57,174 nt of DNA from Actinomycetota bacterium (GCA_035765775.1 DASTWV010000041.1:1-57174); one strand, 5' to 3'. Counted from the stretch's first letter, positions 1 to 57,174 are shown. Notes: a model not told the origin generated them from the sequence alone. Made by a program: numbers and translations.

Positions 1-1
1 G

Positions 2-775
2 GCCTCGCCGTCCCCCACCGAGGCCCCGTCGCCCGCCCTGCCCTCCTACGAGCCCTCCGGTGAGGCCCTGCCCACCGGCAACCTGGCGGGCTGGACGCAG
101 GTGTTCACCGACGACTTCCGGGGCTCGTTCTTGAACCGCAGCGCCTGGGGGCCGTACACCGGCATGCCGGGCGGCGACCAGGGCGGCTGGTGGGACCCGT
201 CCCACGTCGGCGTCCAGAACGGCATGCTGCAGCTGAAGAGTTACCGCGACACCGCGCACGCCAACCCGGCCAACCCCGGCGGGTATGTCTCGGGCGGCGT
301 CTCCAGCGCCCCCGCCCTGCGCCAGACCTACGGCAAGTACCTGGTCCGCTTCCGCATGGACAGGGGCGCCGGCATCGCCGGTGTCCTGCTGCTGTGGCCG
401 TCCAACGACATCTGGCCGCCCGAGATCGATTTCGGCGAGGACGGCGGCGGCACCCGCGATCACTCCACCGCCACGCTGCACTACGGCCCGTCCGACCAGC
501 AGATTGCCCGGACTGTGACCGCCGACTTCACGAAATGGCACACCCTGGGCGTCGAATGGACCCCGGGTCAGCTCGCCTTCACGATGGACGACCGGGTGTG
601 GGCGACGATCGCCAACCCCGGCGTCCCGAGCGAGACCATGGAAATGGACCTGCAGACCCAGGCGGGCACCTGCGGCAACGCCGACGACCCGTGCCCGGAC
701 GCCAGCACCCCCAACGAGGTGGACATGGACATCGATTGGGTCGCGGCCTACTCCTACACGCCCAATGCCGGCTGA
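2..775 (+). CDS. GH16-family glycoside hydrolase, 5' end missing
   Basis: This is the C-terminal part of a secreted beta-glucanase-like enzyme of glycoside hydrolase family 16; the reading frame is open to the first base of the window, so the N-terminus is outside. The visible part starts with a Ser/Pro/Thr-rich linker (about 20 residues) followed by the catalytic jelly-roll domain. The GH16 active-site signature ExDxxE is present as PPEIDFGED, with the nucleophile Glu at codon 422-424. The catalytic domain is a close relative of the C-terminal domain of the large enzyme at 37137-40598: both share the motifs WWDPSHV, YVSGGVSSAPAL and VDMD(I/V)DWV. Substrate cannot be read from sequence; laminarin or other beta-1,3/1,4-glucans are typical of the family. 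An internal GTG at 101 could be mistaken for the start but would remove the first strand of the domain. It converges on the Rieske gene with no spacer. Confidence 0.9.
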   Translation, partial: ASPSPTEAPSPALPSYEPSGEALPTGNLAGWTQVFTDDFRGSFLNRSAWGPYTGMPGGDQGGWWDPSHVGVQNGMLQLKSYRDTAHANPANPGGYVSGGVSSAPALRQTYGKYLVRFRMDRGAGIAGVLLLWPSNDIWPPEIDFGEDGGGTRDHSTATLHYGPSDQQIARTVTADFTKWHTLGVEWTPGQLAFTMDDRVWATIANPGVPSETMEMDLQTQAGTCGNADDPCPDASTPNEVDMDIDWVAAYSYTPNAG

Positions 776-1081
776 CTACACCTCGACGTAGACCACGCCC
801 CGTTCGACCTTGGTCCGGTAGCTGGCCGCCGCTTCGGTGGCCGGGCCCCGCAGGACCTCACCGTTGGTGACGTTGAACTGCGAGCCATGGCACGGGCAGG
901 TCACGGTCGTCCCCTCCAGCGTTCCCTTGGCGAGGGAGCAGCCCTTGTGGGTGCAGAGGTCGCCCATGGCGTAGACCTCGCCGTCGATCTCCGCCAGGAG
1001 GACCCAGGTCTCGCAGACGTCGTAGGCGACGAGGTCGCCCTCCGGCAGCTCGATCTTCTTGGTCACCGTCTCGAATTCCAT
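776..1081 (-). CDS. Rieske [2Fe-2S] ferredoxin-like protein
   Basis: A 101-residue small Rieske protein of the soluble ferredoxin/NirD-like type. The two cluster-binding boxes are intact: CTHKGC (Cys and His ligands) and, 15 residues later, CPCHGSQF (second Cys and His). No signal peptide or membrane segment is seen, so it should work in the cytoplasm as an electron carrier or as a subunit of an oxygenase or reductase. A good ribosome binding site (AAGGAG) precedes the ATG. It is divergent from the flavoprotein gene that starts at 1188, which could be its redox partner, but no oxygenase subunit lies nearby, so the partner is unknown. Its stop codon abuts the stop of the GH16 gene. Confidence 0.92.
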   Translation of the reverse strand: MEFETVTKKIELPEGDLVAYDVCETWVLLAEIDGEVYAMGDLCTHKGCSLAKGTLEGTTVTCPCHGSQFNVTNGEVLRGPATEAAASYRTKVERGVVYVEV

Positions 1082-1187
1082 GGGCGGGCTCCTTGTCGTC
1101 GTCCGGGCTTGGTCTCCCCTGGTTGATTCCCCCAGCAGCCATATTCTGCTGCCTTCCGGGAAAAAAATCGGGGAAGAGGGTGGTCCG

Positions 1188-2621
1188 ATGGACGAACGAA
1201 CCTACGACGTGGTGGTGATCGGCGCCGGTCCGACCGGCGAGAACGTCGCCGAACGGGCCCACCAGGGCGGCCTGAGCGCGGCCATCGTCGAGGCCGAGCT
1301 GGTGGGCGGCGAGTGCTCTTACTGGGCCTGCATCCCCTCCAAGGCCCTCCTGCGCCCCGGTGCCGCGCTGGCGGAGGCCAAGGCGGTCCGGGGCGCCCGG
1401 GAGGCCGTCACGGGGAGGCTGGACACCGCAGAGGTCCTCGCCCGGCGCACCTCCTTCGTCGAGGACTGGAAGGACGCCGGGGGCGAGGAGTGGCTCGCCG
1501 GGGCGGGAATCGACCTCTTCCGTGGACGGGGGCGCCTGGCGGGCGAGCGCCGGGTGGTGGTCACCCGGGACGGCACCCCGGCAGCCGAGCTGGTCGCCCG
1601 GCACGCGGTCGCCATCGCCACCGGCACCACGGCGGCGATCCCCGACATCCCCGGCCTGGCCGAGGCGTCGCCCTGGATCAGCCGCAACGCCACCGGCGCC
1701 CAGGCCGCGCCCCCCCGCCTCGGCATCCTGGGCGGCGGCGTGGTCGGCTGCGAGATGGCCACCGCCTGGAGCCGGCTCGGCTCCCGGGTGACCCTCCTCC
1801 AGGCCGGGGACCGCCTGATCCCCGCCCTCGAGCCCTTCGCCAGCGACGCCCTCAAAGCCGGCCTGGAGGCCAGCGGCGTGCGGGTGCGCACCGGTGTCTC
1901 GACCACCCGGGTGCAGCGCGAGGGGACCGGGCCGGTCACGCTGGACCTGGCCACCGGCGAGACCCTGACCTGCGACGAGCTCCTGGTGGCCACCGGGCGT
2001 CGGCCCGCCACCGCCGACCTCGGCCTCGAGACCGTCGGGCTGGAACCCGGGTCGTGGCTGGCGGTGGACGACACCCTGCGGGTCACCGGCGCCGGCGGCG
2101 GGTGGCTGTACGCCGCAGGCGACGTCAACCACCGGGCCCTCCTTACCCACATGGGCAAGTACCAGGCCCGGGCGTGCGGCGATGTGATCGTCGCCCGGTC
2201 GAAGGGCGAGGGCCCGGCGGGGGACCCGGCGCCGTGGAGCCGTTTCGCGGCCACCGCCGACCACGCCATCGTCCCCCAGGTGATCTTCACCGAGCCCGAG
2301 ATCGGGGTGGTGGGGCTCTCTGAGGCCGAGGCTGGCACACGGGGCCTGCGGGTGCGGGCGGTGGACTACGACATCAACAACGTGTCCGGGGCCGGCCTCT
2401 TCGCCGACGACTACCAGGGCCACGCCCGGATGGTGGTGGACGAGGACCGCCGGGTGGTGGTGGGCATGACGATGGTGGGCATGGCGGTCGGCGAGATGGT
2501 CCATGCCGCCACCATCGCCATCGCCGGCCAGGTCCCCCTCGAGCGGCTCTGGCACGCGGTGCCGTGCTTCCCCACCCTGAGCGAGATCTGGCTCCGCCTG
2601 CTGGAGACGTACGGGCTGTAG
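1188..2621 (+). CDS. FAD/NAD(P)-dependent disulfide-type oxidoreductase (class I pyridine nucleotide family)
   Basis: A 477-residue flavoprotein of the dihydrolipoamide dehydrogenase/mercuric reductase family. It shows the N-terminal FAD-binding GAGPTGENVA motif, the redox-active pair in GGECSYWACIPSK (Cys43 and Cys48), an NAD(P)-binding LGGGVVGCE motif, the second FAD motif (YAAGDVN) and the C-terminal dimerisation domain. At the C-terminus the usual catalytic His of the HxHPTxxE motif is replaced by Phe (AVPCFPTLSE), which is typical of a widespread actinobacterial subgroup of unknown substrate. It is therefore unlikely to be a lipoamide dehydrogenase. The frame is open further upstream, but the ATG at 1188 is preferred because it follows GAAGAGGG and begins exactly at the family's N-terminus. 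No HgR heavy-metal domain is present. Confidence 0.9.
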   Translation: MDERTYDVVVIGAGPTGENVAERAHQGGLSAAIVEAELVGGECSYWACIPSKALLRPGAALAEAKAVRGAREAVTGRLDTAEVLARRTSFVEDWKDAGGEEWLAGAGIDLFRGRGRLAGERRVVVTRDGTPAAELVARHAVAIATGTTAAIPDIPGLAEASPWISRNATGAQAAPPRLGILGGGVVGCEMATAWSRLGSRVTLLQAGDRLIPALEPFASDALKAGLEASGVRVRTGVSTTRVQREGTGPVTLDLATGETLTCDELLVATGRRPATADLGLETVGLEPGSWLAVDDTLRVTGAGGGWLYAAGDVNHRALLTHMGKYQARACGDVIVARSKGEGPAGDPAPWSRFAATADHAIVPQVIFTEPEIGVVGLSEAEAGTRGLRVRAVDYDINNVSGAGLFADDYQGHARMVVDEDRRVVVGMTMVGMAVGEMVHAATIAIAGQVPLERLWHAVPCFPTLSEIWLRLLETYGL

Positions 2622-2641
2622 CCCGGCCCTTGAGCCGGCGG

Positions 2642-3454
2642 CTACGCCGGCAGGAAGTCGATCAGCAGCCGGTTGATCACGTCGGGGCGGTCCAGCTGCA
2701 TCCAGTGGCTGGCGCCCTCCACCCGTTCGTAGCGCCACGGTCCCACCACGTAGGCGCCCGAGTCCACCATCGGGGCCTCGGTGAGGAAGCGGTCCCCGGT
2801 GCTCCAGAGCCCCATCGTCGGGGCCTGGACCGGCGGCAGATCGGGGAACCCCTCGATGAGCACCTCCGGCGGGACGTTGGCCCGGTACCAGTTGAGCCCC
2901 GGGGTCAGGGACCCCGACGCCTCCAGTTCGCCGACCACGGCGTCGTGGTCGGGGTGGCCGCCCCACTCCCGCATGTTCGCCCAGTTGTTGCTGCTCAGCC
3001 ACTGCTCGGCGATCCCAGCGAACTGGAACAGCAGCATGTACCAGGACTTCTCCCGCTGGGCGAACCCGGCTTTGGCGAATGCTCCGGGAGTCCCCACCGA
3101 CATCGCAACCAGGTGGTCCACCTGGTCGGGCGCCAGGTGGGCGAACGCCCACGCCAGGGCGGCCCCCCAATCGTGCCCCACGATGTGGGCGCGCGGGGCG
3201 CCGACCGCGGCCAGGATGCCGCTCACGTCCTGCAGCATGAAGGGGATGCCGTAGGCATCGACGTCCTCCGGTTTGCCGGAGCGCCCGTAGCCCCGCAGGT
3301 CGGGCACGATGACCTGGAACCCGGCGTCCACCAGGGCCGGGACCTGGTTGCGCCACAACCGGCCGGTGTCCGGGAAGCCGTGCAGCAGGACGACGGGCCT
3401 GCCGGATCCGTGGACGTCGAACTCGATGCCGACGCCGCCCATGTCGCTCCGCAT
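2642..3454 (-). CDS. alpha/beta hydrolase, epoxide hydrolase-like
   Basis: A 270-residue alpha/beta-fold hydrolase. The oxyanion motif HGFPDT, the nucleophile elbow GHDWGA (Asp95), the acid in STGDRF and the catalytic His in GASHWMQLD are all visible. An Asp nucleophile in the GHDWG context points to epoxide hydrolases or haloalkane dehalogenases. Tyr residues in the cap region (KSWYML and NWYRAN) fit the epoxide-opening pair of soluble epoxide hydrolases. The protein is cytosolic with no signal peptide. It lies just downstream of the MFS gene on the same strand with a 24-base gap, so the two could be co-transcribed. The substrate is unknown. Confidence 0.85.
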   Translation of the reverse strand: MRSDMGGVGIEFDVHGSGRPVVLLHGFPDTGRLWRNQVPALVDAGFQVIVPDLRGYGRSGKPEDVDAYGIPFMLQDVSGILAAVGAPRAHIVGHDWGAALAWAFAHLAPDQVDHLVAMSVGTPGAFAKAGFAQREKSWYMLLFQFAGIAEQWLSSNNWANMREWGGHPDHDAVVGELEASGSLTPGLNWYRANVPPEVLIEGFPDLPPVQAPTMGLWSTGDRFLTEAPMVDSGAYVVGPWRYERVEGASHWMQLDRPDVINRLLIDFLPA

Positions 3455-3478
3455 GCCGCGATCCTACGGGAACGGCCC

Positions 3479-4948
3479 TCAGGCCGCCGGCTCCAGGTGG
3501 GCCACCTCCGGCGGGTGGCAGCACTGCCCCACCGAGGCCTGGGTGGTGGGTGACACCGGCACCGACCGCCGGATCGTCACCAGGGCGATGATGCCCCCGG
3601 CTGCCGACAGGCCCGCGGCGATCACCATCGCCTCCCGGTAGCCTGGTCCGAGCAGCGCCGCACTCCCGGTCTGCAACCCGACCACCGCGGGCAGCACCGC
3701 CACCGACAGCAGGCCGGCCAGCCGGGACACGGCGTTGTTCACCGCCGAGCCCACGCCCACGTGGTGGTCGTCCACCGCCGCCAGGACCGCAGCGGTGAGC
3801 GGGGCGACGGTCATCGCCAGGCCGAACCCGAACACCGCCAGCGCCGGCATGACGGTCGAGACGTAGTGCGACCCCGGGGCCACCCGCGACAGCCACAGCA
3901 GGCCCGCCCCCACGATCACGGGGCCGGCCGTCATCGGCAGCCGGGGCCCGGTGCGCTGCGCCAGGGCGCCGAAGCGGGCGGAGAGCGCCAGCATGATCCC
4001 GGTGACCGGGAGCAGCGACACGCCCGCCGCCAGGGCGGAGTAGTGCAGCCCGATCTGCAGCTCCAGCACCACCAGGAAGAAGGTCACCCCCAGGCCGGCG
4101 TACACCGCCAGCGTCACCAGGTTGGCGCCGCTGAACTGCCGGGAGCGGAACAGGTTGAGGGGCAGCATGGGGGAGGGGCGCCGGCCCTCGATGAGCACGA
4201 AGGCGATGAGCGCCGCCCCGCCCACCACCCCGGCAGCGGCGTCGAGGCCGGAGAAGTGCCGGGCGCCCTCGATCACCGCGTAGCACGCTCCCGCCAGGCC
4301 CAGCGTCGCCGCCATCGCTCCCGGGATGTCCACCCGCTGGCCGGCGGCCGACTCCCGGGTTTCCGGGACGTGGCGGAGGGCGATCGCCACCGCCGCGGCA
4401 GCGAGGGGCAGGTTGATCAGGAACACGTAGCGCCACGAGCCGATGTCCACCAGCCACCCGCCGAGGAAGGGCCCGACCGCGCTCGAGATGCCCGCCAGGC
4501 CCGACCAGGCCCCCACCGCCCGGGCCCGGTCCTCCGGGTGGAAGGTGGCGGAGAGGATGGACAGCGAGCTGGGCACCAGCAGCGCACCCGCCACCCCCTG
4601 GAGAGCCCGACCGGCGATGAGCACGCCGATGGTCGGCGCTGCGCCGCAGAGGGCCGAGACCGCCCCGAAGCCCGCCAGCCCGGCGACGAACACCCGGCGG
4701 CGCCCGAACAGGTCGCCCAGCGACCCCCCGAGCAGCATGAGCGCGGTCAGGGTGATCAGGTAGGCGTCGAGCGTCCACTGGAGGCCGGCGATCCCGCCGT
4801 GCAGGTTCCGGCTGATCGCCGGCAGCGCCACATTGACGACGGTGCCGTCCAGGAAGGCGATGCCCGATCCGAGCACGGTTGCCGCCACCACCCAGCGCCC
4901 GGCCGGTGTGCCCATCCGGACCTTGGGCGCCGCCGCACCATCGGCCAT
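3479..4948 (-). CDS. MFS drug-efflux transporter, DHA2 (14-TM) family
   Basis: A 489-residue integral membrane protein of the major facilitator superfamily. Near the N-terminus it has the DHA2 signature FLDGTVVNVALP, then LGDLFGRRRVF (motif A) and the antiporter motif C-like stretch GLAGISSAVGPFLGG. The length and hydrophobic pattern fit 14 transmembrane helices, as in EmrB/QacA proteins that export drugs by proton antiport. The C-terminal tail carries a Cys-Cys-His segment (GQCCHPP) that I cannot interpret. No regulator is adjacent, and the substrate cannot be predicted. The ATG start gives the usual N-terminus for the family. Confidence 0.9.
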   Translation of the reverse strand: MADGAAAPKVRMGTPAGRWVVAATVLGSGIAFLDGTVVNVALPAISRNLHGGIAGLQWTLDAYLITLTALMLLGGSLGDLFGRRRVFVAGLAGFGAVSALCGAAPTIGVLIAGRALQGVAGALLVPSSLSILSATFHPEDRARAVGAWSGLAGISSAVGPFLGGWLVDIGSWRYVFLINLPLAAAAVAIALRHVPETRESAAGQRVDIPGAMAATLGLAGACYAVIEGARHFSGLDAAAGVVGGAALIAFVLIEGRRPSPMLPLNLFRSRQFSGANLVTLAVYAGLGVTFFLVVLELQIGLHYSALAAGVSLLPVTGIMLALSARFGALAQRTGPRLPMTAGPVIVGAGLLWLSRVAPGSHYVSTVMPALAVFGFGLAMTVAPLTAAVLAAVDDHHVGVGSAVNNAVSRLAGLLSVAVLPAVVGLQTGSAALLGPGYREAMVIAAGLSAAGGIIALVTIRRSVPVSPTTQASVGQCCHPPEVAHLEPAA

Positions 4949-5019
4949 GTCTCATTATTGCCGGGCATCCAGTCCCAGCCCCCAGTCAACTCGGGGCCGG
5001 TCTGCGGTGGTCCCCGGCG

Positions 5020-5874
5020 CTACGGCGTGACGGTCACCGTGGTGATGTACACGGGCACCGCCGGGGCCCCGTCGTAGCTCGCCTGGCCGCTGGGGATGTC
5101 GGCGAAGATCTTGCCGACGACGTCCAGCCCGCTGGTCACGTTCCCCAGCAGCGCGTAGTCCGGCCCGATGTCCGAGGACACCCCGGGCGGGACGATGAAG
5201 AACTGGCTGCCGGCGGTGCCGTTGGGGTCGGACCCGGTCTTGGCCATGGCCACCAGGCCGGATCCGTAGGTGCCCGAGTTGAGGCTGGAGGGCACCGGGT
5301 CCACCACCGTGTAACCCGGCCCGCCCGACCCGTCGCCGTTCGGGTCGCCCCCCTGGATCACGTTGGCGGTGTGGGAGATCCGGTGGAAGTCCAACCCGTT
5401 GAAGAAGCCCTTCTTGGCCAGGTACACGAACGAGTTCACCGTGTTGGGCGACTCCTTGGCGTCCAGGGTCATCACGAAATCGCCGCAGGTGGTCGAGAAG
5501 GCAGCCGTATAGGTGGTCGTCTTCGAGATCGTCATGGGAGGCGGTGAGGCCTGCGTGGCGTGGTTGCCCTGGGCCGGCTTGGGCGCCGAGGGACAGGAGG
5601 CGGCCGTGGTGGTGGCGGCGGACGAGGCGGCGGTGGACGGGCTCGAGAGGGGGGAGGGCGTGGCGGCGGGGGTCGGGCTGCCGCTGGTGGAGACCGTGGT
5701 CGTCGATTTCTTGGTCAGCTGGTGGATGGCGAGGAAGGCGACCGCGGCGACCACGATGACCCCGAGCACGATGTTCAGGTTGCGCTTCCGGCGCTGCTCG
5801 GCGGCCTTGGTCTCGGCGGCGATGCGGTCCCGCCGTCCCTGCTTCTTGCGCGCGCGCTTGGCTGCTTTACCCAC
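5020..5874 (-). CDS. membrane-anchored cyclophilin-type peptidyl-prolyl isomerase
   Basis: A 284-residue protein with a very basic N-terminus (MGKAAKRARKKQ), one transmembrane segment at about residues 33-50, a Ser/Thr/Pro/Ala-rich linker to about residue 115, and a C-terminal cyclophilin domain. The catalytic Arg is in FHRI and the conserved GSQFFI stretch is present. Like actinobacterial PpiB-type proteins it should sit outside the membrane and help fold exported proteins. It starts with GTG two bases after the ppx stop codon and has an AGGAG ribosome binding site overlapping the ppx end, so it is the last gene of a DUF501-ppx-cyclophilin operon. Confidence 0.9.
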   Translation of the reverse strand: MGKAAKRARKKQGRRDRIAAETKAAEQRRKRNLNIVLGVIVVAAVAFLAIHQLTKKSTTTVSTSGSPTPAATPSPLSSPSTAASSAATTTAASCPSAPKPAQGNHATQASPPPMTISKTTTYTAAFSTTCGDFVMTLDAKESPNTVNSFVYLAKKGFFNGLDFHRISHTANVIQGGDPNGDGSGGPGYTVVDPVPSSLNSGTYGSGLVAMAKTGSDPNGTAGSQFFIVPPGVSSDIGPDYALLGNVTSGLDVVGKIFADIPSGQASYDGAPAVPVYITTVTVTP

Positions 5875-5877
5875 GGT

Positions 5878-6813
5878 TCAGTGATCTCCTGTGATCTGGA
5901 AGACGAGCCCGTCAAGGATATCTTTCTCCGACACCCGGACGCCGCGGAAGCACCAGCGGTCGGCGATGCAGGACAGGATGGCGCAGCCGGCCACGATGAC
6001 GTCGGCCCTCCCCGGGGGCAGCGAGGGGATGGCCTCACGCGCCGCCAGCGGCATCGTCGCCAGCGAGGCGTAGAGGTCGTTGATCTGCTCCTGGCTCAGC
6101 CAGGACCCGTGCACCGCCTTGGGGTCGTAGGCGGCCAGGCCCAGGGTGATGGCCGCCAGCGACGTGACCGTCCCGGCAACCCCCACCAGCATGGAGTTTC
6201 CGGGCTCAGCGAGGGTACCGGCCGCGGCCTCCAGGGTGGCCAGCACGTCGCTCTCCAGGGCGGACAGCTCGGCTCCCCCTGGTGGGTCGTGGTGCAGGTG
6301 GCGCTCGGTCATGCGGACGACGCCGAGCGGGAGCGAGACCGCCTGCTCGACCTCCGCCGCCCGGGCCCGCACCCTCCCCACGGCCAGCTCGGTGGACCCG
6401 CCGCCGATGTCGCACATCAGGTAGCGGCCCGCGCCGAGGTCCCGGGTCGCCCCGGCGAAGGACAGGGCCGCCTCCTCCTCGCCCGGGATCACATCCAGCT
6501 CATGGCCGGTCGCCTCCCGCACCGCGGTGCGCAGCTCCTCCCGGTTGGCGGCCTCCCGGACCGCGCTGGTGCCGGCGATCCGCACCCGGGACACCCCGAG
6601 CGCGGCGCACTGGTCGGTGTAGTCCTTGATGGCGGCCACCGTCCGGGCGATCGCCGCCGGCGCAAGGCGGCGATGGGCGTCGACGCCCTCGCCCAGGCGG
6701 GTGAAGATCAGCCGGCGATCCAGCTCGGTGAACGTCCCGTCGGCGGCCACCTCCACTGCCAGGAGCCGGGTGGTGTTGCTGCCGGCGTCGATGGCGGCCA
6801 CCCGGGGGCTCAT
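5878..6813 (-). CDS. ppx: Ppx/GppA exopolyphosphatase family protein
   Basis: A 311-residue member of the Ppx/GppA phosphatase family (ASKHA fold) that cleaves terminal phosphate from polyphosphate or pppGpp. The first phosphate loop (AAIDAGSNTTRLL) begins at residue 6, the second nucleotide motif (CDIGGGSTEL) lies near the middle and the adenosine-type motif (GVAGTVTSLAA) follows. It is the short actinobacterial form without the C-terminal HD-like domain. The ATG overlaps the DUF501 stop as ATGA, showing translational coupling; this DUF501-ppx pairing is conserved in actinobacteria. The frame is open upstream but that part is only the shadow of DUF501. Confidence 0.93.
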   Translation of the reverse strand: MSPRVAAIDAGSNTTRLLAVEVAADGTFTELDRRLIFTRLGEGVDAHRRLAPAAIARTVAAIKDYTDQCAALGVSRVRIAGTSAVREAANREELRTAVREATGHELDVIPGEEEAALSFAGATRDLGAGRYLMCDIGGGSTELAVGRVRARAAEVEQAVSLPLGVVRMTERHLHHDPPGGAELSALESDVLATLEAAAGTLAEPGNSMLVGVAGTVTSLAAITLGLAAYDPKAVHGSWLSQEQINDLYASLATMPLAAREAIPSLPPGRADVIVAGCAILSCIADRWCFRGVRVSEKDILDGLVFQITGDH

Positions 6814-7289
6814 ACGCAGGGCACCGCCGGTTCGACCCAGCCCAGCTCGGCGAGCACCGCCGCCCCCACCGGGTTGTCGCCCGCCACGAGCTGGTGTGCG
6901 GTGTGGGCGTGCAGGCACTTGACCCGCCCGCCCGGGGTCCCGCCCCCGCCCGGGTGGCCCCGCCGGGGATTGGTCGGCAACGGGAGCTGGCCCCGCCGGG
7001 CGGCATAGGCCTGGGTGGCGCTCGCCAGGGCGGCGGCGAGGTCGGGCTCGGCGGCGAGGCGCCGGTTGCAGGCTGCCATCCACCCCCCCGCCTCCAGGCG
7101 CCCGATTGACTTGCCCAGCGACCGGCACGTCAGCCACCACAGCGTGGGGAACGGGGTGCCGTCGGCCAGGGCCGGAGCGGTCTCGATCACCATGGGGAGC
7201 CCGCAGGCGCACCGCCGGACGACGGTCCACTGGCCGCGCGGCGGCCGGCCCAGCTGTGCGGTGACCGCCACGGCATCGTCAGGTGTCAT
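6810..7289 (-). CDS. DUF501 family protein
   Basis: A 159-residue conserved actinobacterial protein of unknown function. Recognisable family traits are the CxCG motif (RRCACGLPMV), the GTPFPTLWWLTC stretch, and the C-terminal GGRVKCLHAHTAHQLVAGDNPVG region, whose Cys and His residues could bind a metal. It is normally found between ftsB and ppx; here it keeps its link to ppx (4-base overlap) but is separated from ftsB by about 22 kb. The linker around residues 105-118 is rich in Gly and Pro. Confidence 0.88.
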   Translation of the reverse strand: MTPDDAVAVTAQLGRPPRGQWTVVRRCACGLPMVIETAPALADGTPFPTLWWLTCRSLGKSIGRLEAGGWMAACNRRLAAEPDLAAALASATQAYAARRGQLPLPTNPRRGHPGGGGTPGGRVKCLHAHTAHQLVAGDNPVGAAVLAELGWVEPAVPCV

Positions 7290-7340
7290 GGATCCAGCCG
7301 CGCGTCGCCGGGGGCGGCACGCATGGAGGTGGTTTCGGGC

Positions 7341-7715
7341 TTACGGCCGCTTGGAATCGCGGTGGCGCCGGACGTCCGCAAGCCGCTCCTGGGACTGGCG
7401 CATGAACCGCTTCAGCTTGGCCTCGAATTCGGGGTCCCGGTCGCCCTTGCGGGGCGGGTGGGCCTGCCACGAGGGGTCGGCCTGCTTGATCGACAGATCG
7501 ATCTTGCCGTCCTCCTTGATGGCGACCACCTTGACCGTGACTTTGTCCCCCTCGTGGAGGTGGTCCCGGATGTTGCGCACGTAGTTGCGGTCGACCTCCG
7601 AGATGTGCACCAACCCGGTTTCGCCCCCACCGAGCTGAACGAATGCACCGAAATCTGCGATCCGAATAACAGTCCCCTCAGAAATTGCTCCTACTTCTGC
7701 CAAGTACCCTCCCAC
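7341..7715 (-). CDS. S1 RNA-binding domain protein (YabR-like)
   Basis: A protein of about 124 residues with one S1 domain (residues 8-78; motifs EGTVIRIADFGAFVQL and TGLVHISEVDRNYV) and a basic C-terminal tail. Its closest known relatives by architecture are YabR/general stress protein 13, which binds RNA or the ribosome. In Bacillus yabR follows divIC, the ftsB counterpart; here the gene sits just upstream of DUF501 on the same strand, about 22 kb from ftsB. The start is uncertain: the GTG at 7715 is used here, but a TTG four codons downstream would match the usual family N-terminus. Confidence 0.85.
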   Translation of the reverse strand: MGGYLAEVGAISEGTVIRIADFGAFVQLGGGETGLVHISEVDRNYVRNIRDHLHEGDKVTVKVVAIKEDGKIDLSIKQADPSWQAHPPRKGDRDPEFEAKLKRFMRQSQERLADVRRHRDSKRP

Positions 7716-7830
7716 TCATTGCCCTGCACGGTTGTTGTGCCGTCCACTGTATCGTGTCCCGGTTTGCTACCTGATTCGGGTGGCCCGTGCTGAACACTCC
7801 TCCCAAACGCCCCGGCTCTCGAGACGGACC

Positions 7831-8751
7831 CTAGGCGGCGAGAGCCTGGCGCACCCGCTCGGCCACCAGTTCAGGGTGATCCAGGAGCGTGATCCAGACG
7901 ATGGGCAGCACCCGCCACCCGAGGGCAGCGAGATCCGCCGCCCGCAGGCGGTCCCGGATGAACTTTTCCCGCCCGTAGTGCCAGGTCAGGCCCTCGAACT
8001 CGATCGCCAGCCGGTGGTCCGGGTAGGCGAAGTCGATGCGGGCTCGGGAGCCGTCCGGTCGGCGCACCCAGTACTGGCGCACCGGCATCGGGACTCCGGC
8101 ATCGCGGAGCGCATGCTCGAGCTTCGTCTCCGCCAGGCTCTCGGTGCACGCGGCATCCGGGTCCCGCCGCCCAACGATCTCGGCCAACACCCGTGCCCCT
8201 CCTGGCCCCCGAAGGCTGCAGCGACTGAGGCGTTCGATGATGGCGCCCAGCCGGTCCTCATCCCGCCGGAGGGCGTCCTCGAAAGCCGCCTCGACCTGTA
8301 CCGGCGGGAGGACCGAGCCGAGGTCGATCAAGGTGCGCACGACGCCGGTCACTTCGAACGGCCCGAGCGGGGCGTAGTCGCGCTCCAGCAGCGTGCAGGT
8401 CCGGTGGACCCGGATGGCAGCGGGAGCGTCGGTGCGGTGGGCGATGATGCTGACCCGCCCGCTCGGGACACCGCTCAGGGCGAACAGCGCCCCGGCGGCC
8501 TCGTGCGAGATGACCGCCCCCGGCTCACCCCACAGCTGCGCCGCCATGAGCTTCTGCTTCCACGAGATGGGCGCCCCGGCAATCCGGTAGACCCGGGGGT
8601 GCACCTGCTGCCAGGCCCCGGAGCGGAGCCGGTAGGCGATGGCATCCGCCTTGAGCCCGGCGTCGACCGCCTGCTGGCGGGAGAAGACCCCATATTGACG
8701 GGCAGCGATCCGCGCAAGGGGGCGCTTCCTGGCCTCGACATCTGCAACCAT
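7831..8751 (-). CDS. AbiEi-type antitoxin domain plus DUF559 endonuclease-like protein
   Basis: A 306-residue protein. The N-terminal part (about residues 8-60, LARIAARQYGVFSRQQAVDAGL and following) resembles the winged-helix AbiEi antitoxin domain. The C-terminal part (about 225-300) resembles DUF559, a PD-(D/E)xK nuclease-like fold related to very-short-patch repair endonucleases; RIDFAYPDHRLAIEFEG carries the Asp and Glu positions of the putative active site. No AbiEii-like partner toxin is adjacent. Such solo proteins are common in actinobacteria and their role is not known. The ATG at 8751 is chosen because a -35/-10 promoter ends nine bases upstream; the open frame further upstream lacks a ribosome binding site. 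Confidence 0.8.
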   Translation of the reverse strand: MVADVEARKRPLARIAARQYGVFSRQQAVDAGLKADAIAYRLRSGAWQQVHPRVYRIAGAPISWKQKLMAAQLWGEPGAVISHEAAGALFALSGVPSGRVSIIAHRTDAPAAIRVHRTCTLLERDYAPLGPFEVTGVVRTLIDLGSVLPPVQVEAAFEDALRRDEDRLGAIIERLSRCSLRGPGGARVLAEIVGRRDPDAACTESLAETKLEHALRDAGVPMPVRQYWVRRPDGSRARIDFAYPDHRLAIEFEGLTWHYGREKFIRDRLRAADLAALGWRVLPIVWITLLDHPELVAERVRQALAA

Positions 8752-8760
8752 GCGCAGAAG

Positions 8761-8788
8761 TGTATACATGGCGATCGCATATCTGCAA
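8761..8788 (-). promoter_or_regulatory. promoter of the AbiEi/DUF559 gene, near-leaderless
   Basis: On the minus strand TTGCAG (8783-8788) and TATACA (8761-8766) are separated by 16 bases, a good sigma-70-like promoter. The -10 box ends nine bases before the ATG at 8751, so transcription should begin within a few bases of the start codon. No ribosome binding site is present, consistent with leaderless translation. Confidence 0.6.
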
Positions 8789-8811
8789 CCGGGTACATGT
8801 CGGAACAAACT

Positions 8812-8848
8812 TGTGGATCCTGCCGCCATATTGGCGGCTGTTTCCACA
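8812..8848 (-). terminator. dyad hairpin at the end of the branched-chain amino acid operon
   Basis: Outer arms TGTGGA and TCCACA enclose an inner 6-base-pair stem GCCGCC/GGCGGC with a 5-base ATATT loop. It lies 25 bases beyond the stop of the last operon gene (8873). There is no T-run, so termination is inferred from position and stem strength only. Confidence 0.45.
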
Positions 8849-8872
8849 TGTTTCTGCCCCGTGCCGCTCAGG

Positions 8873-9343
8873 TCAGCGGATGCCGGTATCGCACACGATG
8901 TTGACGGTCGTCAGCGCACCGGGAGCAACCACCGCAGCCGTATCGGGGCACCGGGGGAACGTGCCCGGCACGACGACGACCAACGTGTAGCTCCCGGGCG
9001 CCACGCTGAGGCTGTAGGTGCCCGTGGCACTGGTCTGGGCTGAAGCCACGACGGTGGCGCTGCCCGTCCGGGCCTCCACCCGGCCCACCACGGGGGCCGG
9101 GGGGCAGGGGGACCCGACCCGTTCGACGGGGCACGTGGGGCCGGCGCTCACCGTCCCCCGGATCCCGGAGCTCACGGCGGGCGAGGCCGAGGCCGAGGCC
9201 CGGACCGTAGCGGCCGGAGGCGTCGCGCCCGGCGGGCGTCCCCCGGCCCCGCGGGCTGCCCCGGGCCCCGCGTTCCCGCACCCGGCGAGCGCCAGGGCCA
9301 CCACGGCCAGCCCCACCCACCCCCACGCCGGGCGGGCGCGCAC
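8873..9343 (-). CDS. lipoprotein with carboxypeptidase-regulatory-like (prealbumin-type) domain
   Basis: A 156-residue predicted lipoprotein. The N-terminus has a basic start, a hydrophobic stretch and the lipobox LAGC, so it should be lipid-anchored outside the membrane. A Gly/Ala/Ser/Pro-rich spacer follows, then a domain from about residue 60 with the pattern [14 protein letters not shown] ... [16 protein letters not shown], typical of the carboxypeptidase-regulatory-like beta-sandwich. Four Cys residues in this domain may form disulfides. It starts with GTG five bases after the cimA stop, so it appears to be the last gene of the branched-chain amino acid operon, an odd place for a surface protein. 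Its function is unknown. Confidence 0.8.
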
Positions 9344-9348
9344 GGGGT

Positions 9349-10959
9349 CTACTCGGCCCGGGCGAGCGGGGATCCCACCGGCTGCACGTGGGCGTGCAGC
9401 AGGCCCACGACGATGGAGTCGATCAGTGCCTGCCAGGAGGCCTCGATGATGTCGGTCGACACCCCGACCGTCATCCACGACCCGCTCTGGTCGGTGGTCT
9501 CGATCAGCACCCGCACCTTGGCCGCCGTGGCCGAGGCCGGGTCCAGGATGTGCACCTTGTAGTCCGTCAGGTGGAAGGCGGCGATCTCGGGGTACGTCGG
9601 GCGCAGCGCCACCCGCAGCGCCCGGTACATCGAGTCCACCGGCCCCTGGCCCTCGGCGGCCGCCACCGTCCGCTCGCCGTCGATCTCCAGGCGCACCGTC
9701 GCCTCGGCCGCCGCCGTGCCCCGGGAGGCGCCGGGGGCCTCCTCCACGATGGCCCGGAACGAGATCGGCGTGAAGTAGCGCTGCTGCCAGCCCTGGGCCG
9801 AGCGCAGGAGCAGCTCCAGCGACCCGTCGGCCGCCTCGAACGAGAACCCCTCGAACTCGAGGCGCTTCAACCGCTCCAGCGCCGAGGCGATCGCCGGCGG
9901 GTCCATCGACAGCCCCAGGGCGGCGGCGGTGGCCCGCAGCGTGGCGGCCCCGGAGAGGTCCGAGGTCAGCAGGTGGCGGTCGTTGCCCACGTCGCTGGGG
10001 TCGATGTGCTCGTAGGCCCGGGCGGTGCGGACCACCGCCGACACATGCAGCCCGCCCTTGTGGGCGAACGAAAAGTTGCCCACGTAGGCCCGGTGGGTCT
10101 CGGGGGGCTGGTTGAAGACCTCGGCGACATAGCGGCTGACGTCGGTCAGCTCCGCCAGCCGCCCCTCGGGCAGCACCGGGATCCCCATCTTCAGCTGCAG
10201 GTTGGCGGCCACCGCCAGCAGGTCGGCGTTGCCGCACCGCTCGCCGTACCCGTTGACGCAGCCCTGGATCTGCGAGGCTCCCGCCTGGACCGCGGCCAGC
10301 GAGTTGGCCACCCCGCACCCGGCGTCGTCGTGGAAGTGGCCGGCCACCGCCACCGGCAGGCGCTCCACCATGGACGACACCACGGCGGCCACCTCGTGGG
10401 GCAACGTCCCGCCGTTGGTGTCGCACAAGACCACCACCTCGGCCCCCGCGTCGGCGGCACGCTGCACCACAGCCGTCGCATACGAAGCGTCGTCGGCGTA
10501 CCCCTGGAAGAAGTGCTCGGCGTCGAAGAACACCCGCCGCCCGTGCGCCGTGAGCCAGGCCACCGACTCGGCCACCATGGCGAGGTTCTCGTCCAGCGAG
10601 ACTTTCAGCGCCTCCCGCACGTGCAGGGTCCAGCTCTTGCCCACGATGCACACCACCGGGCACCCGGCCTCCACCAGGGCGGCCAACTGCTGGTCCTCGT
10701 CGCAGGAAACCAGCGGCCGGCGGGTCATGCCGAAGGCGCACAGGGTGGCGGTCTCCAGGGTGCGGGACTGTGCCCGGGCGAAGAACTCGGCGTCCTTGGG
10801 GTTGGAGCCTGGCCAGCCGCCCTCCACGTACGGCACCCCGAAGCGGTCCAGCCGGCCGAGGATGCGCAGCTTGTCCTCCACCGAGACGCTGATCCCGGCG
10901 CGCTGGGTGCCGTCCCGCAGGGTGGTGTCGTACAGGTCCACCCGGCGCCCGGGGTTCAT
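9349..10959 (-). CDS. cimA: (R)-citramalate synthase
   Basis: A 536-residue enzyme of the LeuA/homocitrate synthase family. It should condense pyruvate and acetyl-CoA to (R)-citramalate, the first step of threonine-independent isoleucine synthesis. The TIM-barrel starts with [10 protein letters not shown], the metal-binding [10 protein letters not shown] motif and [11 protein letters not shown] are present, and the C-terminal regulatory domain (from about residue 410) is complete. The N-terminal motif DGTQ rather than DGEQ, and the [10 protein letters not shown] stretch, separate it from the neighbouring leuA product. It overlaps leuB by 4 bases (ATGA). The products of leuCD and leuB would carry citramalate on to 2-oxobutyrate. 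Feedback inhibition by isoleucine is likely from family knowledge. Confidence 0.93.
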
Positions 10960-11987
10960 GTGCAGGCCTCCACCAGGGCATCGCCGATCTGGCGGGTGGA
11001 CAGTCCCGGGCTCTTGCCCGCCACCGCGGCCACGGCCGCCTCCACCCGGGCGGCGCCGGCGGCCTCACCGAGGTGGCGCAGCAGCAGCGCAGCCGAGATG
11101 ACGGCGGCGATCGGGTTGGCCCTGCCCTGCCCGGCGATGTCGGGGGCGGAGCCGTGCACCGGCTCGAAGACCGACAGCTCGCCCGGGCGCAGGTTGCCGC
11201 TGCCCACCAGGCCGAGGCCGCCCACCAGGCCGGCGGCGAGGTCGGAGAGGATGTCGCCGAAGAGGTTGTCGGTGACGATGACCTGGAAGCGCCGGGGCTG
11301 GGTCACCATGAGGTAGCCGCAGGCGTCGACGTGCTGGTAGGCGGTGGGGACGTCGGGGTACGTCGCTGACACCTCGTCGAAGATCGACTTCCACAGACCG
11401 CCGGCCCGCTCCAAGACGTTGATCTTGTGGACCAGCGTCAGGCTCCGCCCGGCCGCCTGTGCCAACTCAAAGGCGTAGCGCACGCAGCGCCGGATGGCCC
11501 GGTCGGTGTTGACGGAGATCTCGGTGGCCGGCTCCCCGCCGCCGCCGGCGGAGCCCCGGCGGGCGTAGAGGCCCTCGGTGTTCTCCCGGACGATGGTGAT
11601 GTCGAGGTCCTCGGGGGTGACCCCGGCCAGCGTCGAGGCCACCCCGTCGAACAGCTTCGAGGGCCGCAGGTTGATGTAGAGGTCCAGCTGCTGGCGCAGG
11701 GCGAGCAGCAGGCCGCCCTCCAGCACCCCGGGCGGCACCCGGGGGTCGCCGACCGCCCCCATCTGGACCGCCTCCAACGCCGGGAGCTCCTCCAGCACGG
11801 ACCGGGGGAGCACCTCCCCGGTGCGCAGGTAGCGATCGGCACCGAGGTCGTAGTCCACGGTCTCCAGCGAGAACCCCTCGGCCTCGCCGACCGCCGACAG
11901 GACCCGCATCGCCTCGGCCGTCACCTCGGGGCCGATGCCGTCCCCCGGGATGACCCCGATCCGGTGTGAGCGCCGCGCAGAACTCAC
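10956..11987 (-). CDS. leuB: 3-isopropylmalate dehydrogenase
   Basis: A 343-residue NAD-dependent decarboxylating dehydrogenase that oxidises 3-isopropylmalate in leucine synthesis, and 3-methylmalate in the citramalate route. It shows the N-terminal GDGIGPEV motif, the substrate-binding RENTEGLYA segment, VHKINVL with the catalytic Lys, the metal-binding [11 protein letters not shown] and [14 protein letters not shown] near the C-terminus. It starts with GTG that overlaps the leuD stop (GTGA), and its own stop overlaps the cimA start. The alternative, isocitrate or tartrate dehydrogenase, is less likely given the operon. Confidence 0.94.
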
Positions 11988-12490
11988 GCCGCGTCGACCC
12001 CCAGCTTCGCCCGGAGGTACGGCACCAGGCCGCCGGCTTCGATGATCGACCGCATGAACTCGGGGAAGGGCACCGCCTGGGCGGTGATCCCCTGGGTCAG
12101 GTTGGTCACCGTGCCGGAGACCAGGTCGACCTCCAGCTGGTCACCTTCCTTGGTCACCTCGACGATCTCCCGGCACTCGACGATCGGCAGGCCGACGTTG
12201 ATGGAGTTCCGGTAGAAGATCCGGGCGAAGGTGGACGCCACGACGCACGCGATCCCCGCCCCCTTGATGGCCACCGGGGCGTGCTCGCGGGACGATCCCG
12301 ACCCGAAGTTGTCCTCGGCCACGATGATGTCGCCCGGGTTGACCCGCTGGACCCACAGCGGGTCCAGGTCCTCCATGCAGTGCTTGGCCAGCTCCTTGGG
12401 GTCGGTGGTCGTCAGGTAGCGGGCCGGGATGATCACGTCGGTGTCGATGTTCGCCCCCATCCGGTGGACCTTGCCCTGAATCGTGCTCAT
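11984..12490 (-). CDS. leuD: 3-isopropylmalate dehydratase small subunit
   Basis: A 168-residue swivel-domain subunit that pairs with LeuC to isomerise 2-isopropylmalate to 3-isopropylmalate. The motifs [13 protein letters not shown] and [11 protein letters not shown] are complete. The short length and sequence style match the LeuD2/archaeal-type small subunit, in agreement with the LeuC type next to it. The ATG overlaps the leuC stop (ATGA). Its larger upstream open frame is not coding. It probably also acts on citramalate supplied by CimA. Confidence 0.94.
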
Positions 12491-13776
12491 ACCAGTGCTC
12501 CCAGGTTCTCGGGGTGGGTGATGCGGCCGGTGACCGCCGTGGTCGCCGCCACAGCCGGGTTGGCCAGCCAGACGTCGGCGTCCCGGTGGCCCATGCGGCC
12601 CCGGTAATTGCGGTTGGAGGTGGACAGGCAGCGCTCGCCCGGGCCGAGCACACCCATGTAGCCGCCCAGGCACGGCCCGCACGCCCCGGCGGAGATGGCG
12701 GCGCCGGCGTCGGCGAACACCTGGATGAGGCCCTCCCGGAGGGCCTGCTGGTACAGGTCCTGGGTCGCCGGGATCACGATGAGCCGGATCGAGGGATGCA
12801 CCTTGCGCCCGTCGAGGATGGCCGCCGCGGTGCGCAGGTCCTCCATCCGGGCATTGGTGCACGACCCGATGAACACCTGGTCCACCTCCTGGCCCTCGAC
12901 CTCGGACACCGGTACCGCCCGGGAGGGCAGCGACGGCTGCGAGACCATCGGCTCCAGGGCGGCGACGTCGATCGCCAGGGTGCGGGCGAAGACCGCGTCG
13001 TCGTCCGACGCATCGACCGGGAAGGGACGCTCCCGGCCGTGGGCCTGCTGGCGGCTACGGACGTAGTCCACGGTCACCTCGTCGGCGGGCACGATGCCGG
13101 ACTTGGCCCCGGCCTCGATGGCCATGTTGGTCAGCGTGAGCCGGCTCTCCATCGAGAGGGTGGCGATCGTGTCGCCGGTGTGCTCCATCGCCATGTACAG
13201 GGCGCCGTCGTCGCTGATCTCCGAGATCACCTTGAGGATCATGTCCTTGCCCACCACCCACTTGCCCGGCTTCCCGGAGTAGACGATGCGCAGCGTCTCG
13301 GGCACGCGCAGCCAGATCTCGCCGGTGGCCAGCACGCCCGCCAGGTCGGTCGACCCGACGCCGGTCGAGAAGCACCCGACCGCCCCGTAGGTGCACGAGT
13401 GCGAGTCCGCCCCGATGACCACGTCACCGGGCGCCACCAGGCCCTCCTCGGGCAGGAGGATGTGCTCGATGCCGGCCCGGCCGATCTCGAAGAAGTAGGT
13501 GATGTCCTGCTCCCGGGCGAAGGCGCGCATGCGCTGCATCAGCGAGGCGGAGGCGATGTCCTTCGAGGGCACGAAGTGCGACGGCACCAGGGCGACCCGG
13601 TCCTTGTCCCACACCTTCGGCACGCCGATCTGGCGGAACGAGTCCACCGCCATCGGGGCGGTGACGTCGTTGGCCATGGCCAGGGACACCCTGGCCATGA
13701 TCAGGTCGCCGGGCGCAACGGACTCCCGCCCCGCGGCCCGCGCCAGGATCTTCTCGGTAACCGTCATTGGTCTCAT
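12487..13776 (-). CDS. leuC: 3-isopropylmalate dehydratase large subunit
   Basis: A 429-residue aconitase-family subunit. Cluster ligands for a [4Fe-4S] centre are seen at SCTNAR and CGPCLGG, and the active-site motif [11 protein letters not shown] is present. The length of about 420-430 residues is the LeuC2/homoaconitase-like form, shorter than the roughly 470-residue proteobacterial LeuC. The start ATG overlaps the leuA stop by 4 bases; a second Met three codons later is also possible. It works with the leuD product in leucine synthesis and in the citramalate pathway. Confidence 0.94.
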
Positions 13777-15305
13777 GGCGCCTGCACTTTCTGCGAGGGG
13801 CTGGTCGATACCGCACGGTTGATGGCGTTGACGTAGGCCTTGGCCGACCCCTCGACGATGTCGGTGGCCACCCCCCGCCCGGTGTAGAAGTTGCCGTTCA
13901 TCTCGATGCCGATGGTGATCTCACCCAGGGCGTCGGTCCCGCCGGTGATCGCCCCGACGTTGAAGGAGATCAGCCGGGCTTCGACGCCGACCGCCCGCCG
14001 GATGGCGCTGCACGCCGCGTCCACCATGCCGTCGCCCAGGGCCGACTCCTCGATCACCTGGCCGTTGTGGCGCACCCGCACGGTGGCGGTGGGGGACAGG
14101 TGGGTCCCCCCGGCGACGCTCATCGACTCCAGCGCGTAGACGTCCTCGACCTGGGACAGCTCGTCGGTGACGATGGCCACCAGGTCGGCGTCGGTCAGCT
14201 GCACCTTGCGGTCCACCAGGTCCCGGAAGCGGGCCCACGCCCGGTCCAGGTTCTCGCCGGTCAGCTCGTAGCCCAGGTCGGCCAGCGTCTTGGCGAAGGA
14301 GTGCCGCCCGGAGTGCTTGCCCAGCACGATGCGGTTGGAGTCCCAGCCCACCGAGGTGGCGTCCATGATCTCGTAGGTGGTGCGTTCCATCAGCACGCCA
14401 TGGGCGTGGATGCCGGATTCGTGGGCGAAGGCGTTGGCCCCCACGATCGCCTTGTTGGGCTGCACCGGGTACCCGGTCAGCATCGAGATCAGCCGCGAGG
14501 TGCGCACGATCTGCGTGGTGTCCACCCCGGTGGCCACCTCCAGCGAGGACCCCCGGGTGTGGATGGCCATGACGACCTCCTCGATCGAGCAGTTGCCCGC
14601 CCGCTCGCCGATGCCGTTGATGGCGCCCTCGACCTGCCGGCACCCCGCCCCCACGCCGGCGACCGCGTTGGCCACCGCCAGGCCCAGGTCGTCGTGGGTG
14701 TGGGTGGACCAGATGACGCCCTCCGCCCCCTCGACGTGCTCCATCAGGTAGCGGAACAGCTCGGCGTACTCGTGCGGCAGGGCGTAGCCGACGGTGTCGG
14801 GCACGTTGCACGTGGTCGCCCCGGCCTTGATCGCGGCCGAGTAGATCTGGGCCAGGAACTTGGGGTCGCTGCGGGTGGCGTCCTCGGCGGAGAACTCGAC
14901 GTCGGGCGTGTAGCCCCGGGCCCGGGTCACCCCGGCGATGGCGGCCGCCAGCACCTGGTCGGCGTTCATCCGCAGCTTCTTCTCCATGTGGATGGGTGAG
15001 GTGGCGATGAAGGTGTGGATCCGGCAGGATTCCGCCTCCTTGATCGATGCCCAGGCCTGGTCGATGTCGCCCGGCACCATGCGGGCCAGGGCGGCGATGA
15101 CCGGCCCCTTGACCGTGCGGGCGACCGCCGCCACGGCGTCGAACTCGGCGGGGGAGTTGATCGGGAAGCCGGCCTCGATGACGTCGACGCCCAGGTGGGC
15201 CAGCTGGGTGGCGATCTCCACCTTCTCCTTGGCAGACAGGTTGATGCCGGGCGACTGCTCGCCGTCGCGCAGGGTGGTGTCGAAGATGCGTACGTGGTCA
15301 GGCAT
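13773..15305 (-). CDS. leuA: 2-isopropylmalate synthase
   Basis: A 510-residue synthase that commits 2-oxoisovalerate to leucine. The N-terminus begins MPDHVRIFDTTLRDGEQSPG-like, with the catalytic DGEQ, the HTHDDLGLAVAN metal site, the GIGERAGN stretch, NAFAHESGIHAHG and a complete C-terminal leucine-feedback domain. The ATG at 15305 is chosen because a GAGGAG ribosome binding site lies 11 bases upstream; the frame is open further upstream without supporting signals. It follows ilvC after a 131-base spacer that holds two hairpins, the only sizeable gap inside the operon. Confidence 0.95.
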   Translation of the reverse strand: MPDHVRIFDTTLRDGEQSPGINLSAKEKVEIATQLAHLGVDVIEAGFPINSPAEFDAVAAVARTVKGPVIAALARMVPGDIDQAWASIKEAESCRIHTFIATSPIHMEKKLRMNADQVLAAAIAGVTRARGYTPDVEFSAEDATRSDPKFLAQIYSAAIKAGATTCNVPDTVGYALPHEYAELFRYLMEHVEGAEGVIWSTHTHDDLGLAVANAVAGVGAGCRQVEGAINGIGERAGNCSIEEVVMAIHTRGSSLEVATGVDTTQIVRTSRLISMLTGYPVQPNKAIVGANAFAHESGIHAHGVLMERTTYEIMDATSVGWDSNRIVLGKHSGRHSFAKTLADLGYELTGENLDRAWARFRDLVDRKVQLTDADLVAIVTDELSQVEDVYALESMSVAGGTHLSPTATVRVRHNGQVIEESALGDGMVDAACSAIRRAVGVEARLISFNVGAITGGTDALGEITIGIEMNGNFYTGRGVATDIVEGSAKAYVNAINRAVSTSPSQKVQAP

Positions 15306-15360
15306 GGTGGTCAGGTCTCCTCGTGTGCGTGTGAATGCTGCGACGGGCCTTGCGGTCAAG

Positions 15361-15405
15361 CCTCGGGCGTTTCCTTACGGCAGCGCCCGAGGCTCCCGAA
15401 GGGAG
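15361..15405 (-). promoter_or_regulatory. two hairpins between ilvC and leuA
   Basis: On the minus strand a 5-base-pair stem (CTCCC/GGGAG, 15393-15405) is followed directly by a perfect 9-base-pair stem (CCTCGGGCG/CGCCCGAGG, 15361-15392) with a 14-base loop. There is no U-run, so this is not a clear terminator. It may reduce read-through, stabilise the upstream ilvBNC message or mark a processing point, giving different levels of ilv and leu enzymes. Confidence 0.4.
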
Positions 15406-15436
15406 AGCAGCAACCACGTCACAGTGTGGAGCACAG

Positions 15437-16432
15437 TTATCGCCTCTTCAACCACGGCATCATTGCCCGCAGCTCGGCGCCGACCTGCTCGATCTGGTGG
15501 TCGTTGGCCACCGCCCGCATGGCGTTGAAGTTGGGCGAGCCGGCGTCGCACTCGGCCACGAACTCGTCGGCGAAGGCGCCGCTGCGGATGTCGGCCAGCA
15601 GCTGGCCCATGGCCTCCCGGGAGGGGGCGCCCACGATGCGGTCGCCCCGGGACAGGTCGCCGTACTCGGCGGTGTCCGAGATCGAGGAGCGCATGTTCGC
15701 CAGGCCGCCCTCGTAGATGAGGTCGACGATCAGCTTCACCTCGTGGCAGCACTCGAAGTACGCCACCTCGGGCTGGTAGCCGGCGGCGACCAGGGTCTCG
15801 AACCCGTTGACGATCAGGCGGGTCAGGCCGCCGCACAGCACGGCCTGCTCGCCGAACAGGTCGGTCTCGGTCTCCTCGGCGAAGGTGGTCTCGATCAGCC
15901 CGGCGCGGGTGGCGCCGATGCCGTAGGCATAGGCGATGGCGGTCTGCTTGGCATTGCCGCTCGGGTCCTGCTGCACCGCCACCAGCGCGGGCGTGCCGAT
16001 GCCCTCGGTGTAGGTCCGGCGCACCAGGTGGCCGGGGCCCTTGGGGGCCACCATGCAGACGTCGATCTCGGGCGCCGGCTGGATGCGGCGGAAGTGGATG
16101 TTGAAGCCGTGGGCGAAGAACAGGGCGTTGCCCGGCTGCAGGTTGGGGCCGATCGCCTCGTCGTAGGCCGCCTTGGCGTGCTGGTCGGGCAGCAGCATCA
16201 TGACCACCTCGGCCTCGGCCGCTGCCTTGGCGGTCTCCAGTACCCGCAGCCCCTGGCTCTCGGCCTTCTCCCACGAGGCCGAGCCGTCGCGCAGGCCCAC
16301 CCGGACGTCGAAGCCCGAGTCCTTCAGGTTCAGCGCGTGGGCGTGGCCCTGCGAGCCGAAGCCGAGGATGGCGATCGGCCGCCCGGACAGGACGGTGGGG
16401 TCGGCGTCGGCTTCGTAATACATGGTGGCCAT
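15437..16432 (-). CDS. ilvC: ketol-acid reductoisomerase, class I
   Basis: A 331-residue NADP(H)-dependent enzyme that isomerises and reduces acetolactate and acetohydroxybutyrate in valine, leucine and isoleucine synthesis. The Rossmann motif [17 protein letters not shown], the HGFNIHF segment, the metal-binding [12 protein letters not shown] and [12 protein letters not shown] motifs are visible. The length is that of class I enzymes with one knotted domain. It is third in the ilvB-ilvN-ilvC order, 40 bases after ilvN. Confidence 0.96.
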
Positions 16433-16472
16433 GGCGGTCTGTCCTCTTTCCCCTGACGGTACGGCGTAACGG

Positions 16473-16985
16473 TTAGACGGCGGCTCGGAGCTGGCGGTCC
16501 GAGATGCCCCGCGTGCCCCGCCCGAGGGCGATGCGGCCCGTCTTGACCAGCTCGATGATGCCGAAGGGGCGCACCAGGTCCTCGAAGGCCGCCAGCTTAT
16601 CCGGGGGACCGAGGATCTCGGCGGTCACGCTGTCGCTGGTGACGTCGACGATGTTGGCGCGGAACACCTCGGCCAGCTCGAAGACCTGGCCCCGGGTGGC
16701 GGACTCGGCGTGCACCTTGATCAGCATCAGCTCGCGCACCACCGACGACCCCGGCTCCAGCTCGATGACCTTCAGCACGTTGATCAGCTTGTGCAGCTGC
16801 TTGGTCACGTGCTCCAGCGGCTTGTCGGGCAGGTCGACCACCACCGTCATACGGGAGACGCCCGGGCTCTCCGTGGTCCCGACCGCCAGCGAGTGGATGT
16901 TGAACCCCCGGCGCGAGAACAGGCTGGAGACCCGGGTGAGCACACCGGGCTTGTTCTCGACCAGGATCGAAACGGTGTGCTTCAC
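16473..16985 (-). CDS. ilvN: acetolactate synthase small (regulatory) subunit
   Basis: A 170-residue subunit with an N-terminal ACT domain ([33 protein letters not shown]) and a C-terminal ALS-ss domain (residues 85-165, including [17 protein letters not shown]). It binds valine and activates the IlvB catalytic subunit. The GTG start overlaps the ilvB stop as GTGA, so translation is coupled. Length and domain layout match the usual actinobacterial IlvN/IlvH. Confidence 0.95.
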
Positions 16986-18769
16986 GCGTCCTCCTCGGGG
17001 GGCTCAGGGTCGTAGAGCATGTCGCCTTGGGGTTCATGAACTCTCTCGTGGTCCCGCTCGAACTCCGGGCCCATGATGATGTCGTCGTTCGAGGCGCCCG
17101 CCGCCACCATCGGGTAGCAGTTCTCGAAGGGGTCGCAGCGGAAGTCGATGACCACCGGGCGGTCGTCGATGCCCCGGGCCTTCTCGATGACGGCGTCGAC
17201 GTCGTCCACCGACTCCGCCCGCAGCCCGACGCAGCCGTAGGCCTCGGCCAGGCGCACGTAGTCGGGGATGTCCCAGCCGAACTTCACCTCGGAGTAACGC
17301 TCGGCGTAGAACAGCTCCTGCCACTGGCGGACCATGCCCAGGTAGCCGTTGTTGACGATGGCGATCTTGACCGGGATCTTCTCGTAGGCCATCGTCGCCA
17401 GCTCCTGGCAGGTCATCTGGAAGCACCCGTCGCCGTCGATGCACCACACCTCGTCGCCGGGCATGGCCACCTTGGCCCCCATCGCCGCCGGCACGCCGAA
17501 GCCCATCGCCCCGAGGCCGCCCGAGTTGATCCAGGTACGGGGGCGCCTGAAGTTGATGAACTGCGACCCCCACATCTGATGCTGGCCGACGCCCGAGGCG
17601 TAGATGGCGTTGCCGTCGGTGATCTGGCCGAGGCGCTCGATGACGTACTGCGGCTTGATCAGGCCGCCCTCGGGCTGGTGGTAGCGGTAGGGGAACTGGG
17701 TGCGCCAGTCGGTCAGCTGGCCGGTCCAGGCGCTGTAGTCCGGCATCGGCCGGGTGGCCAGCTCCGCCTCCAGGACGGCGATCAGCTCCTGGATGACCAG
17801 CTTGGCGTCGCCCACGATCGGCACGTCGGCGTGGCGGTTCTTGGAGATCTCGGCCGGGTCGATGTCGGCATGGATCACCTTGGCGACCGGGGCGAAGGCG
17901 GCCAGCTTGCCGGTCACCCGGTCGTCGAAGCGGGGGCCGAGGGCGATCAGCAGGTCGGAGCGTTGCAGCGCGCTCACCGCGGTGTAGTTGCCGTGCATGC
18001 CGGGCATGCCCAGGCACAGCGGGTGGGCGTCGGGGATGGCGCCCCGGGCCATCAGCGTGGTCACGACGTGGATGCCGGCCAGCTCGGCCAGCCGGCGCAG
18101 GTCCTCGGCCGCCCCGGCCTTGATGATGCCGCCGCCGGCGTAGATGACCGGCCGCTCGCTGGCCAGGATCAGCTTGGCCGCCTCCTTGATCTGGCGCAGG
18201 TTCGGCTTGACCTTGGGCTGGTAGCCGGGCAGGTTGACCGGCCCCGCCTCGGCGTAGGGGAAGCGGGCCTGCAGGACGTCTTTGGGGATGTCGACCAGCA
18301 CCGGCCCGGGCCGCCCGGTGGAGGCGACGTGGAAGGCCTCGGCGATGGTCTGGGCGATCTCGCCCGGGTCCATGACCAGCCAGTTGTGCTTCGTGACCGG
18401 CAGCGTGATCCCGGTGGCGTCGCACTCCTGGAAGGCGTCGCCGCCGATGGCCGCCCGGGTGACCTGGCCGCTGACCGCCACCACCGGCACCGAGTCCATG
18501 TAGGCCGAGGCCAGCCCGGTCACCAGGTTGGTCACCCCGGGGCCGGAGGTCGCCATGCAGACCCCCACCCGGCCCGATGCCTGGGCGTACCCGTCGGCGG
18601 CGTGAGCCGCCCCCTGCTCGTGGCGGCAGAGGATGTGGCGGATCGGCGAGTCGAGCAGCGGGTCGTAGGCCGGCAGGATCGTCCCGCCGGGGATGCCGAA
18701 GATGGTGGTGGTGCCGACGGCCTCGAGCGCCCGCATGAGGGCCTGGGCTCCGGTGATCTCGTTGCTCAC
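16982..18769 (-). CDS. ilvB: acetolactate synthase large (catalytic) subunit
   Basis: A 595-residue thiamine-diphosphate enzyme that makes acetolactate and acetohydroxybutyrate, the first common step of branched-chain amino acid synthesis. The N-terminal domain has the catalytic Glu in [15 protein letters not shown], and the C-terminal domain the ThDP/Mg motif beginning [12 protein letters not shown] and ending near IVNNGYLGM. The GTG start follows a GGAGG ribosome binding site by five bases. It is the first structural gene after a leader peptide and attenuator terminator. A short acidic tail follows the ThDP domain. Confidence 0.96.
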
Positions 18770-18802
18770 GTCTGCCTCCGACGACTAGTGGGGTATTCCA
18801 TC

Positions 18803-18832
18803 AAACAAAAAACCTCTCGGTCCGAGAGGTTT
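18803..18832 (-). terminator. attenuator terminator upstream of ilvB
   Basis: On the minus strand AACCTCTCGG and CCGAGAGGTT form a perfect 10-base inverted repeat with a 1-base centre (18811-18831), followed by TTTT, a G and TTT. This is a textbook intrinsic terminator. It lies between the leader peptide stop and the ilvB start, 34 bases before the GTG, so it must be bypassed for expression of the operon. Confidence 0.85.
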
Positions 18833-18833
18833 C

Positions 18834-18867
18834 GTAGCGCACGCTGCTGGCCTGAGGCGCGCGCTAC
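18834..18867 (-). promoter_or_regulatory. pause or protector hairpin of the ilv attenuator
   Basis: GTAGCGCGCG and CGTGCGCTAC (minus strand) can form a 10-base-pair stem with one G-U pair and a 14-base loop. Its 5' arm contains the leader peptide stop codon, so a ribosome stalled on the preceding Ile/Leu/Val codons would cover it. I could not resolve a convincing antiterminator pairing by eye. Confidence 0.6.
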
Positions 18868-18947
18868 GTGCATACAAGGAGGAGGATGCTGCGGCCGTCC
18901 CCGCCCGGCAGGTATGGGTGCTTTCCCGAAACAAACGAGCGCGTCAT
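18864..18947 (-). CDS. branched-chain amino acid leader peptide (27 residues)
   Basis: A small frame with a GAGGAG ribosome binding site six bases or so before its ATG. It ends in Arg-Ser-Ile-Leu-Leu-Leu-Val-Cys-Thr and stop, so five consecutive codons for isoleucine, leucine and valine lie just before a hairpin and an intrinsic terminator, followed by ilvB. This is the expected structure of a transcription attenuator: when charged tRNA is scarce, the ribosome stalls at these codons and the terminator should not form. Leader peptides of this kind are known upstream of ilvBNC in Corynebacterium and Streptomyces; the sequence here was read directly. Note that the opposite strand of these codons looks like a perfect ribosome binding site, which is coincidence. 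Confidence 0.88.
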   Translation of the reverse strand: MTRSFVSGKHPYLPGGDGRSILLLVCT

Positions 18948-18966
18948 GTCACTCCTCAAGCGACGG

Positions 18967-19605
18967 TTATCCGCTTGCATTGTGCTGGAACATGCTCGGT
19001 TCGTCAAGAGGGTCGCCCCGGAGGGTGGGCGCCGGGGTGGGCCAGGCGTCGGCCGGAGGGAGGGCAGTGACCGGGTCGCCCAGGCGAACCGCACCGCCGG
19101 CAACGATGCGCGCGTTGAGCCCCCGGAGGCGCACGGCACGGCCCACTTTCGAGTTGACGAACGCCAGGACGTCGGTGCCGAAGCGTTCCCGGAACTTGAT
19201 GCAGCCAAGATGGGGCTCGGGGCTGACCTGGAGCACCACCTCGCCGCCGATTGCCAGGAGCGACCCGGCCGGCAGCCGTTCGGCGCTGAGGTCGAGGTCG
19301 ACGTAGAGCTGGTCGCCGCACAGCTGCCGCCGGCCGGCGTCGGCAGCCACCAGGGCAGCGGCCCTGACGTTCATGACGGTGATCTGGTGGTCAATGCTGG
19401 CCAAGCCACCCGGGGATTTGGATCCCCGTACCAGCCAGTTGTCGCCGATCAGTCCCACCTCGGCGTCCAGCACCGCGGCACCCACGGTCTCCCGCTCGTT
19501 GGTCGCCGGCCGGCGGACGATGAGCGCGAGGGTCCCATCGGGGGTGGGGGAGGCCCGGATGTGGCCCAGCCCGGCTTCCAACTCGAGGCGGCTCAGGTGT
19601 TTCAT
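18967..19605 (-). CDS. MOSC domain-containing protein
   Basis: A 212-residue protein with a MOSC (molybdenum cofactor sulfurase C-terminal) domain through most of its length. Key features are GLIGDNWLVRGS, DHQITVMNVRAA and the conserved Cys in PHLGCIKFRERFG, followed by FVNSKVGRAVRLRGLNARIV. MOSC proteins bind sulfur or molybdenum cofactor and catalyse reduction or sulfur transfer; the substrate here is unknown. Its 3' end contains the promoter of the downstream ilv leader, so the two are independent units despite sharing the strand. Confidence 0.88.
   Translation of the reverse strand: MKHLSRLELEAGLGHIRASPTPDGTLALIVRRPATNERETVGAAVLDAEVGLIGDNWLVRGSKSPGGLASIDHQITVMNVRAAALVAADAGRRQLCGDQLYVDLDLSAERLPAGSLLAIGGEVVLQVSPEPHLGCIKFRERFGTDVLAFVNSKVGRAVRLRGLNARIVAGGAVRLGDPVTALPPADAWPTPAPTLRGDPLDEPSMFQHNASG
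18979..19007 (-). promoter_or_regulatory. promoter of the ilv-leu operon leader
   Basis: TTGACG (19002-19007) and CACAAT (18979-18984) on the minus strand are separated by exactly 17 bases. The promoter lies inside the 3' end of the MOSC-domain gene and would start transcription about 25 bases before the leader peptide ATG. Four of six bases of the -10 box match consensus. Confidence 0.6.
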
Positions 19606-19661
19606 GGACCGAGTATGCGCCGGGTTTCTCCGGGTTCCAAGGCTCGAACGGGAGGGTGACC

Positions 19662-20105
19662 ATGCAGGCTGACGAGGCGACGGCGGCGGCGGTCCACGAC
19701 GCGGTGCAGCGCTTGCTCAAGGTGTATGAGGCCGGTGACGCCGAAGCTGTCGCTGGCCTGCTGGTCGACGATCCGTGCCTGGTGATGATCGGCACGGCCG
19801 CCGACGAGGTCCGCCGGGGTCCGGCGGAGGCGAGGGCCCAGTTCGACCGGGACATGGAACAGTCCGAGGCCCGTTCGCTCACGCTTGAGTGGACCTCGGT
19901 CTCGGCGTCGGGCGCCGTCGCCTGGATGGCGGGAGGCGTGACCGTCGAGGTGACGGCGGGCGCCGAGCAGCTGCGCTTCCCGATCCGCCTGAGCCTGGTG
20001 CTGCTCCGAGACGACGCCGGGGCTTGGAAGGTGGCCCAGGCCCACTTCTCCACGCCGGACGCCTCGACTCCCGAGAGGCAGTCCTTCCCGGAGGCGGCCG
20101 GGTAG
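19662..20105 (+). CDS. SnoaL/NTF2-like domain protein
   Basis: A 147-residue single-domain protein with the cone-shaped NTF2/SnoaL fold pattern: an N-terminal helix (AAVHDAVQRLLKVYEAGDAEAVAGLLVDD in outline), a conserved strand-turn with the GTAADEVRRG segment, and C-terminal strands ending WKVAQAHFS. Family members include ketosteroid isomerase-like enzymes and many binding proteins, so no reaction can be assigned. The ATG at 19662 follows GGAGGG by five bases. The gene diverges from the MOSC gene with only 56 bases between starts. Confidence 0.8.
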   Translation: MQADEATAAAVHDAVQRLLKVYEAGDAEAVAGLLVDDPCLVMIGTAADEVRRGPAEARAQFDRDMEQSEARSLTLEWTSVSASGAVAWMAGGVTVEVTAGAEQLRFPIRLSLVLLRDDAGAWKVAQAHFSTPDASTPERQSFPEAAG

Positions 20106-20361
20106 TTGCTGCTCTGTCGGCGAGATCTCCCGGCGGGGGCTCACGGTGCGCGTCGGGATCCCCACCGCGCAGGGCAAAGACAGACGCGCTCTTGACCTCG
20201 GTCCCGGTTCAGTCCGTGCTCGCCCGGACCTGTCCATGGCCAGGGTCCTTTCTTGCCTACCGAGGCGCGGACGACCGAGGAGCGATATGCGATTTCGAGT
20301 CAGAGCCGCCTCACCAACCTCGGCACGAACCGGCTCTGCCTGAAGGATCTGGGATGCCCGC
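20106..20361. other. intergenic stretch without a recognised gene
   Basis: Between the convergent SnoaL-like and DUF427 genes I see short open frames on both strands but none with a ribosome binding site, codon bias or recognisable domain, and no clear terminator. Confidence 0.5.
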
Positions 20362-20862
20362 CTACCAGAGCATCGAGCCCGGCACGCCCTTGAAGGGGCC
20401 GACGATGTCGCCGGTGATCCAGCCACCGTAGAACCGGCCCGGCTGCGGCTCCACCACTTCGCCGTCCACGGCGCAGCGGTCCATCGGGCTGGCGTAGACG
20501 GCGACATGGTCCGCCATGTCGGCGTACGGGTCCTTCGGCTCGGCGTAGGCCCAGGCGGCGTTGTGCTCGGTGCGCCCGCCGCCGGTCACGGAGAAGTAGG
20601 AGGCCCACCCCTTCCACTCGCAGTAGCTGCCGTGCTTGCGTCCCGGGGTGAGGACGCCGGCGACGAACGCCGAGGGCGGCAGGTAGTAGACCGGCGGGTG
20701 GCTGGTCTCCAGGACGCGGAAGGCATCGCTCGTCTCGGCAATGGTCTCGCCGCCGAGGACGATCACGATGTGCTTGGTCGTCCGCTCAAGGCGAGGGGGC
20801 CGTGGGTAGTCCCAGACGGACTCCTGTCCGGGGGCGATGGGGAGTGGCTCGGGTCGGCGCAC
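20362..20862 (-). CDS. DUF427 domain protein
   Basis: A 166-residue protein with a DUF427 beta-barrel domain. Typical traits are HIVIVLGGETIAETSDAFRVLET, PPVYYLPPSAF, the GSYCEWKGWASYFSV segment and AWAYAEPKDPYADMADHVAVYAS. The function of the family is not established. The GTG at 20862 is preferred to upstream starts because a TTGGCA/TACTAT promoter ends seven bases before it, indicating a leaderless message; the open frame upstream overlaps the divergent antitoxin gene. Confidence 0.82.
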   Translation of the reverse strand: MRRPEPLPIAPGQESVWDYPRPPRLERTTKHIVIVLGGETIAETSDAFRVLETSHPPVYYLPPSAFVAGVLTPGRKHGSYCEWKGWASYFSVTGGGRTEHNAAWAYAEPKDPYADMADHVAVYASPMDRCAVDGEVVEPQPGRFYGGWITGDIVGPFKGVPGSMLW

Positions 20863-20869
20863 AGGGCCA

Positions 20870-20899
20870 ATAGTATGATCAAAGTATGAGCAATGCCAA
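20870..20899. promoter_or_regulatory. overlapping divergent near-leaderless promoters
   Basis: On the plus strand TATGAT (20874-20879) ends six bases before the antitoxin ATG at 20886. On the minus strand TTGGCA (20894-20899), an 18-base spacer and TACTAT (20870-20875) end seven bases before the GTG of DUF427. The two -10 boxes overlap, so the two promoters probably exclude each other. Any antitoxin binding here would affect both genes. Confidence 0.6.
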
Positions 20900-21173
20900 G
20901 AAGCGGGTGACCTTGACTTTGGACGCCGCCCTCGTCGAGGTGGGTAACCGGGCGGTGGCGACCGGCACAGCCCGTTCGCTGAGCGCATGGGTCAATGACG
21001 CGCTTACATCCAAGGTGGCCCACGATCGGCGCCTCAGCGCGTTGGACGCCGTCCTCGCCGACTACGAATCGGAGCATGGCGCGATCACGGAGGAGGAGAT
21101 GGAAGCCCAGGCGCGCAGCGACCGCGGATCGGCGATCCGCGTCGCTTCCAAGGATCGCCCGGCTTCGGCATGA
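20886..21173 (+). CDS. antitoxin, ribbon-helix-helix-like (VapB type)
   Basis: A 95-residue protein with an N-terminal ribbon-helix-helix pattern (KKRVTLTLDAALVEVGNRAVATGTARSLSAWVNDAL in outline) that should bind its own promoter as a dimer. The C-terminal half (ADYESEHGAITEEEMEAQ) is acidic and is the likely toxin-binding tail. Its stop overlaps the toxin start (ATGA), the usual arrangement of type II toxin-antitoxin operons. The message is probably leaderless. Confidence 0.82.
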   Translation: MSNAKKRVTLTLDAALVEVGNRAVATGTARSLSAWVNDALTSKVAHDRRLSALDAVLADYESEHGAITEEEMEAQARSDRGSAIRVASKDRPASA

Positions 21174-21547
21174 ATCTGGTGCTCGACGCCGGAGCACTGG
21201 TTGCCCTTGAGCGGAACGAACGACCCATGTGGCGGCGTTTGTGGGAGGCCCGGCAGCGCGGGGACGGGTTGGCAACGCACGGGGGCATTGTTGGCCAGGT
21301 ATGGCGGGGAGGTCAGCGCCCATCCCGCTTGGCTGCGCTGCTTCTTACGCTCGAGGTTCACCCCCTCGACGCGACTCTGGGACGGTCGGCCGGCGAACTT
21401 CTTCGGGCCACGGGTCTGGCGGACGTGATCGATGCTGCGCTGGTCGCCCTGTGCGCGGATGGCGATTGGATCGTTACCTCGGATGCCGATGACCTCGCGC
21501 CCCTGGTGCGGGCCGCTGGGCGTGACATCGTGCTCGTGCGACCGTGA
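21170..21547 (+). CDS. PIN-domain toxin (VapC family)
   Basis: A 125-residue PIN-domain ribonuclease. Acidic active-site residues are seen at Asp6 (LVLDAGAL), Glu14, Asp85/Asp88 ([10 protein letters not shown]) and Asp105-Asp108 ([11 protein letters not shown]). Such toxins cleave tRNA or rRNA and are silenced by the antitoxin encoded immediately upstream. Length is normal for the family. The pair is isolated from other mobile genes. Confidence 0.86.
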
Positions 21548-21665
21548 GGGCGATGGCTGCTCCACGCCGCCCCGGGCACCCTCCCGCGCCGGCCCCCGCC
21601 CGCCTTTTGGCACACTAGTGTCCGGATATCGACCGCTGACCAGCAGGGCAAGGAGAGCACCCACG

Positions 21666-23363
21666 ATGAGTGAGAGGGACCGTGACGACGAGTACCTTCG
21701 GCTGAAGCCCCGTTCCGTCGACGTGACCGAGGGCCCCCAGCGCGCCCCGGCCCGGGCGATGCTCCGCGCCGTCGGGATGCGGGACGACGACTTCCGCAAG
21801 CCCCTGGTTGCCGTCGCCTCCTCGTGGAACGAGGTCACCCCGTGCAACCTGCACCTCGACAAGCTCGCCGACCGGGCCAAGGCCGGGGTGCACGAGGCGG
21901 GCGGCTACCCGATCGAGTTCACCACCATCGCCGTGTCCGACGGGATCTCGATGGGCACCGAGGGCATGCGGGCATCGCTGATCTCCCGGGAGGTCATCGC
22001 CGACTCCGTCGAGCTGATGGTGCACGCCGAGCGCCTGGACGGCGTGGTCACCATCGCCGGTTGTGACAAGAGCCTGCCCGGCATGGTGATGGCCGCGGTG
22101 CGCCTCAACCTGCCGGCCGTCTTCGTCTACGGGGGCACGATCATGCCCGGGCGCTTCCAGGACCGCGACGTCACCATTGTGGACGTGTTCGAGGGGGTCG
22201 GCGCCCACGCCCTCGGCAAGATGACCGACGCCGAGCTCCACGAGCTCGAGTCCAACGCCTGCCCGGGCGAGGGCTCCTGCGCCGGCCACTTCACCGCCAA
22301 CACCATGGCGAGCGCCGTCGAGGCCATGGGCCTCTCGCTGCCGGGCAGCGCTTCGCCGCCGGCCATCTCCGAGCGCCGGGCCGAGGCCGCCTTCGCCGCC
22401 GGCATGTGCGTCGTCGACCAGCTCCACTCCGGCCTGCGCCCGAGCGACATCGTCACCCGCAAGTCGCTGGAGAATGCCATCACCGTGGTCATGGCCACCG
22501 GGGGGTCCACCAATGCCGTGCTGCACCTGCTGGCCATCGCCCACGAGGCGGGCGTGCCGCTGGCCATCGAGGACTTCGACCGCATCTCCCGCACGGTGCC
22601 CTACATCGCCGACCTCAAGCCCGGCGGGCGCTACGTCATGGCCGACCTCGACCGGGTCGGCGGCGTCCCCCTCGTCATGCGCCAGCTTCTGGAAGGCGGC
22701 CACCTGCACGCCGACTGCCTGTGCGTCAACGGCAAGACCATCGCCGAGAACTACGCCGGCGCCCCGGAAGCCGACGGCTCCATCGTCCATGCCGTCGCCG
22801 ACCCCATCCGCCCGACCGGCGGCATCGTGATCCTCAAGGGGTCCCTGGCCCCCGAGGGGGCGGTGTGCAAGGCGTCGGCGATGGAAGGCGATTCGTTCCG
22901 GGGCCGGGCCAAGGTCTTCGACGACGAGGCCGCGGCCTTCGACGCCGTCATCAGCGGGCAGATCGGCAAGGGCGACGTGGTGGTCATCCGCTACGAGGGC
23001 CCGGTCGGCGGCCCCGGCATGCGGGAGATGCTGGCCGTCACCGGGGCGATCTACGGCGCCGGCCTGGGCAAGGACGTCGCCCTGATCACCGACGGCCGGT
23101 TCTCCGGCGGGACCCACGGCTTCTCGGTGGGCCACGTCGCCCCTGAGGCGGCGGCGGGGGGCCCGATCGGCCTGGTGCGCGACGGCGACGAGATCGTGCT
23201 CGATGCCCCGTCGCGGCGCCTGGACCTCCTGGTGGGCGAAGACGAGCTGGCCCGTCGCCGGGCGGCCTGGTCCCCGCCGCCGCCCCGCTACCCGAGGGGA
23301 GCGCTGGAGAAGTACTCGAGGATCGTGAGCTCAGCATCGCTGGGTGCGGTCACGACGCACTGA
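21666..23363 (+). CDS. ilvD: dihydroxy-acid dehydratase
   Basis: A 565-residue iron-sulfur enzyme that dehydrates 2,3-dihydroxy-acids to the 2-oxo acids of valine and isoleucine. Cluster Cys residues are in [15 protein letters not shown] and [17 protein letters not shown], and the C-terminal [20 protein letters not shown] motif is intact. The ATG at 21666 follows AAGGAG. It is on the opposite strand from the ilv-leu operon about 3 kb away, so it is expressed separately, and I see no attenuator in front of it. With the operon it completes the common pathway except the aminotransferase. Confidence 0.96.
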
Positions 23364-23388
23364 GGCCTCGAAACCAAAAAGCCCAGTG

Positions 23389-23462
23389 CCGCAGCCGCCA
23401 GGCCCGCGGAGCCGGTCCACTCCCCCAAGCGGACGGCACTCTGCGGGCCCGGCGGCCTGCGG
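23389..23462 (+). terminator. long G/C hairpin downstream of ilvD
   Basis: Nested arms 23389-23393/23458-23462, 23394-23407/23443-23456 and 23411-23418/23431-23437 can form about 25 base pairs with one mismatch and single-base bulges. It starts 25 bases after the ilvD stop. No U-run follows, but a second small hairpin (CCTAG-CTAGG, 23476-23491) does. It may be a terminator, a 3' stabiliser or a separate structured RNA. Confidence 0.5.
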
Positions 23463-23509
23463 TCCAGGTCGCAGTCCTAGCTTTTCCTAGGCCGCCGTCC
23501 AAAGGAATC

Positions 23510-23548
23510 GTGCTAGCAGGCCCATTTGCTTGGTGGTGCTAGCACCAC
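23510..23548. promoter_or_regulatory. palindromic operator upstream of the response regulator
   Basis: GTGGTGCTAGCACCAC (23533-23548) is a perfect 16-base palindrome, and its core GTGCTAGCA occurs again at 23510-23518, with centres 26 bases apart. A further dyad around CCTGATCAGG (23585-23607) lies closer to the gene. The spacing and position, 88 bases before the regulator ATG, suggest autoregulation by the NarL-type regulator; this is inference. Confidence 0.55.
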
Positions 23549-23635
23549 TATCTTCGCCGGCATACCGCAGGTGCATCCGGGGCACCGGGACCTGATCAGG
23601 CGCCCGGCCTTCAGCGGACGGGAGAAATCGCAGTC

Positions 23636-24313
23636 ATGGTGCAGCAGGAGCCGCTGAAGGTCCTGGTGGTCGATGACGACTACCTCGTGCGCGAGGGCGC
23701 CCGTAGCGTGCTTTCGTCGGTCCCCGGCGTCGAGGTGGTGGGCACCGCCGCCGACCCGGCCGAGCTGGCGGAGAAGATCGCCGCCACCCACCCCCAGGTG
23801 GTGGTCCTCGACATCCGGATGCCCCCCACCTACCGCATGGAGGGCATCGAGGCGGCCCACCAGATGCGCTTGGCGCACGCCTCGCTCGGCGTGGTCATCC
23901 TGTCTCAGCACGCCGACCCCGAGTACGCCCTGGAGTTCCTCCGGGACGGCTCCGCCGGGCGGGCCTACCTGCTGAAGGAGCGGCTCGGCAATCCCGCGCA
24001 GCTGGTCGAGGCCATCCGGGAGGTGGCGGCCGGCGGCTCGGTGCTGGACCCGAAGGTGGTCGACGGGCTCCTCGAGGCGCAGCGCCGCCGGGCGCAGTCC
24101 CGCCTGCAGGGCCTGACCGAGCGGGAGCACGAGGTGCTCGGCCTCATGGCCTCCGGCCGCAACAACGCCGCCATCGCCCGGGATCTGGTGCTGTCGGAAC
24201 GGGCGGTCGAGAAGCACATCAACGCGATCTTCCGCAAGCTCGGGCTGAGCGAGCAGCTCGACGTCAACCAGCGGGTGGCGGCGGTGCTGTTCTTCCTGCA
24301 GCGCTCGGGCTGA
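23636..24313 (+). CDS. NarL/FixJ-family response regulator (LuxR-type HTH)
   Basis: A 225-residue two-component regulator. The receiver domain has the acidic pocket VVDDDY, the phospho-acceptor Asp59 in VVLDIRMPP, the Ser of VVILSQH and the Lys of YLLKER. The insertion after the phospho-acceptor loop (PPTYRMEG) is typical of a large actinobacterial subgroup. The C-terminal LuxR-type helix-turn-helix (LTEREHEVLGLM ... ERAVEKHINAIFRKL) starts at about residue 155. The HisKA_3-type kinase-STAND fusion at 25055-29242 is the obvious partner candidate, as NarL regulators are phosphorylated by this kinase class. It converges with the cupredoxin gene. Confidence 0.92.
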   Translation: MVQQEPLKVLVVDDDYLVREGARSVLSSVPGVEVVGTAADPAELAEKIAATHPQVVVLDIRMPPTYRMEGIEAAHQMRLAHASLGVVILSQHADPEYALEFLRDGSAGRAYLLKERLGNPAQLVEAIREVAAGGSVLDPKVVDGLLEAQRRRAQSRLQGLTEREHEVLGLMASGRNNAAIARDLVLSERAVEKHINAIFRKLGLSEQLDVNQRVAAVLFFLQRSG

Positions 24314-24329
24314 CCCAGCCGCAGAACAC

Positions 24330-24905
24330 TTACTTCACCGTCACCACTTGGTACATCCCCGCGGCGTAGTGCCCGGGAAGGTTGCAGACGAAGAGGTAGG
24401 TGCCCGGGCTGGTCAGATCCACCGTCCGGGTCTGGGTGGTGCCCGGGTCGAGGTTGTCCCCGTCGCTGACCTTCTGGATGCCTGCACCTTCCTCGTCGAT
24501 GCCGCCGTCCGCCTTCGGGTAGGCGCCCGGGGCGAGGTCGCTGCGGAACACCAGGAGTTCGTGCTGGATCTTGCCCGCGTTGGTGATGGTCAGGGTCACC
24601 TGTCCCGGAGCGATGGTCGTGGCCGCGGCCTTGACGGTGAACTCGGTGAGGTCCACGGTGACCGGGCCGGTCGCCGGTGCTGCCCCCGGGGCGGCCACTG
24701 CGCCAGCCGGGGCGCCCGGCGGCGCGGAAGGCGCACCGTCCCGCCCCACGGCAACGAAGAGCACGGAAAGCCCCACGCACCCGGCGATGATGCCGGCGAG
24801 GGCCAGCACAGCCGTCCTCCTGCCGCCGGGGGGGCGGGTGGTGTCGCTGGGGTCTTCTGCCGGGATCTGCGGGTCCTGCGCCTGCTCCTGGATCACGGTG
24901 CTCAC
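24330..24905 (-). CDS. membrane-anchored cupredoxin (plastocyanin/azurin-like)
   Basis: A 191-residue protein: a short cytoplasmic N-terminus, one transmembrane segment at about residues 29-50, an Ala/Pro/Gly linker, then a type 1 copper domain (about residues 85-191). Copper ligands are visible as His in KIQHELLVF and as Cys, His and Met in FVCNLPGHYAAGM. It should be a one-electron carrier or copper-binding protein facing outward. The GTG start follows GGGAGG by six bases. It lies between the kinase fusion (same strand, 149 bases upstream) and the response regulator (convergent), so it may be controlled by, or act as input for, that system; neither is shown by the sequence. Confidence 0.85.
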   Translation of the reverse strand: MSTVIQEQAQDPQIPAEDPSDTTRPPGGRRTAVLALAGIIAGCVGLSVLFVAVGRDGAPSAPPGAPAGAVAAPGAAPATGPVTVDLTEFTVKAAATTIAPGQVTLTITNAGKIQHELLVFRSDLAPGAYPKADGGIDEEGAGIQKVSDGDNLDPGTTQTRTVDLTSPGTYLFVCNLPGHYAAGMYQVVTVK

Positions 24906-25015
24906 GGTCGGCCTCCCTCGGTTGGCTTCTACCGTGATTCTCGGCGGGGGGCCCCGGCTGGCCATGAGCCTATTGCCCCGCGTTCTGGAGGCCATCCGGC
25001 ACCGCCGCACCGGGC

Positions 25016-25037
25016 CGGTCGGCTGGCCAGCCGGCCG
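25016..25037 (-). terminator. palindromic hairpin after the kinase-STAND gene
   Basis: A 14-base perfect palindrome, CGGCTGGCCAGCCG (25020-25033), is extended on both sides by CGG/CCG across one T-G pair. It lies 18 bases downstream of the kinase stop and upstream of the cupredoxin gene, with no T-run. It may separate the two transcripts. Confidence 0.4.
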
Positions 25038-25054
25038 AGTTGTCGAGCCGGGGG

Positions 25055-28000
25055 CTACCCGCCGGACGCCAGCGGGGTCACGCCCGATGCGGCTTCAGGA
25101 GCGCCGTTGGGAGCCACGTCGGGGGCCATCCCGGGCTCCTCCTCGGCCGCCTCCTCGAGGTTCAGGATCTGCACCCCAGCCACCCGGGCCAGGGACTCGG
25201 CCCGCCGGGTCAGGTCCGCCACCACCGCGTCGGTCCGGGCCATGCCCAGCTCCCCGGTGATCCGCCCGGCTTCCTTCAGCAGCGCCATCGCGGCCACGAC
25301 GTCGCCCGGCCCGTTGCGCGAGGTGAGCATCGCCGCGTGGTGGGCCAGGGTCATCGCCGCCATCGGCCGGTCCCCCAGGGCCACGTTGCGCTTCAGGCCG
25401 AGCTCGAAGAGGCGCTGGGCCTCATCGAAGCGGTGCAGTGTCTCGGCGAGCATGCCCAGGAAGGTCGCCGCCGACCCGAGGCAGAACGCCCCGGCGTGCA
25501 CCACGATGCACCGGTCCTCGTAGGGGCTCAGGAGGTCGAAGAGGGTTGCGGCCCGGGTCGAATCCCGCAGGAAGGAGCACACCAGGCCGCACAGCGCCAC
25601 CGAGCCCAGCCAGTTGCCGTCCCGGGGCAGGTCTGCGAAGTCGTGCGTGGCCAGGTTCTCGAAGTGCTCCCGGGCGTCGATGATCCGCCCCATCTCGGCG
25701 TAGATCACCGCCAACCCGGTCCGCCAGCCGGGGAGCCACGGGTAGCTGTTGTTGAGCTCCCGGGCGGCCACCTCCATCTCGTCCAGGCGGCCCACCACCC
25801 AGTGGTGGAAGAACAGCTCGGCCCCGAAGCGGATCATCGCCGCCTGTCCGGGCCCCTGCCGGTTGGTCTGCAGCGCCTCCCGCATGTGGGTCTCGCCCTC
25901 GGCGAAGCGGCCCTCCATCAGTGCCACCATCGCCTGGAAACACAGCGCCTGCCAGCGGTAGAGCGGTTGGCGGAGCTCCTCGGCGAGGGTGATCCACTCG
26001 CCGAGTGCGGCGTCCAGGGCCTCCCGGTCGCCCAGTTCCAGCAGGGTGAGCAGCCGGAAGTGCCTTCCCCGCACCGCCATCTCCGGGTCGCCGATCTCCT
26101 CGGCCAGCCGGACGATTTTGCCGGCATCGTCCAGCCGCTCGTCGAGCCGGTCCGGGCCGAGCATCGACCGGAACCGGCTGTACAGGGCGATGAGCTCCGT
26201 GGCCGGGTCCCCCAGCTCCTGCGCCAACTCGACGGCCTGTTGCGCCAGGCTGGCTCGCCGGTCCACCTGGTCGGTGTAGTAGAGCTCGACCGCCAGCCGG
26301 GCGAGCACCCGCACCCGGTATCGGGCGGCAGTGACCTCGGGCTTCTCGGCGGCCGCCTCGGGGCTGTGGCGCCCCCGCCCGGCCGGGCGCGGCGGCCACT
26401 GCTCGATCGCCGTGAGGGCCTCCTCGAGCCGGCCGACCAGCACGTCGTCGGCGCCCTCGGCGAATTCGAAGCTGCCCAGGCCCTCGCCGTACCCGACCGC
26501 TGCCCGGGCCAGCCGGTTGGGGTCGTGCAGGCGCCGCGCCATGGTGGCGGCCTGGGTGAAGCTCTTGCGGGCCGATGGGGTATCGCCCGCCCGCCACTGG
26601 GTCTCGCCGAGGGCCAGCAGCAGGTCGCACTGCATCGGCTCCGATCCCTTGGCCCCCCGCTCCTCGCCCAGCGCCCGCAAGGCCCGCTCGTAGTGCCCGG
26701 CCGCCTCCTCGAAGGCGAGCAGCTTCGCTGCCCGGGCGCCGGCCCAGGCCGAGTAGTAGATCGCCTTGGCCCGGCTCCGCCCCCGGCCTGCAGCCTGGTA
26801 CTGCACCGCCAGCTCGGCGGGGCGGGCGTTGGGGTCGCCGGTGTAGATCCCCTCCAGCACCTGGCCGATGCGCCGGTGTAGGCGGCGCCGCTGATTGACC
26901 GGGATCTGGCCGTAGATGGTCTCCCGCATCAGGGCGTGGTTGAACCGGAAGCTCCGGCCCCGGGGCGAGGCGGTGGGCAGCTCGACCAGGACCCGGGCGG
27001 CCGACGCCTCCTCGACCGCGCTCACCAGGCGGTGCGGGGTCAGGTCCGAGGCGCGCTGCAGCACGCCGATGTCGAACTCCCGGCCGATGGCCGAGGCGAC
27101 GGAGAGGACCTCGTTGCACTGGGGCGACAGGTAGTCGAGGCGGCGCTCGATGGCGTCGCGCACCGAGATCGGGATGTCGATCTCCCACGAGGCCCGCTCC
27201 GCGGCATCCTGCAGGTGGCCCTCGGAAGCCAGCAGCCGCACGACCTCCCGGACGAACAACGGGTTGCCTTCGGTCCGGCTGAAGACCGCGGCCACCAGGT
27301 CGGGCGAGGGCCGGCGCCCGGTGGCCACCTCCATGAAGCGGGCGACCTCCCGCTCGTCCAGGCCCCGCAGCGTCAATGTGGTCGAGAGCTGGCCGATCTC
27401 CAGGCCGGTCAGCGTGCTGCTCAGGGGGTGCCCGGTCGGCCAGGTGGCATCCCGGTGGGTGCCCACCAGCAGGACCCGGGCGGTGCGCAAGGTGTCCGCC
27501 AGGAACTCGAGCAGGCGCAGCGACGGCTTGTCCGCCGACTGGAGGTCGTCCACCACGATCAGCATCGGGCGGGCTTCGGAGGCCCTGCGCAGGAACGAGG
27601 AGATCGAATCGAAGAGCCGGAAGCGGGCCTGGCGGGGGTCGGCCAGCTCGGCGTCATCCGCCGGGGGGAGCGGGGGCTCGACCGCCGTTTGCAGCCGGGT
27701 GGCCAGCTCGGCGTCCATCTGCGCGATGTCGGTGGCGCCCGGTCCCATCTCCTCGAGCAGCTCCTCGACCCGCCGCCGGCGGACGTAGGTCCGGATCACC
27801 TGGATCCAGGGCGAGTAAGCCGGGGTCCCCTCGGGGTCGAAGCACCGGCCTACCAGCACCACGGCGCCCCGGGAGGCGGCGTAGGTCGCCAGTTCGTTGG
27901 CCGTGCGGGTCTTGCCGATGCCCGGCTCGCCCGCCAGCAGCACGAGGCTGCCGTGCCCGCCGAGGGCGGATTCGAACGCCGCCCGCAGGGCGTCGATCTC

Positions 28001-29242
28001 CTCCTCCCGGCCGACGTACGTCCCCGCCCCCGAGGACTCGACCAGGAGCTGGTCCACCGACGGCGTCGCCTCTCCCGGCGGCCGGGCCGGCATCCGGAGG
28101 GGGTTGAGGGGCAGGAGGGCCCGGATCGCCGTGCCCGCCGATCCCGAGGTCACGAACATGCGGCCGCCCAGCGAGCGGATGCGGTCGTCGAGGAAGGTCA
28201 GCCCTCCGGCGGTCGCGCCGGCCAGGTCGGCCTCCCGTTGGAACCCCCGCCCGTTGTCGGCGACGGCGAGGGCCAGGCAGTCGTTCTCGATCGCCAGGTC
28301 GATGGTGGCCTCCGTGGCCCCCGAGTGCTTCAGCACGTTGGCGATCGCCTCGGACACGATGAAGTAGGCGCTGGATTCGATCTCCCGGCGCAGCCGGGGC
28401 AGCGGGTCGGGGTTGCTGGAGAGGTGGGTCGTGATCGGCAGCCGGCCCGCCTGCGAGCGCACCGCGGCGGTGAGCCCGGCGTCGCGCAGGATCGAGGGGT
28501 AGAGGTCCTGGCTGACCTCGCGCACCCGCTCGATCACCCGGTCGAGCTCGGCCCCCAGCTCGGCGAACACGTCCTTGGCCTGCTGGCCCCCGCTGCGCAC
28601 CCGCTCGGGGGCCATGCCGATGCCCATCCGCAGCACGACCAGCTGCTGCTGCAGGCCGTCGTGGAGGTCCCGGGCCAGCCGGCGGCGCTCCTCGTCCCGG
28701 ACCGTGGTCAGCCGGAGCGAGCTTTCCCGCAGGGCGTCGGCCTGGCTCTGGATGAGGTCGAGGTGCGAGCGCAGCTCCAGCTTCATGGTCTCGAGCGCCC
28801 CGGCCAGCTGGCCGATCTCGTCGTTGGAGCGCTGGGCGAAGTGGGCCTCCAGGTTGCCCGCCGCCACCTGCCGGGCGGTGCGGGCCAGGATGCCAAGCGG
28901 CCGGGTCACCGCCCGCAGGGTCAGCAGCGAGAGGACGACGGCGGCGAGCAACAGCACGAAGACGATGAGGACGATGTCCAGCACCGACCCGGTCTTCTCC
29001 GGTGCCCCGCTGGCGGCGAAGATCGCGGTCACCAGGCTCCCGATGGCGAGTGCGGCGGCCAGTGACCACACGATCTTGATGAGCACCGTCGCCCGCATGC
29101 GGCCCGGGAGGGCCCGCAGGGTGGCGGCGGTCGAGTGGTCCACCCGCAGCCCGCTGGGGGAGCGCGCCGCCCGCCCGGCCCGCGCCGCCCGCCCGCCCCG
29201 GCCGAACCGGCTCCCGTCGCGGGGGTGCACGCCGGCGCTCAC
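25055..29242 (-). CDS. histidine kinase-STAND ATPase-TPR fusion protein
   Basis: A 1395-residue protein with an unusual domain chain. Residues 1-50 are basic. Two transmembrane helices (about 52-77 and 87-112) are joined by only about 10 residues, so there is no outside sensor domain. A HAMP-like region follows (110-165), then a HisKA_3 dimerisation motif with phospho-acceptor His194 in ARDLHDGLQQQL, and a HATPase domain (N-box SEAIANVLKHSG near 302, G-box ADNGRGF near 330). From about 407 (YVGREEEIDALRAAF) a STAND/AAA_16-type ATPase begins, with Walker A GEPGIGKT (438-445), Walker B LIVVDDLQ (561-568) and VGTHRD. Residues from about 850 to 1360 are helical and TPR-like. There is no HTH domain at the end, unlike MalT/LAL regulators. 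The GTG start is uncertain; a Met at residue 49 is possible. The NarL regulator at 23636 is the likely partner. Confidence 0.88.
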   Translation of the reverse strand: MSAGVHPRDGSRFGRGGRAARAGRAARSPSGLRVDHSTAATLRALPGRMRATVLIKIVWSLAAALAIGSLVTAIFAASGAPEKTGSVLDIVLIVFVLLLAAVVLSLLTLRAVTRPLGILARTARQVAAGNLEAHFAQRSNDEIGQLAGALETMKLELRSHLDLIQSQADALRESSLRLTTVRDEERRRLARDLHDGLQQQLVVLRMGIGMAPERVRSGGQQAKDVFAELGAELDRVIERVREVSQDLYPSILRDAGLTAAVRSQAGRLPITTHLSSNPDPLPRLRREIESSAYFIVSEAIANVLKHSGATEATIDLAIENDCLALAVADNGRGFQREADLAGATAGGLTFLDDRIRSLGGRMFVTSGSAGTAIRALLPLNPLRMPARPPGEATPSVDQLLVESSGAGTYVGREEEIDALRAAFESALGGHGSLVLLAGEPGIGKTRTANELATYAASRGAVVLVGRCFDPEGTPAYSPWIQVIRTYVRRRRVEELLEEMGPGATDIAQMDAELATRLQTAVEPPLPPADDAELADPRQARFRLFDSISSFLRRASEARPMLIVVDDLQSADKPSLRLLEFLADTLRTARVLLVGTHRDATWPTGHPLSSTLTGLEIGQLSTTLTLRGLDEREVARFMEVATGRRPSPDLVAAVFSRTEGNPLFVREVVRLLASEGHLQDAAERASWEIDIPISVRDAIERRLDYLSPQCNEVLSVASAIGREFDIGVLQRASDLTPHRLVSAVEEASAARVLVELPTASPRGRSFRFNHALMRETIYGQIPVNQRRRLHRRIGQVLEGIYTGDPNARPAELAVQYQAAGRGRSRAKAIYYSAWAGARAAKLLAFEEAAGHYERALRALGEERGAKGSEPMQCDLLLALGETQWRAGDTPSARKSFTQAATMARRLHDPNRLARAAVGYGEGLGSFEFAEGADDVLVGRLEEALTAIEQWPPRPAGRGRHSPEAAAEKPEVTAARYRVRVLARLAVELYYTDQVDRRASLAQQAVELAQELGDPATELIALYSRFRSMLGPDRLDERLDDAGKIVRLAEEIGDPEMAVRGRHFRLLTLLELGDREALDAALGEWITLAEELRQPLYRWQALCFQAMVALMEGRFAEGETHMREALQTNRQGPGQAAMIRFGAELFFHHWVVGRLDEMEVAARELNNSYPWLPGWRTGLAVIYAEMGRIIDAREHFENLATHDFADLPRDGNWLGSVALCGLVCSFLRDSTRAATLFDLLSPYEDRCIVVHAGAFCLGSAATFLGMLAETLHRFDEAQRLFELGLKRNVALGDRPMAAMTLAHHAAMLTSRNGPGDVVAAMALLKEAGRITGELGMARTDAVVADLTRRAESLARVAGVQILNLEEAAEEEPGMAPDVAPNGAPEAASGVTPLASGG

Positions 29243-29571
29243 GGGCGCCCCGCTTCCGGGCTGAGGAGGCCGCGCGCCGCCCGCGACGCCCCCGGTGCGC
29301 GCCGCCGGGAGGCCCCCGAGGGGCCTGCGGTTCGCAAACTATGCATACCGGACTGGAGCAGGTCTGTCTCCGTCCTGTTGGGTTCCCCGTTGTTTACTCG
29401 GCAAAACGGGTGAGACCTGTAGGAAAACATCCCGAGCCGGTCCGGGGTCGACGCATGCGACCCCCGGCCGAGGTCGGGGACATTCGTCCCGGGGCGTGGG
29501 ACAAATGTCCCCGAGATGTTGTGGGCGGCGGCCCGGGTGCCACTCTGGCCTGCCCCCCCGCCGCCGGGCGG
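29243..29571. other. regulatory region between ftsB and the kinase-STAND gene
   Basis: No gene is seen in this 329-base stretch. It contains the paired DosR-like boxes at 29476-29512 and, closer to the kinase start, a perfect 7-base-pair hairpin AGGCCCC/GGGGCCT with a 3-base loop (29310-29326). A TATGCAT element lies at 29341-29347, but I see no convincing -35 partner. Confidence 0.55.
29476..29512. promoter_or_regulatory. two tandem DosR-like boxes (GGGAC-N4-GTCCC)
   Basis: GGGACATTCGTCCC (29477-29490) and GGGACAAATGTCCC (29498-29511) are both perfect 5-4-5 palindromes and their centres are 21 bases (two helical turns) apart. The whole can also fold as one hairpin with arms GGGGACATT/AATGTCCCC. 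The pattern matches the core of the DosR/DevR box and the tandem spacing seen for that NarL-family regulator. It lies upstream of the kinase-STAND gene. Confidence 0.65.
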
Positions 29572-30009
29572 CTAGAACCAGCTCCCGATGGCGTCGATCG
29601 CCCGGTGCAGCCACATCTTGTGCCCGGCGTGCGCTCCCGGCGTACCCGCGGGCGCGGATGGCGCGGACGCGGCTGACGGGGACGGGGCGGCCTTCGCCGC
29701 CGCGGGCGCGTGGGCCTGGCCGGCCGCCCCGCCCGCCGGCGGCTTCACCGTGAAGTACGACGTCTCACCCGGCCGCACGTAGCCGAGCTCGGCCCGGGCG
29801 AGCGCCTCGATCGCATGGGGATCCTGCAGCTCCTGCAGCCGGTTGGTGAGCCGGTTGGTCTCGGCAGTCCCGGCGGCGAGCCTGCCCTGGTCGGCATGGA
29901 TCGCACTCTCCTCGTGGTAGAGCTGGCGGGCCGGGCCGACGGCCATCATCGCCAGCACCAGGAGGATCAGGGCAAGCAGCGTCCCGTGGAAGGTGATGCG
30001 GATGGCCAT
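29572..30009 (-). CDS. ftsB: cell division protein FtsB/DivIC family
   Basis: A 145-residue bitopic protein with one transmembrane segment (about residues 8-27), a coiled-coil region (ESAIHADQGRLAAGTAETNRLTNRL in outline) and the conserved motif ELGYVRPGETSYFTV. It belongs to the septum formation initiator family that links FtsL and FtsQ at the divisome. The C-terminal 55 residues are Ala/Pro/Ser-rich with several His, an extension not seen in short homologues. It begins one base after the eno stop, so the two are co-transcribed, as in other actinobacteria. Confidence 0.9.
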   Translation of the reverse strand: MAIRITFHGTLLALILLVLAMMAVGPARQLYHEESAIHADQGRLAAGTAETNRLTNRLQELQDPHAIEALARAELGYVRPGETSYFTVKPPAGGAAGQAHAPAAAKAAPSPSAASAPSAPAGTPGAHAGHKMWLHRAIDAIGSWF

Positions 30010-30010
30010 G

Positions 30011-31396
<1,386 letters not shown>

Positions 31397-32164
31397 CTAC
31401 GGTTCGGGGTCAGGCCCCCCGGCCGCTCGGGCCGCATCGGCGGCGGACAGGTTCCGGGTGGCGACCCGGCGGAGCGCCCCCTCGGGGTCCACCCCCGCCC
31501 GCAGGGCGAGGGCCGAGATCCCGTACAGCACTTCCCCGAACAGCATGTCGGTCTCGGCCCGGGTCTCGGGCCCCGGCTTCGCCGCCGCCGCGGCGGCCAG
31601 CAGGCTCGCCAGACGGCCCTCCGGGACCTCGGGCCCCAGTCCCGCCCCCGACAGCCGGCGCAGCACCTTGTGGGCGTACAGCAGCGCCGGCAGGCGGGTG
31701 GGGATCCCTTCCCCGAGCGATGCCCGCTGCTTCTGCTCGTGCTTCAGCGCCTCCCAGTTCGCCACCACCTCGCCGGCCCCGCTCACCGACACCGAGCCGA
31801 AAACGTGCGGGTGGCGGTGGATGAGCTTGGCAGTCAGATCTTCCACCACGTCGCCGATCTCGAAGGCCCCCACCTCGGCGGCCATCTGGGCGTGGAAGAC
31901 GATCTGCAGCAGCAGGTCGCCCAGCTCCTCCCGAAGTTCCACCAGGTCGCCCCGGTCGATGGCGTCCAGGACCTCGTGGGTCTCCTCCAGGAGGTGGATC
32001 GCCAGCGAGGTGTGGTCCTGCTCGGCGTCCCAGGGGCACCCGCCCGGCCCCCGCAGGCGGGCCATCACCGCCACCAGGCGGGCGAAGGCCTCGGCGCCCC
32101 GCACGGCCGCCGGCCCCACCGCGACCGGGCCGCGTATGGGGTCCGCCGGAGACACCTGCTCCAC
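31397..32164 (-). CDS. mazG: nucleoside triphosphate pyrophosphohydrolase MazG
   Basis: A 255-residue protein with the all-alpha MazG NTP pyrophosphohydrolase fold, which removes non-canonical nucleotides and may adjust ppGpp levels. The metal-binding pattern EETHEVLDAI ... ELREELGDLL is present in the N-terminal domain, together with the family start RLRGPGGCPWDAEQDHTSL and LIHRHPHVFG. The C-terminal half is degenerate, as in actinobacterial MazG. The GTG start is four codons before a possible alternative GTG. It follows the PpiC-like lipoprotein gene by six bases. Confidence 0.93.
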   Translation of the reverse strand: MEQVSPADPIRGPVAVGPAAVRGAEAFARLVAVMARLRGPGGCPWDAEQDHTSLAIHLLEETHEVLDAIDRGDLVELREELGDLLLQIVFHAQMAAEVGAFEIGDVVEDLTAKLIHRHPHVFGSVSVSGAGEVVANWEALKHEQKQRASLGEGIPTRLPALLYAHKVLRRLSGAGLGPEVPEGRLASLLAAAAAAKPGPETRAETDMLFGEVLYGISALALRAGVDPEGALRRVATRNLSAADAARAAGGPDPEP

Positions 32165-32170
32165 CCGGCC

Positions 32171-33268
32171 TCAGCCCCCCAGGCCGCTCAGGCCGCCGAG
32201 GCCGGAGGAGCCCGACGTCGACTGGTCGGCGTTGGGCGCGCTGACCGACCCGGCCGGCGAGGACACCGCCAGCGTGTCCGCATCGAAGGACCCGAAGGCG
32301 GGATTCACCTCGATGCGGGTGTGGGCCACGGCCTGCTGCAGGAACGAGTTGGCCGCCTGGTTGCGGGCGCTCTGCTCCAGGGTGGCATTGATCTGGTCGG
32401 CCGCCGCCGCCTCCGGCTCCCCCTTGGCGATCAGCTTGATGACCTGGTACCCCACCGCCGTCTGTACCGGCTGCGGGGTGACCTGGCCCGGCTGCAGGGC
32501 CAGGGCGGCCGATTCGAACGCCGGGATCAGCGCCCCGGCCTGCTGCCAGCCCAGGTCCCCGCCCGTCGCCTTGGTACCGGTGTCGTCGGAGTACTGGCGG
32601 GCCAGCTGGGCGAAGTCCCCACCCGCCTGGGCCTTCTGCGCCACCTGCTGGGCGATGGCCAGGTCGGCGGCGGTCGGGGCGCAGCTGTGGTCCGGGGCGG
32701 GGTGCGAGCAGATGAGGATCTCGGCGGCGTCGTAGCTGCCGGCGAAGGTGGACTGGTTCTGCTGGTAGAAGGCGTGGATCTGATCGGCGCTGGCGTCGAT
32801 CCCCTTGGTGACTGCAGTGCTCACCGCCTGGACGGCAAGCTCCAGCTTCTGGGCTTGGCGGTAGTCGTCCAGGCTCAGCCCCACCTTGCCCAGCGCGGTC
32901 TCGAACGCCGCCTCGGACGGGTACTGCGCCGCGGTCCGCTGCACGGCGGCATCGACCGCCCCCTGCGTGACGGCCGCCCCGGCGGCGGTGCCCCGCTGGA
33001 CGAAGGCGGTCTCCTGGATGAGGTTGGTCAGCTCCTGCTGCTTGGCGTTGAGGGCCACCACATTGGCGTTCGGCCCCTGGAGCAGGTTCGGGTACTGGTT
33101 CTGGGCGTGCTGGAGGCGCACATGGGCATTGACCTCGGCCTCGGTGATCTGCGTGCCACCCACCACGGCGGCCACCGGGGCGGCAAAGGTGCCAAAGCCA
33201 CCCCCGCAGGCGGTGAGCACCACCGCGGCCGCCAGCGCAACGGGGAGGCCCCGCCAGTGAGACCTCAT
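32171..33268 (-). CDS. PpiC/SurA-type peptidyl-prolyl isomerase lipoprotein
   Basis: A 365-residue exported foldase. A lipoprotein signal with lipobox LTAC is followed by a SurA-like N-terminal chaperone region (residues 35-165) and a parvulin rotamase domain (about 175-290; YDAAEILICSHP, DFAQLARQYSDDTGTKATGGDLGW). It resembles PrsA/SurA in layout and should assist folding of secreted proteins. The C-terminal tail is Ser/Gly-rich and ends in repeats of Gly-Leu-Gly. The ATG lies two bases after the mfd stop, so it is co-transcribed with mfd and mazG. In Mycobacterium the same slot holds a different lipoprotein gene. Confidence 0.88.
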   Translation of the reverse strand: MRSHWRGLPVALAAAVVLTACGGGFGTFAAPVAAVVGGTQITEAEVNAHVRLQHAQNQYPNLLQGPNANVVALNAKQQELTNLIQETAFVQRGTAAGAAVTQGAVDAAVQRTAAQYPSEAAFETALGKVGLSLDDYRQAQKLELAVQAVSTAVTKGIDASADQIHAFYQQNQSTFAGSYDAAEILICSHPAPDHSCAPTAADLAIAQQVAQKAQAGGDFAQLARQYSDDTGTKATGGDLGWQQAGALIPAFESAALALQPGQVTPQPVQTAVGYQVIKLIAKGEPEAAAADQINATLEQSARNQAANSFLQQAVAHTRIEVNPAFGSFDADTLAVSSPAGSVSAPNADQSTSGSSGLGGLSGLGG

Positions 33269-33270
33269 AG

Positions 33271-36200
33271 TCAGGCGAGGATAGCGCGCAGGGTCTCCAG
33301 CACCCACCCCGGGATGTTGCGGGCCGGGGCGGGCAGGATCACCGTGCCGGTGACCGGCTTGTACGCCGAGCCCGGCCATTTGCGCTCCAGGCGCACCTCC
33401 TGGGAGTCCAGCAGCGACGGCAGCGGCGAGGCCTTCAGCACCCCGTTGCGCACGCTGACGTCCAGGATGCCGACCGAGCCCATGTACGCCCGCAGCTCCG
33501 CCACCGCCAACAGGTTCTCGGTGGGCTCGGGCGGCGGGCCGTAGCGGTCGGTGAGCTCCTCGCGGAGGGCGGCGACCTCCTCGGCGGTGCGAACCTTCTC
33601 GATCTGGCGGTAGGCCTCGATGCGCAGCGACTCCCGCCCGATGTACTCCGGCGGGACGAAGGCGTCCACCGGCAGGTCGATCCGCACATCGACCGAGGGC
33701 GCCACCGGCGTGCCCGCCAGCTCCTGCACCGCCTCCTGCATCATCTTCACGTAGAGATCGAGGCCGACCGCGGCGATGTGGCCCGACTGCTCGGCGCCCA
33801 CCAGGTTGCCCGCCCCCCGGATCTCCAGGTCCCGCAGGGCGATCTTGAAGCCGCTGCCCAGCTCGGTGAACTCCGAAAGCGTCTTCAGCCGCTCGTGCGC
33901 CTCCTCGGTCAGCACCGCCTCGTCCGGGAAGAACAGGTAGGCGTAGGCACGCTCCCGGGCCCGCCCGACCCGGCCCCGGAGCTGGTAGAGCTGGGCCAGC
34001 CCCAAGCGGTCGGCCCGCTCGACAATCAGCGTGTTCATCGCCGGGATGTCCAGGCCACTCTCGATGATGGTGGTGCACACCAGGACGTCGGTGTGCCCCT
34101 CCCAGACGTCCACCATGACCTTCTCCAGCTCGGCCTCGGTCATCTGGCCGTGGGCCACCGCCACCCGCGCCTGGGGCACCAGCGCCTGGATGCGCCGGGC
34201 GGCGCCCGGGATCGAGCGCACCCGGTTGTGCACGTAGAACACCTGGCCGTCCCGGGCCAGCTCCCGGCGGATGGCGGCGGTCACCATGCGTTGCTCGTAG
34301 GCCCCCACATAGGTGAGGACCGGGCGCCGGTCGGCGGGCGGGGTGTCGACGATCGACAGGTCCCGGATCCCGGTGAGCGCCATCTCCAGGGTGCGGGGGA
34401 TCGGGGTGGCGGTGAGGGCCAGTGCGTCCACCTCGGCCCGCAGCCGCTTCAGCGCCTCTTTGTGCTTGACGCCGAAGCGCTGCTCCTCGTCGATGACCAT
34501 CAGGCCGAGGTCGTGGAACTTGATATCGCGCTGCAGCAGCCGGTGGGTGCCGATCACCACGTCCACCTTCCCGGTGGCCAGGCCCTCCACCACCTCGGCC
34601 TCCTCCTTGGCGGTCAGGAAGCGGGAGAGCTGGGACACTTTGACCGGGAAGCCGGCGAAGCGGTCCCCGAAGGTCTGGGAGTGCTGCTGGGCGAGGATCG
34701 TCGTGGGCACCAGCACGGCCACCTGCATGCCGTCTTGCACGGCCTTGAACGCCGCCCGCACCGCGATCTCGGTCTTGCCGTAGCCCACGTCGCCGCAGAT
34801 CAGCCGGTCCATCGGCACCGCTTTCTCCATATCGGCTTTGACCTCGTCGATGGCCCGGGCCTGGTCGGGCGTCTCCAGGTAGGGGAAGGCGTCCTCCAGC
34901 TCCCGCTGCCAGGGCGTGTCGGGGGCGAAGGCGTGCCCCACGGCGGCCTGGCGCTTGGCGTAGAGCACCACCAGCTCCTTGGCGATGTCCGCCACGGCCC
35001 GGCGCGCGCGGGACCGGGACTTCTCCCAGTCCCCGCTGCCCAGCCGGTTGAGCCGGGGGGCCTCGCCGCCGGCGTACTTGGTGATCACCTGGAGCGACTC
35101 CACGGGCACGTAGAGCCGGTCGTCGCCGGCGTACTCGATGAGCAGGTAGTCCCGGGAGATGCCGGCGATGGTCCGGGTCACCATCCCCAGGTAGCGCCCG
35201 ACGCCGTTGGTCTCGTGCACGACGTAGTCGCCGGTGGCCAGCTGCAGCACGAGGGCGGAGGCCCGGGCGCCCGCCTCGGCCGGGGCCGACACCACCGGCC
35301 GCCGCTTGCCGAACACGTCCCCCTCGCCCACCAGGGCGAGGGCCGGCGTGCCGTCCAGCTTGAGGAGGAAGCCCCGGTCGATGGCCGCCGTGGTGATGGC
35401 GGCGTCGCCGACGGCCGGGGGGTGCAGGGGCAGCCCGATGCCGGCTTCGCCCAGCACCTCCCGCACCCGGTTGGCCGACCGGCCCCCGGCCACGGCCACC
35501 GTGGTGCCCGCCGCCCGGAGGGCCTGGAGCGAGGCCGCCAGCTTCTCGGGCGCGCCCAGGGACTCGTCCCACCCGGTGACGTCGAAGTCGATGCCTTCCT
35601 CGCCCCGCCGGAAGGGCCACAGGTCGATGACCGGGGCACCGGCATCGGCCTCGTCCCAGGGGAGAAACATTGTCGCCGCCTCGGCTGAGGCCCACTCGGC
35701 GGCCTGGGCCAGGAAGTCGCTCGCCCGGTCCCGGCACGATTTGGGGTCGCACACCACCACGGCGCCGCCGGTCGAGCCGGCCAGCAGCGCCGCCGGGGCG
35801 TGCAGCGGCCCCCCCACGATCGCCAGGTAGCCCTCCATCCCGGGGAAGGCGAGCCCGGCGGCGATGCGCTCCAGGTCGCCCGGCCGGGCGGGCTCCCGGG
35901 GGGACTCGTCGTCGTCGGCGTCCTCGACCGCGGGACCCGGCTGGGCGGTGCCGTGGTCGTGCCCGGTCCGGAGCAGCTGGCTGGCCCGCTCCATCGTCGC
36001 CGCGTTGAGCAGCAGCTCGCGCACGGGCAGGAGGTCGACGGGGCCGGCGTCGGCGTGGCTGCGCTGGCTGGCCAGCGAGAAGACCCGGAGCGAGGTGATC
36101 TCGTCGCCGAAGAAGTCGGCCCGCACCGGGTGCCCCCCGGGCGGGTAGACGTCGAGGATCCCGCCCCGGACCGAGAACTCGCCCGCCCGCTCCACCAGGT

Positions 36201-36687
36201 AGTTCCGCTCGTAGCCGAATGCCGCCAGGGCGCGCTCCACGGCTTCGAGGCCGACGCTGGCGCCCGCCTCCAGTCGGAGGGCGCCGGCGCCCGGTTCGCC
36301 GACCCGCTGCAGGTAGGCCCGTACCGAGGTCACGACGATGCTCGGCCGGTCCGCATCCGGTCCCCCGCCCCCCACCGCCCACAGGGTGCGCAGGCGCTGG
36401 CCCATCACCTCCAGCGTGGGCGACATCGCCTCGCCCGGCAGCACCTCCCAGGCAGGGAACAGGGCGACCTTGTGCGCTGGCAGGAAGGGGGCCAGCGCGG
36501 TCACGAAGGCCTCGGCGTCCCGGCTGCGGGGCAGCACCACCAGCAGGGGCGAGACCCGCCCGGCCAGCCCGGCCACGGTGAAGGCGCGCGCGACGTCGGG
36601 GAGCCCGGCCTCGCCCTCGTCGACAACGGCATCGAGAAGGGTGCTGCGGTCCCACAGGGCGAGAAGCTGCGACAGCTCGGCGGACAC
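33271..36687 (-). CDS. mfd: transcription-repair coupling factor
   Basis: A 1138-residue DNA translocase that removes RNA polymerase stalled at lesions and recruits UvrA. It has the UvrB-like N-terminal module, the RNA-polymerase interaction domain (NGVGRYLG then a Tudor-like stretch near residue 490), and a RecG-like motor with Walker A GDVGYGKTEIA, the DEEQ box (VIDEEQRFG), TATPIPRTLEMAL and helicase motifs V/VI (QLRGRVGRARERAYAYL). The C-terminal D7 domain is complete. The length is normal. The GTG start is used. An acidic insertion (EDADDDESPREP) lies near residue 240. Confidence 0.96.
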   Translation of the reverse strand: MSAELSQLLALWDRSTLLDAVVDEGEAGLPDVARAFTVAGLAGRVSPLLVVLPRSRDAEAFVTALAPFLPAHKVALFPAWEVLPGEAMSPTLEVMGQRLRTLWAVGGGGPDADRPSIVVTSVRAYLQRVGEPGAGALRLEAGASVGLEAVERALAAFGYERNYLVERAGEFSVRGGILDVYPPGGHPVRADFFGDEITSLRVFSLASQRSHADAGPVDLLPVRELLLNAATMERASQLLRTGHDHGTAQPGPAVEDADDDESPREPARPGDLERIAAGLAFPGMEGYLAIVGGPLHAPAALLAGSTGGAVVVCDPKSCRDRASDFLAQAAEWASAEAATMFLPWDEADAGAPVIDLWPFRRGEEGIDFDVTGWDESLGAPEKLAASLQALRAAGTTVAVAGGRSANRVREVLGEAGIGLPLHPPAVGDAAITTAAIDRGFLLKLDGTPALALVGEGDVFGKRRPVVSAPAEAGARASALVLQLATGDYVVHETNGVGRYLGMVTRTIAGISRDYLLIEYAGDDRLYVPVESLQVITKYAGGEAPRLNRLGSGDWEKSRSRARRAVADIAKELVVLYAKRQAAVGHAFAPDTPWQRELEDAFPYLETPDQARAIDEVKADMEKAVPMDRLICGDVGYGKTEIAVRAAFKAVQDGMQVAVLVPTTILAQQHSQTFGDRFAGFPVKVSQLSRFLTAKEEAEVVEGLATGKVDVVIGTHRLLQRDIKFHDLGLMVIDEEQRFGVKHKEALKRLRAEVDALALTATPIPRTLEMALTGIRDLSIVDTPPADRRPVLTYVGAYEQRMVTAAIRRELARDGQVFYVHNRVRSIPGAARRIQALVPQARVAVAHGQMTEAELEKVMVDVWEGHTDVLVCTTIIESGLDIPAMNTLIVERADRLGLAQLYQLRGRVGRARERAYAYLFFPDEAVLTEEAHERLKTLSEFTELGSGFKIALRDLEIRGAGNLVGAEQSGHIAAVGLDLYVKMMQEAVQELAGTPVAPSVDVRIDLPVDAFVPPEYIGRESLRIEAYRQIEKVRTAEEVAALREELTDRYGPPPEPTENLLAVAELRAYMGSVGILDVSVRNGVLKASPLPSLLDSQEVRLERKWPGSAYKPVTGTVILPAPARNIPGWVLETLRAILA

Positions 36688-37136
36688 TCTTGGAAGCGGC
36701 TCCGGATCCCTAGGCGGTGCCCGAAACGGGCTGCGGTGTGAGGTTGGCCCTCGGGCCTCGGGAGCCCGGGCTCCTCACTGTACCCGGCACCCGCCCGGCC
36801 GGGCTCGGGGTCTCACAGGAATATGCAGAAGTTGACAGGGTGCGCACGAGAAGGGCCTGAACCGGGCGTGCATCACCTGCCCCACATCCGTCGGGGCACT
36901 GTCGATTTGCATCCCGATCCGGCCCTGGCGTAGCCTGTCGCGCCGGAATCGAGACGTTGCCACGTTTGCAGTCCGAGGACCGTTTTTCAGGCCCTGGGGC
37001 GCCACCTTTTGGAGGGCTTCTGTTGCACGGCACCCCCCGGCCCAGTAAACCCGATACCCGCCGGAAACATCGCCAAACATCTCACCGCACAAGGACCACA
37101 TCCCTCTGGGTAATCCGGCCCCGTGCCCGCCGCCGG
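36688..37136. other. intergenic region between mfd and the large GH16 gene
   Basis: A 449-base divergent region. It holds stem-loops at 36737-36778 (GTGAGG/CCTCAC around CGGGC/GCCCG) and at 36879-36898 (TGCCCC/GGGGCA), and a candidate plus-strand promoter at 36907-36936. The stretch from about 36943 to 37136 would be a long 5' leader of the GH16 gene; it is open in the same frame but has no coding character. I looked for known riboswitch cores and found none. Confidence 0.5.
36907..36936 (+). promoter_or_regulatory. candidate promoter of the large GH16 gene
   Basis: TTGCAT (36907-36912) and TAGCCT (36931-36936) are 18 bases apart. Transcription from here would give a leader of roughly 190 bases. 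Matches to consensus are moderate. Confidence 0.35.
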
Positions 37137-40100
37137 GTGCCCCGGGGCCGCCCCTTGCTGTTCCGCTCCTGGTCCCCGACCGGCCGGATCGGGGCGGTCG
37201 CCCTGGTGGTGTCCCTGATGCTGACCACCGCCGGCATCGAGGCGGGGCTGCAGAGCCTGGCCGCGGTCCCTACCCCGGTGGTGAACGGGGCGGTCATCGA
37301 ATCGGACACCTTCAGCGGGCGCACCACCGCCGGAGGGTGGGGCACCGCCTCGAACGGGGACCCCTGGACCGTGCAGACCGGTAGCGCCAGCGTGCTCTCC
37401 GTATCCGGCGGCGAAGGCCATGTGAACGGATCGCTCGCCATGGCGATGCTGGTGGCAACTCTGGGGACCAAGACCGCCACCAACAGCGAGGTGCTGGCCC
37501 GCTACACCTCGGGGCACTACGCCAACGACGACGGCCATGTGCTCCTGGCGTTCTCCGACGCATCGACGTTCTACGTTGCCGGCCTGGACTCGCCCAACGC
37601 TTCACCGGTGGTCAACATCTGGCGGACTTCCCGAGGCACCGAGACCCAGGTGGCCAGCGTGCCCTTCCCGGCTGCCACCGGGACGTCCTACTGGGAGCGC
37701 GCCCGGGTGACCAACACCGGGGCCAGCGCGCAGATCTCGGTCCGGGTCTGGGCCGACGGCACCGTCGAGCCCACCGGCTGGACCCTGCAGTGGACGGACT
37801 CCTCGCCGCTGCCAGCAGGCCGGGTGGGCGTCGAGGCGTGGGACGACGGCCTCGGCTGGACCATGGACAACTTCGCCGCGGGGAACCTCGACGCCGCCCC
37901 CACGCCGAGCCCCTCGCCGTCCCCGTCCCCGAGCCCGTCGCCGTCCCCCAGCCCGTCGCCGTCCCCGAGCCCGTCGCCGTCCCCCAGCCCGTCGCCGTCC
38001 CCCAGCCCGTCGCCGTCCGGCAACGTGGCGGGTGGCACGCTCATCGAGCAGGACACCTTCGCCGGGCGCACCACCACCGGGGGCTGGGGGACCGCCTCCA
38101 ATGGCGATCCCTGGAGCGTCCAGGCGGGCAGTGCCTCCGTCCTCTCGGTCTCCGGCGGCCTCGGCATCGTCAAGGGTTCCGGCTCCATGGCCCTCCTGCG
38201 GGCCACGCTCGGCTCGCAGATTGCCGGCGACACCGAGGTGCTCAGCCAGTACACCTCCAAGGACTACGCCAATGACGCCGGCCACGTGATGCTGCGCTTC
38301 TCGAATACCTCGTCGTTCTACGTCGCCGGCCTCGACTCCCCCAACGGCTCCCCGGTCGTCAATGTGTTCAAGGCCTCGGGTGGGGGGGAGAGCCAGGTGG
38401 CCAGCGTGCCGTACCCGGCCACCAACGGGACGTCGTACTGGGAGCGGGCCCGGGTGCAGAACTCCGGGGCCAACGCGGTGGTCTCGGTGCGGGTATGGCC
38501 GGTGGGCGCCACCGAGCCCTCAGCCTGGACCCTGACCTGGACCGACTCCTCGCCGCTGCCCGCCGGCCGGGTCGGGATCGAGGCCTGGGACAGCGGTCTG
38601 GGCTGGACCATGGACAACTTCTCGGCCGGCAGCCTGTCGGGGCCGGGCCCCAGCCCGAGCCCCAGCCCTTCGCCGAGCCCCAGCCCCTCGCCGAGCCCGA
38701 GCCCCTCCCCGTCGCCCACGCCAAAGGCTTCCCCGTCGCCCAACCCGTCGCCCACAGCGCCGCCCTCGGCTCCCGCGGTCACCGGGCTGAGCCCGAACTC
38801 GGGGAGTACCGCCGGCGGCACCTCGGTGGCGATCACCGGCACCAACCTCTCCGGGGCCACGACGGTCACCTTCGGCGGCGCTTCGGTCGGCTTCACCGTC
38901 GACTCCTCGACGAGGATCACCGCCACCTCCCCCGCCGCCTCGGCCGGGACGGTGGACGTCCGGGTTACGGGCGGCGGCGGGCAGAGCGCCGTCACCGCCG
39001 CCGACCGGTTCACGTTCGTGACCCCCACGGGGCCGCCGGCGGTGACCTCGGTGAGCCCGCCCTCCGGCGCCTCGGCGGGCAGCACCTCGGTGGTCATCAC
39101 CGGCACCAACTTCACCGGCGCCAGCTCGGTCCAGTTCGGCGGGGTCGCGGCCAGCTACACGGTCAACTCGGCCACGCAGATCACGGCCACCGCCCCCGCC
39201 GGCTCGGGCACCGTGGACGTGATGGTGACCACGCCCGGCGGCGGCACCAGCGCCCGGGTGGTGGGCGACGAGTACAGCTACACCTTCGCCCGGAACGGCT
39301 ACTCGGTGTCGCTCGTGGCGTCCACCGTCTCCCCGGCGCTGGGTGGCATCGTCAGCCTCAACGCCACCGCCAACCAGGACATCACCACCTCCGGGTTCGG
39401 GATCTCGATCTTCGATGCCAGCACCGGCGTCGAGCTCACCCACGTCGTGGTGGGCTCCACCGCCGTGGCGCTGGTCAGCCAGGCCTCGGCCCTCACCCAG
39501 CGCTACGTGGCCGAGGTCTCCAATGCCGGGGGCACCAACGCCCAGGCGGCGTCTGCACCGGTGATCGTCACCTGGTCGGGCGGGGCACCGCCGCCCCCAC
39601 CCGCGGTGACCGGCGTCTCGCCCGGCTCCGGGCCGGCAGGTACCGCGGTGACCATCAGCGGGACGAACTTCACCGGCGCTACGGCCGTGGCCTTCGGCAG
39701 CGTGTCCGCCGCCTTCACCGTCACCTCGCCCACCCAGATCTCGGCCACCTCCCCGGCGGGGAGCGGGACCGTGGACGTCCGGGTGACCACCCCCGCCGGC
39801 ACCAGCCCCTCGGGTGCCCTCGACGTCTACGCCTACACCACAAGCGGTGGCGGCGGGTCGCCCTCCGGCCTGGCCATGCCCACGGGCGACATCCCGGGCT
39901 GGCACATGGTGTTCTCGGACGACTTCACCGGCAGCTCGCTGAACAGCAACGCCTGGGGGACGTACTCGGGCCAGCCCGGCGGCGACTCGGGTGCCTGGTG
40001 GGACCCCTCCCACGTGGTGGTGAAGAACGGGATGCTCGTGCTGGAGAACTTCGTCGACCCGTCCCATGACGGCGGCAAGTCGGGCATCTACGTCTCCGGT

Positions 40101-40598
40101 GGCGTCTCCAGCGCCCCGGCCCTGCAGCAGCTGTACGGCAAGTACCTCATGCGTTTCCGGGCGGACGGGGGCCTCGGCATCGCCCAGATCGGGCTCCTGT
40201 GGCCGGCCAACAACTCATGGCCCCCGGAGATCGACTTCGACGAGGACGCCGGCGAGGACGGCTTGGCCCGGGCGCACTCGACGGCCACCTACCACTGCGG
40301 CTCGAACGGCAACGACTCCTGCCAGGTTGCCCACACCCTCAGCAATGTCGACCTCACCCAGTGGCACACCATAGGCGTGGAGTGGACCTCCTCCGGGCTC
40401 GTTTACACCTTCGACGGCCAGAACTGGGCGACGGTCCCCGCCAGTACGCAGCGGCCGCCCTCCATCCCCATGGAGTTCGACATCCAGACCCAGGCGGGCG
40501 ACTGCAGCCAGTTCCTGCCGTGCCCGACCTCGGCCAAGACGCCGCCGGAAGTCGACATGGACGTCGACTGGGTGGTCGCCTACGCCCCCGGCCCGTAG
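37137..40598 (+). CDS. secreted multimodular GH16 glycoside hydrolase
   Basis: A protein of about 1153 residues. A basic start and hydrophobic stretch (IGAVALVVSLMLTTAG) form a signal peptide. Two copies of a module of about 200 residues follow (about 52-251 and 301-500), each with DTF(S/A)GRTT.GGWGTASNGDPW, SYWERARV and GLGWTMDNF(A/S)AG, probably concanavalin-like sandwich domains. Each copy ends in a Pro-Ser repeat linker. Then come three IPT/TIG-like domains (about 545-632, 634-715 and 822-901) with another Ig-like domain between the second and third, and finally the GH16 catalytic domain (about 913-1153). The active-site ExDxxE is PPEIDFDED (Glu1031, Asp1033, Glu1036). It should degrade beta-glucans outside the cell. 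No ribosome binding site marks the start; GTG 37137 is chosen because it precedes the signal peptide, but TTG 37155 is possible. Confidence 0.85.
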   Translation: MPRGRPLLFRSWSPTGRIGAVALVVSLMLTTAGIEAGLQSLAAVPTPVVNGAVIESDTFSGRTTAGGWGTASNGDPWTVQTGSASVLSVSGGEGHVNGSLAMAMLVATLGTKTATNSEVLARYTSGHYANDDGHVLLAFSDASTFYVAGLDSPNASPVVNIWRTSRGTETQVASVPFPAATGTSYWERARVTNTGASAQISVRVWADGTVEPTGWTLQWTDSSPLPAGRVGVEAWDDGLGWTMDNFAAGNLDAAPTPSPSPSPSPSPSPSPSPSPSPSPSPSPSPSPSPSPSPSGNVAGGTLIEQDTFAGRTTTGGWGTASNGDPWSVQAGSASVLSVSGGLGIVKGSGSMALLRATLGSQIAGDTEVLSQYTSKDYANDAGHVMLRFSNTSSFYVAGLDSPNGSPVVNVFKASGGGESQVASVPYPATNGTSYWERARVQNSGANAVVSVRVWPVGATEPSAWTLTWTDSSPLPAGRVGIEAWDSGLGWTMDNFSAGSLSGPGPSPSPSPSPSPSPSPSPSPSPSPTPKASPSPNPSPTAPPSAPAVTGLSPNSGSTAGGTSVAITGTNLSGATTVTFGGASVGFTVDSSTRITATSPAASAGTVDVRVTGGGGQSAVTAADRFTFVTPTGPPAVTSVSPPSGASAGSTSVVITGTNFTGASSVQFGGVAASYTVNSATQITATAPAGSGTVDVMVTTPGGGTSARVVGDEYSYTFARNGYSVSLVASTVSPALGGIVSLNATANQDITTSGFGISIFDASTGVELTHVVVGSTAVALVSQASALTQRYVAEVSNAGGTNAQAASAPVIVTWSGGAPPPPPAVTGVSPGSGPAGTAVTISGTNFTGATAVAFGSVSAAFTVTSPTQISATSPAGSGTVDVRVTTPAGTSPSGALDVYAYTTSGGGGSPSGLAMPTGDIPGWHMVFSDDFTGSSLNSNAWGTYSGQPGGDSGAWWDPSHVVVKNGMLVLENFVDPSHDGGKSGIYVSGGVSSAPALQQLYGKYLMRFRADGGLGIAQIGLLWPANNSWPPEIDFDEDAGEDGLARAHSTATYHCGSNGNDSCQVAHTLSNVDLTQWHTIGVEWTSSGLVYTFDGQNWATVPASTQRPPSIPMEFDIQTQAGDCSQFLPCPTSAKTPPEVDMDVDWVVAYAPGP
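37291..38636 (+). repeat. tandem duplication of a module of about 200 residues
   Basis: The segments 37291-37890 and 38038-38636 encode two clearly homologous modules in the same order, with long identical stretches such as GGWGTASNGDPW, FYVAGLDSPN and TDSSPLPAGRVG. The duplication includes the linker that follows each copy. Confidence 0.85.
37904..38018 (+). repeat. Pro-Ser microsatellite linker
   Basis: An array built from units like CCGTCGCCGTCCCCCAGC encodes alternating Pro-Ser. A shorter related array lies at 38647-38712. Copy number is likely to vary between strains and to be hard to assemble. Confidence 0.8.
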
Positions 40599-40783
40599 CG
40601 CCGCTTCGGCAGCATCCACAACCAGGGATTTCGCCGAGATCGACTCAGGCATCGGAGGCCGGGGGGGCGAGACCGTCGGGGCCAAGCTCCGGGACCACGC
40701 CCGGGCCGGAGCGCCGCCCCGGTACGAAGCCACCGGCGGCCCAGCCGCCCCGCCTCCCCCAGCCGCCCCGCCGCCTTGTTGGC

Positions 40784-40814
40784 GGAGTGGTACATCTCCT
40801 GGCTGTACCACTCC
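40784..40814. terminator. 11-base-pair hairpin between convergent GH16 and pth
   Basis: GGAGTGGTACA and TGTACCACTCC are perfect arms around a 9-base loop. It lies 20 bases from the pth stop and 186 bases from the GH16 stop. Without T-runs, it may act as a bidirectional terminator or block antisense read-through. Confidence 0.5.
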
Positions 40815-40834
40815 ACCAGGTATGGGCCGCTGCC

Positions 40835-41413
40835 TCAGCTGCTCCGGGTGTTGTAGCGGTTCATCGCCGCATCCAGGCCGTCGGTGATGATCGCCCGGGC
40901 GGCGTCGCCGGCTTCGCCCTCAGCCACCGCCAGGGCCTCGGCGGCAGCCTTGGGCAGCCGGTCGAGCACCCAGTCGATCGTCGCTTCCACCCGGGCCGGC
41001 TTCCCGACACCGATGCGCACCCGGTAGAAGTCCTTGGTCCCCAGCATCCCGGCGATCGAGTCCAGCCCGTGGTGGCCCGCCGTGCCGCCGCCCCGCTTCA
41101 GGCGGAGCTGGGCGAAGGGGAGGTCGAGCTCGTCGTGCAGCACGATGAGCTGGCCCGGGTCGATTTTGTAGAAGCGGGCGAGCGGCTGCACCGCCTGGCC
41201 GCTCTCGTTCATGTAGGTCGTCGGCCGGGCGAGTTTCACCGGCACGCCGTCAACGCGGGTCTCGGCCAGCAGCGCCCGGAACTTCGAGCGCCCGAGGGTG
41301 GTGTGCAGTGCGGCGGCCAGGCGCTCCAGGGCTCGCGCACCGGCGTTGTGGCGGGTGTGCTCGTAGCTGCGCCCGGGGTTGCCGAGCCCCACGATGAGCC
41401 AGGGGGTATCCAT
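40835..41413 (-). CDS. pth: peptidyl-tRNA hydrolase
   Basis: A 192-residue esterase that recycles peptidyl-tRNA. The catalytic His is in SYEHTRHNAG, with Asn in GLGNPG, the PTTYMNESG motif, the HDELDLPFAQLRLKRGGGTAGHHGLDSI segment with the catalytic Asp, and FYRVRIGVGKP. The length is typical. It follows the bL25 gene by 33 bases in the conserved order prs-rplY-pth. Confidence 0.95.
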   Translation of the reverse strand: MDTPWLIVGLGNPGRSYEHTRHNAGARALERLAAALHTTLGRSKFRALLAETRVDGVPVKLARPTTYMNESGQAVQPLARFYKIDPGQLIVLHDELDLPFAQLRLKRGGGTAGHHGLDSIAGMLGTKDFYRVRIGVGKPARVEATIDWVLDRLPKAAAEALAVAEGEAGDAARAIITDGLDAAMNRYNTRSS

Positions 41414-41446
41414 GGTCGGCGGCGACCGGGCGACGCCGGGGGAGCG

Positions 41447-42055
41447 CTACTCGGCTACGGGTTCGCCGGTCTCCACCTCGGCGGCCTCGGCGGCCTTGAT
41501 GGCGTGCGGCTCGATGACGGAGAGGACGATGGCCTCCGGGTCGTCGTGCAGGTCCACGCCCCGGGGCGCCACGATGTCGGACACCCGCAGGTGGTCCCCG
41601 ATCTGCAGCGCGGAGATGTCGGCCTCGATGGAGGTGGGGATGTCGCCGGGCAGCGCCCCCACCTTCAGCGCCCAGATGTGGTGCTCGATGACGCCGCCCT
41701 CCCGGATGCCCTGGCTCTCGCCTACGACCGTGACCGGCACCTCGGCGTGGGTCTTGACATCCCGGTCGGTGTTGACGAAGTCGACGTGCACGAAGTGGCC
41801 GCGGACCGGGTGCTTGACCACCTCTCGGACCATGGTGAGGTAGCTCTCGCCGCCCTCGACCTCGAGGTTGACCAGCACGTTGGCCCCGGCGGTGGTGTGC
41901 ATCACCTGGCCGAGCTGCTTGGCATCGACCGCCAGCGAGACCGGCTCCATGCCCCGGCCGTACAGCACGGCGGGGACGCGGCCGCCCAGCCGGGTCTGGC
42001 GGGCAGGGCCCTTACCGGATCCGGAGCGCGTACGAGCACGAAGGGTGACTTCCAT
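41447..42055 (-). CDS. rplY: 50S ribosomal protein bL25 (CTC form)
   Basis: A 202-residue two-domain form of bL25, which binds 5S rRNA. The N-terminal L25 domain carries GKGPARQTRLGGRVPAVLYG, and the C-terminal TL5/CTC domain has HVDFVNTDRDVKTHAEVPV and a final acidic tail. This long general-stress-protein form is usual in Gram-positive bacteria. It lies 39 bases after prs. Confidence 0.95.
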   Translation of the reverse strand: MEVTLRARTRSGSGKGPARQTRLGGRVPAVLYGRGMEPVSLAVDAKQLGQVMHTTAGANVLVNLEVEGGESYLTMVREVVKHPVRGHFVHVDFVNTDRDVKTHAEVPVTVVGESQGIREGGVIEHHIWALKVGALPGDIPTSIEADISALQIGDHLRVSDIVAPRGVDLHDDPEAIVLSVIEPHAIKAAEAAEVETGEPVAE

Positions 42056-42094
42056 GAGCCCCGAGAGTATGCCAGAAAGCGCCGAGGGCCGCCG

Positions 42095-43144
42095 CTAGGG
42101 CGTCTTCGGTTCGTCGGCAGTCCCCGGGCGCCGGCGCTGGCGGCCCCGCTTGCGGTTCTCGGGCGGGATTGCCTCCTGGTTCTCGCCCTGGAAGATCTCT
42201 GACACCGACTCGTCCTGGAACACGGCCCGGATCGTGTCGGCCACGATCGAAGCGATCGACACCACCTTCACCTTGGACGGTGGGGGATCGGGCAGGGGCA
42301 TGGAGTTGGTGACGATCACCTGGGACAGCGGGGACTCCTGCAGCCGCTGGATGGCCGGCCCGGAGAACACCGCGTGCGTGGCGGCGGCCATCACCTCGCT
42401 GGCGCCGTGGGTGATCAGGTGGTTCACCGCCGCCACCAGGGTCCCGCCGGTGTCGATCATGTCGTCCACCACCAGGCAGCGCTTGCCGGCGATGTCGCCC
42501 ACCACGTCGAGCACCTCGGCGGACGCCGCCCCCTTGCCCTCGATCATCCGGCGCTTGCGCATCAGGGCCAGGGGGGCGTCCAGGTGGAGCGAGTACTTCT
42601 CCGCCACCCGCACCCGGCCTGCATCCGGCGCTACCACCACCAGGTTCTCCCGGTGGTGCAGATCCACGTAGTCGGCCAAGATGGGCAGGGCGGTCAGGTG
42701 GTCCACTGGGATATCGAAGAACCCCTGGATCTGCCCGGAGTGCAGGTCGATGGTGAGCACCCGGTCCGCCCCCGCCACCTGCAGCAGGTCGGCCACCAGC
42801 CGGGCCGAGATCGGCTCCCGGGCGAGCGACTTGCGGTCCTGGCGGGCGTAGCCGAAGAAGGGGATGACGGCGTTGATGCGGTGGGCGCTCGCCCGCTTCA
42901 GGGCGTCGATCATGACCAGCTGCTCCATGATCATCTCGTTGACCGGGTGGCAGTGGGTCTGGATGACGAAGGCGTCGGTGCCCCGGGCGGACTCCTGGAA
43001 GCGCACGTAGATCTCGCCGGAGGCGAACCGGTTGATGGCCACCTCGCCCAGGGCCATGCCCAGGTGGTTGGCGATCTCGCGGGCCAGGGGAAGGTTCGAC
43101 GTCCCCGAATACAGCGTCGCCCGCTTTTTAATGCCGATTTCCAT
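42095..43144 (-). CDS. prs: ribose-phosphate pyrophosphokinase
   Basis: A 349-residue class I PRPP synthase, making 5-phosphoribosyl diphosphate from ribose 5-phosphate and ATP. The ATP-binding and flexible-loop region PFFGYARQDRKSLAREPISA, the metal-binding TIDLHSGQIQGFF and the PRPP loop VVDDMIDTGGTL are intact. The ATG at 43144 begins at the family N-terminus; the longer open frame upstream is only the shadow of glmU. The C-terminus is longer than usual, with about 30 polar residues ending in a basic stretch (NRKRGRQRRRPG). It follows glmU by 26 bases. Confidence 0.95.
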   Translation of the reverse strand: MEIGIKKRATLYSGTSNLPLAREIANHLGMALGEVAINRFASGEIYVRFQESARGTDAFVIQTHCHPVNEMIMEQLVMIDALKRASAHRINAVIPFFGYARQDRKSLAREPISARLVADLLQVAGADRVLTIDLHSGQIQGFFDIPVDHLTALPILADYVDLHHRENLVVVAPDAGRVRVAEKYSLHLDAPLALMRKRRMIEGKGAASAEVLDVVGDIAGKRCLVVDDMIDTGGTLVAAVNHLITHGASEVMAAATHAVFSGPAIQRLQESPLSQVIVTNSMPLPDPPPSKVKVVSIASIVADTIRAVFQDESVSEIFQGENQEAIPPENRKRGRQRRRPGTADEPKTP

Positions 43145-43170
43145 GCGGATCCCCCAGTCCCGGCGCCACT

Positions 43171-44556
43171 TTACCCGGCCCTCGGCCTGCGCTTCCTCAC
43201 CGGCCGTGCCGGCGCCCCGACCACGACGGTGTCGGCCTCGACGTCCCGGGTCACCACGCTGCCCGCCCCGGTCATGGCCCGGTCGCCGACGGTCACCGGG
43301 GCTACCAGCATGGTGTCGGAGCCGATCAGCACCCCGTCGCCGATCACCGTCCGGGACTTCACGCCCGCCTCGCCGTCGTAGTTGCAGGTGATGGTCCCCG
43401 CCCCCACGTTGACGCCGGAGCCGATCTCGGTGTCGCCGATGTAGGACAGGTGGGGAACCTTCGACCCGGGCCCCACGGTCGAGCCCTTCACCTCGACGAA
43501 CGACCCGGCCTTTGCCTTCTCGGCGAGGCGGGTGGCGGGGCGAAGCGAGCTGAACGGCCCCACCTGCGCCCCGGGGCCGATCACCGCCGAGCGCACCACG
43601 GCGAAGCTCACCTCGGCTCCGTCCTCCACCGTGGTGTCGATAAGCCGGGCCGACGGGCCGATCACGCACCCCTCCCCGACGACGGTGGCGCCCTCCAGGA
43701 AGGTCAGCGGCTTCAGGACGGTGTCGGGGCCCACCGTGACCAGGGCATCGACGTAGGTCACCGCCGGGTCCTCGACCGTCACCCCCGCGCCCATGAGGGC
43801 GTCGATCTTGCGCTCCCGCAGGTGCCGGGTGGCCTCCGCCAGCTGGCGGCGGTCGTTGACCCCCAGCACCTCGGACGGATCCGGCGCCCGGAAGGTGGCC
43901 ACCCGGCCGCCGGCTTTGGCCAGCAGGGGGACGGCGTCGGGCAGGTAGTACTCGCCCTGGGCGTTGTCGGCGGTGACCTGGGCGAGGGCCTCGAACAGCG
44001 GCGCCCGCTCGAAGCACCAGAAGCACATCGAGACCTCGGTGATCTCCTTCTCCGCCGGGGAGGCGTCGGCCTCCTCGACGATGCGCAGCGCCCCGCCCGC
44101 CTCGTGCACGATGCGCCCGTAGCCGGTGGGATCGTCCAGCACGGCGGTGAGCGCGGTCACCGCCGCCCCCGCCCGCTCGTGCTCGGCGAGCTGGGCGGCC
44201 AGGGTCTCGCTCGTGATGAGCGGCGAATCGCCCGAGACGACGAGGACGGGGCCGTCGAAGCCCTCCAGGGCCTCCCGGCACACGTTGACGGCATCGCCGG
44301 TCCCCCGGGGTACGGGCTGCTCGACGAAGACGGCGCCGGGCTGGCGGGCCTGCACCGCGGCCATGACCGCTTCCTTGCCGTGGCCCACCACGACGATGAG
44401 GCGCTCGAGGCCGGGCAGCCCGGCGACCGCCCGCAGCACGTGGCCCACCAGCGGCTCGCCGGCGGCGGGGTGGAGCACCTTGGGCGTAGCGGCCGAGCGG
44501 AAGCGCTTGCCCAGCCCGGCGGCGAGCACGATGGCGGCGAGGCGGTTGTCCGGCAC
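43171..44556 (-). CDS. glmU: bifunctional GlcN-1-P acetyltransferase/UDP-GlcNAc pyrophosphorylase
   Basis: A 461-residue enzyme making UDP-N-acetylglucosamine for peptidoglycan. The N-terminal pyrophosphorylase domain starts with LAAGLGKRFRSAATPKVLHPAAG and has the YGRIV and EYYLPD motifs. The C-terminal left-handed beta-helix (from about 250) has hexapeptide repeats and the acetyltransferase motif AGTITCNYDGEAGVKS. The GTG at 44556 is chosen for its fit to the family start; a TATCCT box ends six bases before it, which hints at a leaderless message. The tRNA-Gln gene lies just upstream on the same strand. Confidence 0.94.
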   Translation of the reverse strand: MPDNRLAAIVLAAGLGKRFRSAATPKVLHPAAGEPLVGHVLRAVAGLPGLERLIVVVGHGKEAVMAAVQARQPGAVFVEQPVPRGTGDAVNVCREALEGFDGPVLVVSGDSPLITSETLAAQLAEHERAGAAVTALTAVLDDPTGYGRIVHEAGGALRIVEEADASPAEKEITEVSMCFWCFERAPLFEALAQVTADNAQGEYYLPDAVPLLAKAGGRVATFRAPDPSEVLGVNDRRQLAEATRHLRERKIDALMGAGVTVEDPAVTYVDALVTVGPDTVLKPLTFLEGATVVGEGCVIGPSARLIDTTVEDGAEVSFAVVRSAVIGPGAQVGPFSSLRPATRLAEKAKAGSFVEVKGSTVGPGSKVPHLSYIGDTEIGSGVNVGAGTITCNYDGEAGVKSRTVIGDGVLIGSDTMLVAPVTVGDRAMTGAGSVVTRDVEADTVVVGAPARPVRKRRPRAG

Positions 44557-44607
44557 AGGCCAAGGATACGGGAGAGCGGGGTGGGTTGGGTTCCATGGAG
44601 CAGCGAG

Positions 44608-44679
44608 CTCCGGAGCCGCGATTCGAACGCGGATAGCGGGCTCCAAAGGCCCGAGTCCTGCCTGTTGGACGACTCCGGA
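44608..44679 (-). tRNA. tRNA-Gln (anticodon TTG)
   Basis: On the minus strand a full cloverleaf can be drawn in 72 bases: acceptor stem TCCGGAG/CTCCGGA, D arm GTCC/GGAC, anticodon stem CGGGC/GCCCG with loop CTTTGGA (anticodon TTG), and T arm CCGCG-TTCGAAT-CGCGG, discriminator G. The 3' CCA is not encoded. It lies between ispE and glmU. Confidence 0.93.
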
Positions 44680-44724
44680 TAGAGCCGGCCCGATCATGCT
44701 ACCCGCCGCACCCGCCGGCCCCGG

Positions 44725-45738
44725 TTACGCCCGGCGGGCGATCACCTCGGCTCCCAGCGGCGTACTGGCCACCACCTCCACCCGGTCGAAGGCGGGCTCC
44801 GCCCGGGCGGCGACCTCCTCGGCGTGCGCCTCGTCCCGGCACAGGCCCGCCAGGGTGGGCCCGCTGCCGCTCACCACCACCCGCAGGGCGCCAGCCGACC
44901 GGAGCCCCTCCGCCGGCCCCCGCAACCGGGGGGCCAGGTCGAACGCCGCCGCCTGCAGATCGTTGCGCAGCAACGGAGCCAAGGCCTTCGGGTGCCCGGC
45001 AGCGAGGGCCTCCACCAGCTTGTTCGGCCGGACTAGGCCCCCGGCGCCAACAGCGCCCCCCGCCCCATCCGCCGCGCCCACAGCGTCCTCCCCGACGCCG
45101 GGCTCCCCGGAGCTGGCGCCGCCCTCGACGGCCAGCTCGTCGAAGCGACGGTACACGTCCGGCGTCGCCAGGGGGAATGCCGAGATCCCCAGCACCCACC
45201 AGATCCGGTGCCGGCAGGGGAGCGGGCTGAGCCGCTCGCCCCGGCCCGTGCCCAGGGCCGAGCCGCCCCGCAGGCAGAACGCCACGTCGGAGCCGATCCG
45301 GCGGCACAGGGCCTCCAGCTGCCCCCGGGGGGTGCGGGACCCGTTGACCGCGTCGGCGCCCAGCAGGGCGGCGGCGGCGTCGGCGCTCCCCCCGGCCAGG
45401 CCGGCGGCCAGCGGGATCTGCTTCACGACACTCGCCGACAACGTCGGGCCGCGCAGCTCGGAGCGGTACAGGGCCAGTGCCGCGGCCACCAGGTCCGGAG
45501 CCTCGGGCAGCGGTCCCCGGAATGCCGGTCCGGCGGCGAAGGTCACAGACGGCTCCTCCGCCCGGGTGAGGGTCATGGTGTCCTCCAGGTCGAGGGACTG
45601 CAGCACGGTCACCACCTCGTGGTAGCCGTCCGGCCGCCGGGGTCCGACCGCCAGGAACAGGTTCAGCTTGGCCCGCGCCACCACCTCCACGCTCTGGGCG
45701 GGGGGATGCTCGACATCCAGGTCGGGAGCGACCCTCAC
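44725..45738 (-). CDS. ispE: 4-diphosphocytidyl-2-C-methyl-D-erythritol kinase
   Basis: A 337-residue GHMP kinase of the non-mevalonate isoprenoid pathway. The substrate motif AKLNLFLAVGPRRPDGYHE, the ATP loop PLAAGLAGGSADAAAALLG and the C-terminal VVSGSGPTLAGLC are complete. A low-complexity Gly/Ala/Glu insertion of about 35 residues (around residues 205-240, EGGASSGEPGVGEDAVGAAD and following) is not found in usual homologues. The GTG start lies within a 14-base tandem repeat that spans the end of rsmA. Confidence 0.93.
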   Translation of the reverse strand: MRVAPDLDVEHPPAQSVEVVARAKLNLFLAVGPRRPDGYHEVVTVLQSLDLEDTMTLTRAEEPSVTFAAGPAFRGPLPEAPDLVAAALALYRSELRGPTLSASVVKQIPLAAGLAGGSADAAAALLGADAVNGSRTPRGQLEALCRRIGSDVAFCLRGGSALGTGRGERLSPLPCRHRIWWVLGISAFPLATPDVYRRFDELAVEGGASSGEPGVGEDAVGAADGAGGAVGAGGLVRPNKLVEALAAGHPKALAPLLRNDLQAAAFDLAPRLRGPAEGLRSAGALRVVVSGSGPTLAGLCRDEAHAEEVAARAEPAFDRVEVVASTPLGAEVIARRA

Positions 45739-45775
45739 GGTGCGACCCTCACGGCGCGGCCCTCACGGTGCGCCC
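45731..45775. repeat. 14-base tandem repeat at the rsmA-ispE junction
   Basis: The unit ACCCTCACGGTGCG occurs as three nearly identical copies (45731-45744, 45745-45758, 45759-45772) and starts a fourth that contains the rsmA stop. On the minus strand every unit carries GTGAGGG, so each offers a GTGA stop/start overlap in a shifting frame. Only the last GTG (45738) leads into ispE. Confidence 0.85.
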
Positions 45776-45776
45776 C

Positions 45777-46622
45777 TCACGCCAGCGCCTGCGCCAGCGC
45801 CACGAAGGCCTCCAGGCTGAGCGTTTCGGCCCGGGCTCCGGGGTCGATCCCGGCCGCCACCAGCGCGGCCTCCACCGGCGGGACCGGCACCCCGAGCCCG
45901 GCGGACAACGCATTGCGCAGCATCTTTCGCCGCTGCCCGAATGCGGCGTGCACCACCCGCATCAGCTGCTCCGCGGGCACGCCAACGGGGCCGTGACGCA
46001 CCAGGCGCACCAGGACCGAGTCCACGTCGGGCGCGGGCCAGAACACCGAGGCGGGCACCCGTCCGACGACGCTCCCCGACGCGTGGGCGGCCACCAGCAC
46101 GCTCAGGGCGCCATAGGTTTTCGAGCCGGGCGCCGCCACGAGCCGCTGGCCCACCTCCCGCTGCACCATCACCAGGAGGTCCACCACCTCGGGCACCTCC
46201 TCCAGGAACCGGGTGATGAGCGGCGTGGCGATGTTGTAGGGCAGGTTGGCCACCAGCCGGTGCGGCCGTCCGGCAAGGAGGGGGGCGTAGTCCAGCGCCA
46301 GAGCGTCGCCCTCGACGATGGTGACGGTGGGCACCCCGCCCACCACCTCCCGGAGGGCAGCGATCACCCGCCGGTCGATCTCGACCGCCACCACCCGCTC
46401 GGCCTCGGCCGCCAGGGCCACGGTCAGCGACCCGGCTCCCGCCCCGACCTCCAGGACCGCATCGCCCGGCTCGAGTGCCGCCAGGCGCACGATGCGCCGG
46501 ATGGTGTTCGGATCGATCACAAAGTTCTGGCCCCGCGCCTGCGACGGCTTGAAGCCGTGGCGCCGGGCAAGATCCCGGATCTGGGTGGCGGTGAGCGCGG
46601 CGCTGAGCGAGCCGGTGTCCAT
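45777..46622 (-). CDS. rsmA: 16S rRNA dimethyladenosine transferase
   Basis: A 281-residue SAM-dependent methyltransferase that dimethylates the two adenines near the 3' end of 16S rRNA. The N-terminal SQARGQNFVID segment, the SAM loop EVGAGAGSLT, the acidic VAVEIDRR and the catalytic NLPYNIATPL are intact, and a C-terminal helical domain is present. It lies in the conserved order tatD, G5 protein, rsmA, ispE. Confidence 0.95.
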   Translation of the reverse strand: MDTGSLSAALTATQIRDLARRHGFKPSQARGQNFVIDPNTIRRIVRLAALEPGDAVLEVGAGAGSLTVALAAEAERVVAVEIDRRVIAALREVVGGVPTVTIVEGDALALDYAPLLAGRPHRLVANLPYNIATPLITRFLEEVPEVVDLLVMVQREVGQRLVAAPGSKTYGALSVLVAAHASGSVVGRVPASVFWPAPDVDSVLVRLVRHGPVGVPAEQLMRVVHAAFGQRRKMLRNALSAGLGVPVPPVEAALVAAGIDPGARAETLSLEAFVALAQALA

Positions 46623-46650
46623 GCCCGCCAGCGTAGTTCCCGGGGCTACC

Positions 46651-47646
46651 TCACCACTGCAGCTTCACGCTGATGACCCCCGAGCCCAGGGACGACAGGT
46701 GCGAGAAGGCGGTCGGGGACAGGTCGATCACCCGGCCCCCGCCGGTGGACGGCCCCCGGTCGCGGATCACGACGTTGATCGTCCGGCCGTTCGACACGTC
46801 GGTCACCTTGACCACCGTGCCGAAGGGCAGCGTCGGGCTGGCGGCGGAGAGGCCCGCGGTGGCGTACCAGCTCCCGGCTCCGGACTGCGACCCGCCGTGC
46901 GACACGAAGGTGGGCTGGCCCGACCCGACGAGCGTCACCGCATCCCGCTCCGGCACGATGATCTTGGTGGCCGACAAAACGTCGGACATCAGCCGCCCGT
47001 CCTGGTAGGTCTTGGTGTAGTCCTTCTCCGTGGTCCCGTTGACCCCGGTCGAGGCGGTCGCCGTCAGGCCCATCTCCACCGTGTTCGAGGACTTGGTCAC
47101 CTTCTTGTAGTGGATGGACACCACCGTCGACGTCACCGTCTGGGTCACCCGGTACACCCGGATGGTCGTGCCGCCGGTCAGCGGGGTGGCGGGCGCCGGG
47201 CTCACCTTGTCCAGGCTGCTCAGGTGGATGGCGGACCCCTGCAGCATCTGGCCGACGGTGCCCGCCGTGGTCGTGACCAGGTTGGTCTGCCCGTCGTGTA
47301 CGACCCATACCGTGACCGTCACCACCGGGGCCGGTGCCACCGGTGCGGCGGCGGGCGCCGCGGTCGTGGTGGTGGCCGGGCTGCCCGGGTCGGCAGGTGA
47401 GGCAGCGGCCTGGATTGCCGCCTGGCCAGCAGGCCCTCCCCCGGCGGCTGGGCCCGGTGCCGGGGCGCGCGCGGCTGCACCGACCGTGCCCTCTTCCCCG
47501 GTAAGGGCCATGGACGCCACGCTCGACGCCCCCCGAGTACGCGTGGCGTTCCTGTCGGCGAGGGTCGCCCTGCCGTCAGCGTGCAGGTACCCGGCGGTAC
47601 CGGCGGCGACGAGCAGGGTGAGCAGTAGCCGTACAGCTCCCCGCAC
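46651..47646 (-). CDS. G5-domain protein with 3D/RlpA-like barrel (YabE-like)
   Basis: A protein of about 331 residues. An N-terminal signal or anchor segment (VRLLLTLLVAAGTAGYL) and an Ala/Pro/Gly-rich stretch precede a DUF348 domain (VTVTVWVVHDGQTNLVTT), a G5 domain (about 190-265, ending in IIVPERDAVTLVGS) and a C-terminal double-psi barrel (GSWYATAG ... LPFGTVVKVTD ... RDRGP ... IDLSPTAFSHLSSLGSG). The slot is that of rpfB in Mycobacterium, but the lysozyme-like Rpf domain is replaced by the barrel, as in Bacillus YabE. It is probably a cell-wall-acting secreted protein. The start is uncertain: GTG 47646 is used, and a TTG 15 codons upstream is possible. Confidence 0.85.
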   Translation of the reverse strand: MRGAVRLLLTLLVAAGTAGYLHADGRATLADRNATRTRGASSVASMALTGEEGTVGAAARAPAPGPAAGGGPAGQAAIQAAASPADPGSPATTTTAAPAAAPVAPAPVVTVTVWVVHDGQTNLVTTTAGTVGQMLQGSAIHLSSLDKVSPAPATPLTGGTTIRVYRVTQTVTSTVVSIHYKKVTKSSNTVEMGLTATASTGVNGTTEKDYTKTYQDGRLMSDVLSATKIIVPERDAVTLVGSGQPTFVSHGGSQSGAGSWYATAGLSAASPTLPFGTVVKVTDVSNGRTINVVIRDRGPSTGGGRVIDLSPTAFSHLSSLGSGVISVKLQW

Positions 47647-47739
47647 GCCGGCACCGTACCAATGGCCACATTGGGAAATCAACCCAGCCAAAGGGCGGCA
47701 AGAGGCCGAAGGCTGCGACGGTGAGGAGGGTGCGAAGGT

Positions 47740-48546
47740 CTAGTTGCCGAGCAGATCGGAAGGCAGGCCAAAGGCGGCGATGGTGTTGGCCATCGAAGCC
47801 TGGGCCACCTGCTCCGGCGGCACACCGACCGCCGCCGCGACCGCCTCGCCCACCGCCACCACCCACGCCGGCTCGTTCGGTTTGCCGCGGTGCGGCACGG
47901 GCGCCAGGTACGGGGAATCGGTTTCCACCAGCACCCGGTCGAGCGGGACCACCGCTGCCGCCTCCCGCAGCAAGCCGGCATTCTTGTACGACACGTTACC
48001 GGCGAACGAGATGTAGCCCCCCAGCGCCAGCCCCCGCTCGGCGTCCGCCGGGCCCCCGGAGAAGCAGTGGAAGATCAGGCGCTCAGGCGGCCCGACCTCC
48101 TCCAGCGTGGCAAACAACTCGTCGTGTGCGTCCCGCATGTGGATGACCACCGCGGCGCCCAGATCCCTCGCCAGCGCCAGCTGGCGGCGGAAGGCATCCC
48201 GCTGGGCATCCCGGGGCGAGAGGTCCCGGAAGAAGTCGAGGCCGATCTCGCCGATGGCCACCACCCGGGGCTGCGCCGCCAGCCCGGCAAGGGCGGCCAG
48301 GGTGTCCCCGTCCAGGGTGGTGGCGTCGTGCGGGTGCACGCCGACGGCCGCCCACACTGCCGGGTTCGCCGCCGCGATTGCTGCTGCCTCCCGGCTGGAC
48401 GCCAGGTCGGTGCCGATGGTCACCATCGCCACCACGCCGGCCTCGCCGGCCCGCGCCACGGTTGCCGCCACCGGCCCCTCGATCGAGTCGAGGTGGCAGT
48501 GGGCGTCGATCCACGCCGTCCCCACCGGCGCACCGCCTCCAGCCAC
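47740..48546 (-). CDS. tatD: TatD-family metal-dependent deoxyribonuclease
   Basis: A 268-residue TIM-barrel hydrolase. Metal ligands are visible in IDAHCHLDS (HxH), GEIGLDFFRD (Glu), VIHMRDAH (His), IFHCFSGG (His) and ETDSPYLAP (Asp). Family members are 3'-5' exonucleases on DNA. The GTG at 48546, two bases after the metG stop with GGAG seven bases upstream, is preferred; a GTG seven codons later with GGAGG upstream is also plausible. It is coupled to metG as in many Gram-positive bacteria. Confidence 0.92.
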   Translation of the reverse strand: MAGGGAPVGTAWIDAHCHLDSIEGPVAATVARAGEAGVVAMVTIGTDLASSREAAAIAAANPAVWAAVGVHPHDATTLDGDTLAALAGLAAQPRVVAIGEIGLDFFRDLSPRDAQRDAFRRQLALARDLGAAVVIHMRDAHDELFATLEEVGPPERLIFHCFSGGPADAERGLALGGYISFAGNVSYKNAGLLREAAAVVPLDRVLVETDSPYLAPVPHRGKPNEPAWVVAVGEAVAAAVGVPPEQVAQASMANTIAAFGLPSDLLGN

Positions 48547-48547
48547 C

Positions 48548-50107
48548 TCAGGGCTCCGCCGGCGTCTCGGCCTCGACCGTGGCCTCGACCCGTGGGAAGA
48601 TCCCCGCCCCCCGGTGGACGGTCGTTCCCGGGGCCAGATCGGCCCACAGCAGCGCTTCGGCCAGCGGGCGTTCCTCCGGGCCGAGGCCGAGCTGCTCGCG
48701 GATCCGCCGGCAGGCCGCCGGCATGGCGGCGGCGAACAGCACCGAGCACCACCGGATCGACTCGCACACCGAGTACAGCACCGTGGCGAGCCGTTCCCGC
48801 TGCTCGGGCTCCTTGGCCAGCTTCCAGGGGGCTTCGGCGTTGATGAAGAGGTTGGTCGCCCGCACCAGACCCATGGCCGACTCCAGGGCCCCGCCGAGGT
48901 CCAGCGCATCGACCCCGGCTGCCATCCCGTCGGCGGCGGTCTGGGCCGCGGCGGCGAGGTCGGCGTCGGCATCCCGCGCCGGCCCCGGGGAGGGGACGGC
49001 ACCGTCGAAGTAGTTGGTCACCATCGCCAGCGCCCGGCTCACGAGGTTGCCGAGGTCGTTGGCCAGGTCGGCGTTGTAGCGCGCCACCATTGCTTCCCAC
49101 GAGAACGCCCCGTCCTGGCCGAAGGTCCCCTCCCGCAGGAAGTGGTAGCGGTACCCGTCGGCGCCGAAGGTGTCGATGAGGGTGTGGGGCGAGATCCCGG
49201 TCAGGTTGGTCTTCGACATCTTCTTGCCCCCGACCGTCAGGTAGCCGTGGGCGAAGACGTGGCGGGGCAGCGGGAGGCCCGCCGCCATCAGCAGAGCGGG
49301 CCAGATCACCGCGTGGTGGCGCAGGATGTCCTTGCCGATGAAGTGGTAGTCGGCCGGCCAGCACGCCTCGAACCTGGCTTCGTCCGAGCCGTAGCCCACT
49401 GCGGTGATGTAGTTCTGCAGCGCGTCCACCCACACGTACATGACGTGCGCCGGGTCCCACGGGATGGGGATGCCCCACGAGAACGACGTCCGGCTCATCG
49501 ACAGGTCCTGCAGCCCGCCCCGCACCAGCGACACGACCTCGTTGCGCCGGCTCTCGAGGGCGACAAAATCGGGCTGCGCCTCGTAGAGCGCCAGCAGCCG
49601 GTCGGCGTAGGCCGACAGCCGGAAGAAGTAGTTCTCCTCCTTCAGCATCTCGACCGGGCGCTCGTGGATCGGGCAGCACCCATCGACGATTTCCGACGGC
49701 TGGTAATAGGTTTCGCACGCGACGCAGTACGGGCCCTCATAGGTGCCGAGGTACACGTCCCCCTGGTCGTAGAGCTGCTGGGCCAGGCGCTGCACCGGCT
49801 CGATGTGGCGCGCCTCGGTGGTGCGGATGAAGTCGTCGTAGGAGATCTCCAGGCGGCTCCAGACCTCTCGCCAGCGGGGCACGACCTGGTCGGCCCAGGC
49901 CTGCGGCTCGATCCCCCTGGCCGCCGCAGCCTGGGCCACCTTCTCGCCGTGCTCGTCCGTGCCGGTCAGGAAGTGGACTCGCTCGCCCCGCATGCGGTGC
50001 GTCCGCGCGATGAAGTCGGCAGCCACGGTGGTGTAGGCGTGCCCGATATGGGGAACATCATTGACGTAGTAGATCGGGGTTGTGAGGTAGAACGTGTTCT
50101 TAGGCAT
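48548..50107 (-). CDS. metG: methionyl-tRNA synthetase
   Basis: A 519-residue class I synthetase. The HIGH motif is PHIGHAY and the KMSKS motif is KKMSKTNLTG; a zinc-type knuckle region (CVACETYYQPSEIVDGCCPIH in outline) lies between. There is no C-terminal tRNA-binding EMAP domain, as in the short actinobacterial form. The ATG at 50107 begins exactly at the family start (MPKNTFYLTTPIYYVN). It is divergent from the AbrB-like gene. Confidence 0.96.
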   Translation of the reverse strand: MPKNTFYLTTPIYYVNDVPHIGHAYTTVAADFIARTHRMRGERVHFLTGTDEHGEKVAQAAAARGIEPQAWADQVVPRWREVWSRLEISYDDFIRTTEARHIEPVQRLAQQLYDQGDVYLGTYEGPYCVACETYYQPSEIVDGCCPIHERPVEMLKEENYFFRLSAYADRLLALYEAQPDFVALESRRNEVVSLVRGGLQDLSMSRTSFSWGIPIPWDPAHVMYVWVDALQNYITAVGYGSDEARFEACWPADYHFIGKDILRHHAVIWPALLMAAGLPLPRHVFAHGYLTVGGKKMSKTNLTGISPHTLIDTFGADGYRYHFLREGTFGQDGAFSWEAMVARYNADLANDLGNLVSRALAMVTNYFDGAVPSPGPARDADADLAAAAQTAADGMAAGVDALDLGGALESAMGLVRATNLFINAEAPWKLAKEPEQRERLATVLYSVCESIRWCSVLFAAAMPAACRRIREQLGLGPEERPLAEALLWADLAPGTTVHRGAGIFPRVEATVEAETPAEP

Positions 50108-50198
50108 GGGCGCGGTCCTCGTTCCTCCCGCCGGAGCCGGGGCGCCTTCCAAGGGCCTGAAGAGGGCTCTAGGAAGGTCCAAAGGCGGGGATCAGCGA

Positions 50199-50211
50199 TA
50201 TTATCGGTCAA
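50199..50211. promoter_or_regulatory. divergent promoter elements between metG and the AbrB-like gene
   Basis: TATTAT (50199-50204, plus strand) is suitably placed as the -10 box of the AbrB-like gene, and TTGACC (50206-50211, minus strand) resembles a -35 box toward metG, although no matching -10 was found 17 bases further. The AbrB-like protein may control this region. Confidence 0.35.
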
Positions 50212-50233
50212 TCCAGATGGGCGGCGGGGCAGG

Positions 50234-50524
50234 ATGAGAAGTACAGGGATGGCTCGCAAAGTCGACGAGCTCGGCCGGGTGGTACTCCCCTCCGAGATCC
50301 GGAAGTCCTTCGGGATCCGGGAGGGCGACTACCTCGATATCTCGGTGGACAGCGACCGGATCATCCTGGCCAAGCGCCAGACCACCTGCGTGTTCTGCCA
50401 CTCCTCCGAGGACCTCAAGGAGTTCCGGGACCGGATGGTGTGCGCCTCCTGCATCGGCGAGCTCTCAGGCAGCTCCGACGACGGGGCGGCCTCCTGGGAC
50501 CTGTTCGCCGAGCCCGACGCCTGA
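50234..50524 (+). CDS. AbrB/SpoVT-type transcription regulator with zinc-ribbon-like tail
   Basis: A 96-residue protein. The N-terminal swapped-hairpin AbrB domain is unmistakable (MRSTGMARKVDELGRVVLPS, aligned with the start of AbrB itself), which supports the ATG at 50234 rather than the Met five codons later. The tail has two CxxC pairs (Cys52/Cys55 and Cys70/Cys73) that could bind zinc. In Bacillus an abrB gene lies next to metS, so the position next to metG is conserved. Targets are unknown. Confidence 0.9.
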   Translation: MRSTGMARKVDELGRVVLPSEIRKSFGIREGDYLDISVDSDRIILAKRQTTCVFCHSSEDLKEFRDRMVCASCIGELSGSSDDGAASWDLFAEPDA

Positions 50525-50554
50525 CCGAAGCAGACCCACCGGCGCAGCCCCGGA

Positions 50555-50603
50555 GTTCTGGGGAAATTTTTCCGTCAAAAACACGGCAAAGAGTCCCCAG
50601 AAC
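50555..50603. terminator. 10-base inverted repeat after the AbrB-like gene
   Basis: GTTCTGGGGA (50555-50564) and TCCCCAGAAC (50594-50603) are perfect arms around a 29-base A/T-rich loop containing a smaller CCGT/ACGG stem. It lies between the convergent AbrB-like and rsmI genes and could terminate both, or be a binding site. Confidence 0.5.
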
Positions 50604-50640
50604 CTCGCCGGCCGTTTAGTCCCCGACGCTAGCCCCCGGC

Positions 50641-51465
50641 TCACCCCTCCTCCAGCAGGCCCTCGTACACCGCCCGCCGGGGCACGCCGTGCTGCGCCGC
50701 CGCCTGCGCCGCCGCCCCGGACTTCGGCGACCCCGCCGCCACCAGCTCCCGGGCGAGGGCCACCGCCTCCTCCAGCGCCCCGGGGGCCTGCGGCGCACCC
50801 TCCACCACCAGCGCCACCTCGCCCCGGAGCTCCTCGCCCGCGACCCCGGCGGCCAGTTCGGGCAGCGGTGCCCGCCGGACCTCCTCGTGCAGCTTGGTGA
50901 GTTCCCGGGCCAGCGCAGCCCGCCGGGGGCCGAGGACGTCCGCCATTGCCGCCAGCGTGCCCGCCACCCGGCTCGGGGCCTCGAAGAAGACCAGGGTCCG
51001 GTCGTCGGCGGCCAGCGCCTCCAGGCGCCGCCGACGCTCCCCGGGCTTGCGGGGGAGGAAGCCCTCGAAGGCGAAGCGGGCGGTGGGGAGCCCGGAGGCG
51101 ACCAGGGCCGCCAGCACGGCCGAGGGGCCGGGCACCACCTCGACCGCGATGCCCGCCGCCAGGGCCCCGGTGATCAGGTGGTAGCCCGGGTCGGAGACCG
51201 CCGGAGTGCCGGCGTCGGTCACCAGGGCCACGTGCTCGCCCCGCTCCAGCCGGCCCAGCAGCTCCTTGGTGCGGGCCGGCTCATTGGCGTCGTGGTAGGA
51301 GACCATGCGGGCGTGCAGCCCGTGGGCGGACAGCAGTTTCGCCGTCCGCCGGGTGTCCTCGGCGGCCACGACGTCCGCCTCGCCCAGCACCCGCAGCAGC
51401 CGGAGGGACACGTCCTCCAGGTTGCCGATCGGCGTGGCGCACACCGACAGCCGCCCGGTCCCCAC
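50641..51465 (-). CDS. rsmI: 16S rRNA (cytidine-2'-O)-methyltransferase
   Basis: A 274-residue tetrapyrrole-methylase-fold enzyme that modifies 16S rRNA. The N-terminal LSVCATPIGNLEDVSLRLL, AEDTRRTAKLL, the VTDAGTPAVSDPG loop and VEVVPGPSAVLAALVASGLP are diagnostic. The GTG at 51465 lies five bases after the DUF192 stop. The C-terminal region ends in a predicted helix pair typical of RsmI. The pmt-rsmI neighbourhood is conserved in actinobacteria. Confidence 0.94.
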   Translation of the reverse strand: MGTGRLSVCATPIGNLEDVSLRLLRVLGEADVVAAEDTRRTAKLLSAHGLHARMVSYHDANEPARTKELLGRLERGEHVALVTDAGTPAVSDPGYHLITGALAAGIAVEVVPGPSAVLAALVASGLPTARFAFEGFLPRKPGERRRRLEALAADDRTLVFFEAPSRVAGTLAAMADVLGPRRAALARELTKLHEEVRRAPLPELAAGVAGEELRGEVALVVEGAPQAPGALEEAVALARELVAAGSPKSGAAAQAAAQHGVPRRAVYEGLLEEG

Positions 51466-51470
51466 CGCCG

Positions 51471-51806
51471 CTACGAGACCCGCTGCAGCGTGGTGCCCGC
51501 CACGATGCCCAGGCGGGCGGCCTCGCCCTCGGCCAGCTCCAGGATCCACTTCGCCTTGAGCACCAGGGGCCCGATGCGCCCGGGCGCCATGGTGGCCACC
51601 CGGATGACCAGGTTCCTGGCCGACAGGTACACGACGTCGATCGTGAAGTGCATGCCCACGGTATGGACTTCCTTCGCCCGCAGCAGCATCCCGGTGGCGG
51701 GCGGCAGCCCGCGCTGGCCGAGGAGGCCCTGGAGGCTGGAGAGCCCCCTTGCCTCGATGAGGCGGATGACCACGGTGTCGGGTCGCTCGGGATCGATGAG
51801 AGGCAT
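51471..51806 (-). CDS. DUF192 family protein
   Basis: A 111-residue single-domain protein with the DUF192 pattern: RGLSSLQGLLGQRGLPPATGMLL, VHTVGMHFTIDVVYLS, ATMAPGRIGPLVLKAK and a final LELAEGEAARLGIVAGTTL. The family has no established function. No signal peptide is seen, although many DUF192 proteins are exported. It is near-leaderless: a TATAGA box ends nine bases before the ATG. It is coupled to rsmI downstream. Confidence 0.85.
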   Translation of the reverse strand: MPLIDPERPDTVVIRLIEARGLSSLQGLLGQRGLPPATGMLLRAKEVHTVGMHFTIDVVYLSARNLVIRVATMAPGRIGPLVLKAKWILELAEGEAARLGIVAGTTLQRVS

Positions 51807-51815
51807 GGGAGGCTG

Positions 51816-51856
51816 TCTATACTGCCCGAGGGCGGTCATGCACGCAGGTGTGCATG
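51816..51856. promoter_or_regulatory. overlapping divergent -10 boxes and a 7-6-7 dyad
   Basis: TATACT (51818-51823, plus) and TATAGA (51816-51821, minus) overlap, serving the mannosyltransferase gene and DUF192. Next to them CATGCAC-N6-GTGCATG (51837-51856) is a perfect dyad that covers the mannosyltransferase start region and looks like an operator. Confidence 0.5.
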
Positions 51857-53431
51857 CCTTCGTGGGTGAGGGGGAGTCCGTCGGCCGAGGAGTCTGAGGC
51901 ACCAGAGGCGCCCCCCGGGGAGCCCACCGGCTCCGCCCCCCCGGCCCCGTGGGACGTCGCCTTCGACGAACTGCCTGACGCCGCCCCGAGCCTGGCTCCC
52001 CCGCGGGCCGCCCCGTGGCGCCGCGCCCCGGCCTGGGCACGCATCGACTGGTTGCTGCTCGGTGTCATCACGGTCCTGGGCGGGGTGCTGCGCTTCGTCC
52101 GGCTGTCCTTCCCGCACGCCATCGTCTTCGACGAGACCTACTACGCCAAGGACGCCTGCCTGTACCTGAACCGGGGGATGGCGTTCTGCAAGACCGCCCA
52201 GGCCACCGAGCAGTCCTACGTCCACCCGCCGCTCGGCAAGTGGATGATCGCCATCGGCGAGCGGCTGTTCGGCTACAACTCCTTCGGTTGGCGCTTCATG
52301 CCGGCGGTGTGCGGCACCGCCATGGTCGTCATCGTGTTCTGCATCGGCCGCAAGCTCTTCGGCCGCTGGGGGGCCGCCCTGGCCGGCCTGCTGGTGGCCA
52401 CCGACTTCCTGCTGATCGCCCAGAGCCGCATCGCCACCCTGGACATCTTCGTGGCGTTCTGGGTGGCGCTCGGCTTCCTGTTCGTCGTGCGGGAGCGGGA
52501 GCGCATCCTCACGCTGAAGGAGCGGGGCGAGGGGCGCCTCGACCTGCGCTGGCGGGTGGCGGCCGGGCTGTGCTTCGGGGCGGCCGCGGCGTGCAAGTGG
52601 TCGGGCGTCTACAGCCTCGCTGGCGCCGGCCTGATGATGCTGGTCTGGAGCGTGGCCTCGTCCCTGCGCATCCGCCACCGAAACCTGGCCGACGGGGTCC
52701 CGCCCAGGGCGCCCGGGCCGGTGGCCGAGCTCCACGCCACCGTCCTCGGGGTCGCCATCCCGGCGGTGGCCGCCTACCTGGCGAGCTACCTCGTCTGGTT
52801 CAAGGACCACCAGTGGTCGCCGTCGGCCTTCTACCGGTTGACCAACAGCATGTGGCAGTTCAACGTCACCCTCCACGCCAAGCACCCCTATGCCTCCAAG
52901 ATGTGGACGTGGCCGCTCGTCATCCGGCCGGTGGCGTACTACTTCCAGCAGGTGACCGTCCATGGGGTCCTGAAGAACGAGCACATCCTGGCCTTCGGCA
53001 ACCCCGCCACCTGGTGGGCGTCGATCGCCGTCTTCGTCTACCTGGTCATCCGGGCGGTGCGGCGGAAGTACGGGGCGGAGCGCCTGATCCTGAACGGGTG
53101 GCTGTTCGCCTACGTGCCCTGGATCGCCGCTTCCCGCACGTCGTTCTTCTTCTACATGACGCCGGTGGTGCCGTTCATGATGCTGGGGCTCACGGATGCG
53201 CTCCTGGACTTCGCCCGCTGGGCCCGCCGGGCGGCGCCGGCGCACGCCGAGGAGCCCCACCACCGGGCACTGGCGGCCCGACTCCTCGACCGCTGGGGAG
53301 CGGGCGTGGTCACCCTCTACGTGGTGGCGGCCTGCGGCGTGGCGCTTTGGTTCTGGTACCCGGTGATCACCGGCGTGGCCATCCCGGTCCCCTGGTGGCA
53401 GATGCGGATGCTGTTCAACCGCTGGATCTGA
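51848..53431 (+). CDS. pmt: polyprenyl-phosphate-mannose--protein mannosyltransferase (PMT family)
   Basis: A 527-residue membrane glycosyltransferase of family GT39 that transfers mannose to exported proteins. The catalytic acidic pair is in the first outer loop (IVFDETYYAKDA), followed by YVHPPLGKWMIAIGE and many transmembrane helices. A Pro-rich N-terminal tail of about 60 residues precedes the first helix. Start is GTG 51848 or ATG 51854; neither has a good ribosome binding site. It diverges from DUF192-rsmI, as in Mycobacterium where pmt neighbours rsmI. The enzyme could glycosylate the Pro/Ser/Thr-rich secreted proteins encoded in this window. Confidence 0.92.
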   Translation: MCMPSWVRGSPSAEESEAPEAPPGEPTGSAPPAPWDVAFDELPDAAPSLAPPRAAPWRRAPAWARIDWLLLGVITVLGGVLRFVRLSFPHAIVFDETYYAKDACLYLNRGMAFCKTAQATEQSYVHPPLGKWMIAIGERLFGYNSFGWRFMPAVCGTAMVVIVFCIGRKLFGRWGAALAGLLVATDFLLIAQSRIATLDIFVAFWVALGFLFVVRERERILTLKERGEGRLDLRWRVAAGLCFGAAAACKWSGVYSLAGAGLMMLVWSVASSLRIRHRNLADGVPPRAPGPVAELHATVLGVAIPAVAAYLASYLVWFKDHQWSPSAFYRLTNSMWQFNVTLHAKHPYASKMWTWPLVIRPVAYYFQQVTVHGVLKNEHILAFGNPATWWASIAVFVYLVIRAVRRKYGAERLILNGWLFAYVPWIAASRTSFFFYMTPVVPFMMLGLTDALLDFARWARRAAPAHAEEPHHRALAARLLDRWGAGVVTLYVVAACGVALWFWYPVITGVAIPVPWWQMRMLFNRWI

Positions 53432-53473
53432 GCCCCGGGGGCTCTACACCTGGGCCCGCCGGCAGTCGGCTGT

Positions 53474-53929
53474 TTACCGCTTGCGGGCGTACTTGCCCAT
53501 CAGCTGCGCCTGGCCCAACACCTTGCCGGACAGGGCGTAGGGGACGTCGTCCCGGGGGCTGGCGCCCTCGCCGAGCCCGCTCGGCTCCTTGATCGCCAGC
53601 AGCGTGAAGATGAAGCGGTGGTACCGGCCGACCGGCGGGCACGGGCCGGCGTAGTCGATGCGGCCGTAGTCGTTCTTGCCGCACACCGCCCCGGCCGGGG
53701 CTTTCCCATCGAGGATGCCCTCGGCGGCGGGGTCGATCCCGAAGACCGCCCACTGCACCAGGGTGCCGCCCGGGCTGTCGGAGTCCTCGAACAGCAGGAC
53801 CAGCTCGGCTGTCCCTTCGGGGAGGTCGGACCAGGTGAGGACCGGGGGGACGTTGTCGCCGTCGCAGGTGCACCGGGCGGGGAAGTTGCCGCCGTGGGTG
53901 TACTCGGAGCTTGTGAGCGTGAGGGCCAT
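53474..53929 (-). CDS. PEBP/YbhB-family (Raf kinase inhibitor-like) protein
   Basis: A 151-residue protein of the phosphatidylethanolamine-binding family. Typical motifs are PPVLTWSDLPEGTAELVLLFEDSDSPGG in outline, YAGPCPPVGRYHRFIFTLLAI and the C-terminal SGKVLGQAQLMGKY. In the ligand-pocket motif the usual His of VHW is Gln (TLVQWAVF), which may alter binding. Several Cys residues (CTCDGD, AVCGKND, GPCPP) are unusual. It is cytosolic; the function of bacterial members is unclear. Confidence 0.85.
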   Translation of the reverse strand: MALTLTSSEYTHGGNFPARCTCDGDNVPPVLTWSDLPEGTAELVLLFEDSDSPGGTLVQWAVFGIDPAAEGILDGKAPAGAVCGKNDYGRIDYAGPCPPVGRYHRFIFTLLAIKEPSGLGEGASPRDDVPYALSGKVLGQAQLMGKYARKR

Positions 53930-54107
53930 ACCGCCGGATGCTACCAGCAGCCAGCGGATACACCGGCGGGGTGGGGAGGTGGGGCCTGCCTGGGGGCCGC
54001 CACCTCCCGCCGCCCGCCGCGAACTGGCGCACGCCCGGCCTCCGATCCGGGCAGGTCGAACCGGGGGGGACAACCCCCCTGGTGGTGGGTGGTGCACGGG
54101 GGACCGC

Positions 54108-55223
54108 CTACGCGGTCAGGTACGGGTCGATCAACACGCCCAGCTGCAGGGTGAGCATCTGCATCCAGGCCTTGCCGACGCCCGCCAGGGCTCCCGGGTC
54201 GCCCAGCTCCCCGAAGGTCGCCGCCCCCTCCGGCGACAGGGCGATGGTGTTGAGCGCGGTCATCACCCGCATCTCCACCCACCCCATGAGGGCGATGGTG
54301 AGCTGCGGCGGGATCTCGACCGTCGGGTGCGTGCCGCCCCCCGTCACGTGGGCGTTGGCCACCTTGCGCAGGTAGTCGCCGAACTCGCCTTTGGACTGGT
54401 AGGGGTCCGCCGATGTCCGGATCCACCACGCCTTCAGCGTCTGCTTGCGCTGGGCGAGGTGGTCGGACTCCGAGAAGAAGCCCGCCGACTCCGGGCGGCT
54501 CAACAGGTAGCTGTACGCCAGCGAGATCACCCCACTGGCCGCCGGGGCCAGCAGCGCCCCGGTCTCGCCCAGGATGCGGCCCTCCGCCATGCCGAAACCG
54601 GCGAGTTCAGCGAACGGGTGCAGCGCCGCCTGGTGCTCGAGGGTGTAGTCCTTCGGCCCGGCCGGGTGATCGTCCAGGACGGGCTCGAGCATGATCCCGA
54701 GCTGCAGCATCAGCTGGTCCATCCAGATCCCGCCGACGCCCGACAGCGTGACGGTGTCGCTCACGTCGCCGAGGTAGGTGAGGATCTGGCCCTCCAGCCA
54801 GGCGATCATCCCGACCAGCATCTGGGGCGGGATGGCCGCGGAAAGCCCGGGGAGCGTCGTCCCGCCGCCGACGTGGGTCAGACCCCGGAGGGAGTCGGCG
54901 AAGGACTCGTCGAACGGTCCGGTGCTGGAGTGGGTCAACCACTCCTCGATCGCGTCCAGATCGACGCTGAGCCCCTCGATGCCCATCTTCGGGAACTGCC
55001 GACGGACGTAGCGGGCGATGGCCTCGGCGATCGATTCGGTGAACACCTCGAGGTCCGAGCCGACCTCGGCCAGCATCGTGGCCTCGCCCGGGCCGAAGTT
55101 GGCGAAGTCGGCCAGGGGGTGGAACCCCGGGGTCACCAGGGGCGCCGCCGGGATGAGGGCGGCGAACCCCGTCGGCGCTGGCGGCACCTCAGGAGTCATG
55201 CGGGTGCGGAAGGCTTGTGCCAT
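54108..55223 (-). CDS. unrecognised protein made of two homologous domains
   Basis: A 371-residue protein I cannot assign to a family. It consists of two related halves, about residues 35-184 and 202-369. Both begin HP(L/F)A(D/E)..FG, both have a TH..GGGT.P turn, and the last 60 residues of each match closely: IPPQMLVGMIAWLEGQILT and IPPQLTIALMGWVEMRVMT, then G(V)GGIWMDQLMLQLGIMLEPVL and VGKAWMQMLTLQLGVLIDPYL. The domains are predicted mostly helical, with amphipathic Met/Leu-rich segments but no clear signal peptide or membrane helix. The ATG at 55223 has GGGAG eight bases upstream. The gene stands alone. An 18-base palindrome lies just before it. Confidence 0.8.
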   Translation of the reverse strand: MAQAFRTRMTPEVPPAPTGFAALIPAAPLVTPGFHPLADFANFGPGEATMLAEVGSDLEVFTESIAEAIARYVRRQFPKMGIEGLSVDLDAIEEWLTHSSTGPFDESFADSLRGLTHVGGGTTLPGLSAAIPPQMLVGMIAWLEGQILTYLGDVSDTVTLSGVGGIWMDQLMLQLGIMLEPVLDDHPAGPKDYTLEHQAALHPFAELAGFGMAEGRILGETGALLAPAASGVISLAYSYLLSRPESAGFFSESDHLAQRKQTLKAWWIRTSADPYQSKGEFGDYLRKVANAHVTGGGTHPTVEIPPQLTIALMGWVEMRVMTALNTIALSPEGAATFGELGDPGALAGVGKAWMQMLTLQLGVLIDPYLTA

Positions 55224-55245
55224 GGCGGGAACTCCCTTCTGGCGA

Positions 55246-55287
55246 GGGGCACACGTGTGCCCCCGCCGTTGTGCTGGGACCGGTCCC
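55246..55287. promoter_or_regulatory. 18-base and 12-base palindromes upstream of the two-domain gene
   Basis: GGGGCACACGTGTGCCCC (55246-55263) is a perfect 18-base palindrome 22 bases before the ATG, and GGGACCGGTCCC (55276-55287) is a perfect 12-base palindrome just upstream. Both look like operator sites; as RNA the first would be a hairpin next to the ribosome binding site. Confidence 0.55.
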
Positions 55288-55339
55288 GCAGTAAGCTGAT
55301 TGCCAGTCGGGGCTGCCCTGCGGGGCCGGCCTAGATTGC

Positions 55340-55369
55340 GAAGGGTCCGTCTGGCCGGGCGGACCCTTC
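55340..55369. terminator. 10-base-pair hairpin in the divergent region
   Basis: GAAGGGTCCG and CGGACCCTTC form a perfect stem with a 10-base loop. It lies 117 bases upstream of the minus-strand gene and 199 bases before the first CAP gene. No strong T-run follows on either strand. It may be an attenuator or insulate the two divergent genes. The rest of 55383-55567 shows only G/C-rich imperfect repeats. Confidence 0.4.
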
Positions 55370-55567
55370 TCCATCTCGTCACCGCCAGCCTAGGGACCGG
55401 GAGTTACAGCCCGGTTACCGCACGGTGAATCCTGTGCGACAACTCTGCGTTCCCCCGGGCTGCCCGGGGCTGCCCGTGCGGGCCACCCGCGGGGCTCCGG
55501 GCGGGCTATCTGCGCCCGCGAATGGGTGATCGAGCGCCTCGGGTGCCCGGCCGATCCACCAAGAGAC

Positions 55568-56041
55568 ATGAACGCCAAGCGGCTCGCGCCGATGGTGATG
55601 GTGCTGGGTGGCATCGGCTGGGTGCTGGGGCACGCAGTGCTGCCGGCGGTCGCCCAGGCCGCCCCCGCTCCGCCCGCCTCCTGCTTCGTTGCCGCCATCA
55701 ACAGCGCCCGGGCAGAGGCCGGCCTCCCCGGCCTCGCCACCGATCCCGGCGTTGGGGCCACGGCCGCCGCCCACTCCACCGAGATGGCCGCCGCAGGTGA
55801 CATCTTCCACAACCCCGACCTCGCCCATGCCATGCCCAGGGGGTGGGCCGAGGCGGGCGAGAACGTCGGCATGGGGCCGAGCTGCGCCACCGTCGCCACC
55901 GCGCTCTTCCGCTCCCCGGAGCACCGGGCCAACATCCTCGACTCCACCTTCAGCGTCGTGGGGGTGGGGGTCGCCGAGGGCCGGGACGGCACCGTCTACG
56001 TGACCGAGGACTTCCTGGGAGGCCCCACGCCCGCTTCCTGA
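55568..56041 (+). CDS. secreted CAP-domain (SCP/PR-1-like) protein
   Basis: A 157-residue protein with a signal peptide (MVMVLGGIGWVLGHAVLPAVAQAA in outline) and a compact CAP domain. The CAP pattern is seen in HSTEMAAAGDIFHNPDL, GENVGMGPSCATVATALFRSPEHRANILDSTF (in parts) and VYVTEDFLGG, with His and Glu residues at the usual cavity positions. Two Cys residues probably form a disulfide. The ATG at 55568 follows a weak AGAG site. The role of such short bacterial CAP proteins is unknown. A paralogue lies downstream at 56528. Confidence 0.88.
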   Translation: MNAKRLAPMVMVLGGIGWVLGHAVLPAVAQAAPAPPASCFVAAINSARAEAGLPGLATDPGVGATAAAHSTEMAAAGDIFHNPDLAHAMPRGWAEAGENVGMGPSCATVATALFRSPEHRANILDSTFSVVGVGVAEGRDGTVYVTEDFLGGPTPAS

Positions 56042-56072
56042 TCCGCGGCCGCCAGCCCTGTCAGCACCCCTA

Positions 56073-56099
56073 CCCCGCCCCGGCGGGGTTTTTGTTTCT
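56073..56099 (+). terminator. intrinsic terminator of the first CAP gene
   Basis: CCCCGCC and GGCGGGG form a tight stem (56073-56088) followed by TTTTTGTTT. It begins 32 bases after the stop codon and separates this gene from the riboswitch-controlled paralogue. Confidence 0.88.
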
Positions 56100-56423
56100 C
56101 CTGAATCTGCCAGTTTTCCCCACAATGGGTGAGGTCCGGGCCTAGTCCCCGGGCGGCGGATCGGGCCGCCGGCGGGGCCCGCAACCCTGCCCGGGGGCCG
56201 GGGGAACCCGGTCCCGTGCCTGGACGATCCGGTCCCACGGTGCAGGGAGTCCCCCGCGACCCCCCTGGACCCCCGTGGGATCCTCCGCGGGGGGGCCGGT
56301 TCGTGATCCCACGGCACCATGCGCGGCATCCCCCAACCAGACTGATTCGCTCGGTGCAAATCCCGCGCCAACGCGCCATGGAGATGCGGGGACGCGCTGC
56401 CGATCCTTCAAGTGCAACACCCG
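56100..56423. other. upstream region of the riboswitch-controlled CAP gene
   Basis: No gene is seen. The stretch holds a perfect 9-base inverted repeat CCGTGGGAT/ATCCCACGG (56273-56281 and 56306-56314) and a possible degenerate GEMM-like core at 56356-56395. I could not identify a promoter with confidence. Confidence 0.45.
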
Positions 56424-56518
56424 AAAAAGGCAAAGCAGGGGTGACCCTGCGACGCAAAGTCATGGACCTCCCGGGCCCCGCGTGAGCGGAAAGCGGAAGG
56501 CCGCCAGACCGCCGAAGG
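56424..56518 (+). ncRNA. cyclic di-GMP-I riboswitch (GEMM)
   Basis: The conserved GEMM core is readable: AAAAAGGCAAAG, a short stem CAGGG-GTGA-CCCTG capped by a GNRA-like loop, then CGACGCAAAG, the hallmark of the class I c-di-GMP aptamer. A second stem region follows (GGACCTCC to GGAAGGCC) and the closing segment ends in CCGCCGAAGG, directly overlapping the GGAGG ribosome binding site of the CAP gene that starts at 56528. Control is therefore probably at translation. Which direction the switch works cannot be told from the sequence. Boundaries are approximate to a few bases. Confidence 0.88.
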
Positions 56519-56527
56519 AGGAAGCAG

Positions 56528-57174
<647 letters not shown>

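Follow-up and report, generated by a model that had tools for sequence, protein, structure and literature searches.

A membrane histidine kinase fused to a STAND-TPR module in one family of Actinomycetota, apparently in place of an outer sensor

Described systems and the layout of the fused gene

Three-component systems of a solute-binding protein, a histidine kinase and a response regulator (SBP-HK-RR) include CuaDSR of Ruminiclostridium cellulolyticum, in which the binding protein binds the kinase (PMC10384115). The gene content of CuaDSR (solute-binding protein, kinase with an outside domain, response regulator) is also that of the stand-alone relatives of the kinase described here, a likeness of gene set and not the outcome of a homology test. 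The fused kinase and its regulator fall in the same phylogenetic group as these triad relatives, but differ from SBP-HK-RR systems in lacking both a solute-binding-protein gene beside the kinase and a large outside domain, with a C-terminal STAND-TPR part instead. Intramembrane-sensing kinases of the LiaS/VraS type have two transmembrane (TM) helices, a loop of less than ~25 residues, a HisKA_3 core and a NarL-type partner, all of which recur here, but the present kinase is followed by ~1000 residues of STAND-TPR and has relatives with a large outside domain. STAND regulators of the LAL/MalT type have in common with the fused protein an AAA_16-type STAND core, a GNP motif and a C-terminal TPR-like solenoid; they differ in that the present chain has no LuxR-type helix-turn-helix, its predicted output being a histidine kinase with a separate LuxR-type regulator. 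In STAND proteins the TPR part is the usual ligand-binding region, and oligomerisation is established for MalT and Apaf-1.

Histidine-kinase/STAND proteins as such are not new, as cyanobacterial proteins of the Pkinase-AAA_16-GAF-HisKA type exist (PMC2176072): HstK and the cbSTKIII family of Ser/Thr-/histidine-kinase proteins likewise hold a histidine kinase and AAA_16 in one chain. The HstK type differs, however, in starting with Pkinase, in having AAA_16 precede GAF and a kinase at the C-terminus, and in having classical HisKA where found, as in a Hassallia protein for which a domain scan gave the order Pkinase-AAA_16-GAF-HisKA. Neither HAMP nor HisKA_3 was found in the HstK-type proteins scanned, whereas the protein studied here begins with an N-terminal membrane HisKA_3 kinase and has neither Pkinase nor GAF.

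The window, that is, the whole stretch of DNA analysed, comprises 57,174 nucleotides from an Actinomycetota bacterium (GCA_035765775.1, DASTWV010000041.1:1-57174), and positions are counted from its first letter. The fused gene and its parts are:

25055..29242, minus strand: the complete fusion of membrane histidine kinase, STAND ATPase and TPR-like solenoid (1395 aa; full-length ortholog)
29009..29098, minus strand: transmembrane helix 1, residues ~49-78 (hydropathy)
28907..28987, minus strand: transmembrane helix 2, residues ~86-112 (hydropathy; ~10 residues outside between the helices)
28769..28921, minus strand: HAMP, residues 108-158 (PF00672, E=3.7e-13)
28493..28690, minus strand: HisKA_3 dimerisation/phospho-acceptor domain, residues 185-250, with His194 (PF07730, E=8.6e-13)
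28103..28372, minus strand: HATPase_c, residues 291-380 (PF02518, E=1e-6)
28019..28102, minus strand: linker between the kinase and STAND parts, residues 381-408 (reading frame uninterrupted in both genomes that have the fusion)
27464..28018, minus strand: AAA_16/STAND NTPase core, residues 409-593 (PF13191, E=3.8e-31)
27908..27931, minus strand: Walker A GEPGIGKT, residues 438-445 (K444 in 54/54 homologues with residues there)
27545..27556, minus strand: Walker B VVDD, residues 563-566 (D566 in 55/55 rows)
26723..27463, minus strand: rest of the STAND module, residues 594-840 (R597, GNP at 659-661, conserved H769)
25172..26722, minus strand: TPR-like helical solenoid, residues ~841-1357 (TPR families by Pfam; 67-69% identity with the ortholog)

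A preliminary description of the locus had proposed a two-helix membrane kinase with almost no outside loop, HAMP, HisKA_3 (His194) and HATPase domains, then a STAND ATPase with intact Walker motifs and TPR-like helices, and no DNA-binding domain. Pfam and hydropathy recovered this architecture in the order TM-TM-HAMP-HisKA_3-HATPase_c-AAA_16(STAND)-TPR, and a Pfam scan of the chain found no DNA-binding (helix-turn-helix) domain. The predicted start codon of the frame is GTG, and conservation with the ortholog starts at about residue 47. The kinase has the H-box expected of HisKA_3 (H194 within LHDG) together with the N and G boxes of HATPase_c (NVLKH, DNGRG and LGG), the latter domain scoring above the PF02518 cut-off. 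The STAND part has Walker A, Walker B with an acidic pair and a downstream GxP-type motif (GNP), and a conserved F-x-H motif (767-769) that may belong to the winged-helix domain expected to follow the helical bundle of STAND NTPases; K444, D566, R597, G659 and H769 vary little or not at all among 55 STAND modules. The Walker motifs, whose lack of conservation would have spoken against the proposed switch, are thus retained across homologues, and motif conservation in the module is as expected of an active NTPase. From about residue 844 onwards TPR_12 and TPR_2 matches above cut-off indicate C-terminal superstructure-forming repeats. A search of PDB sequences with the STAND-TPR part returned a single weak match, to a designed protein, and a structure predicted for residues 401-1395 from the one sequence was discarded for its low confidence (mean pLDDT 44.5).

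Integrity and distribution of the fusion

The same chain recurs, in an uninterrupted frame, in a second genome (G001) from another genus of the family, with 65% identity over residues 36-1357 and the same domains by Pfam. Identity between the two orthologs is 67-68% in the kinase, 60% in the STAND part and 67-69% in the TPR part, with the lowest value in the TM segment (44%, below every folded domain). GC content at third codon positions stays at 0.95-1.0 across all domains, the linker at residues 381-408 included, and dN is lower than dS throughout; from HAMP through TPR, dN/dS is estimated at ~0.3-0.45. Because the same frame occurs in an independent assembly, and because codon usage and purifying selection continue across the joint, the fused frame is, on these sequence comparisons, a real gene and not a sequencing fusion. 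The contrary explanation, that a separate kinase gene and a separate STAND gene were joined by a sequence error, draws on the observation that, in the genomes examined outside the family, the two parts were always encoded by different genes; set against the identical frame in the second assembly, the steady GC content at third positions (0.96) and a linker that aligns in both genomes, it is hardly tenable, and we rejected it.

The fusion was found in two genomes only, both of this one family, the locus in G001 being split over two contigs. It was seen neither in the other 22 genomes of the class nor in the remaining 394 of 396 genomes sampled from the phylum (two candidates per genome scored); two further classes, searched more fully (66 and 27 genomes), gave only separate kinases or separate STAND proteins. 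Scanning genome contigs for fused relatives yielded none, and a HAMP-pattern scan of genome contigs picked up further HAMP proteins and kinases, all lacking a STAND part. In a tblastn search of plasmids no record covered 80% of the query, and the 15 best-listed matches were to the STAND-TPR part only. No description of HK-STAND fusions of this domain order was found in the literature searched. The searches made here turned up a membrane HisKA_3 kinase followed by STAND-TPR, and lacking a Ser/Thr kinase, in this family alone.

The partner regulator and the stand-alone relatives

Two further genes lie beside the fused kinase gene:

23636..24313, plus strand: NarL-type response regulator, Response_reg + GerE (Pfam; customary acidic pocket; D13, D14, D59 and K114 present)
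24330..25010, minus strand: membrane-anchored cupredoxin-like gene, between regulator and kinase (PF00127, E=1.7e-7)

The regulator and kinase genes are convergent with the cupredoxin gene between them, and so do not form one operon. Their pairing, proposed in the preliminary description, is upheld by gene order and by phylogeny. Among 25 stand-alone relatives of the kinase, a regulator orthologous to that of the window lies tail-to-tail with the kinase in 24, the contig of the 25th ending inside the kinase gene; these regulators share 50-68% identity with the window regulator, and the G001 ortholog 86%. In G001 the contigs carrying kinase and regulator have an exact 127-base end overlap that places the two genes tail-to-tail, an arrangement resting on assembly overlap and not on a spanning read. 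The kinase-core and regulator trees agree in placing the window and G001 beside the same 11 stand-alone systems, while paralogous kinase/regulator pairs of the same genomes fall outside in both trees. Conserved tail-to-tail order and congruent trees thus provide good evidence, at the level of sequence, that the regulator at 23636-24313 is the cognate partner of the fused kinase. The cupredoxin gene was considered as a component and rejected, since G001 offers no more than a weak match, located elsewhere, and the gene is probably not part of the system. Upstream of the fused kinase gene lie a DivIC-like gene and what we take, from its translation, to be an enolase-like gene.

The stand-alone systems differ from the fused one chiefly on the outer side of the membrane. 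A solute-binding-protein gene lies directly upstream of the kinase in all 25, abutting or overlapping its 5' end (five were typed as SBP_bac_8/SBP_bac_1 by Pfam and the rest by similarity to those), and the one solute-binding protein sequence examined for it starts with a lipoprotein-like signal. In the 11 stand-alone kinases examined for topology ~235 residues separate the TM helices, against almost none in the two fused kinases. What is probably the older form is a triad, made up of a solute-binding lipoprotein, a kinase that has a periplasmic domain, and a convergent NarL-type regulator. No solute-binding-protein gene was found in the window, and the genome to which it belongs has no solute-binding ortholog (best match 25% identity, E=4e-4); a whole-genome search of G001, an incomplete assembly, likewise found none.

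Probable replacement of the outer sensor by an intracellular module

These comparisons suggest that the outer sensor was apparently replaced by the C-terminal STAND-TPR module, and that the fused kinase probably reports an internal signal to the same regulator. The explanation we favour, and consider reasonably probable, is that the outer sensing apparatus of a NarX/LiaS-class kinase was exchanged for an intracellular STAND-TPR part feeding the same regulator. The placing of this part on the input side, made in the preliminary description, gains strong indirect support from the solute-binding protein and periplasmic domain of the stand-alone relatives, both of which the fused kinases lack; by analogy with known STAND and two-component behaviour, we infer that the STAND part would act as input and as a nucleotide switch, with phosphotransfer to the regulator. 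As triads occur on close as well as remote branches of the kinase tree, parsimony leads us to infer that the change ran from triad to fusion. In such a course the binding protein and periplasmic domain would have been lost and STAND-TPR joined to the kinase C-terminus. The TPR solenoid would bind a cytosolic ligand or protein, allowing the STAND core to swap ADP for ATP and then to reshape or oligomerise, and this movement would alter the kinase dimer and so set the phosphorylation of the regulator at 23636-24313. With HAMP and the two TM helices retained, the membrane may still contribute some of the input. In a more elaborate version, which we put forward tentatively and with some doubt, ligand on the TPR arm would lead ATP-dependent STAND rings to cluster kinase dimers for all-or-none phosphotransfer, an inflammasome-like front end replacing the outer solute sensor.

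The relatives of the module are informative about its likely role. Its STAND-TPR clade is well supported (100/99), with LuxR, BTAD/SARP, Ser/Thr kinase (Pkinase) with cyclase, or another C-terminal domain as partners. Nearest to the window module, with weak support (85/66), are Pkinase-STAND proteins, the closest sister being TOMM_kin_cyc-like (Pkinase-AAA_16-TPR-Guanylate_cyc); the fused protein matches the TOMM_kin_cyc model through its AAA_16 part, at 176 bits against a cut-off of 705.75, and Pfam finds neither the Pkinase nor the cyclase in it. To judge from this range of partners, the module is normally joined to an output domain, and is a widely shuffled unit with histidine kinase as one more partner.

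The same partners bear on an alternative in which the kinase senses at the membrane through its TM helices and HAMP, as LiaS and VraS do, and STAND-TPR is a second output driven by the kinase, or a scaffold. Retention of HAMP and of two TM helices with almost no loop is in keeping with this, as is the resemblance of the kinase core to the VraS and DesK structures and to the LiaS model, and STAND proteins are often effectors in other systems (PMC7159879). The dedicated regulator conserved beside the kinase means, however, that an output is already present, the joining of related modules to LuxR, BTAD, cyclase and Pkinase outputs suggests that the module is the receiver side, and the TM segment is the part least conserved between orthologs, so that we regard this alternative as unlikely. 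Also to be weighed is a STAND-TPR part that serves as a ligand-free tether or oligomerisation scaffold for kinase dimers, with signalling constitutive or set by expression level. Oligomerisation of STAND proteins has been summarised (PMC7159879) and the sequence itself reveals no ligand, but full retention of the Walker A/B and GNP motifs, and conservation of the TPR part between genera (69%) that matches that of the kinase (67%), make a passive scaffold quite improbable.

Under the favoured exchange of outer for intracellular sensing, one kinase/regulator pair would be found with an outer binding-protein sensor in the triads and with an intracellular STAND switch in a single family, an apparent natural rewiring experiment. 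If this is true, control of a histidine kinase can come from a STAND module on its C-terminal side, and comparison of triad with fusion makes testable how different outputs read the STAND conformational change. As to the origin of the system, the triads nearest to the fused kinases in the tree come from a different class, while triads within the order lie further away, and the ancestor may therefore have been acquired by transfer.

Gene order and overlap around the kinase and regulator

In most of the stand-alone systems, in which an unfused relative of the kinase lies convergent with the orthologous regulator (L073, L099-L108 and L225-L234), the kinase and regulator frames overlap tail to tail by 144-213 bases, with a length of exactly 159 bases being frequent, and the C-terminal tail of the kinase is therefore coded antisense to the end of the regulator. 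In the related genome G001, a short lipoprotein-like frame (L072, about 95-473, minus strand) lies between regulator and kinase, a slot occupied in the window by the cupredoxin-like gene.

Further STAND-type proteins

Across the whole 3.6-Mb genome of the window's own organism, about ten more STAND-type places were observed, with differing attached domains. A single frame of 3305 aa (L043, 1624-11538, plus strand) carries three STAND and two TPR matches in tandem, together with Pkinase- and cyclase-like parts, and STAND frames in other genomes reach 3564-4405 aa.

Other genes in the window

20886-21173, plus strand: first gene of a two-gene unit
21170-21547, plus strand: second gene, overlapping the first
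36957-40598, plus strand: a large product that contains TIG repeats as well as a glycosyl hydrolase 16 domain

Neither frame of the two-gene unit gave a Pfam match at 1e-3; by eye, the product of the second gene resembles a PIN-domain protein, and the unit as a whole a VapBC-type toxin-antitoxin pair.
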